Part shown: positions 1-36,214 of the stretch, piece after piece | Layout: each line of letters opens with the position of its first letter | How positions within the stretch are numbered: the stretch's first letter is position 1 | Source: Candidatus Aquicultor sp. | GTDB taxonomy: Bacteria > Actinomycetota > Aquicultoria > Aquicultorales > Aquicultoraceae | Direction: 5' to 3' | DNA: 36,214 nt | Assembly (NCBI GenBank): GCA_030682615.1 | Contig: JAUXNY010000137.1 | Span: 1 to 36,214 of the forward strand | Translations under genes and position numbers: made by a program | The notes under the pieces: generated by a model | What the model was told of the DNA's origin: nothing | The model's input: the letters and a program-made list of their open reading frames with translations, nothing else | The model's database searches: none

Positions 1-37
1 GCTATAAGTATTCCAATATCGGGACTGCCGCCCATAT

Positions 38-54
38 ATACCCCCTACCGGTAT
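38..54. promoter_or_regulatory. CsoR-type operator candidate at left edge
   Basis: The sequence ATACC-N7-GGTAT is a perfect 5-bp dyad around a C-rich centre. With flanks it reads TATACCCCCTACCGGTATC, which has the same edges (TATA...GGTATC) as the site in front of copA at 6754-6772. CsoR copper sensors are known to bind C/G-tract dyads of this general kind. It lies about 75 bp upstream of the blaI promoter, so it could belong to blaI or to a gene left of the window. Assignment to CsoR is inferred from similarity to the copA and csoR sites. Confidence 0.45.
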
Positions 55-128
55 CAGTATTCTTCAATCATTCTATCACAAGAATGCCGGAAGTGAAGAG
101 ATTTTTCACACAAAAGGCGTGTCTAATA

Positions 129-157
129 TTGGCAAACTGACAAAAAAAGGATATACT
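129..157 (+). promoter_or_regulatory. Promoter of the blaI-M56 operon
   Basis: TTGGCA at 129-134 and TATACT at 152-157 are separated by exactly 17 bp, a good vegetative sigma-factor promoter. The -10 box overlaps the left half of the dyad at 154-170, which predicts that the downstream repressor shuts off its own promoter. Confidence 0.75.
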
Positions 158-170
158 ACAAAGCATAGTA
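154..170. promoter_or_regulatory. BlaI-type operator 1
   Basis: TACTA-N7-TAGTA is a perfect 5-7-5 inverted repeat lying on the -10 box and likely start site of the blaI promoter. The same arms and spacing recur at 1620-1636. BlaI/MecI/CopY repressors bind dyads of this size near their own promoters, so this is the likely autoregulatory operator. Confidence 0.7.
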
Positions 171-201
171 AATCGTTTACGCTTTTTTTTGAGAGGTTTC
201 T

Positions 202-627
202 ATGAAGCGGTTTAAGCTGGGGAGTTTCCGACCGTCCGAATCGGGCGTTAGAAAGATGCTCGGTGATCTTGAGGCCGATATAATGGAGCTTGTGTGGGAG
301 AAAGATCTCGCAAGCGTAAGAGAGATCCACGGTATCCTCGAGAGAGACAGGGAAATCGCATACACGACCGTAATGACGGTCATGAGCCGCCTGGCCGAGA
401 AAAACATTCTTTTTCAGGAGCGTAACGGAAAGCAATACCTCTACAAGGCTCTTCTAAGCAAAGAAGAGTTCAACCAGACCATGTTCGCCTCGGTATTCAA
501 CGGTTTCCAGGAAGATCTCGGAAAACAAGCACTGAGTTTTTTTGTCGAGAACATCACCGAAGACACAGCGACCCTCGACGAGCTCGAGCGCCTGATTCAG
601 CAGAAGAGAAGGCAGATAGAGGAATGA
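202..627 (+). CDS. BlaI/MecI/CopY-family transcriptional repressor
   Basis: This 141-residue protein has the winged-helix Penicillinase_R fold: the N-terminal half carries the typical LEADIMELVW and YTTVMTVMSRLAEK segments (about residues 23-75) and the C-terminal half forms the dimerisation helices. The ATG is preceded by GAGAGG at 191-196. Family members are dimeric repressors inactivated when a partner M56 membrane protease cleaves them. The next gene encodes such a protease and overlaps this one by 4 bp (ATGA), so the two are translationally coupled. The protein has no cysteine and therefore lacks the C-terminal Cys motif by which enterococcal CopY senses copper directly. If the pair responds to a metal, sensing must lie in the protease. 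The operator at 154-170 covers its promoter. Confidence 0.9.
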   Translation: MKRFKLGSFRPSESGVRKMLGDLEADIMELVWEKDLASVREIHGILERDREIAYTTVMTVMSRLAEKNILFQERNGKQYLYKALLSKEEFNQTMFASVFNGFQEDLGKQALSFFVENITEDTATLDELERLIQQKRRQIEE

Positions 628-1598
628 CCAAGACGCCCTCGCGAAATACGCGCATCAGTATAATAGGTCTTCTTGTCTTGGGGGCCGCCGCGTTTGCGGC
701 AATCGGATATAACATCGACCGGTGGCTTGCGAACGGCGTTGCGGTAAAACGTGTCGCCGAGACTTGCGCGGGTTTCGGGACCGGATGCAAAGACGCCTAT
801 ATGTCTATTGCTCAAATCATAGGAAGCCCGCAGAACCTTCTGATAAGCCTGGCCATAGTGGCGCTTAGTGCGGCGCTGGTCAAAGCTGTTTTTGTGCTCG
901 CTTCAGCCAGGAGGATGGCGGCGGGCTATATAAGTATTGGGGAGGAATTGCCGCGCATTAAGCGTCTCTTGATAGGGCTGAACGCCGAAGACATGAAGGT
1001 CCGGGTAGCCGATGACGAGGCGCCGGCGGCGTTTACGCACGGTCTTCTTGCTCCCTCGATATGTATCTCTAAAGGACTTATTGAAAAATTAGAAGATGAT
1101 GAGCTGACGGCGCTCCTCGCCCATGAAATCGGCCACGTTCGGCGCCGCGACAACCTTGCGATTTTTGCCGCGCTCTTCGTCCGTGATTTTCTCTGGCCTC
1201 TCCCGATAAGCCACTATTTGCTTGCCCTGTTTGTCCGTGAGAAGGAGTATGCCGCCGATGACTTCGCGGTCGAGCTTACCGCAAAACCGGTCGAGCTGGC
1301 CGAGGCTATCGTCTCCGTGGCCAGAGCTACCCAGCGCAGTATGACGTTCTCGCCGGCGTACGCGACGTTTTTCTCCGGAAAAGCGACCGCTAAGGACCGG
1401 GTTCAACGTCTTCTCGACCCGGAGATAAAGGGGCGCCCCTCCATCTATAAGCTGATGCTTAGCATTGCCGTAAGCGCAACCATCGTTCTTATCGTTGCGG
1501 GCTTTGCATATGCGCAGCCGGCGGTAGATGCTAATGCGGTCGGTAGTTGTGGAATGGGACCGGAATGCGCGGTCATGAATTACGAATGCTGTAAGTAG
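624..1598 (+). CDS. M56-family (BlaR1-like) membrane metalloprotease with Cys-rich sensor parts
   Basis: This 324-residue membrane protein has zinc-protease motif HEIGH at 167-171 and a probable third ligand at E208 in KEYAAD, as in M56/M48 peptidases. Hydrophobic segments lie at about 12-30, 70-95, 178-205 (possibly a hairpin) and 276-298. With the basic N-terminus inside, the loop at 31-65 and the C-terminal tail at 299-324 face outward. Both carry cysteines: C48 and C55 in the loop, and C309, C315, C322 and C323 in the tail. There is no penicillin-binding domain of the BlaR1/MecR1 type. By family analogy it would cleave the BlaI-type repressor on receiving a signal. The Cys clusters and metal-related neighbours suggest that the signal is a thiophilic metal or thiol redox state, which is inference. 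Overlap with blaI indicates one operon. Confidence 0.85.
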   Translation: MTKTPSRNTRISIIGLLVLGAAAFAAIGYNIDRWLANGVAVKRVAETCAGFGTGCKDAYMSIAQIIGSPQNLLISLAIVALSAALVKAVFVLASARRMAAGYISIGEELPRIKRLLIGLNAEDMKVRVADDEAPAAFTHGLLAPSICISKGLIEKLEDDELTALLAHEIGHVRRRDNLAIFAALFVRDFLWPLPISHYLLALFVREKEYAADDFAVELTAKPVELAEAIVSVARATQRSMTFSPAYATFFSGKATAKDRVQRLLDPEIKGRPSIYKLMLSIAVSATIVLIVAGFAYAQPAVDANAVGSCGMGPECAVMNYECCK

Positions 1599-1618
1599 AG
1601 AAAATTTTTTGTGTTGAA

Positions 1619-1637
1619 CTACTATGAGTTGTAGTAG
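1619..1637. promoter_or_regulatory. BlaI-type operator 2, upstream of the DUF2318 gene
   Basis: CTACTA-N7-TAGTAG is a perfect 6-7-6 dyad whose core TACTA-N7-TAGTA matches operator 1 in arms and spacing. It sits about 20 bp after the protease gene stop and 115 bp before the DUF2318 start. A TTGAAC element overlaps its left edge (1614-1619), but no convincing -10 box was found at the right distance. The repeat implies that the repressor also controls the transporter genes. Confidence 0.65.
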
Positions 1638-1752
1638 ATGTGTTAAGATGGATGTGCTCGCGTGCAAGGTTTATTTTTCGAGCAGACATGAGCATTAGGT
1701 CAAGGCATTGCCGGCCGATTAGATATAAAAGCATTTAGAGAGGTGATGAGTT

Positions 1753-2427
1753 GTGGATAAGAACAACGCTAATGAAAGGCTCAAAGGCAAGCGCGCTCAG
1801 TTTGTCGAGCCGAAGAATAAAAAACCGGCGCTGCTCTATGTTGTGCTTAGCGTCGCGGTTATAGCAATAGTAGCTTTTATAGCCGTCTATGCAAGCTCAG
1901 GCAAGACGCCGGATGGGGGGCAACCGACAGATGTCGAGGCAAAGTATATCGGCAGGTATTTGCCGGCGGACTTTAAACCGGCAAAGCTGACCGAGCCGGT
2001 CGTCTACGACCGCAAGATAGACATGGTCCCGATTACTCCTGAGGTCAAGGACGGCAAAGTAATAATCAAAGCGGGAGATGTTATCAGTAGCCGTATCGTA
2101 TATTTCGAGTATCTCCGGCCGAAGGATAGCCAAATAATCTCGATGATGGCCTACATCAAGCCCTCGGGCAATCTCTTTACCGGAGTCAGTTTCTGCCCGC
2201 CCTGTGGGGCCAAATATCACCATTTTGAGGCCGACGGGACGCTGACATGTAATTCTTGCGGCACCAAACGCGACCCTGAGACCGAAGCCGGCATCTCCGG
2301 CGCGTGCAAGCTATATCCGGCCGACGAGATTGCGCACAAGCTTGTCGGTGAAAACATCGAACTAGCCGAGGCCGACCTGGTCGACTGGGAGTCGCAGCCG
2401 CTTGACAGGCCGGTCGGCGCGGAATAA
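1753..2427 (+). CDS. DUF2318 (FtrD-like) membrane-anchored Cys/His protein
   Basis: This 224-residue protein has one N-terminal transmembrane anchor (about 25-48) and a C-terminal DUF2318 domain. Visible ligands are C148-x2-C151, H156-H157, C166-x2-C169 and C185, in the family pattern SFCPPCG...DGTLTCNSCG...GISGACK. The family is annotated as Fe-S or metal-binding and occurs beside FTR1/P19 iron uptake genes. In Campylobacter jejuni a DUF2318 gene is followed by two permease genes and an ATPase gene, nearly the order seen here. Its exact reaction is unknown; a redox or metal-transfer role outside the membrane is likely. The GTG start is set by AGGTGA at 1741-1746. No FTR1 or P19 gene is visible in the window. 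Confidence 0.8.
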   Translation: MDKNNANERLKGKRAQFVEPKNKKPALLYVVLSVAVIAIVAFIAVYASSGKTPDGGQPTDVEAKYIGRYLPADFKPAKLTEPVVYDRKIDMVPITPEVKDGKVIIKAGDVISSRIVYFEYLRPKDSQIISMMAYIKPSGNLFTGVSFCPPCGAKYHHFEADGTLTCNSCGTKRDPETEAGISGACKLYPADEIAHKLVGENIELAEADLVDWESQPLDRPVGAE

Positions 2428-2520
2428 TCGAACGGTGCAAGCGCACACCGGTCTTGCAACATAGAATAGAGACGATGGAATTATCAGAGTTTGTGTGTAC
2501 GAAAGTGTAAGGAGGCCTTC

Positions 2521-3051
2521 ATGGACGAGAGCAGGATTGAAGAGGTTAAGAGCGAAGCAGACGAGGTGAGCCCCAGGCGAAACACGAAGAGCCAGGTTCT
2601 CAAGTATGTGGGGATTTGGGTCGCGGTTGTCGCGCTCTTTCTCGTGTTCAACAACGTTATTAAGTCGGTTGCGTCGAACCAGGCAGCCACATCCAACAAT
2701 AGCGCCGGTTCTTTTAGCGCGGGGCAACCAGCCGCGTTCGAGCCGGGCGCGGGCACAGTCGCAGGCACCGGCACCGGCACAGGCGCTTGCGGTGGCGAAT
2801 GCTGTGACGCTCCTGCGGCCCAGGCCTCCGCTAGCGGTTCGCAAACCGGTGCGCAAGTAGCTTCGACGGACCTTGCTGCGATAGAGAAGGCCGCCATCGA
2901 TTATTATGCCGAGAAAACCGGCGACCGTGAAGTCACCGCCGAGGCTAAAAGCTTAGGCTGTCATCACGAGATCACGATTAAGAAGGACGGCAAAGCAGTC
3001 ACTGAGCTTTCTTTGAGAAACGGTCAGTTTACATCGTTGCGTCCCTGGTAG
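2521..3051 (+). CDS. Membrane-anchored Cys/His protein of unknown function
   Basis: The family is not recognised. The 176-residue product has an acidic N-terminus, one transmembrane segment (about 28-48) and a low-complexity linker rich in Ala, Gly, Ser and Thr. A C90-x3-C94-C95 cluster follows at the end of a Gly-Thr repeat. The C-terminal domain (about 115-176) contains C147-H148-H149 and ends in a predicted beta segment. Start ATG 2521 is chosen because TAAGGAGG at 2508-2515 precedes it; the longer GTG-initiated frame (2491) would run through that ribosome site. Position between the DUF2318 gene and the permeases, together with two thiol/His clusters, suggests an extracytoplasmic metal-binding or thiol-relay partner. 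That is inference. Confidence 0.7.
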   Translation: MDESRIEEVKSEADEVSPRRNTKSQVLKYVGIWVAVVALFLVFNNVIKSVASNQAATSNNSAGSFSAGQPAAFEPGAGTVAGTGTGTGACGGECCDAPAAQASASGSQTGAQVASTDLAAIEKAAIDYYAEKTGDREVTAEAKSLGCHHEITIKKDGKAVTELSLRNGQFTSLRPW

Positions 3052-3175
3052 ATGAAGTAATCGTCGCATGGCCGGCGGGCGCGCTGAAAGCGCTTGAAAG
3101 AGGGAGCTTGGACCCCTAAAGCCCTAGCGCCGACGACGAGTGTTTAAGATAAAAGATAATGTAAAGGTGAATTCT

Positions 3176-4339
3176 GTGAGGCTCCACCACATAACGTGGA
3201 AGAATATAAAGACGCATCCCGCGAAGGTCGCGCTATTGGTGACCGGGCTCGCTGTCGGCGTGGCGGTCATCGTCGGACTCTACACTGTCTCCAAGGCCAT
3301 GCACATGGACCTGCAGGACAAAATAGATGAGTACGGCGCCAATATGGTCATAACGCCCAAGAGCGAGAGCTTGCCTCTCACATACGCGGGTGTGACCGTC
3401 GGCGGCTTGCAGTACGGCTCGCAATTGCTCACCGAGAAAGACCTCGAGAAGATCCGCACTATAAAGAATAGCGCCAATGTAAAGGTCGTCTCGCCGAAAC
3501 TCCTCGGTATAGTCGAGGTAAACGGGTCGAAGATGATGCTCGCCGGGGTTCGCTTCAAAGATGAGCTGGAGCTTAAGAAGTGGTGGGAGATAAAGCAGGG
3601 TGTCCGTCCTGCCGACGACCGCGAGATTTTGCTGGGCGGCAAAGCGGCGCGCAGACTCGGGGCGGGCGCTGGGGACAGCCTGAACATCTCCGGCGAAAAG
3701 TTTCGGGTCGCCGGTGTACTCGGACAGCTCGGCACGGAAGAAGACCAATTAATATTTATAGGCATAAAGCAGGCTCAGACTATTCTTGAGCGGCCGGGCG
3801 AGGTCAGCTTCGTAGAGGTCTCGGCGTGGTGCAAAGATTGCCCCATCGACGACATAGTCGAGCAGATAAAGTGGAAATTGCCGGGAGCCAAGGTCGCGGC
3901 GGTGCGCCAAGCCGCCGAGACGCGCGACGCCGTCATCGGCCAATTCAACCTCTTCAGCCTCATACTCTCGGTTACCATGGGTGTCGTTGCCGCGCTCATA
4001 GTCTTTACTAACACGTTGAGCGCGGTTCGTGAGCGGCGCCGGGAAATAGGGGTCTTTCGCGCGGTCGGCTACCGCCAATCCCACATCGCCCTGATAGTTC
4101 TCTTGGAATCGGCTATAGTCGGGCTGGTAGCCGGCGTCAGCGGGTATCTCGCCGGTTTTCTAGCGGCGGGCTATATCGCGCCGGTCGCCACCGGTATGGA
4201 CGTCGGTGTTGTCTTCGACCCAATCGTTGCGGCTATTGCTGTCGGTAGTGTAGTGGTTCTCTCGCTGCTGGCTAGCTTGTATCCGGCGATAGTCGCCGCC
4301 CGCCTCGACCCGTCCGAGGCGTTAAACTCTATGATATAG
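3176..4339 (+). CDS. MacB/FtsX-type ABC transporter permease 1
   Basis: This 387-residue protein has the MacB/FtsX layout: one N-terminal membrane helix (about 20-40), a large extracytoplasmic domain of about 210 residues, and three C-terminal helices with the REIGVFRAVGYR segment characteristic of the family. It is a clear paralogue of the next gene, sharing landmarks such as VSPKLL and KKWW in the external domain. It differs in having a C219-x2-C222 pair (SAWCKDC) where the paralogue has no cysteine. Start GTG 3176 is preferred over GTG 3140 because AAAGGTGA at 3163-3170 precedes it and the resulting MRLHHITWKNI start aligns with the MRLDTIAFKNL start of the paralogue. The transported or extracted substrate is unknown. 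Confidence 0.85.
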   Translation: MRLHHITWKNIKTHPAKVALLVTGLAVGVAVIVGLYTVSKAMHMDLQDKIDEYGANMVITPKSESLPLTYAGVTVGGLQYGSQLLTEKDLEKIRTIKNSANVKVVSPKLLGIVEVNGSKMMLAGVRFKDELELKKWWEIKQGVRPADDREILLGGKAARRLGAGAGDSLNISGEKFRVAGVLGQLGTEEDQLIFIGIKQAQTILERPGEVSFVEVSAWCKDCPIDDIVEQIKWKLPGAKVAAVRQAAETRDAVIGQFNLFSLILSVTMGVVAALIVFTNTLSAVRERRREIGVFRAVGYRQSHIALIVLLESAIVGLVAGVSGYLAGFLAAGYIAPVATGMDVGVVFDPIVAAIAVGSVVVLSLLASLYPAIVAARLDPSEALNSMI

Positions 4340-4348
4340 GATGTTCTG

Positions 4349-5506
4349 ATGAGATTAGATACGATTGCTTTTAAGAATCTCGCGCGACGAAAAGGGAAGG
4401 CGGCGCTGGTCGTCGTCGGTTTGGCCATCGGTATTGCGACGATGGTCTCTATCGTCACCTTGATGCTCGCTTTCGAAAAGAGCATCGACACCCAGCTCGA
4501 CGCGTATGGCTTCAATATCGTGGTTTACCCCGCCTCTTCGAGCCTCTCGCTAAATTACGGTGGTATGAACATCTCGGGCGTCGACACGTTCGAGGTCGAG
4601 ACCTTGACCGAGGCGGATATCGAGAAGGCACGCCGGATTCGGAGCGCGGATGATATTACGGCCATATCGCCCAAGGTCTTGCAGGCAATCGAGGTCAAGA
4701 ATAAGAAGGCGCTGCTCGTCGGAGTCGATTTCGACGAGGAGTTTCAGGTCAAGAAGTGGTGGAAGGTCATGGGGCACAAACCTTCGTCGAAAGACCAGGT
4801 CATCCTCGGCTCGGATGCCGCAAAGAACCTCCGCCTCAAAGCGGGAGATTCGATGAGAATCGGCTCACAGACCTTTAAGGTGGCGGGGATTTTACATGAG
4901 ACCGGAAGCCAAGACGACGGCTTGGTCTTTAGCGATATCGAACGGGCGCAGGCGCTCTTCGGCCGCGGTCAAGAATTGAGCCTCATCGAAATATCGGCGC
5001 AGCGAAGCGACCAAATCGACAACGTCGTGGCTGAGCTGGAGAAGGCGCTTCCGGGTGCCGAGGTCTCCTCAATCAAGCAGGCGGTCAAATATCGGGAAGA
5101 AGCGATGGGCTCACTCGCGAGATTCGGGTTGATAGTGACCGCGATTATCATTATGATAAGCGGGTTTATAGTCTTTGTGACGATGACCTCATCGGTAAAC
5201 GAACGCAAGCAAGAGATCGGTGTATTTCGAGCGATGGGGTATCGGAAGTCGAGCGTTGCCCGGATAATTCTTACCGAGGCGCTGGCAGTCAGCGTTGTCG
5301 GCGGTATTGTAGGCTATATTGTCGGCTTTGGCGCCACATATGCGCTGCCGCAGGTCGTGCCAAGTATCGAGCTGCCGGTAACGGTCAGTTCGTCGGTCTT
5401 TTTGCTGGCGCTCGCGATAGCGGTCTTAGTCGGGCTTGTCTCGAGCTTGATGCCGGCACGCCGCGCCGCGAACATGGATCCGGCCGACGCGCTCAAAAGT
5501 CTTTAG
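4349..5506 (+). CDS. MacB/FtsX-type ABC transporter permease 2
   Basis: This 385-residue permease has the same plan as its upstream neighbour: an N-terminal helix, an extracytoplasmic domain and three C-terminal helices with QEIGVFRAMGYR. It starts only 9 bp after the previous stop, so the two are co-translated and probably form a heterodimer bound to the ATPase encoded next. The external domain keeps the KKWW landmark but lacks the CxxC of permease 1. Paired permeases of this kind with a DUF2318 protein are known from P19-type iron uptake clusters. MacB-type systems more often do mechanical work on periplasmic proteins or efflux than classical import, so direction cannot be read from sequence. 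Confidence 0.85.
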   Translation: MRLDTIAFKNLARRKGKAALVVVGLAIGIATMVSIVTLMLAFEKSIDTQLDAYGFNIVVYPASSSLSLNYGGMNISGVDTFEVETLTEADIEKARRIRSADDITAISPKVLQAIEVKNKKALLVGVDFDEEFQVKKWWKVMGHKPSSKDQVILGSDAAKNLRLKAGDSMRIGSQTFKVAGILHETGSQDDGLVFSDIERAQALFGRGQELSLIEISAQRSDQIDNVVAELEKALPGAEVSSIKQAVKYREEAMGSLARFGLIVTAIIIMISGFIVFVTMTSSVNERKQEIGVFRAMGYRKSSVARIILTEALAVSVVGGIVGYIVGFGATYALPQVVPSIELPVTVSSSVFLLALAIAVLVGLVSSLMPARRAANMDPADALKSL

Positions 5507-5518
5507 GAGGTTTTATTA

Positions 5519-6265
5519 ATGTCGCTGGTGATAGCGAACGGGGTCTGTAAATACTATGGAAACGATGAGGCTACGCGGGTGCATGCATTATGGCACGTCG
5601 ATTTTACGATAGCACCGGGCGAGTATATCGCGGTCATGGGTCCATCCGGGAGCGGCAAGAGCACGCTGCTGGCAATCTTGGGTGCGATGAGCCCGCCGAG
5701 CGAGGGCGTGCTCCTCGTCGATGACATCGATGTCTATGCGCTTTCGCAGGAGAAACGGGCCGATTTCAGGCGCGAATACCTGGGATTCGTCTTTCAGCAG
5801 CCACAGCTTATACCGTATCTTACGGCGCTAGAGAACGTGATGCTGCCGCTGGTCATATCCGACGTCAAAGACAAGAAAGGTCTGGCAGCTCAGATGCTCG
5901 AAAAAGTAAACCTCGGGGACAAAGCAAAGCGGTTGCCTTCGGAGCTTTCCGGCGGCGAGCAGAGCCGTGTCGCCATTGCGCGGGCCATCGTCAACGACCC
6001 GCCTATGCTCCTCGCCGACGAGCCGGTGGGTAGCCTCGACAGCAAGACCGGCTCCGAGATACTCGATCTTTTTCAAGCTCTGCACGCGGATGGCCAAACT
6101 ATAATAATGGTCACGCACAATCCTGAATCGATTCGCGATACCGGTCGTTTAATACAGCTAAAAGATGGTGTCATAGTAAGCGATGTGGCGACTGAGGCAG
6201 TGTTGTCCGCGTCAAGCGATGTTGTTGGTACGGGCGAGCGCAAACATAGCCTAGCTCACGATTAG
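5519..6265 (+). CDS. ABC transporter ATPase (MacB/LolD type)
   Basis: This 248-residue ATPase has every expected motif: Walker [10 protein letters not shown] (41-49), the Q-loop at VFQQPQ (91-96), signature LSGGE (143-147), Walker B with LLADEP (164-169) and the switch histidine H200. The subfamily is the LolD/MacB/FtsE-like group that pairs with FtsX-type permeases, fitting the two genes immediately upstream. AGGAGG lies 8-9 nt before the ATG. It is the last gene of the rightward metal operon and is convergent with csoR. Confidence 0.93.
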
Positions 6266-6333
6266 TGCTGATGTGGGTAGAGCCGCCCGTTTCCGGCCGC
6301 CCATTGGTAGGATTAATAAGGGTGTTGAATCGG

Positions 6334-6609
6334 TTAGGTCTTTACGAAACGCTGGATTACATCCATCAGTTCCTGTATGGCTGAGTCCCCGTCCTCGCTC
6401 GACAGTGCCTCCCGCACACAGCCTTTGATGTGGTCATCAAGGATGATTAGCCCCACGCGTTGAGTCGCGCCGAGAACCGATGATATCTGGACTAGAATGT
6501 CGACGCAGTACTTTTCGTCGTTTACCATCCGCTGGATACCACGGAGCTGGCCCTCAATACGCTTAAGTCTTGATAAAATCTTTTCTTTGTCGGCTGTATA
6601 CGAAGTCAT
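6334..6609 (-). CDS. csoR: CsoR-family copper-sensing repressor
   Basis: This 91-residue all-helical protein has the family segment LKRIEGQLRGIQRMV and the Cu(I) ligand set C35-H60-C64 (KYC and DDHIKGC). This C-H-C pattern separates copper CsoR from RcnR and FrmR types. Apo-CsoR binds C/G-tract dyads and releases on Cu(I) binding. The start is supported by GAGGTGGAG just upstream on the minus strand. It is divergent from copA, its expected target, across a 333-bp region with a CsoR-like site near each promoter, so autoregulation together with copA control is likely. Confidence 0.93.
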   Translation of the reverse strand: MTSYTADKEKILSRLKRIEGQLRGIQRMVNDEKYCVDILVQISSVLGATQRVGLIILDDHIKGCVREALSSEDGDSAIQELMDVIQRFVKT

Positions 6610-6635
6610 TTCTCCACCTCACTCGACCTCACCTG

Positions 6636-6652
6636 GATACGTATACCCCTAT
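6636..6652 (-). promoter_or_regulatory. CsoR operator candidate in csoR promoter
   Basis: On the minus strand the site reads ATAGGGG, then TATAC, then GTATC, directly following and partly overlapping the csoR -10 box. It shares the ATAGGGG...GTATC frame with the copA site, which fits autorepression by CsoR. Confidence 0.5.
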
Positions 6653-6679
6653 TATCTTAGGATTTTGTGGAAGTGTCAA
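6651..6679 (-). promoter_or_regulatory. csoR promoter
   Basis: On the minus strand TTGACA (6674-6679) and GATAAT (6651-6656) are exactly 17 bp apart, a near-consensus vegetative promoter. The csoR start codon lies about 40 bp downstream of the -10 box. Confidence 0.8.
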
Positions 6680-6717
6680 CAATCTGTATAAATTCACCTT
6701 GCTACATGGTTGACGAT

Positions 6718-6746
6718 TTGACTTTACAGGCGCGCAAATGATAACT
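6718..6746 (+). promoter_or_regulatory. Probable copA promoter
   Basis: TTGACT at 6718-6723 with ATAACT at 6741-6746 (17 bp), or GATAAC one base earlier (16 bp), is a plausible vegetative promoter. It lies immediately before the C/G-tract site at 6754-6772. It would give copA a leader of about 190 nt. Confidence 0.45.
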
Positions 6747-6753
6747 TCATACA

Positions 6754-6772
6754 TATAGGGGGCATGGGTATC
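6754..6772 (+). promoter_or_regulatory. CsoR operator candidate at copA
   Basis: The site reads TATAGGGGGCATGGGTATC. It shares the TATA and GGTATC ends with the left-edge site at 38-54 and the ATAGGGG...GTATC frame with the csoR site. It lies just after the likely copA start site, where bound CsoR would block transcription. Confidence 0.5.
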
Positions 6773-6942
6773 ATTTGCCGGTTTTTATCGATAATAGCGG
6801 CGCGTTATGAGATATGCCGCTGGATTCTATAAAGAGCGGCGCTGTTCGAGCGCGCTAAACGATTTGCCGCGCATCATAAGAGGAATATTGATTCGGCACG
6901 TAGAAGCACGCTCTATGCTAAATGAGAATAGAAGGTGAAGTC
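6773..6942 (+). other. copA leader region with two GCGGC/GCCGC hairpins
   Basis: No gene is visible. Two possible stem-loops have the same arm sequences: AGCGGC 6796-6801 with GCCGCT 6816-6821, and AGCGGC 6835-6840 with GCCGC 6866-6870. The arms could also pair crosswise. No known riboswitch was recognised. The ribosome site for the GTG start (AAGGTG, 6932-6937) closes the region. Confidence 0.35.
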
Positions 6943-9390
6943 GTGGAGACGATAAAAGTGATTCTTCCCGTCACAGGCATGACGTGAGCGTCGTGCGTGC
7001 GCCGCGTGGAAACGGCGCTTCAGAAAGTAGACGGTGTAATAGGTGTAAACGTCAGCCTGGCGAGCCGGAAGGCGACTGTTGAGATAGATAAGGGCAAAGC
7101 CTCGGTCGACGACCTTTTGGCGGCGATCAAAGAATCAGGCTATGATGTTGCAGCCGAAGAGCTGACAATCCCCATCGGTTTGATGACGTGCGCTTCGTGC
7201 GTGCGTCGCGTGGAGCAAGCGCTCCTCGCGGTAGAGGGAGTATTGTCCGCCAGCGTAAACCTGGCTACCGAAAAGGGGACCGTTGCGTATCTCCCGTCGG
7301 TTGTCACCCCGAACCGAGTCAAGCAGGCGATTATCGATGCGGGATATGAAGTGCGGGAGACTGAAGACGCGGAAGAAGCGCTTAAGTCGCGCACTGAAGC
7401 CGAAGAGATAAAGCGTCGCTTGATCATCGCCGCAGCGCTCACCGCCATCGTGATGATAGGTAGTATGCATGACCTTATCCCCGCGCTGATGTTGGTTCCG
7501 GCCAAGACGAGGTTTCTGATACTTTTAGCCCTGGCAAGCCCGGTTCAGTTCTGGGCCGGCTGGCGTTTCTACCGGGGCGCATATCTTACAGCCAAACACG
7601 GCACTACCGACATGAACACACTGGTTGCGGTCGGAACTACCGCAGCGTATCTCTATAGCATCGCGGTCACATTCGCCCCGGCGGTCTTCGAGGCCCAGGG
7701 GATCATGCCCGCGGTCTACTACGATACCTCGGCGGTGATTATCACCCTTATCCTTTTCGGACGATATCTTGAGGCAAAAGCTAAGGGGAGGGCTTCGGAC
7801 GCTATAAAGACACTCCTTGGGCTCCAGGCGAAGACCGGACGCGTAGTCCGTGACGGCCAAGAGGTCGATATCGCCATCGACGCAATCGTCGCCGGCGATA
7901 TCGTGCTGGTGCGACCCGGAGAGAAAATCCCGGTCGACGGCGTCGTGGTCGACGGCCATTCATCGATAGACGAGTCGATGATAACCGGCGAGAGTATCCC
8001 GGTCGAAAAGCGCGCAGGCGACGAGGTGATAGGTGCGACGATAAACAAGACCGGCGCATTCAAGTTCAGGGCGACCAAGGTCGGCAGCGAGACCGCCTTG
8101 GCGCAAATAGTGAAGCTCGTGGAGGAAGCGCAGGGCTCCAAAGCCCCCATCCAGCGCCTCGCCGACATCGTGGCCAGCTATTTTGTGCCGACGGTCATCA
8201 CCATCGCGGTGCTGACGTTTGTCGTCTGGTACGTCTTTGGCCCGAAACCGGCGTTTACGCCGGCTTTACTAAACTTTGTCGCGGTTCTCATCATAGCTTG
8301 CCCATGCGCGCTTGGGCTGGCCACACCGACGGCCATCATGGTCGGCACCGGCCAGGGCGCGCAGAACGGTATCCTTATCCGTGACGCGCAGGCGCTTGAG
8401 AATGCGCACAAGATAAACACAATCGTTTTGGATAAAACGGGCACTTTGACGCAGGGTAAACCGGTCTTAACCGAGATTGTCGCGGCAGGCGGGTTTGGCG
8501 ACGACGATATTTTGCGATTTGCCGCGTCGGCCGAACGCGGCTCCGAGCACCCGCTCGGTGAAGCGATAGTCGCCCGCGCCAAAGAGCGAGATCTCATCCT
8601 GGGCGAGCCGCGAGATTTCGAGTCGTTCACCGGCCGAGGCATCGGCGCGACCATCGATGGGCGCCGTGTGATGTTGGGCAACGCGCGTCTAATGGAGGAG
8701 CGCAATATCGCGCTCAACGACCTGGCTGCGGCCGCTGAAAAGCTCTCCACCGAGGGCAAGACGCCTATGTATGTCTCGGTCGACACGGAGGCGGTCGGCA
8801 TCGTCGCCGTCGCCGATGTCTTGAAGGAGAACTCGAAGGCCGCCGTTGGGCGGCTTAAGGACATGGGGCTCGAGGTAATTATGATAACCGGCGACAACGA
8901 GCGAACGGCCAAGGCTATCGCGAGCCAAGTCGGCATCGACCGCGTCTTCGCAGAGGTGCTGCCGGCCGATAAAGCCCGCGAGATAAAGCGCCTCCAGGAT
9001 GAGGGACGGGTCGTTGCTATGGTGGGCGACGGCATCAACGATGCACCGGCGCTCGCGCAAGCGAACATCGGTATCGCGATAGGGACCGGCACCGACGTCG
9101 CAATAGAAGCATCCGATATCACGCTGATCAGCGGCGACCTTCAAGGTCTGGTGACGTCGATTGCGCTCAGCCGAAAAACGCTCAAGACCATCTACCAAAA
9201 CCTGTTCTGGGCGTTCTTCTATAACATAATACTAATACCCGTGGCGGCCGGTGTTCTCTACCCGTTCTTCGGGATCAGCCTCAATCCCATGTATGCGGCC
9301 GCAGCGATGGCTTTAAGCTCGGTCTCGGTGGTATCGAACTCGCTGAGGCTTCGCAGGTTCAAGGCGCCGCAGCTCACAGCTTCGATATAG
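6943..9390 (+). CDS. copA: Copper-exporting P1B-type ATPase, candidate selenoprotein (in-frame TGA at codon 15)
   Basis: This 815-codon gene has two N-terminal heavy-metal-associated domains. In the first, the metal motif GMT-x-ASC has TGA at 6985-6987 where the first Cys belongs (C18 is present); in the second, the motif is intact (C83, C86). Then come TGES (348-351), the transport motif CPC (453-455), phosphorylated D497 in [13 protein letters not shown] (695-702) and the C-terminal FYN and MALSS-SVVSNS motifs of Cu(I) pumps. Start GTG 6943 follows AAGGTG at 6932-6937; ATG 6922 is in frame but lacks a ribosome site. If TGA were a stop, reinitiation at GTG 6997 would have no ribosome site and would lose the first motif. 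Reading TGA as selenocysteine restores a full-length protein and fits the hairpin at 6999-7018. A sequencing error or a true nonsense mutation is the alternative. CsoR is the divergent neighbour. Confidence 0.85.
6985..7018 (+). promoter_or_regulatory. Candidate bacterial SECIS element after in-frame TGA
   Basis: TGA is at 6985-6987. A perfect 6-bp stem GCGCCG (6999-7004) / CGGCGC (7013-7018) closes the 8-nt loop CGUGGAAA, which has GU at 7006-7007. The loop begins 17 nt after the TGA, inside the spacing usual for bacterial SECIS hairpins, whose apical loops carry a G-U. The matching stretch of the second metal domain keeps only three Watson-Crick pairs and one wobble of this stem, so the hairpin is specific to the TGA copy. 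Confidence 0.65.
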
Positions 9391-9493
9391 GCAAGTGGGT
9401 GTAAAAGAGCCTCAAAAAGGTTATCATTTAGCCAAGAGAGATTTGAGGTTCGGCGCGTGCCGGGCCTTGCGGTAAATAGCGTGGGGTTAGGGT

Positions 9494-10276
9494 ATGGGTA
9501 TCGAGCTATTTAGAATCGCACAGATATCGGACCTCCATTGCGGAGACAGCCGTTTTGAAGAGAGCCTCATGCTCAGCGCTATTCAGGAGATAAATGAGGC
9601 CGAGCCGAATGTCGTGGTCATTTGCGGCGACATTACGACCGCAGGCTATTTGGACGAGTTCGAGCAAGCCAAAAATTACATCGACATGCTTCGCTGTCCG
9701 ATCAAGATAATCGTCGCCGGCAATCATGACCACCGTAATCTCGGTTACCTCCATTTCGAAAACATGTTTGGCACTCGCTACAAGACCTACGACCTCCAAT
9801 TCGGGATGTCGTCGCAGGATGGTCTCGACGAACGGATAAAGTTCGTCGCCGTCGATTCATGCAAGCCCGACCTCAACGATGGCGAGATAGGCCGCGAGCA
9901 TTACGATTGGCTTAAAGAAGAATTCGCCGTCGAGAACACCTTTAAAGTCTTCATTCTCCACCACCACCTGGTGAGCGTGCCCGGAACGGGGCGCGAGCGA
10001 AATATCGTATGGGATGCGGGCGATGTCTTGGCGCGCTTGCGTGGCGCCGGCGTCAACCTGGTGTTCTGCGGTCACAAGCACGTGCCGTATGTGTGGTCGG
10101 TCTCGAACATGTTGCTTATAAATAGCGGCACCGCCTCGACTTATCGAACCCGTGGCTTTACGGAACCCTCCTATAATATCGTGGAGATATTACCCGGCGA
10201 CGTGGTGGTGAAGACAAAAGTCCCGGGTGAGGATTTTGCCCAGGAATGGAGTTTTCCGCGATATCCCGTCTTTTAA
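9494..10276 (+). CDS. Calcineurin-like metallophosphoesterase
   Basis: This 260-residue cytosolic enzyme has the complete dinuclear metal-site series: DLH near residue 12, GD in ICGDIT, GNHDH in VAGNHDH, a lone His block at HHHLV, and GHKH near the C-terminus. The order and spacing resemble class III cyclic-nucleotide phosphodiesterases of the CpdA type, but the true substrate cannot be read from sequence. There is no signal peptide. It starts 103 bp after copA and is followed 73 bp later by a ROK kinase gene, with no sign of a shared pathway. Confidence 0.85.
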   Translation: MGIELFRIAQISDLHCGDSRFEESLMLSAIQEINEAEPNVVVICGDITTAGYLDEFEQAKNYIDMLRCPIKIIVAGNHDHRNLGYLHFENMFGTRYKTYDLQFGMSSQDGLDERIKFVAVDSCKPDLNDGEIGREHYDWLKEEFAVENTFKVFILHHHLVSVPGTGRERNIVWDAGDVLARLRGAGVNLVFCGHKHVPYVWSVSNMLLINSGTASTYRTRGFTEPSYNIVEILPGDVVVKTKVPGEDFAQEWSFPRYPVF

Positions 10277-10349
10277 CGAAGGAACTGCGGGCCGGTTGAG
10301 GAATTTAACACTTAGCTTTAGTAGCGTGATTGAAAAGGGTGGTATTTAT

Positions 10350-11318
10350 ATGAGTTCGCGAAGTGTGGCAATCGGAGTCGATATCGGCGGCACAAAGATC
10401 GCCGCAGCGACCGTCGACCGGCAGGGAAACATCGTCTCGGCGCACACGATCTCCACACCATTGCAATCGAGCGAAGTCGCGGTCGATGCGATTACTCAGC
10501 TCATAGAGACCATCAAGACAGCCTCGTCCGGGATAGTCGAGCCGGTGGGCATCGGCATCGCGGTGGCGGGTACCGTCGACTGGGCGCACGGGACTATTGT
10601 GCAATCGCCGAACCTTCCTTTTAGCGACATAAAGCTTCGCGCGATAATCGAAAAGAGCTGTGGGCTGCCGACAGTCCTCGACAACGACGCCAACCTCGCG
10701 ACCTTTGGAGAGAAGCACTACGGGACCGCGCGCGATGCCAACCACATTGTCGGCCTGACACTCGGCACCGGCATCGGCTCGGGCATTATTTGCGATGGGC
10801 GTCTGTACCGGGGAGCGACCGGCAGTGCCGCTGAGCTGGGGCATATGGTAATAACCGCGGAAGGTCCGCGATGCACGTGCGGCTCGTATGGATGTTTCGA
10901 GGAGATGGCGTCAGGAAGAGCGCTCGTTCGCCTTGCAAAAGAGCGGGTCGTGCTCGATGGGGGCGGTCTCATCGGTGAGATGGCCGGTGGCGACCCGGCG
11001 CTCGTAACCGGCCCGATGGTGACCGAAGCGGCCCACCAGGGCGACGTCGCAGCAAACGAGGTCTTCGCCGAGGTCGGGTTCTGGCTCGGAATAGGCATCA
11101 ATAATATTATCAACATTTTCAACCCGGAAATCGTAGTCATCGACGGTGGCATGGCCGAAGCCGGCGAGCTGGTGCTCGCACCGGCTAGAGCCGTCGTGGC
11201 CGAGAGAGCTCTTCACCCGAATAAAGATGTCGCGAAAATCGTCCGTGGTCAACTCGGAAACCAGGCCGGTATGCTCGGTGCGGCCGCCCTCGTTTTCGAG
11301 ACCTTCGATGCCGGGTAG
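10350..11318 (+). CDS. ROK-family sugar kinase (glucokinase-like)
   Basis: This 322-residue kinase has the ATP-binding motif DIGGTK (11-16), the catalytic NDAN (112-115, D113), the phosphate motif GTGIGSG (139-145) and the ROK zinc site H165, C175, C177, C182 within the CTCGSYGCFEE signature. It would phosphorylate glucose or a related hexose with ATP. Start ATG 10350 has AAGGGTGG upstream. An earlier in-frame start at 10227 would overlap the preceding gene by 50 bp and lacks support. No DNA-binding domain is present, so it is a kinase and not a ROK repressor. Confidence 0.9.
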   Translation: MSSRSVAIGVDIGGTKIAAATVDRQGNIVSAHTISTPLQSSEVAVDAITQLIETIKTASSGIVEPVGIGIAVAGTVDWAHGTIVQSPNLPFSDIKLRAIIEKSCGLPTVLDNDANLATFGEKHYGTARDANHIVGLTLGTGIGSGIICDGRLYRGATGSAAELGHMVITAEGPRCTCGSYGCFEEMASGRALVRLAKERVVLDGGGLIGEMAGGDPALVTGPMVTEAAHQGDVAANEVFAEVGFWLGIGINNIINIFNPEIVVIDGGMAEAGELVLAPARAVVAERALHPNKDVAKIVRGQLGNQAGMLGAAALVFETFDAG

Positions 11319-11541
11319 CTCTAATCAGAAGCTCAAGCCTTCTCTTTGCGCTGAATGACACATCAACCATCCGCATAAATAGTCACAAATCCCTTATTAA
11401 GCCGGCATTTCTAGTTTTCCGATGGCCCGAAGCGGGTAAATTACTGTCAATACGTCTCAGGATTTTGAGGTTAAAATTGGTGACTCGATAATCAACACTA
11501 TTAATATGCCAAAGTTTAGCCCGGTACTTATAGAGTGAAGC

Positions 11542-11559
11542 TCAGCCCTTTAGGGCTGA
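11542..11559 (+). promoter_or_regulatory. Hairpin in the 5' leader of the Lon-like gene
   Basis: TCAGCCC (11542-11548) pairs with GGGCTGA (11553-11559) around a TTTA loop. No T-run follows, so it is not a terminator. It ends 26 bp before the start codon and could stabilise or regulate the message. The rest of the 267-bp gap 11319-11585 shows only AT-rich, promoter-like sequence without a clear match. Confidence 0.4.
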
Positions 11560-11585
11560 CTGTCATAGCGGCGAAAGGGGATAAA

Positions 11586-14072
11586 ATGGGTTCAAAGACG
11601 GTCAAAAAAACAACAGGTAAGCCGGCCGAAGTGCCTGTCGAAGGCCTTCGAAAGGTGTGCGACGCGAGCATCTTTAAGTTTAGCTCCACCGACGAGGTCG
11701 AGCCGCTCGAGGGAACGGTCGGGCAAGCGAGAGCGCTCGAAGCGATAGAGTTCGGTTTGGGCATCAAGACAAAAGGTTTTAACCTTTATGCATCCGGGCC
11801 CCTTGGGGTGGGCAAGACCTCGACTGTCAAAGCCTATATTCAGAAGCGGGCCAAGGAGGAGCCTGTTCCCGACGACTGGTGCTATGTCAACAATTTTGTC
11901 GACCCCGACCGCCCGTTGGCGATAGCGCTTCCCGCCGGCCGCAGCAGGGAATTCGCCAAACACATGGATGAGCTTATCGAGAGCGCGCGGGAAGAAATCC
12001 CGAAGGCCTTCGAGAGCAAAGAGTATGAGGAGCGCAAATCGCGTATCGGAAATGATTTCGAAGCCGAAAAAGAAAAAGGTTTCGGCGAGATAGAGAAGAA
12101 AGCGGAGGAGCGTGGTTTTGCGGTCGACATAACTCCCTCGGGCATCGCCACGCTTCCGTTGAGAAAAGGGAGACCTTTGCGCAGAGAAGAGTTCGGTCTC
12201 CTCCCCGATCAGGAGCGCAAAGAGATTCAAACGGCGGCGGAAGGGCTGCAATCCGAGATTAACGAGGTCTTAGGTCGTATACGGCGAACCGAAAAGGAAG
12301 CCAAGCAGAAAGTCCAGGAGCTGGACAAAGAGACTTCACTCTTTGCGATAGGCCACTTGCTCCAGGATTTACGCGATAATTATAAAGACCACGCCAAAGT
12401 CATCGCTTATCTCGAGCAGATAGAGAAGGATATCATCGAGAATTTGAACGATTTTCGCGTCAGCGAGAAGCCGATGGCGGCTATGCCCGGCCTCGAGGCG
12501 CTTCAGAAGCAGCCGACTTTCGACCGGTACAAGGTAAACGTCGTCGTTAACAACAGCGATCTCGAGGGCGCCCCGGTCGATTTTGAGCTTAACCCTTCGT
12601 ATTATAATCTGACCGGTAAAACCGAGTATAAGGCGACCTTTGGCGCGATGAGCACCGACTTTACGTTGATAAAAGCGGGCGCGTTCCACCGGGCTAACGG
12701 TGGTTATTTACTTGTGAACATATTGGACCTGCTGATGAGCCCGCTCGCATGGGATATGCTAAAACGCGCTTTGCACAGCGAGGAGATACGGATCGAGCTG
12801 ATGGGAGAGCAATTCAGGACGATTCCGGCTTCGACCATCAAGCCGGAGCCTATTCCGCTCAACGTCAAAGTGGTCTTAGTCGGAAGCCCGCGTATATATA
12901 TGCTCCTCTACCAGATGGACGAGGACTTCAGGGAGCTTTTCAAAGTGAAAGCCGACTTCAATATAGAGATGGACCGTACCGATGAGCACATGAAAAAATA
13001 CGCGAGCTTTATCAGTAGCAGGGTCCAAGAGGCTAAACTTAAACCATTTGACCCGTCGGGAGTCGCGAAAATCGTCGAGTACGGCTCATGGCTCGCGGGC
13101 GACCAGAAGAAGCTCTCGACCCGCTTTATGGACATAGGCGATATCGCCAGCGAGGCGAGTTATTGGGCCGCTGCCGATAACGGCTCCGTAGTCGTCAATG
13201 CCGGGCATGTGGACAGGGCGGTCGAGCACAAGCGATTCCGGTCCAATATGATAGAGGCCAAGACGCAGGAGCTTATCGATAGAGATATCGTGATGATAAA
13301 GACCGAGGGTGAGGTCGTTGGGCAAATCAACGCGCTCTCTATCATAAGTTTGGGTGATTACTATTTCGGCCGGCCCTCCCGGATTACGGGTAAGGTCCAT
13401 CTCGGCAAGCGAGGCGTCGTCGATATCGAGCGCGAGATATCGATGAGTGGTCCCAGCCACAGCAAGGGCGTCCTCATTCTCGCGAATTATCTGGCCAGCA
13501 TGTACGCGATAGACAAGCCGTTGTCGATGTCGGCGAGTATCACATTCGAGCAGAGTTACGAAGGTGTCGACGGCGACAGTGCGTCGAGCACCGAGCTTTA
13601 CACGATTCTCTCGGCGCTCTCCGGCCTGCCCATCAAGCAGAACATGGCGGTTACCGGCTCGGTCAATCAGCACGGGGAGATTCAACCCATCGGCGGGGTC
13701 AACCGCAAGATAGAAGGGTTCTTCGATGTCTGCAAGGCGCGCGGCCTCACCGGGGAGCAGGGCGTTCTCATACCCGTGCAAAACCTCGATAACCTTATGC
13801 TAAAGAACGAGGTTTTGGAGGCGGTAGAGGCGAGACAGTTTCATATTTATCCGGTGCGCACGATAGATGAGGGTGTCGCGATACTGACCGGGGTCGAGGC
13901 CGGTTCAAGAGCCGAAGACGGGACGTTCCCGGAGGGCACCGTTCACTACATGGCGAACGAGAAACTAAAAGAGATGGCCGAAAAACTAAAAGCCTACGAG
14001 TTCGGCACGGCACATACGGCGGGCGAAGCAGCGAGCGGGCAGGAAGCCGCTGAAGTCGTGGGCAAAGATTGA
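11586..14072 (+). CDS. Lon-related ATP-dependent protease (AAA_32 / Lon_C type)
   Basis: This 828-residue protein belongs to the LonB/YcbZ-like group: an N-terminal AAA module with Walker A GPLGVGKTS (71-79), a long charged coiled-coil insertion (about 130-270), and a C-terminal Lon protease domain. The catalytic dyad is S665 (VDGDSASS) and K708 (GGVNRKIEGF), 43 residues apart as in E. coli Lon. There is no Lon_N substrate domain and no transmembrane segment. Expected role: degradation of misfolded or specific regulatory proteins in the cytosol. Start ATG 11586 follows AAAGGGG; an upstream GTG (11535) would run through the leader hairpin. It ends in a low-complexity Ala/Gly/Glu tail. Confidence 0.9.
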   Translation: MGSKTVKKTTGKPAEVPVEGLRKVCDASIFKFSSTDEVEPLEGTVGQARALEAIEFGLGIKTKGFNLYASGPLGVGKTSTVKAYIQKRAKEEPVPDDWCYVNNFVDPDRPLAIALPAGRSREFAKHMDELIESAREEIPKAFESKEYEERKSRIGNDFEAEKEKGFGEIEKKAEERGFAVDITPSGIATLPLRKGRPLRREEFGLLPDQERKEIQTAAEGLQSEINEVLGRIRRTEKEAKQKVQELDKETSLFAIGHLLQDLRDNYKDHAKVIAYLEQIEKDIIENLNDFRVSEKPMAAMPGLEALQKQPTFDRYKVNVVVNNSDLEGAPVDFELNPSYYNLTGKTEYKATFGAMSTDFTLIKAGAFHRANGGYLLVNILDLLMSPLAWDMLKRALHSEEIRIELMGEQFRTIPASTIKPEPIPLNVKVVLVGSPRIYMLLYQMDEDFRELFKVKADFNIEMDRTDEHMKKYASFISSRVQEAKLKPFDPSGVAKIVEYGSWLAGDQKKLSTRFMDIGDIASEASYWAAADNGSVVVNAGHVDRAVEHKRFRSNMIEAKTQELIDRDIVMIKTEGEVVGQINALSIISLGDYYFGRPSRITGKVHLGKRGVVDIEREISMSGPSHSKGVLILANYLASMYAIDKPLSMSASITFEQSYEGVDGDSASSTELYTILSALSGLPIKQNMAVTGSVNQHGEIQPIGGVNRKIEGFFDVCKARGLTGEQGVLIPVQNLDNLMLKNEVLEAVEARQFHIYPVRTIDEGVAILTGVEAGSRAEDGTFPEGTVHYMANEKLKEMAEKLKAYEFGTAHTAGEAASGQEAAEVVGKD

Positions 14073-14101
14073 GTAAGGGCCGAGTATGTCAGCACGGTTG
14101 G

Positions 14102-14195
14102 CGACGATGATAAGGTTGTGCAATAATCGTTCACATAGTAAGTCCGCGCTTGTATGAGTATTGCGCAACCTTCATTGCATCGTCGTCGACTTTTT
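14102..14195 (+). terminator. Large stem-loop with T-run between lon and the DUF362 gene
   Basis: A 14-nt arm (14112-14125) pairs with 14159-14172 with one G-U pair. An outer arm CGACGAT (14102-14108) pairs with ATCGTCG (14179-14185) across a small asymmetric internal loop. TTTTT at 14191-14195 follows closely. The loop is about 33 nt. It may terminate lon transcription. Because the ribosome site of the next gene starts at 14201, it could also act as an attenuator for the DUF362 gene. Confidence 0.5.
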
Positions 14196-14210
14196 AATTT
14201 GAGGTGGTCT

Positions 14211-15299
14211 ATGTCGAACGTATATCTGAGCAGATTTTCCGGGAAGCATAAGAGCCGGCTGACCAAGACTGAGGAACTCTTCGAGCGGGCCGGTTTCGCG
14301 TCGCTCATCTCACCCGGCGACATCGTCGCCATCAAGGTTCATTTTGGAGAACGAGGCAACACGGCTTTTCTGTCGCCGCTATATGTGAGGCGTATCGTTG
14401 ACAAGATAAAGGCGGCCGGGGGCAAACCGTTTATCACAGACGCCAATACGTTGTATGTGGGAACGCGGTCGAATGCGGTCGACCATCTTACGACCGCGCT
14501 CGAAAACGGTTTTAGCTATACGACGGTCGGTGCGCCGCTCGTCATAGCCGACGGCTTAAACGGAAAGGATTACGTGGCCGTTGAAATCGAGGGCAAGCAC
14601 TTCAAAGAAGCCAAGTTGGGGAGCGCTGTCGTCCACGCAAATGCTATGATCGTGCTGACTCACTTTAAAGGGCATGAGTTGACCGGTTTTGGCGGAGCCC
14701 TCAAGAATGTCGGCATGGGCCTTGGCTGCCGTAGTGCGAAACAGATGATGCACTCCGATGTCTTACCCGAAGTCGATGAGGAGACCTGCACCGCGTGCGG
14801 TGATTGTGTCGAGTGGTGTCCCACCGGAGCCATCGCCGTTACCGAAACGGCAAAGATAGATTCGGCGGCGTGCATCGGTTGCGGGGAATGCACGGTGACT
14901 TGCTCGTTTGGAGCAATCATGGTCAACTGGAAGACCGAGCCGCGGATCATTCAAGAGAAAATCGTCGAGTACACCTGGGCGGCGGTAAAAGATAAACCCG
15001 GCAAAGTCGGATACGTCAATTTTGTTATGGACGTCAGTCCGGATTGCGACTGCTGGGGCTGGAACGACACACCTATAGTCCCCGATATCGGCATCGCGGC
15101 GTCGCTCGACCCCATAGCGATAGACCAGGCCTGCGTCGATCTGGTCAACGATACGTTGGGAATCGCGGGCCGGCTCGAGCGGGTCGACGACCCCGACAAA
15201 TTCGGCCATATCAGCGGTATCGACTGGCGTCCGCAGCTTGCGTATGGCGAGGAAATCGGGCTTGGCACGCGTGCCTACAAGCTGGTAACGATAGAGTAA
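14211..15299 (+). CDS. DUF362 protein with two [4Fe-4S] ferredoxin clusters
   Basis: This 362-residue protein starts with a DUF362 domain (about 1-180) and continues with a bacterial ferredoxin module: CTACGDCVEWC and CIGCGECTVTC supply eight Cys for two [4Fe-4S] clusters, each followed by the remote CP or CS segment. The C-terminal part returns to DUF362-type sequence with a DCDCW motif. Such proteins are common in anaerobes, and the reaction is unknown. Start ATG 14211 uses GAGGTGG at 14201-14207; an earlier frame start at 14154 would fall inside the hairpin. It points to an anaerobic or microaerobic host. Confidence 0.88.
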   Translation: MSNVYLSRFSGKHKSRLTKTEELFERAGFASLISPGDIVAIKVHFGERGNTAFLSPLYVRRIVDKIKAAGGKPFITDANTLYVGTRSNAVDHLTTALENGFSYTTVGAPLVIADGLNGKDYVAVEIEGKHFKEAKLGSAVVHANAMIVLTHFKGHELTGFGGALKNVGMGLGCRSAKQMMHSDVLPEVDEETCTACGDCVEWCPTGAIAVTETAKIDSAACIGCGECTVTCSFGAIMVNWKTEPRIIQEKIVEYTWAAVKDKPGKVGYVNFVMDVSPDCDCWGWNDTPIVPDIGIAASLDPIAIDQACVDLVNDTLGIAGRLERVDDPDKFGHISGIDWRPQLAYGEEIGLGTRAYKLVTIE

Positions 15300-15443
15300 T
15301 ATGCCTGCTAGACAGCTAATATCAGAAAGCTAATCAGATAACTAAAGTATTAAGGAGACGCACCTCTGGCCAGCGCCAAGCAGGGGATGGTTCGGGGTTT
15401 GACGAATACCACTGTAGTCATTGCTTTTAAGGGGTTGATAAGA

Positions 15444-16382
15444 GTGGAGTACGGAAAGCTTCTGTCGCATTCCGCCGGGCTGGTCTGGCGCAACAAGACA
15501 ATATGGTTGTTTGGCGTTTTTCTGAGCCTCTCCAGCGGTGCCGGCAACCTCGTCAACTATACAGCCGACGAGCGGGATATCGAGCGGGTTCAAGAACGTA
15601 TCGATTCTTTTGCGGGCAGCCTGACCGGGGAGACGCTCATCATGCTCCTCGCCGGATTGGTCGCTTTTATAGTCTTTAGCATCGTCGTATATCTAATCGT
15701 CACCGGCGCGCTCATCGGGCTGGTGGGGGACGCAGCGGCGGGAAAGCGAGCGCGTTTCGGCCGTGGTCTCGGTGTCGGCATCCGCAAGGCTATCCCGATT
15801 CTCGGCGCCGCCCTGCTGCTTTGGATTCCCTTTATGATTATACTTACGATAGTCGCCATAGCCGATATCTACCTCTTCATCGCCGTAACGCGATCTACTT
15901 CTGACGTCTCCATCCCCACAATCGTTATTTTGGTCTTCGCCACCGCGCTCGCCATACTTATCTTCATCGCTTCGGGAATCGCAATCGCCACAATAGGCCG
16001 CTTCGCCAACCGCTTCATCGTAATCGATGGAAAGCGGGCTTTCGCCGCAGTGAGGCGAGCGTCGGTGCTTTTCAGGCGCGAACTCGGTTCCGCGATTTTG
16101 ACCTGGCTAATAATGTTCGGCCTCACCGTTGCCTTTATCGCGTTTGCCGGGGGGCTGGTCGCGGTTGTAATACTTGCGGTCAAAGCGCTGTTCGGGACGA
16201 GCCTCGTTGTCGCCCTGTCGGTCGCCGCCGCCCTTTTCTTGGCAGCTCTAATCCCGTACGGTTTTTTCGAAGCCTTCGGGAGCACCTTCTGGACGCTGGC
16301 ATTTCTTGCGTTGCGTGAGCGGATAAGCGATAATCTGGGCACGGACGAGACAGCGTCACCGGCCTCTGATAATGGACCCTAG
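15444..16382 (+). CDS. Polytopic membrane protein of unknown function
   Basis: This 312-residue protein has roughly six hydrophobic segments, with long Ala/Ile/Val-rich helices at about 20-35, 75-100, 125-150, 160-190, 215-245 and 255-280. A soluble loop between the first two helices holds a charged helix. The layout resembles the DUF4013 / glycerophosphodiester-phosphodiesterase membrane-domain group, including a stretch near residues 195-215 with VIDGKRAFAAVRRA. Function is unknown. Start GTG 15444 is chosen because AAGGGG at 15429-15434 precedes it and it begins with a basic segment before the first helix. rsmI follows 27 bp later, so the two may be co-transcribed. Confidence 0.7.
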   Translation: MEYGKLLSHSAGLVWRNKTIWLFGVFLSLSSGAGNLVNYTADERDIERVQERIDSFAGSLTGETLIMLLAGLVAFIVFSIVVYLIVTGALIGLVGDAAAGKRARFGRGLGVGIRKAIPILGAALLLWIPFMIILTIVAIADIYLFIAVTRSTSDVSIPTIVILVFATALAILIFIASGIAIATIGRFANRFIVIDGKRAFAAVRRASVLFRRELGSAILTWLIMFGLTVAFIAFAGGLVAVVILAVKALFGTSLVVALSVAAALFLAALIPYGFFEAFGSTFWTLAFLALRERISDNLGTDETASPASDNGP

Positions 16383-16409
16383 AGCGGCGCTGTCTATTAA
16401 GGAGTCGCT

Positions 16410-17252
16410 GTGTCTGTGGAAAACGGAAAGCTCTATATTTGCGCAACACCCATAGGCAACCTCGAAGATATCACGCTCCGCGCGCTTCGCATTCTTAAAG
16501 AGGCCGACTACATCGCCGCCGAGGATACGCGGCACACGCGCAAGCTTCTTAGCCACTATGATATTCATACCAGATTGACCAGCTACCACGAGCATAATGA
16601 AGCGGCCAAAGCCGGTAAGCTGGTCGCGTTGATGGAGTCGGGCGCAACGGTTGCGCTCGTGTCGGATGCCGGCATGCCGGGCATATCGGACCCCGGACAC
16701 AAGCTCATCAAGCGCTGCATCGACGAAGGGATTGCGGTGGAGGCGGTTCCGGGCGCATCCTCTCTTATCACCGCACTCGTCATCTCGGGTTTGCCTACCG
16801 ACAGTTTTGTCTTTCAGGGGTTCATGCCGCGCAAAAAAGGGGAGCGCGCCACGCTCTTAGCCGAGCTGACAGGCCAGGAGCGCACCGTGATTTTGTTCGA
16901 GTCGCCCCGTCGCCTGAAGGCCACGCTCGAAGAAATCGCCGCGTTCGATGCGGACCGTCAGGTAGTTGTGGCGCGGGAACTGACCAAGAAATTCGAGCAA
17001 GTCCTCAGGGGCACAGCCGGCGAGGTGCTCGAGCTTTTGGATGCGACCGAGATACGGGGAGAGGTCGTCCTTTTAATAGGGCCGGCAAAAGAAAAACGCC
17101 CCCGAATATGGGCGGCCGATGATTTAAGGTCTGCGATTGTCAAACTTATGAATGAAGGTACGCCAAAAAAGCAGGCGATTTTAGAGGTAGCTAAAGATTT
17201 GGGTGTCGGCAAGCGTACGGTGTACGAGTCCGTCAAGGATATCCACACGTAG
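16410..17252 (+). CDS. rsmI: 16S rRNA (cytidine1402-2'-O)-methyltransferase
   Basis: This 280-residue tetrapyrrole-methylase-fold enzyme 2'-O-methylates C1402 in the decoding centre of 16S rRNA using S-adenosylmethionine. Signature segments are ATPIGNLEDITLRAL at the N-terminus, AAEDTRHT, SDAGMPGISDPG, and VPGASSLITAL. The C-terminal helical domain ends in KKQAILEVAKDLG. GTG 16410 is supported by AAGGAG at 16399-16404. Together with the opposed abrB and following metG it reproduces the Bacillus yabC-abrB-metS neighbourhood. Confidence 0.95.
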   Translation: MSVENGKLYICATPIGNLEDITLRALRILKEADYIAAEDTRHTRKLLSHYDIHTRLTSYHEHNEAAKAGKLVALMESGATVALVSDAGMPGISDPGHKLIKRCIDEGIAVEAVPGASSLITALVISGLPTDSFVFQGFMPRKKGERATLLAELTGQERTVILFESPRRLKATLEEIAAFDADRQVVVARELTKKFEQVLRGTAGEVLELLDATEIRGEVVLLIGPAKEKRPRIWAADDLRSAIVKLMNEGTPKKQAILEVAKDLGVGKRTVYESVKDIHT

Positions 17253-17341
17253 ACTCTTGAGTCGTTGGCCCATTGAAGCTACATCTGTGCTATGTCGCAG
17301 GGCCGCCGGTAGTTTCTTCCCGGCTACACTACTGTTGTCTG

Positions 17342-17593
17342 CTATACTTTTCTATCTACTAAAAGCTCCTTTTTGCAATCTTGGCAGACATTCTTGCCTT
17401 TAAAAGTTTCGATCTGTGTGCCGCTTCCGCAAAAGACACAGACCGATTGATACTTGGATAAGACGATAGAATCTCCGTCGACAAAGATCTCGAGGGGGTC
17501 CTTGATTTCTATGCCAAATGTTCGTCTTAGCTCCATGGGTATTACTATTCGTCCTAGTTCGTCTACACGTCTCACAATGCCAGTGGACTTCAT
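17342..17593 (-). CDS. abrB: AbrB-family transition-state regulator with Zn-ribbon-like tail
   Basis: The 83-residue product starts MKSTGIVRRVDELGRIVIP, the SpoVT/AbrB swapped-hairpin DNA-binding domain (residues 1-47), nearly identical in pattern to Bacillus AbrB. Its C-terminus differs from Bacillus AbrB: CVFCG and CQDC (two CxxC pairs) form a probable zinc knuckle. AGGAGGT precedes the ATG on the minus strand; an in-frame upstream ATG at 17635 would overlap its own -10 box. It is convergent with rsmI and divergent from metG, and may affect both through the shared 127-bp region. Confidence 0.92.
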   Translation of the reverse strand: MKSTGIVRRVDELGRIVIPMELRRTFGIEIKDPLEIFVDGDSIVLSKYQSVCVFCGSGTQIETFKGKNVCQDCKKELLVDRKV

Positions 17594-17634
17594 GGTGTAC
17601 CTCCTGCTGCTTTCCTTGACAAGTGGTTGTATCA

Positions 17635-17663
17635 ATTATATGGTTGAGGAAAATTTGTGTCAA
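17635..17663 (-). promoter_or_regulatory. abrB promoter, full consensus
   Basis: On the minus strand TTGACA (17658-17663) and TATAAT (17635-17640) are both perfect and 17 bp apart, predicting very strong transcription unless repressed. A TATTATAG element at 17671-17678 on the plus strand may be the metG -10 region, so the two divergent promoters crowd each other. Confidence 0.88.
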
Positions 17664-17720
17664 CGCAGACTATTATAGAATTAAGTGAAATTTTTACAAC
17701 AGGCGCGGGGAGATTTTAAC

Positions 17721-19262
17721 TTGTCAAGGAAGGCTTTTTACGTAACGACGCCTATCTACTATGTTAATGATGTTCCCCATATCGGACACGGCTATTCGAC
17801 GATAATCGCGGACGTCATGGCTAGGTACAAGCGTTTTACCGGCTATGACGTGCTTTTTTTGACCGGCACCGACGAACACGGCCAGAAAGTGGAGAAGGCC
17901 GCGCGAGAAAAAGGACTCTCTCCTCAAGAGCATTCCGACCGAATGGTCGAGCCATGGCAATCGTTATGGACCAAGCTGAACATTTCGTACGACGATTTTA
18001 TAAGAACCACGCAGGAGCGACACATAAGGGTCGTGCAGCATATCTTCCAGGCGCTCTATGATAAAGGTGATATTTATAAGGGTTTATATGAAGGCTGGTA
18101 CTGCGTCCATGAAGAGACTTTTTATCCCGAATCTCAACTTGTCGGCGGATGTTGTCCCGAATGCAGCCGCGAGGTCGAATGGCTGAAAGAGGAGAGCTAT
18201 TATTTCAGGACCTCCGAATATCAGGAAGCCCTTCTGGCGCACATCAAAGAGAACCCCGACTTCGTGCAGCCCGATTTCCGCCGCAATGAGGTCTTGAGTT
18301 TCATGGAGAGCGGAGTCCAAGACATATCGGTTTCGCGCACGACGTTTCAATGGGGCATACCCGTACCCTTCGATTCGAAGCACATAATATATGTCTGGTT
18401 CGATGCGCTAATCAACTACATTACCGGTAGTGGCTACCTCCAAGACGAGGAGAAATATCGCAAATATTGGCCCGCGGACATACATGTCATCGGGAAAGAC
18501 ATCATCCGCTTCCATGCGGTCATCTGGCCCATAATGCTTTTAGCGCTCGGCGTCGAGCTTCCCAAGAAAATATTGGCCACCGGTTTCTGGACGCTCGGGG
18601 GCGAAAAGATCTCGAAATCCAAAGGCATAGTCGTCGACCCCAACCAGTTGATAGACGAGTACGGAGAGGACACCATCCGCTATTTTCTCTTGCGCGAGAT
18701 CGGCTTGGGACTCGATGGTGAGTTTACCAAAGACGCCGTTGTGCGCAGGATAAACGGCGACCTCGCCAATGACCTCGGCAATCTTGTTCACCGCACGGTA
18801 GCGATGATGATGAAATACTTCGAGGGCGCGATTCCCGAGGCAGGGGAGCTAAGCCCGATAGATGCGGACTTAAAGAATGAAGCGCTCGGTCTCGCCGGAG
18901 CCGTCGAGGAAGCGATGGGCAGGATTGATATTCGAGAGTCGCTTGTGCGGATATGGAAGGTAGTCGGCAAAGCCAATAAATATATCGATGAAGCCGCCCC
19001 TTGGGCGCTGGCCAGGGAAGGACAGACTGAGCGGCTCGAAACCGTAATGCGAACGCTCCTGGAGACTATTCGTATCGTCGCCCTTAGTCTAACTCCGGTG
19101 ATGCCGAAGACCGCCGCTCAGATATGGGACCAGCTCGGACAGGAGGGCTTTGAGAAGCTCTCTTTTGAAGACACCAAGAACTGGGACGGCCTGGCATCCG
19201 GGACATCGGTAAAGAAAGCGCCGCCGCTCTTTCCTCGAATTGAGATAGAAGAAGACGAATAA
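17721..19262 (+). CDS. metG: Methionyl-tRNA synthetase
   Basis: This 513-residue class I synthetase charges tRNA-Met. HIGH is at residues 20-23 and KISKS at 296-300. A Cys cluster in the connective insertion (CVHEETFYPES...CCPECS) suggests one zinc knuckle. It ends after the anticodon-binding helical domain and lacks the C-terminal EMAP-like tRNA-binding domain found in longer MetRS. Start TTG 17721 follows GGGGAG at 17707-17712 and gives the usual short N-terminus before FYVTTPIYYVND. tatD follows after 76 bp, the usual order in Firmicutes and Actinobacteria. Confidence 0.95.
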   Translation: MSRKAFYVTTPIYYVNDVPHIGHGYSTIIADVMARYKRFTGYDVLFLTGTDEHGQKVEKAAREKGLSPQEHSDRMVEPWQSLWTKLNISYDDFIRTTQERHIRVVQHIFQALYDKGDIYKGLYEGWYCVHEETFYPESQLVGGCCPECSREVEWLKEESYYFRTSEYQEALLAHIKENPDFVQPDFRRNEVLSFMESGVQDISVSRTTFQWGIPVPFDSKHIIYVWFDALINYITGSGYLQDEEKYRKYWPADIHVIGKDIIRFHAVIWPIMLLALGVELPKKILATGFWTLGGEKISKSKGIVVDPNQLIDEYGEDTIRYFLLREIGLGLDGEFTKDAVVRRINGDLANDLGNLVHRTVAMMMKYFEGAIPEAGELSPIDADLKNEALGLAGAVEEAMGRIDIRESLVRIWKVVGKANKYIDEAAPWALAREGQTERLETVMRTLLETIRIVALSLTPVMPKTAAQIWDQLGQEGFEKLSFEDTKNWDGLASGTSVKKAPPLFPRIEIEEDE

Positions 19263-19338
19263 AGTCTTGCCAAGTTGGATAGTATTGTGGTGTAGTTGTT
19301 GCTCTGAAGGATGTTTTATCGAGTAAGTAGGGAGGCCA

Positions 19339-20118
19339 ATGGGTAAGAAAAAAGGCGGTTTGACCGATAGCCATGCGCATTTAGATTTTTTTGGCTCGGA
19401 TTCTAAGATAGAAAAAGTATTGGAGCGCGCAGTCGAGAATGATGTAACCAGGATAATCACGATTGCGGATAGTCTTGAGAGCAGCTACAGGGCTGTCGAG
19501 CTGGCCCAGAAGCACAGTGAGGTATACGCCGCGGTCGGCGTCCATCCCCACAACGCGAGCGACGTCAACCCCGAGACGCTCAAAGAGCTGGAGCGTCTGG
19601 CCAAAGAGCCGAAGGTCGTGGCAATAGGTGAGATAGGCCTCGACTACCATAAGAACCACTCACCCCATCTCGTGCAGCAGAGAGTCTTTGAACAACAGCT
19701 CGAGCTGGCCAAGAAATTGAAACTGCCGGTCATAATCCACGATCGCGATGCGGACGCGGATGTTATGGGGGCGCTTATCAAACATGGGACTAAGAAGGGC
19801 GTGTTCCACTGTTTCAGTGGAGACCTGGCGTTTGCCGAAAAAGTTCTCGCCATGAATTTCTATATATCTATTGCCGGGACGGTCACATTTAAGAACGCAG
19901 GCGTGCTGGCCGGTATAGCCAAGTTTGTTCCCTTGACCAAACTTCTTGTCGAAACCGATTCACCATACCTTACACCTCACCCATACCGAGGCCGTAAAAA
20001 CGAGCCTGCGTATGTGCGACTGGTCGCGGAGAAGATCGCTGAGCTCAAAGAGATCGACGTCACGGCAGTCGAGGCATCGACGCAGGAAAACATACGGCTT
20101 CTCTTTGGCATCGCTTAA
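19339..20118 (+). CDS. tatD: TatD-family metal-dependent DNase
   Basis: This 259-residue TIM-barrel hydrolase has the family motifs D10-S-H12-A-H14, VGVHPH (67-71), GEIGLDYH (97-104, E98), IIHDRDA, FHCFSG and ETDSPYL. These supply the metal ligands of TatD 3'-5' exonucleases acting on single-stranded DNA. GGGAGGC lies just before the ATG. The order metG-tatD is conserved in both B. subtilis and Mycobacterium. Confidence 0.94.
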   Translation: MGKKKGGLTDSHAHLDFFGSDSKIEKVLERAVENDVTRIITIADSLESSYRAVELAQKHSEVYAAVGVHPHNASDVNPETLKELERLAKEPKVVAIGEIGLDYHKNHSPHLVQQRVFEQQLELAKKLKLPVIIHDRDADADVMGALIKHGTKKGVFHCFSGDLAFAEKVLAMNFYISIAGTVTFKNAGVLAGIAKFVPLTKLLVETDSPYLTPHPYRGRKNEPAYVRLVAEKIAELKEIDVTAVEASTQENIRLLFGIA

Positions 20119-20439
20119 ATAGTCTGTCTATACCGCAAGGGTTTACATCATCTAATATTCGGGTATTTGAGCGTTGGGCGACTCAAATAATCGCGCGTTT
20201 CAAGCGCCGGGTTTTGGCTCTCTTCGCTCTTAATCTAGTCGATGTCTTCCCCGGTCTTTGGGGTCAAAAGTGGCGCAACGGCGTTTTGCTTGTCTTCTTG
20301 AGCTGCCATGTTTTTGCCTATGTCGTACCTTGCTCGTCATTAAAGGTTTTCAAAAACGAGACCGATTATGTTATAATCACAGGCACTCGTTGCGATTGTG
20401 CCTTGAAAACTTAATATGCAAGCTGAAGGGACTGATTTG
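20119..20439 (+). promoter_or_regulatory. Intergenic region with yabE-like gene promoter
   Basis: This 321-bp gap has no convincing gene. TATAAT at 20372-20377 with TG one base before it (extended -10) and TTCAAA at 20349-20354, 17 bp away, form a good promoter 62 bp before the next start codon. I looked for a c-di-AMP (ydaO) riboswitch, which often precedes such wall genes, and saw no recognisable core. A 66-codon open frame at 20214-20414 has no ribosome site and is not counted. Confidence 0.6.
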
Positions 20440-21462
20440 ATGAAGGCACGTTTTCCTCAGCTAGCCGGCGGTTTTGGTGCGAGAAAGTATGAAGTTATTC
20501 TTCTTGCGCTGATCATGGTCCTTGTCTTGATGGACATGGTTTACAGTGAAGCTACGGTAAACCTGGTCATCGATGGAAAGACAAAGACGATAATGACGCG
20601 AGGCCGAACCGTGGCTGCTGTACTGAACGAAAACGGCGTAACGATCAAGGCATCAGACGAAGTAACGCCCGAACCCTCCGACAGAGTCAGAGAGGGTATG
20701 ACAGTAAAAGTACAACAAGCTGTACCATTGAAAATAAAAATCAACGAAGAAGAATTTGCAGTGATGTCGACTAATGGCACCGTTGGAGGAGCTCTAGAAG
20801 ACATCGGGTTACGTCTAAAGCCCGCCGATAAAGTAGAGCCGAGTATCGACACGAGGCTCAAGGCAGGCTTAACGATTAACGTAGCGCTGGTGACTAGCAA
20901 GTTTGAAGTCACCAAGACCTCTATTCCTTATGAGACCGTTAGCAACGCGGACGCCGGTCTCGATTATGGGAAGAAGAAGGTCGTAGCGGCGGGTAAGCAA
21001 GGCTTACTCGTAAAGATTGTGGAAGTTGTGTACGAAGGCGACCAGCCTGTCACGCGGAGTGTAAAATCTCAGAGCGTTGTCACACCGCCATCTAGCGAAG
21101 TGGTAGCGGTAGGCACAAAACGTAAGGTCGCCCGATTGATGGGGTCTAGTGTATCGCGAGGAGCTATGCGTGCTCCCGCCGGAAAGACGGTTGTTATGAA
21201 AGCTAGCGCCTATGCGCCGAACTACGGCCCGGGCGTCGGCAGCAGGACCGCTAACGGTATGAAAGCACAGAGAGGCGTTGTCGCGGTAGACCCAAGAGTA
21301 ATTCCTCTGGGCACGAAGGTGTACATTGAAGGTTATGGCGAAGCGATCGCAGCGGATACCGGTGGAGCGATTAAAGGAAATCGTATCGACCTGTGCTATA
21401 ACACACCAGGGGAATGCTTTAAGTTTGGCCGCCGGGATGTAAAAGTTACCATCCTGGAATAG
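20440..21462 (+). CDS. YabE/Rpf-like wall protein with DUF348, G5 and 3D domains
   Basis: This 340-residue exported protein has one N-terminal membrane segment (about 17-35), two DUF348 repeats (about 38-140; each with the TVAAVLNENGV or TVGGALEDIGL pattern), a G5 domain (about 150-225) and a C-terminal 3D domain (about 250-338). The 3D domain shows ASAYAPNYG, VAVDPRVIPLGT and the catalytic-type ADTGGAIKGNRIDLC. It is thus the stationary-phase-survival/YabE type of peptidoglycan-cleaving protein and lacks the lysozyme-like fold of actinobacterial RpfB, which occupies the same locus in Mycobacterium. Start ATG 20440 has GAAGGG 9 nt upstream. Confidence 0.92.
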   Translation: MKARFPQLAGGFGARKYEVILLALIMVLVLMDMVYSEATVNLVIDGKTKTIMTRGRTVAAVLNENGVTIKASDEVTPEPSDRVREGMTVKVQQAVPLKIKINEEEFAVMSTNGTVGGALEDIGLRLKPADKVEPSIDTRLKAGLTINVALVTSKFEVTKTSIPYETVSNADAGLDYGKKKVVAAGKQGLLVKIVEVVYEGDQPVTRSVKSQSVVTPPSSEVVAVGTKRKVARLMGSSVSRGAMRAPAGKTVVMKASAYAPNYGPGVGSRTANGMKAQRGVVAVDPRVIPLGTKVYIEGYGEAIAADTGGAIKGNRIDLCYNTPGECFKFGRRDVKVTILE

Positions 21463-21487
21463 GTTACTACGAGGCGATGGAGCCACA

Positions 21488-22351
21488 GTGACTCTAGCTA
21501 CGCCACACGCGACATTGGAAGTTGTCAAAAAATTTAGCCTCAGGCTCGATAAGAGCCTGGGGCAACATTTTTTGGTCGACCAGAACATCTTAAACAAAAT
21601 CGTCGACGCGGCGGCGCTCTCAGCCGACGACGTCGTTCTTGAAGTCGGCCCCGGCATCGGAACCCTCACCCAGGCCTTGGCCGAGCGAGCGGGCAAAGTC
21701 ATATCGCTCGAACTCGACCGGCGGCTTGAGCCGGTTCTCGAATACACGCTCAAAGACTTCCCCAATGCCGAGGTAGTCTTTATCGATGCGCTCAAGGCGG
21801 ATTTGCTGCACCTTCCAGGGCATCTGCCGGTTCCAAACAAGCTGGTGGCGAACCTTCCTTATCAAATAGCGACCCCGCTTCTCGCGGGTTACCTGGACAA
21901 GTTCGAAGCGCTAAGGCTCTATGTAGTCATGATTCAAAAAGAAGTCGCCGATAGGGTCATGGCAAAACCCGCAACCCGGGATTATGGCGTGTTTTCGGTA
22001 AAAGCGCAGTTTTACTGTGACACAAGCAAGGTCGCGACGATATCGAGAAACGTCTTCATCCCTCCACCGGAGGTAAGCTCGGCGGTTATCAAGATGGAGC
22101 GGTATGCTAAGCCGAGCGCCGCTGTAGCCGACCGCGACCTCTTCTTCGCGGTCGTCAAAGGTGCTTTCGGCATGCGAAGAAAGACCATAAAGAACGCTCT
22201 TGCCGGGAGTGAGCTGCTCCATCTCGACCCCTCCACCTCAGGTGAGCTGCTCCATCGAGCCGGCATCGACCCGCTGCGTCGCGGAGAAACGCTCTCAATA
22301 GATGAGTTCGCGCGCATAGCGAACGTTATCTATGAGGAGACGCATAGGTAG
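21488..22351 (+). CDS. rsmA: 16S rRNA (adenine1518/1519-N6)-dimethyltransferase
   Basis: This 287-residue KsgA enzyme dimethylates two adjacent adenosines in helix 45 of 16S rRNA. Motifs are KSLGQHFLVDQNI (N-terminal), EVGPGIGTLT (SAM binding) and NLPYQIATPL (catalytic NLPY). The GTG start has GGAG 5 nt before it. It follows the wall protein gene by 25 bp and probably shares its transcript. The usual rnmV (ribonuclease M5) gene between them in Bacillus is absent. Confidence 0.95.
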   Translation: MTLATPHATLEVVKKFSLRLDKSLGQHFLVDQNILNKIVDAAALSADDVVLEVGPGIGTLTQALAERAGKVISLELDRRLEPVLEYTLKDFPNAEVVFIDALKADLLHLPGHLPVPNKLVANLPYQIATPLLAGYLDKFEALRLYVVMIQKEVADRVMAKPATRDYGVFSVKAQFYCDTSKVATISRNVFIPPPEVSSAVIKMERYAKPSAAVADRDLFFAVVKGAFGMRRKTIKNALAGSELLHLDPSTSGELLHRAGIDPLRRGETLSIDEFARIANVIYEETHR

Positions 22352-22502
22352 TTTTGCGCATGTTTCTCAAGCAACGGCATGGCTGCAATAATTTCCGCGA
22401 ATATTCCAATATTTCATTAATAAAGAAGGATTTGACCGTAATTTGTCGTATAAAAAATATTGTAGAAGATATTCTTGCATTTGATTACAGCTCAAGGTAA
22501 AC

Positions 22503-22531
22503 TTGTAGTTTTTGCGATTTTGATATATAAT
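22503..22531 (+). promoter_or_regulatory. veg promoter
   Basis: TTGTAG (22503-22508) and a perfect TATAAT (22526-22531) are 17 bp apart, 31 bp before the veg start. The upstream sequence 22440-22500 is strongly A/T-rich, like an UP element. The B. subtilis veg promoter is likewise very strong. Confidence 0.75.
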
Positions 22532-22562
22532 TGGCAGGTACATGAAGGAGAGGATAATAACG

Positions 22563-22853
22563 ATGGCATTAATTCAAGTGCCCCATGCCGAAGTCGTTGA
22601 TCGTATTCGCAAGGAGCTTGACGAGTTCGTAGGCGAAAAAATGCGTCTTAAGGCAAATATGGGGCGCTGTAAAATCATAGAACGAGAGGGTGTTCTTGAA
22701 GAGACACACCCTAATTTGTTTGTGGTCAAAGTCGAGGAGAAAAGAAACCGCTGCAGAAGGGTCTCTTACAGCTACGCCGACGTTTTGACCAAGACTGTCG
22801 AACTTTCGAATCCCGATAACGGTGAAAACCTGTTACCTTGGCTCATGCAATAA
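22563..22853 (+). CDS. veg: Veg-family protein (DUF1021)
   Basis: This 96-residue basic protein has the Veg core KANMGRCKIIEREGVLEETHP and FVVKVEEKRNRCRRVSYSYADVLT. In B. subtilis Veg is abundant and linked to biofilm gene regulation; its biochemical role is unsettled. ATG 22563 is preferred (AGAGG 9 nt upstream) over an in-frame ATG at 22542 that overlaps the ribosome site. The locus between rsmA and ispE is the same as in Bacillus. Confidence 0.92.
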   Translation: MALIQVPHAEVVDRIRKELDEFVGEKMRLKANMGRCKIIEREGVLEETHPNLFVVKVEEKRNRCRRVSYSYADVLTKTVELSNPDNGENLLPWLMQ

Positions 22854-22898
22854 TATCGAGTTTAGGCTTGACGACAGATTACAGGGCCTGGTGAATTG

Positions 22899-23795
22899 AT
22901 GACGGCTGAGACTAGCGAAAATTTACTTACAATTAAAGCTTACGCCAAGATAAATCTTTACCTCGACGTAATCTCGCGCTACCCAGACGGATACCACCAG
23001 ATTGTAAGTGTCATGCAGAGTGTCTCACTCCATGATTTGCTCGAGATATCCGAAGCGCCGTATCCGGTTATCGATGTCCACTGCACAGCCGGGGGCTTAA
23101 GTGGAGCGACCAACCTTGCATACCGGGCGGCCCTGGAGCTGAGGGAGCAAACCGGTGTTAGGGCGGGCGCCCGGATAAGCATTAAAAAAAACATTCCCAT
23201 CGCGGCCGGATTGGCGGGTGGAAGCGCTGATGCGGCTGCGACGCTTTTCGGCCTCGACCGCTTATGGGGCCTTAACCTCTCGAACGACTATCTCAAAGAG
23301 ATAGCGACTAGAATTGGTGCCGACGTACCATTCTGCCTTATCGGCGGCACCATGCTGGCCGAGGGCAAAGGCGAGCTATTGGAGTCTCTGACACCAGTGC
23401 CGGACATTTCGCTGGTAATAGCGACCCCGCCCGTGCCCGTCTCTACGGCAGAAGTCTACCGGCAGTTCGACGAGGCGAGTCCGACTACGCTTGGGAAAAA
23501 AGACGAGATATTGAGCGCGCTCCGCGAGGGCGACGTTGGAAGTATCGCGGGTTCGCTCAACAATCTCCTTGAATACGTGGTATTGAAACGCTATCCTGCG
23601 GTTTTAGAGGCTAAGGATAGGGCGCTTGCGTCCGGGGCGCTCGCGGTGTTGATGTCGGGAAGCGGCCCATCGGTCTTCGCGCTCTGCGGCGATGAGGCTA
23701 CGGCGCTTGAGGTCGCGCAGGCTATGCGCCTCCATGACAGCTCGTTCTTTGTCGAGGTTGTAAAACCGGTGCGCGCCGGTGTGGAGCTAGTGTAA
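22899..23795 (+). CDS. ispE: 4-diphosphocytidyl-2-C-methyl-D-erythritol kinase
   Basis: This 298-residue GHMP kinase catalyses an ATP-dependent step of the methylerythritol-phosphate isoprenoid pathway. It has AKINLYLDVISRYPDGYH (substrate site), PIAAGLAGGSADAAATL (ATP loop) and SGSGPSVFAL (third GHMP motif). The ribosome site is weak, and the ATG 22899 is chosen over the adjacent TTG. It lies 45 bp after veg. Confidence 0.94.
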   Translation: MTAETSENLLTIKAYAKINLYLDVISRYPDGYHQIVSVMQSVSLHDLLEISEAPYPVIDVHCTAGGLSGATNLAYRAALELREQTGVRAGARISIKKNIPIAAGLAGGSADAAATLFGLDRLWGLNLSNDYLKEIATRIGADVPFCLIGGTMLAEGKGELLESLTPVPDISLVIATPPVPVSTAEVYRQFDEASPTTLGKKDEILSALREGDVGSIAGSLNNLLEYVVLKRYPAVLEAKDRALASGALAVLMSGSGPSVFALCGDEATALEVAQAMRLHDSSFFVEVVKPVRAGVELV

Positions 23796-23966
23796 GCAGC
23801 GCCAAGCGCCGGCTGGAGCATCGATATTGGGCGAGGCGCCGGCTGCGATTCAAAGTTTTCTCTGAATATATTGAGATACTTTAAGCAAACTTCAGCAAAA
23901 CTAGAGGAAAAACAGGGAAGAATAACGAATATGTAATACCCAATAGTAGTTTAGAGGTGGCAAGCA

Positions 23967-24716
23967 TTGGTAGATGCGATTGTCCTGGCTGGAGGCAGTG
24001 CGAGAGGGCTCGCGCCGGTTGCGGCCAAAGGAATGGTCCCGATAAACGGCAGGCCCATGTATGAATATATTGTCGAGACTCTTTTGAGTTGCGCCGATAT
24101 CGGCCGGATTTGCGTAGTGCTCCCCTCTGAAGAGGGAACGTCTTATATAGATGACAGGGTAACAATCAAGGTCGCTAGCGGTGGTTTGCCGCAAGTGGCA
24201 AAGGCCGGATTCGAGTGTTTGGCGGCGAAGAAGCCGGTCTTGATGCTCTCGGCCGATGTGCCGCTGGTAACCGTCGAAGCCATCAGTGATTTTCTGCTTC
24301 GATGCGCAAAACGCGATGTCGATATCTGTTATCCGATTATCCGTTACGGCGAACCTGAGCGTCGTTTCCCCGGCATGAAGCGGACCTATGTCCGTTTACG
24401 GGAAGGAAGATTCACGGGGGGAAATATTATGCTTATGAACCCGGTCGTGGTCTTGAAGAACATGGATTTGATGGAACACGTTTATGATATGCGAAAGAGC
24501 CCGATGAAGCTCTTTCAGATACTAGGCTTTCCGTTCCTGGTCGGATTCTTTCTGGGGATGCTCAACATTCGCCGGATGGAGCAGCGAGTGGGTGATGTGT
24601 TGAAAGCCACATGCGCAGGAATTGAGACGCCGTTTATAGAAATAGGGGTCGATGTCGACAAAGAATCGGATTTAAAGTTGGTCGAGGCAGTTCTCTCTGG
24701 AGGTCAACATGAATAA
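23967..24716 (+). CDS. MobA-like nucleotidyltransferase (NTP_transf_3) of unknown substrate
   Basis: This 249-residue protein starts VDAIVLAGGSARGL, a variant of the GG-x3-R nucleotide loop of MobA-like and sugar-nucleotide transferases, and has LSADVPLV for the metal-binding Asp. Residues past about 160 form a helical, partly hydrophobic region (FPFLVGFFLGML) not typical of MobA, and a late GVDVDKESDL matches the family ending. The TTG start follows GAGGTGG at 23957-23963. It overlaps ridA by 8 bp, so it is co-translated. In B. subtilis this slot holds purR. A role in cofactor, lipid or nucleotide-sugar synthesis is possible, and the substrate is unknown. Confidence 0.78.
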   Translation: MVDAIVLAGGSARGLAPVAAKGMVPINGRPMYEYIVETLLSCADIGRICVVLPSEEGTSYIDDRVTIKVASGGLPQVAKAGFECLAAKKPVLMLSADVPLVTVEAISDFLLRCAKRDVDICYPIIRYGEPERRFPGMKRTYVRLREGRFTGGNIMLMNPVVVLKNMDLMEHVYDMRKSPMKLFQILGFPFLVGFFLGMLNIRRMEQRVGDVLKATCAGIETPFIEIGVDVDKESDLKLVEAVLSGGQHE

Positions 24717-25098
24717 AATAACGATCATAACCGAAGGCGCACCGCTTCCCGTGGGACCATATTCGCAGGGGATACGGGCCGAGAACCTCGTCTTTGTCTC
24801 GGGACAGATTCCGCTCGACCCGAATACGGGGGAGCTCGTCGACGGCGACATGCGAGTGCAGACGCAACGCGCTCTCATGAATGTCGAATCTATCCTTTTA
24901 GCGGGAAATAGTTCATTTGACATGACTTTAAAGATGACGGTGTATCTGAGCGATATAGCGGATTTTTCAACCGTCAACGATGTTTTTGGTGAAATTTTTT
25001 CTCAACAGCCGCCCGCCAGAGAAGCGGTTCAAGTCACAGCTCTGCCAAAAGGCGCCAGGATAGAGATTTCAGCCATCGGGTTGGCAACTACACAGTAA
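24709..25098 (+). CDS. ridA: RidA-family reactive intermediate deaminase
   Basis: This 129-residue YjgF/UK114 protein hydrolyses 2-aminoacrylate and related enamines, products of PLP enzymes. The catalytic R104 (PPAREAVQV) and E119 (GARIEI) are present, with GPYSQ and VSGQIPLDP. B. subtilis has its RidA homologue (yabJ) in the same place before spoVG. The start overlaps the preceding gene. Confidence 0.95.
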   Translation: MNKITIITEGAPLPVGPYSQGIRAENLVFVSGQIPLDPNTGELVDGDMRVQTQRALMNVESILLAGNSSFDMTLKMTVYLSDIADFSTVNDVFGEIFSQQPPAREAVQVTALPKGARIEISAIGLATTQ

Positions 25099-25110
25099 AG
25101 GAGCGCAAGT

Positions 25111-25368
25111 ATGGAAATTACAAAGGTGAGCATTCGGCCAGTAGAGATGAACAAGGTGAAAGCGATAGCGAGCATTACGATCGACGACCAGTTTGTCGTT
25201 CACGATTTGCGAGTCGTCGAAGGGGATAAAGGCTTATTCGTCGCCATGCCCAGCCGTAAGTTGCCAAACGGCGATTTCAGGGACATCGCCCATCCTATCA
25301 ACAGTGAGACTCGGGAGCGCATCCAAGCCGCGGTAATCGAGGAGTACAAGGGGCAGCTCGATCAATAG
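25111..25368 (+). CDS. spoVG: SpoVG RNA/DNA-binding regulator
   Basis: This 85-residue protein has the conserved SpoVG core [30 protein letters not shown] and [17 protein letters not shown]. SpoVG proteins bind nucleic acids and influence septation, sporulation or virulence genes; they also occur in non-sporulating bacteria. AAAGGAG precedes the ATG, and it is 12 bp after ridA. Confidence 0.95.
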
Positions 25369-25931
25369 CAAAAACGCCTGAGTTTGCCAGCCCTGTTCTT
25401 TTAGACGATAGGGGCGTTAAATAAAATAAGGATGTTTTGCGGTACGACCGGTATTTGAAGAGACCTCGCGTCAAACAGATGTATTGATGCTGCCGGTTCA
25501 AGCCGCTTTCAGGTCGATTTTCGAAACCATTCGAGGGGCGCTATCGTCCGGCGTCGCGGCAAGCGTTTACATAATCCCGCCTTTTTCCTACGATTCCCAC
25601 CAAGAAACCGTTTCTTTCTAAACGCTGAAGTCCAGTATATTTGCCATGGTTTGTCCGGCATGCGCCTATTATTTATGCATAGTTTTAAATGTCGGGCCAT
25701 AAGTGTATAATTTTGGTGTTTCGTAACTTCTACCGGCTGTCGATTATCCGCGCTGTTCTGCGGAGCTTGAGAGCCGGGATGCTTGTATGATGACTCCTGC
25801 GCAATGCCGTCTAGGAGTGGTGTGTTTGAAGGTTCCTATAAGCGGATTGGTCGAGCCGGTTGTCGTTGAATGAAAGGGGGCGGCTTTCTCCTTCCTGTGA
25901 GGGAAGCGGGATTTATAGCCAAAGCTAAAAT
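25369..25931 (+). promoter_or_regulatory. Long intergenic region with glmU promoter and structured leader
   Basis: This 563-bp gap has no credible gene on either strand. AACGCC (25373-25378) and GGCGTT (25413-25418) flank a loose structure just after spoVG and may slow or end transcription. TATAAT at 25706-25711 with TTTTAA at 25683-25688 (17 bp) is a likely promoter for glmU. The leader of about 215 nt contains ACTCCT/AGGAGT arms (25793-25798, 25813-25818) and further GC-rich stems near 25875-25910. No known riboswitch was recognised. Confidence 0.45.
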
Positions 25932-27320
25932 ATGGACATTGCTGTTATTGTCTTGGCTGCGGGTGAGGGAACCCGCATGAAATCATCGAGACCCAAAGTG
26001 CTACATAGTATCTGCGGCAGGCCGATGCTCCATTTCGTTCTGGTGACCGCCGAGGCGCTACACCCCAAAAAAGTGGTCGTGGTTGTCGGGCATAAAGCCG
26101 AGCAAGTAAAGGAAGCGGTCGGGGGCGCCGATTTCGCGCTACAGGAAGAGCAGCTCGGAACGGGGCATGCGGTACTGGCGGCGCGCGATAGCCTGGCCGG
26201 ATTCGTGGGAACCATAGTGATTCTCAGCGGGGACACCCCGCTTATCACAGCCGAAACCTTGTGCTCTCTGCTCGATAAGCACCACGCATCCGGAGCGTCG
26301 GCCAGCATTCTTAGCGCGCGCTTGCGCGATCCGCACGGATATGGCAGGATAGTTCGCGCGGAAGACGGCTCGGTCGCGGCGATAGTAGAGGAGAAAGATG
26401 CGACCGATGAAGAGAGGCTGATAGACGAGACCAACTCCGGAATTTACTGTTTCGACTCGGAGAAGCTATATGCGGCGTTGGGGCAAGTAGGCGCCGATAA
26501 CGAGCAGCGAGAGTATTACCTGACCGACGTAATCAAGATTCTGCGGGAACAGGGTGAGAAAGTCACGGCGAGCATAGCCGCCGACGCCGATGAGATCGCC
26601 GGCGTCAATTCGCGCGTCCAGCTAGCCTTTGCCGACAATGTCATGCGCCACAGAGTCAACGAGGGCTACATGCTGCGCGGCGTGACCATCATCGAATCCG
26701 CACTGACCTTTATAACGCCCGGTGCCCGAATTGGCGCCGACACCGTCATTTACCCGATGACCTTTATAGATGCCGAGACGACTATCGGCGAGGGATGCGT
26801 TGTTGGCCCATCCTCGCGACTGCGGGGCGCCAAGGTCGGGGATAACACTACGATAGACAATTCCATAGTGCTCCAGAGCATTATCGAGGACGACGCGACT
26901 ATCGGCCCGTTCGCTCATATTCGGCCGGGGACGCATGTCAAGACGGGGGCCAAGGTCGGCGGTTTTGTCGAGATAAAAAACAGCGAGCTAGGCATCGACA
27001 GCAAAGTGCCGCATCTCAGTTATATCGGGGATGCACAAATCGGCGATTATGTTAATATAGGTGCAGGAACCATAACCTGTAATTATGATGGTTTCGAGAA
27101 ATATAGGACCGTCGTTGAAGATGGCGCTTTCATTGGAAGCGACACCATGCTCGTTGCCCCCGTCAAAATCGGCAAGGGGTCGTTTACGGGCGCGGGTTCG
27201 GTTATCTCGAAAGACGTGCCCGAGGACAGCTTGGCGATTGAGCGTTCGGAACAGCGGACAATCGGCAACTGGGCAAAGAAGCGAAGAACGAAGCGAGACA
27301 TCAAGAACAGTAAAGCATGA
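25932..27320 (+). CDS. glmU: Bifunctional GlcNAc-1-P uridyltransferase / glucosamine-1-P acetyltransferase
   Basis: This 462-residue enzyme makes UDP-GlcNAc for peptidoglycan. The N-terminal pyrophosphorylase domain has LAAGEGTRMKSSRPKVLH, EQLGTGHAV and LSGDTPLI. The C-terminal left-handed beta-helix (from about 250) has hexapeptide repeats and the acetyltransferase site HIRPGTHVKTGAKVGGFVEIKNS, SYIGDAQIG and NYDG. The ATG 25932 has no strong ribosome site. prs follows by 7 bp, the same pair as in B. subtilis and Mycobacterium. Confidence 0.96.
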   Translation: MDIAVIVLAAGEGTRMKSSRPKVLHSICGRPMLHFVLVTAEALHPKKVVVVVGHKAEQVKEAVGGADFALQEEQLGTGHAVLAARDSLAGFVGTIVILSGDTPLITAETLCSLLDKHHASGASASILSARLRDPHGYGRIVRAEDGSVAAIVEEKDATDEERLIDETNSGIYCFDSEKLYAALGQVGADNEQREYYLTDVIKILREQGEKVTASIAADADEIAGVNSRVQLAFADNVMRHRVNEGYMLRGVTIIESALTFITPGARIGADTVIYPMTFIDAETTIGEGCVVGPSSRLRGAKVGDNTTIDNSIVLQSIIEDDATIGPFAHIRPGTHVKTGAKVGGFVEIKNSELGIDSKVPHLSYIGDAQIGDYVNIGAGTITCNYDGFEKYRTVVEDGAFIGSDTMLVAPVKIGKGSFTGAGSVISKDVPEDSLAIERSEQRTIGNWAKKRRTKRDIKNSKA

Positions 27321-27327
27321 GGAGATA

Positions 27328-28293
27328 ATGGCTAGCGAAGAAAGCAAACGGTTGATGATGTTCAGCGGCCGGTCTTTACCGGCACTCGCCCGCGAGATCG
27401 CAGGGCATCTCGGGATACACCTGGGCAAAGTAGAGTTGGCGACATTCAGCAGCGGCGAAATTTACGTCCGATATCTCGAAAGCGTGCGGGGCGCCGAGGT
27501 TTTTGTCGTTCAAACAATGTGTGAGCCCATAAACGACTATCTGGTCGAGCTTCTTATCATGGTCGATGCGCTCAAACGCGCTTCCGCACACCGGATTTCC
27601 GCGGTCGTTCCTTTTTACGGCTACGCCAGGCAGGACAAGAAAGCGGCCGCGCGCGAGCCCATCACAGCGAAGCTTATCGCCGACATTTTGATGACCGCCG
27701 GCATCAACAGACTCATAACGGTAGACCTGCATGCCGGGCAGATACAGGGCTTCTTTAACGTCCCTGTCGACCACCTGACGGGTCTTCCGCTTCTGGTGGA
27801 CTATTTCAAAGAGAAGAACCTCGAAAATCTAGTTATTGTTTCGCCCGACGTCGGTAGGGTAAAAATGGCTAAGAAGTTTTCCGACAGGATAGGGGCAACG
27901 CTGGCTATTCTTCATAAAAGCCGACCGGCGCATAATGTCGCTGAGATATCACACGTTATCGGTGAGGTCGAAGGAAGACCGTGTTTGATAGTCGACGACA
28001 TGGTTGACACTGCGGGTACGCTGGTCAGTGGCGCCCAGGCACTTATGGAGCACGGCGCAAAAGAGGTATATGCGGCGGCGACACATCCGGTACTCTCCGG
28101 TCCCGCAATCGACAGGATAGCTAAGTCGCCGATAAAAGAGCTGGTAGTCTTGAATACGCTCCCGGTAGCGGAGAGTAAGCTCATATCTAAGATAAAGGTC
28201 GTCTCCATCGCACAGCTCTTTGCTGAGGCGATTAGAAATGTATACGAGGATAGGTCGGTAAGCGAGCTTTTCGACGGGCAAAACCAAGCCTAG
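27328..28293 (+). CDS. prs: Ribose-phosphate pyrophosphokinase
   Basis: This 321-residue class I PRPP synthetase shows FSSGEIYVRY, PYYGYARQDKK-type segment (PFYGYARQDKK), the DLHAGQIQGFF catalytic region, SPDVGRVKMAKKFSDR and the PRPP-binding loop VDDMVDTAGTL. It converts ribose-5-phosphate and ATP into PRPP for nucleotide and histidine synthesis. Start ATG 27328 is chosen by TGAGGAG just upstream; a longer frame start (27085) lies inside glmU. Confidence 0.96.
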   Translation: MASEESKRLMMFSGRSLPALAREIAGHLGIHLGKVELATFSSGEIYVRYLESVRGAEVFVVQTMCEPINDYLVELLIMVDALKRASAHRISAVVPFYGYARQDKKAAAREPITAKLIADILMTAGINRLITVDLHAGQIQGFFNVPVDHLTGLPLLVDYFKEKNLENLVIVSPDVGRVKMAKKFSDRIGATLAILHKSRPAHNVAEISHVIGEVEGRPCLIVDDMVDTAGTLVSGAQALMEHGAKEVYAAATHPVLSGPAIDRIAKSPIKELVVLNTLPVAESKLISKIKVVSIAQLFAEAIRNVYEDRSVSELFDGQNQA

Positions 28294-28416
28294 AGACGAG
28301 AGCGGTTCGTAACCGATGGTAAGTGATAATTATATGGCATGTTGCAGCTGGGCTTAAAATCGGCTCGCTAAGGAGTTGACAGGCCGGCAGCATGGCGAAA
28401 GCACAGGAGTGATGAA

Positions 28417-29082
28417 ATGGAAACAGCCGAACTTAAGGCGGAAAAGCGTGAAGTGGTAGGTAAAGAGTCGAGCAAGAAGCTGAGACGCGAAGGAAGGGTG
28501 CCCGCGGTCTTATATAGCGATGGTGAATCGTCGACGCTGACAGTCGATGCCCGTGACTTTCGCTCGATCGTACACTCGAAATCAGGAACAAACGTTATCG
28601 TCAAGCTCAAAATCGAAGGTATGCGCAGCCACCCGAGCGCAATCATCAAAGAGATTCAAAAGAATCCCTTGAGGAGCGAGTACTTTCATATCGATTTCCA
28701 GAAGATAGCGATGGATGAGAAGATAAACGCGATGGTACCGATATCGGTCATCGGGGAAGCGCCTGGTGTAAAAGAAGGTGGGATGCTTGAGCAGCAGCTC
28801 TGGGAAGTAGAGCTTCTAGGTCTGCCTGCGGACATGCCGGGCAACCTTGTGGTCGACGTGAGCACTTTGGAAGTCGGCGACACGCTGCACGCGCGGGACA
28901 TCGCGATACCCGCCGATGTTGAGCTGGTGACCGACCCGGAGTCGACACTGCTTGCCATATCCTTGTCCAGGGCTGAGGCCGAGGTTGCCAAAGCTGTCGA
29001 GGGTGTTGAACCGGAATTGGTTGCAGGCGGCGGTGGGGCTGCGGCTAAAGCGGCCGAGGAGAAAGCCGAAGCGTCTAAATAG
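28417..29082 (+). CDS. rplY: Ribosomal protein bL25, long Ctc/TL5 form
   Basis: This 221-residue protein has the 5S rRNA-binding L25 domain (about 1-95) and the additional beta-rich TL5/Ctc domain (about 96-190), then an Ala/Glu/Gly-rich tail. Segments such as REGRVPAVLYS and FHIDFQKI are diagnostic. In Bacillus the long form is the general stress protein Ctc. It starts with GGAGTG upstream and ends just before a strong terminator. Confidence 0.95.
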   Translation: METAELKAEKREVVGKESSKKLRREGRVPAVLYSDGESSTLTVDARDFRSIVHSKSGTNVIVKLKIEGMRSHPSAIIKEIQKNPLRSEYFHIDFQKIAMDEKINAMVPISVIGEAPGVKEGGMLEQQLWEVELLGLPADMPGNLVVDVSTLEVGDTLHARDIAIPADVELVTDPESTLLAISLSRAEAEVAKAVEGVEPELVAGGGGAAAKAAEEKAEASK

Positions 29083-29094
29083 GATCGAACCTGG

Positions 29095-29121
29095 AAGCGC
29101 GGGCACGGTCCGCGCTTTTTT
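29095..29121 (+). terminator. Intrinsic terminator after rplY
   Basis: AAGCGCGG (29095-29102) pairs perfectly with CCGCGCTT (29110-29117), with a 7-nt loop and a T6 run at 29116-29121. pth starts only 12 bp later, so pth must be read by readthrough or from a promoter in or before the terminator. Confidence 0.88.
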
Positions 29122-29133
29122 CTTTGAGGTTGT

Positions 29134-29709
29134 ATGAATATAGTAGTAGGATTGGGAAACCCCGGAACCGAATATGAGTCGACACGCCATAATGCGGGTT
29201 TTATGGTCGTCGAGCGCTTGGCGCAAGCCTGCGGCATCGTTCTGGGCAAAAAAACCCGGTTGGTGCGATGGGGCGAGGGCGATGTCGCAGGCATACCGGT
29301 AACGATAGCCGAGCCGCGCACGTTTATGAACAATAGCGGGCTGGCGGTGAAGGAGCTTCTCAAGGCAGCCGAAGCGGATCCGGAGAAGCTCATCGTCGTC
29401 TACGATGACCTCGACCTGGAGCCGGGCCAGATACGTGTTCGAGAAAACGGCGGGAGCGGCGGGCACAAAGGGATAATCTCTATCGTAAACCAAATCGGCT
29501 CCGACGTGTTTGTGCGAGTGCGGGTCGGCATCGGAAGGCCACCGGGCCGCCAAGACCCGGCGCGCTATGTTCTGAGCCCCTTTAGTAAGCGTGAGCGCGA
29601 AGATATGGATGTCACAATCGAGCGCGCGGCGGATGCGGTGGCATATCTTCTTTCGGAAGGCGTTACGAAAGCTATGAATGAGTTTAATCGCCGCACCGAC
29701 CAAGACTAA
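29134..29709 (+). CDS. pth: Peptidyl-tRNA hydrolase
   Basis: This 191-residue enzyme releases tRNA from peptidyl-tRNA dropped by ribosomes. The catalytic set is N9 (GLGNPG), H19 (TRHNAG) and D92 (YDDLDL), with FMNNSG and GGSGGHKGI also intact. TTGAGG lies before the ATG. mfd follows with almost no gap. Confidence 0.95.
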   Translation: MNIVVGLGNPGTEYESTRHNAGFMVVERLAQACGIVLGKKTRLVRWGEGDVAGIPVTIAEPRTFMNNSGLAVKELLKAAEADPEKLIVVYDDLDLEPGQIRVRENGGSGGHKGIISIVNQIGSDVFVRVRVGIGRPPGRQDPARYVLSPFSKREREDMDVTIERAADAVAYLLSEGVTKAMNEFNRRTDQD

Positions 29710-29784
29710 ATTTTGAATCGAACCAAAAGAGGCCTGGGCAGCTTGCCGAGGCCTATATGGCATGCGAACGATGCGGGGATTTAT

Positions 29785-32700
29785 GTGGAAATAAGCAATC
29801 TGGTCGAATATATCTCAAGCGACGAGCGTTATAAGGGTATTATCAGCGCGTTAAAGAGCGGCTCCGAAGCGGACGTGTCGATTAGCGCGAGTGCGCGGGC
29901 TTTTCTGCTCGCGGCGATTCGCTCGGATTTGCGTTCATCGATGCTGGTCCTAACGGCAAGTGCGGAGCGCGCCGTCCGTCTGGCCTCGGATTTGCGGGCG
30001 TTCTCGGTCGACGCGGATGTCTTCCCGGATCCCGAGACGATGCTCTATGATGTGCTCTCACCCGGCGCGGCATCCGCAGGCAAGCGACTCGCGGTTCTCG
30101 ACAGCATGGCTACGGGCGTGCCGAAGGTGTGGGTAAGCTCCATTCAGACGGCGATGGGCGTACTGCCGCCCGTCACAGAATCACTCCATCGTCCGGTCGA
30201 GGTGCGCGTCGGTGAGACGATAGATATCTATAGCCTAGCTGAGCAGCTGGTATCGATGGGATACTTGCGAACGATGCGCGTCGAGGGCCAAGGTCAGTTT
30301 AGCGTGCGGGGCGGCATCATCGATGTCTTCCCATCACAGGCGAGCATACCGGTCCGTATCGAGCTCTTCGGCGACGATGTCGAGTCGATACGGACATTCA
30401 GCCCGACGACCCAGCGCTCGACCGGCAATATGAAGAGCGTCATCATCTACGGAAGCCGTCATTTATCGCTTAGCGAGGGCAACATCGAACGGGCGCTCCG
30501 GCGGCTTCCGGAGGGGTACCGGGTGGAGCACGAAGATGAGATCGCCGCGTTGCGGGAGTCTCGCCACTTCGATGGAATCGAGAAATATCTGCCGTTTCTC
30601 TACGAAGAGACGGCTTCATTAATAGATTATCTGCCGGAGCATTGTATAATCGTCCTCGATGAACCCGAGGAGACGGAGCAAGCGGGCGAGCGGTACTACG
30701 AGCAACAGCAATCCTATATCGAGCACCTGGTAGAGCACCACGCCGCGACGGGCTCGGCCGATACGTACTTCATGCGGCCGGCGGTGCTTCTCAAGAAGGG
30801 CGCGCCGAGTTTGCGGTTGTTCTCAATCGACCAATCATCAAACGAGGTCTTGAGTTTTGCGGCCTCGGCCATTCAGCCGCTCTTGGGCGGCATCGACTCG
30901 CTCGAAAAACTGCTCAATGATTATATAAGCGCCGGAGTGGCGGTCGTAGTGATCCTGCATGACGAGGGACAGCGTGCGCGCATGGTCGAGATATTCTCTG
31001 AGAGGGGCATTGCCTATTCACGGGATTCGCTCGTCTTGCCCGGTGTCTGTCTAGCGCTCGGAAATCTTTCCGGCGGTTTCGAGAGCGGCGATCTCAAGCT
31101 CGCGATAGTATCCTTTGCCGATATTTTCGGGAGGCAAAGCGCCCCGACTAAAGTCAGCAGCGTGACGCCGGGCCGGGCTATCGCAAGCGTGTCCGAGCTC
31201 AACCCGGGCGATTTTGTCGTCCACAGCAACCACGGCATAGCGGTCTATGCGGGGCTCAAGCGTCGCGAAGTGGCCGGTATCGTCCGCGACTATGCGCTCC
31301 TCGAGTATGCCGCGACCGACAAGCTCTTTGTCCCCACCGAACAGCTCGATCGGATAACACGCTTTATCGGCATAGCCGGCGAGGAGCCGACTATCTCGCG
31401 ACTCGGCAGCGCCGAATGGCTCAAAGCTAAGCGAAAAGTGAAAGCTTCGGTCAAAAAGGTCGCCTACGACCTGCTATCGCTCTATGCCGAGCGTTCGAAG
31501 GCCAGGGGTCATGCATACTCGGCGGATACGGCGTGGCAAAACGAGATGGAGGACGACTTTGTCCACGTCGAGACGCCCGACCAACTGACCGCGATAGACG
31601 ATGTCAAGCGCGACATGGAAGCCCCAAAGCCTATGGATAGGCTGATATGCGGCGACGTCGGCTATGGTAAGACCGAAGTGGCGGTGCGCTCCGCGTTCAA
31701 GGCGGTCGTAGACGGTAAGCAGGTCCTCGTTCTTGTGCCGACGACGATTCTGGCGCAGCAGCACTACACCACATTTAAAGAGCGGCTCTCGGCCTACCCG
31801 GTCAATGTCGATATGGTAAGCCGCTTCAGGTCGCGCAACGAGCAGAAGGATACTCTTAAGCGTTTTAGCGAGGGTGAAGTAGACATTCTGATAGGGACGC
31901 ATCGGCTACTCCAAGCCGACGTAAAACCGTTCGACCTGGGACTGGTAATAATCGACGAAGAACAGCGCTTCGGGGTCAACGACAAAGAGAAAATCCGCAA
32001 CTTCAAAAAGAGCGTCGATGTGCTCACGCTGAGCGCAACGCCGATACCGCGAACTATGCAGATGTCGCTGGCTGGTGTGCGCGATATGTCGGTGATAGAG
32101 ACGCCCCCCGAAGATCGTCGCCCGATCATCACCCATGTTGGTCGTTATGATGAAGAGATGTTGCTCCAGGCCATCCGGCGCGAGCTTGGCCGGGGTGGGC
32201 AGGTATATTATGTCCATAACCGCGTCGAGACGATTACGAGTGTCGCCATGCGCCTGACCTCGCTCGTGCCCGAGGCGCGCGTCGCCGTCGCGCATGGGCA
32301 GATGAGTGAGCACCAACTTGAGAAGGTAATGCTAGCGTTTTTAAAGGGTGAGTACGACGTTCTGGTCAGCACGACTATCATCGAGTCGGGCATCGATATC
32401 CCGAACGTGAACACGCTCATAGTCGACCGCGCCGAGCATCTTGGGCTGGCCCAACTCTACCAGCTAAGGGGGAGGGTCGGCCGGAGCGAGCGCCGCGCCT
32501 ACGCTTACTTTTTCTTTACTCCAAACCGGCTTCTAACCGGCCAGGCTTTCGAGCGGCTCAAGACGATCAGCGAGTTTACCGAGCTGGGCTCCGGCGTCAA
32601 GATAGCCATGCGCGACCTCGAAATCAGGGGAGCCGGCAGTCTCCTCGGGGCCGAGCAGAGCGGGCATATGTCGGCGGTGGGTTTCGAGCTCTACTGCCAG

Positions 32701-33213
32701 ATGTTGCGCGAGGCCATCGAGGAGATCGAGGGAAAACCGGTGGCGGAACCCGCCGAGATTAAGATTGACTTGCCGGTCGATGCGTACCTCCCGGAGCCGT
32801 ATATCGCCGAGGAGAATCTGCGGGTAGAGGCATACAAGAAGATAATTCTTGCCCGGTCGCCCGAAGACCTCGATGAAGTCGCTCTGGAGTTAGCCGACCG
32901 CTTCGGTCCGATTCCGGAGCCGGTCGACGCATTGCTGGGTATCGCGCGCTTGCGTTTGATGGCCAATGTTCTCGGCATTAAAGAGGTAAGCCGGCAATAT
33001 GGTAAAATCAGAGTGTCTCCCATCCGATTGTCTAAGCACCAAGAGGTTGTGCTATCGGTGTCATATAAGAATTTGTTATTCAAGCCCGAACGTGAATACT
33101 TCCAGGTAATCAAGGTCGACGCGTCAAATATAATTCCCTTCATGTTGACTTTGTTTAGTGATATAATGAGTGCGCTCTCTTCAAGAGACAATGTAAGCAC
33201 GAAAGCGAGGTAA
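29785..33213 (+). CDS. mfd: Transcription-repair coupling factor
   Basis: This protein of about 1142 residues displaces RNA polymerase stalled at DNA lesions and recruits UvrA. Order: UvrB-like N-terminal region (FSVRGGIIDVFPS), RNA polymerase-interaction domain after the FVVHSNHGIAVY segment, then a RecG-like translocase with Walker A GDVGYGKT (623-630), DEEQ (724-727) and SATPIPRTMQMSL, and a C-terminal TRCF domain. The start is uncertain: GTG 29785 follows GGGGAT and fits the usual family N-terminus, while TTG 29713 would add 24 residues but has no ribosome site. The next gene starts 4 bp after the stop. Confidence 0.95.
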   Translation: MEISNLVEYISSDERYKGIISALKSGSEADVSISASARAFLLAAIRSDLRSSMLVLTASAERAVRLASDLRAFSVDADVFPDPETMLYDVLSPGAASAGKRLAVLDSMATGVPKVWVSSIQTAMGVLPPVTESLHRPVEVRVGETIDIYSLAEQLVSMGYLRTMRVEGQGQFSVRGGIIDVFPSQASIPVRIELFGDDVESIRTFSPTTQRSTGNMKSVIIYGSRHLSLSEGNIERALRRLPEGYRVEHEDEIAALRESRHFDGIEKYLPFLYEETASLIDYLPEHCIIVLDEPEETEQAGERYYEQQQSYIEHLVEHHAATGSADTYFMRPAVLLKKGAPSLRLFSIDQSSNEVLSFAASAIQPLLGGIDSLEKLLNDYISAGVAVVVILHDEGQRARMVEIFSERGIAYSRDSLVLPGVCLALGNLSGGFESGDLKLAIVSFADIFGRQSAPTKVSSVTPGRAIASVSELNPGDFVVHSNHGIAVYAGLKRREVAGIVRDYALLEYAATDKLFVPTEQLDRITRFIGIAGEEPTISRLGSAEWLKAKRKVKASVKKVAYDLLSLYAERSKARGHAYSADTAWQNEMEDDFVHVETPDQLTAIDDVKRDMEAPKPMDRLICGDVGYGKTEVAVRSAFKAVVDGKQVLVLVPTTILAQQHYTTFKERLSAYPVNVDMVSRFRSRNEQKDTLKRFSEGEVDILIGTHRLLQADVKPFDLGLVIIDEEQRFGVNDKEKIRNFKKSVDVLTLSATPIPRTMQMSLAGVRDMSVIETPPEDRRPIITHVGRYDEEMLLQAIRRELGRGGQVYYVHNRVETITSVAMRLTSLVPEARVAVAHGQMSEHQLEKVMLAFLKGEYDVLVSTTIIESGIDIPNVNTLIVDRAEHLGLAQLYQLRGRVGRSERRAYAYFFFTPNRLLTGQAFERLKTISEFTELGSGVKIAMRDLEIRGAGSLLGAEQSGHMSAVGFELYCQMLREAIEEIEGKPVAEPAEIKIDLPVDAYLPEPYIAEENLRVEAYKKIILARSPEDLDEVALELADRFGPIPEPVDALLGIARLRLMANVLGIKEVSRQYGKIRVSPIRLSKHQEVVLSVSYKNLLFKPEREYFQVIKVDASNIIPFMLTLFSDIMSALSSRDNVSTKAR

Positions 33214-33217
33214 TTGA

Positions 33218-34285
33218 ATGAAAGTCTTGAGGTACGGCGTGGCAATTGCGCTTATTGCGGTGGTTGCCCTATCCGTAGCCGGCTGCTCCAAAGAGCCCCT
33301 GGCTGCAAAAGTAAATGGTAAGAAGATCACATTAGCTGAGGTGGATGTAAGGCTGACGCAAATGGCTGGGCAGCAGGCCGAGATGTTCCAAGGAGAGCAG
33401 GGCGAACAGGCGAGAACGCAATTCCGAAATCAGGTCTTGGATCAAATGATCGAAATGGAATTGCTCATGGCTGAGGTCAACAAACGCGGCATCAAGGTGA
33501 CCGATAAAGAGATAGATGCGAAACTAAAAGCGTTGATAGCAGACTACGGTCTAAAGGATCAAGTAGAACTCGAAGCGGCTCTGAAGCAGCAGAATATGAC
33601 GTTTGTACAGTTTAGGAAAGAGCTGGCGGATCGTATTCAAATAGAGAAACTCGGCGACCAAGTGACCAAGGATGTCAAGGCTTCGAGCAAAGAGGTCAAA
33701 GAGTATTACGAGAAGAACAAGGCGAGTTTCGTGGTAAAAGACCAGGTGCAAGTAGCTCACATTCTTGTCCAGGACGAGGAAAAAGCCAAGAAGATACTGT
33801 CAGACATTCGAGCGGGAGCTGACTTCTCCAAGCTGGCCAAAGAGCACAGCATCGACCCGGGAAGCAAAGATAAAGGCGGCGAGATGCCGATGACCGACAA
33901 AGACCAGTTTGTCCCCGAGTTTGCGCAGGCGTCCTGGAAGCTTGAGCCCGGGCAAATAAGCGACATCGTAAAGACGACCTACGGTTTTCACATCATCAAG
34001 ATGATCGCCAAGAAAGACGGCGGCGAGAAAGCATTCAATGACATCAAAGACGAGGTCGAAGAGCAGATGCTCAGCGCTGAGAAGCAAGAGGTTTTTGGAA
34101 AGTGGCTCGATGAGCTAAAGAAAAATGCAAAAATAGATAGATACCTGGATGCTAATCCACCGCAAGTAGCGCCGGGGACAGCCCCGGGAGCGGTGCCGGG
34201 AGCGGTGCCGGGAGCAGCCCCAGGAGCGGTTCCGCCCGCTGGTCAGGGAGCGCCTCAAAATACGGTGCCCCAGGCAGGTAAATAG
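33218..34285 (+). CDS. Parvulin-type (PrsA/SurA-like) peptidyl-prolyl isomerase lipoprotein
   Basis: This 355-residue extracytoplasmic foldase has a lipobox at LSVAGC (lipidated C23), a SurA N-terminal chaperone domain (about 28-165) and one PPIC parvulin domain starting at VAHILVQ (H181) and ending near YGFHIIKMI (about 260). The C-terminal 40 residues are a Pro/Ala/Gly-rich repeat (GAVPGAVPGAAPGAVP) likely to be a wall-spanning tail. It sits between mfd and mazG, where Mycobacterium also has a lipoprotein gene near. It begins 4 bp after mfd, so the two are co-translated. Confidence 0.93.
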   Translation: MKVLRYGVAIALIAVVALSVAGCSKEPLAAKVNGKKITLAEVDVRLTQMAGQQAEMFQGEQGEQARTQFRNQVLDQMIEMELLMAEVNKRGIKVTDKEIDAKLKALIADYGLKDQVELEAALKQQNMTFVQFRKELADRIQIEKLGDQVTKDVKASSKEVKEYYEKNKASFVVKDQVQVAHILVQDEEKAKKILSDIRAGADFSKLAKEHSIDPGSKDKGGEMPMTDKDQFVPEFAQASWKLEPGQISDIVKTTYGFHIIKMIAKKDGGEKAFNDIKDEVEEQMLSAEKQEVFGKWLDELKKNAKIDRYLDANPPQVAPGTAPGAVPGAVPGAAPGAVPPAGQGAPQNTVPQAGK

Positions 34286-34297
34286 AGACCCAAAATC

Positions 34298-34324
34298 AAA
34301 GGCCCGCAAATGCGGGCCTTTTTT
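34298..34324 (+). terminator. Intrinsic terminator after the parvulin gene
   Basis: An 11-bp arm (34298-34307 with A/T outer pairs and GGCCCGC core) pairs with GCGGGCC at 34312-34318 and the following T residues, around a 4-nt AAAT-type loop. TTTTTT runs to 34324. It closes the mfd transcript. Confidence 0.9.
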
Positions 34325-34485
34325 AGTACGCCCGGATTGCCGCAGATGGTTTCGGAAAAAGACCTAACATAAGGGTCGGGGTGAGCGAATTAGCTTGAGC
34401 GCCAGATATAGGCGCGCTATGTATCCTGCCGGGTATACTTCGACCGGCCTTTCATGGTATCTTTCTCTCTGTGGAGGTGGACTCT

Positions 34486-35253
34486 ATGACCGGCGATTAC
34501 GGATGTGAGGACCTTATAGAGCTGATGGCGACGCTCCGCGGCCAAGAAGGTTGCCCGTGGGATAAAGAGCAGACCCATGAGACACTCCGGCGCTATCTTA
34601 TCGAAGAGGCCTATGAGACCATCGAAGCAATCGACAATGATGACCACCAGCACTTAATGGAGGAACTCGGCGACCTCTTGCTCCAAATAGTTTTTCACGC
34701 CCAAATCGCCTCGGAGGCGGGGCAATTTACGATGAGCGACGTTGCCGAAGGCATCGTCACCAAGCTTACGAGGCGTCATCCGCACATCTTCGGCGAAGCG
34801 CAAGTTTCTTCCGCCCGCGAAGTGGTAATAAACTGGGAGAAAATCAAACGCGAAGAGAAGCAGCGAGAGCGCGTGCTGGCGGGTATTCCCAAATCGCTCC
34901 CGGCGCTACTCTATGCTTTTCAGATGCAAAGCAAGGCCGCCAAGGTCGGTTTCGACTGGGAAAACATCGAGGGAGCGCTCGAGAAGGTCGTCGAGGAAGC
35001 CGGAGAGCTAGCAAGGGCCAGGGCGGGCGACGGCAGCATTGAGCAGGAGGTCGGTGATTTGCTCTTCGCCGTTGTAAACGTCGCGCGCCATCTTGAGGTC
35101 GAACCGGAACTGGCGCTTAGAAAGACCTGCGAGAAGTTCGAGAGAAGATTCCGTCACATCGAGGACAAAGCGACCTCGCAAGGGCAAAATCTTGCCGATA
35201 TGACTCTGCAAGAGAAGGATAAGCTATGGGATGAGGCGAAAGAGCAAGAGTAA
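34486..35253 (+). CDS. mazG: Nucleoside triphosphate pyrophosphohydrolase MazG
   Basis: This 255-residue protein has two tandem MazG domains. The first is intact, with CPWDKEQTHETLRRYLIEEAYE and EELGDLL giving the EExxE...ExxD metal set. The second has VVEEAGEL and EQEVGDLLFAVVNVARH. It hydrolyses NTPs to NMPs and PPi, cleaning the nucleotide pool and, in some bacteria, tuning ppGpp levels. Start ATG 34486 follows GGAGGTGG; GTG 34471 would run through that site. Confidence 0.94.
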   Translation: MTGDYGCEDLIELMATLRGQEGCPWDKEQTHETLRRYLIEEAYETIEAIDNDDHQHLMEELGDLLLQIVFHAQIASEAGQFTMSDVAEGIVTKLTRRHPHIFGEAQVSSAREVVINWEKIKREEKQRERVLAGIPKSLPALLYAFQMQSKAAKVGFDWENIEGALEKVVEEAGELARARAGDGSIEQEVGDLLFAVVNVARHLEVEPELALRKTCEKFERRFRHIEDKATSQGQNLADMTLQEKDKLWDEAKEQE

Positions 35254-35354
35254 TCGCAGGCCTTTGGCAGCTCATAGTTGATAGTTCAGGCGACGGCGCT
35301 CTAGTAAAAAAAGTTACGCGTTTTGTCGTGTGAAGTATGAACTCCGAGATATGA

Positions 35355-36214
<860 letters not shown>

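Follow-up and report, generated by a model that had tools for sequence, protein, structure and literature searches.

A putative extracytoplasmic metal sensor of the BlaR1/BlaI type, with cysteine-bearing loop and tail, in an Actinomycetota MAG

Two overlapping genes of the window (the stretch of DNA analyzed here, an entire 36 kb contig, C26, of a 2.14-Mb Actinomycetota MAG) encode a BlaI-type repressor and a BlaR1-like membrane protease. We put the odds at somewhat better than even (about 55%) that they form a sensor of thiophilic metal outside the cytoplasm, most likely Cu(I), acting by repressor proteolysis in the manner of BlaR1/BlaI and PetP/PetR. The gene pair, its predicted operators, and the conserved residues are strongly supported by sequence comparison; what we infer is that metal binds, which metal it is, how it is bound, and in which direction the pair responds. 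On the whole, the analysis supports the original suggestion of a transmembrane proteolytic metal or thiol sensor. In a contig search, the nearest named relative is Candidatus Aquicultor primus, whose protease is 94% identical to that of the window.

In the proposed mechanism, the Cys-free repressor would bind TACTAY-N5-RTAGTA sites at the blaI promoter and before a FetABCD-like operon, silencing both. The protease would carry a composite outer sensor, made up of C48 and C55 in a loop equivalent to BlaR1 EL1 and C309, C315, C322, and C323 in its tail; Cu(I), or less likely some other thiophilic metal, might bridge or rearrange the thiols of the two, altering the contact between loop and tail. 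Movement of EL1 would then pass through the helix that follows it to the cytoplasmic zinc protease, as with beta-lactam displacement of EL1 in BlaR1, and the activated protease would free both promoters by cutting the repressor (before F114), while also cutting its own chain (before F250). The features concerned are listed in Table 1.

Table 1. Features of the window, with their positions, strand, and the basis of each assignment.
Feature	Position	Strand	Basis
Predicted sigma-70 promoter of blaI-M56, TTGGCA-17-TATACT	129..157	+	10/12 matches; shuffled sequence also gives such matches by chance
Candidate operator 1, TACTACAAAGCATAGTA, overlapping the -10 element	154..170	+	Palindrome search
BlaI/PenR-type repressor, 141 aa, no Cys; F114 aligns with BlaI cleavage residue F102	202..627	+	Pfam PF03965 E 5e-27; PDB alignment
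M56 BlaR1-like membrane protease, 324 aa	624..1598	+	HEIGH 167-171, E208, F249-F250 (autocleavage-site equivalent)
Predicted outer loop, residues 32-68, EL1 equivalent, with C48 and C55	717..827	+	Alignments, BlaR1 homology
Predicted outer C-terminal tail, residues 298-324, with C309, C315, C322, C323	1515..1595	+	Alignments
Candidate operator 2, TACTATGAGTTGTAGTA, between M56 stop and FetA-like gene	1620..1636	+	Palindrome search
FetA-like membrane-anchored DUF2318/FtrD protein, CxxC-x14-CxxC-x15-C	1753..2427	+	PF10080 E 6e-11; alignment
Small membrane-anchored Cys-rich protein (CGGxCC, GCHxE)	2521..3051	+	Motifs
FtsX/MacB-type permease 1 (FetB-like)	3140..4339	+	Pfam
FtsX/MacB-type permease 2 (FetC-like)	4349..5506	+	Homology and synteny in relatives
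ABC ATPase (FetD-like)	5519..6265	+	ORF; homologues in relatives
CsoR-family copper repressor; neighbor, probably a separate unit	6334..6609	-	PF02583 E 1.5e-29
CopA Cu(I)-exporting P-type ATPase; neighbor	6997..9390	+	Domain searches

The protease and its cysteines

The protease is a membrane protein with an HEXXH motif and a downstream Glu, and scores above the Pfam cut-off for M56 (40.7 bits; cut-off 31); M48 outscores M56, at 64.1 bits. Among solved structures it is most similar to BlaR1 by both structure and profile: BlaR1 ranks first in Foldseek, and Staphylococcus aureus BlaR1 is the top PDB match (E 7e-12) to a profile built from 16 relatives, in which positions 68-296 align to BlaR1 104-328. 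The gene overlaps the stop of the repressor gene. The original prediction, of an M56 protease without a beta-lactam-binding domain and with Cys at 48, 55, 309, 315, 322, and 323, agrees with these results: Pfam finds no penicillin-binding domain, the C-terminal tail is just 27 residues long, and all six Cys are present in the translation, along with C147. M56/BlaI pairs are usually taken to be beta-lactam systems (e.g., that of Clostridium thermocellum, PMC8457756), and the pair might thus be a BlaR1 system which still responds to beta-lactams or to the state of the cell wall after losing its sensor domain. Besides the missing domain, the absence from the operator sites of genes for a beta-lactamase or a PBP and a predicted regulon of metal and redox genes make this very improbable.

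By hydropathy, the protease has three strong helices (approximately residues 10-30, 70-95, and 274-297), with positive charges on their inner flanks. In the BlaR1 cryo-EM structure, EL1 (56-96) is extracellular, between helices 2 and 3, and contacts the sensor, which is likewise extracellular and comes after the last helix (PMC9834060). The profile alignment therefore puts the loop of the window protease in the EL1 position and its tail in that of the sensor, so that by homology to BlaR1 the two would share the same outer face, as had been supposed from the sequence. Since the first BlaR1 helix is missing, the N-terminus should be inside. The AlphaFold model (from six sequences) has a pLDDT of 60 overall and of 30–50 in the loop and most of the tail; because it is poor in these regions, no Cys-Cys distances are claimed.

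Across 12 orthologues (31–95% identical to the window protease), only seven of the 62 positions in loop and tail are invariant, those of W34 and of the six Cys, and the six-Cys pattern is not a matter of chance (hypergeometric p ~1e-7). In orthologues next to DUF2318 and copA genes the six are conserved, which was one of the checks set by the original prediction. At the other tail positions the window residue is kept in 41% of the sequences on average, and C147, predicted to be cytoplasmic, varies among the orthologues. The M56 paralogues beside other BlaI genes in the same and sister genomes (L053, L055, and a second copy at L044) have Cys-free tails of ~10 residues.

Six more distant members (L045, L046, L047, L048, L093, and L094) each have at least one loop and at least two tail Cys. 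These are fewer in L045, L047, L048, and L094, where the alignment is uncertain, and which Cys corresponds to which varies with the alignment used. Strict invariance of C48 and C309 in all distant members was considered but given up: in a second alignment, the loop Cys fall at other places in L045, L047, and L048.

Other arrangements are found in further BlaI-M56 pairs. In L113, L114, and L115, there is one loop Cys, and the tail is replaced by an extra helix which begins with Cys and continues with Met residues. L094, L119, and L120 have tails with two Cys and at least one His; no copper genes were found near these three with the queries used.

Repressor, cleavage sites, and operators

The repressor, originally predicted to be a Cys-free BlaI-type protein, indeed has no Cys in its translation. 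BlaR1 cleaves itself before F284 and cuts BlaI before F102 (PMC9834060); the residues aligned with these are F250 of the window protease, kept in 15 of 16 aligned proteases, and F114 of the repressor, kept in 17 of 17 aligned repressors. Repressor cleavage before F114 and autocleavage of the protease before F250 are predicted by alignment.

The candidate operator is a 17-bp palindrome, TACTAY-N5-RTAGTA, present twice in the window against an expectation of 0.05 (computed with up to one mismatch permitted). Autoregulation and control of the downstream operon are proposed, with the repressor as the presumed ligand of both copies. The two operator positions are kept in the relatives linked to FetABCD genes, with the exceptions of L047, where the blaI-side copy has one mismatch, and of G094; operator 1 is kept in those relatives possessing the upstream region. 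Pattern searches of the 2.14-Mb genome return just four exact sites: operators 1 and 2, a further copy of operator 1 on contig C37, and one on contig C117.

The C37 sequence (L072) is 95.5% identical to window positions 1-426 and continues into genes for CcdA and two multihaem cytochromes; it looks like a strain variant within the MAG. The C117 site (L073:1497-1513) lies ahead of a gene whose product, a secreted protein, belongs to no known family; a catalase gene comes next. An exact site of this type also occurs in two relatives (G020:C36 and G060:C22, the latter L077), with the same gene downstream in G060, so the secreted-protein gene may be a third member of the regulon. At a decaying locus in G094 (L054), the repressor is kept and, of the two operators, only the blaI-side one; the protease and ABC genes are gone and the DUF2318 gene is truncated.

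The predicted target operon and the nature of the signal

Metal-transport genes had been noted nearby, and domain searches identify FtrD/DUF2318, FtsX permeases, CsoR, and CopA. The FetA-like protein can be set beside the published DUF2318 motif, CxxC-x13-CxxC-x14/15-C (PMC6083913). For the Cys-rich protein encoded next to it, neither a Pfam family nor a PDB fold match was found; it is conserved within the operon, and is possibly an extracytoplasmic metallochaperone. Wherever the contigs of relatives extend far enough, G094 excepted, the gene order is CcdA (divergent), BlaI, M56, DUF2318, Cys-rich protein, FtsX, FtsX, ATPase, CsoR, CopA, with genes for multihaem NapC/NirT-type cytochromes beyond CcdA in the relatives checked.

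Several more distant pairs have other genes downstream. In G002 (L093), BlaI and an M56 protease with a four-Cys tail are followed by an exact operator and then by DsbD_2/cupredoxin, cupredoxin, and CopA genes; G244 (L046) has BlaI, M56, a DsbD_TM gene, and two one-mismatch operators ahead of the same three genes. L113, with its loop Cys and Cys/Met element, has the order BlaI-M56-CcdA-CopA. Judging by their gene content, the common theme of these operons is the handling of copper outside the cytoplasm. The placing of the L093 and L046 pairs, with operators, before cupredoxin-CopA operons is one argument for reading the signal as a metal; the CsoR and CopA genes that come after the operon in relatives are another.

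There are also arguments against copper. The regulated operon resembles FetABCDEF, which in Campylobacter jejuni is tied to iron and redox (PMC10783030, PMC6083913); CopA adjoins CsoR and has no BlaI operator of its own; and the genes found upstream in relatives include those for CcdA and multihaem cytochromes. The L047 and L048 versions adjoin CcmF, CcmH, and Cytochrom_C_asm genes, a cytochrome c assembly setting which would suit a redox signal and leaves room for one.

The main rival to metal sensing is of this kind: the loop and tail Cys would form or lose disulfides with the redox state outside the membrane (through CcdA, cytochrome c assembly, or oxidative stress), and so control the protease. 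The number of Cys, six, is even, and two of them are vicinal (CC); among the products of the operon is a DUF2318 protein with paired CxxC motifs; and FetABCDEF has been proposed to relay reducing power (PMC10783030). The divergent CcdA and two multihaem cytochromes of relatives, and the Ccm neighbors of L047 and L048, fit as well. However, the predicted regulation of cupredoxin-CopA operons in L046 and L093 counts against this proposal, and some members have Met, His, and odd numbers of Cys at the same places, a pattern that fits metal ligands better than disulfides. We consider a thiol-disulfide sensor rather unlikely, if still the foremost of the alternatives.

Ranked next, and less probable again, is signaling by a partner. 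The Cys would then be structural disulfides, and the protease would receive its signal from a protein such as the DUF2318 protein, the Cys-rich protein, or the ABC transporter of FtsX type, much as sensor kinases are signaled to by the transporters of Bce systems. The protease itself has next to no domain outside the cytoplasm, and transporter genes always adjoin it in family members that retain it, both of which would be in keeping with such an arrangement; but G244 and G002 carry the same pair without FetABCD genes, and, its Cys aside, the tail of the protease varies freely.

To return to metal sensing, the window protease might belong to a broad class of BlaR1-type proteases that lack the sensor domain and have so far gone unrecognized in Actinomycetota. 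Their EL1 loop, together with a short tail or else an additional, fourth helix, would hold a composite Cu(I) site of the Cys/Met/His type and reuse the EL1 route of BlaR1, with a shared operator controlling CopA-cupredoxin or FetABCD-like operons. This wider proposal is tentative, and we would give it somewhat less than an even chance; if true, it would mean a one-step proteolytic sensor for extracytoplasmic copper in Actinomycetota.

Comparison with known systems

Four known systems bear on the window pair. CopY/TcrY repressors belong to the same fold family as the window repressor, and TIGR02698 is its best NCBIfam match. However, at 67.9 bits it falls well below the cut-off of 121.95, it has neither the CxC metal motif nor any Cys, and a protease gene lies alongside; membership in CopY was therefore rejected, in accord with the distinction from CopY first proposed.

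In FetMP-FetABCDEF of C. jejuni and E. coli, as in the window operon, the gene order runs from a DUF2318 protein through two FtsX permeases to an ATPase. The window DUF2318 protein differs in being short and single-anchored, there is an extra Cys-rich protein, and control is predicted to be by BlaI, in contrast to the Fur site of C. jejuni. The FTR1 (FetM) permease was not found anywhere in the 2.14-Mb genome, and an FTR1-type iron uptake operon was rejected for this reason.

BlaR1-BlaI and MecR1-MecI of S. aureus resemble the window pair in their gluzincin membrane protease, the position of the EL1 loop, and, by prediction, autoregulated operators, as well as in the Phe predicted at P1′ of both the self-cleavage and the repressor-cleavage site. 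In contrast to BlaR1 and MecR1, the window protease has a Cys tail in place of the penicillin-binding sensor domain, and three predicted helices, N-in, where BlaR1 has four, N-out.

The closest functional parallel may be PetR/PetP of Synechocystis sp. PCC 6803, a BlaI/BlaR1-type pair in which copper-activated PetP is reported to degrade PetR (PMC7896320, PMC13421787, PMC10141476). Like PetRP, the window pair joins a BlaI-type regulator to an adjacent protease of BlaR1 type that lacks a penicillin sensor. The targets of PetRP are plastocyanin and cytochrome c6, while the window operators precede blaI and the FetABCD-like operon. By analogy, the window pair would work like PetRP. This precedent was missed in the original prediction, and the principle of proteolytic copper sensing is thus not new. 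The Cys-loop/Cys-tail anatomy and the Fet-like regulon appear to be undescribed: no account of Cys-tailed M56 sensors was found in the open-access literature, subscription papers being outside the scope of the search. With the window pair, proteolytic sensing of the copper type would no longer be confined to cyanobacteria but would reach uncultured Actinomycetota, in the form of a compact six-Cys sensor; the pair would also make non-beta-lactam sensing by BlaR1-type proteases directly testable. Moreover, the DUF2318/FtsX (Fet) system, itself poorly understood, would gain a regulator whose operators are clear, and with it a lead on the Fet substrate.
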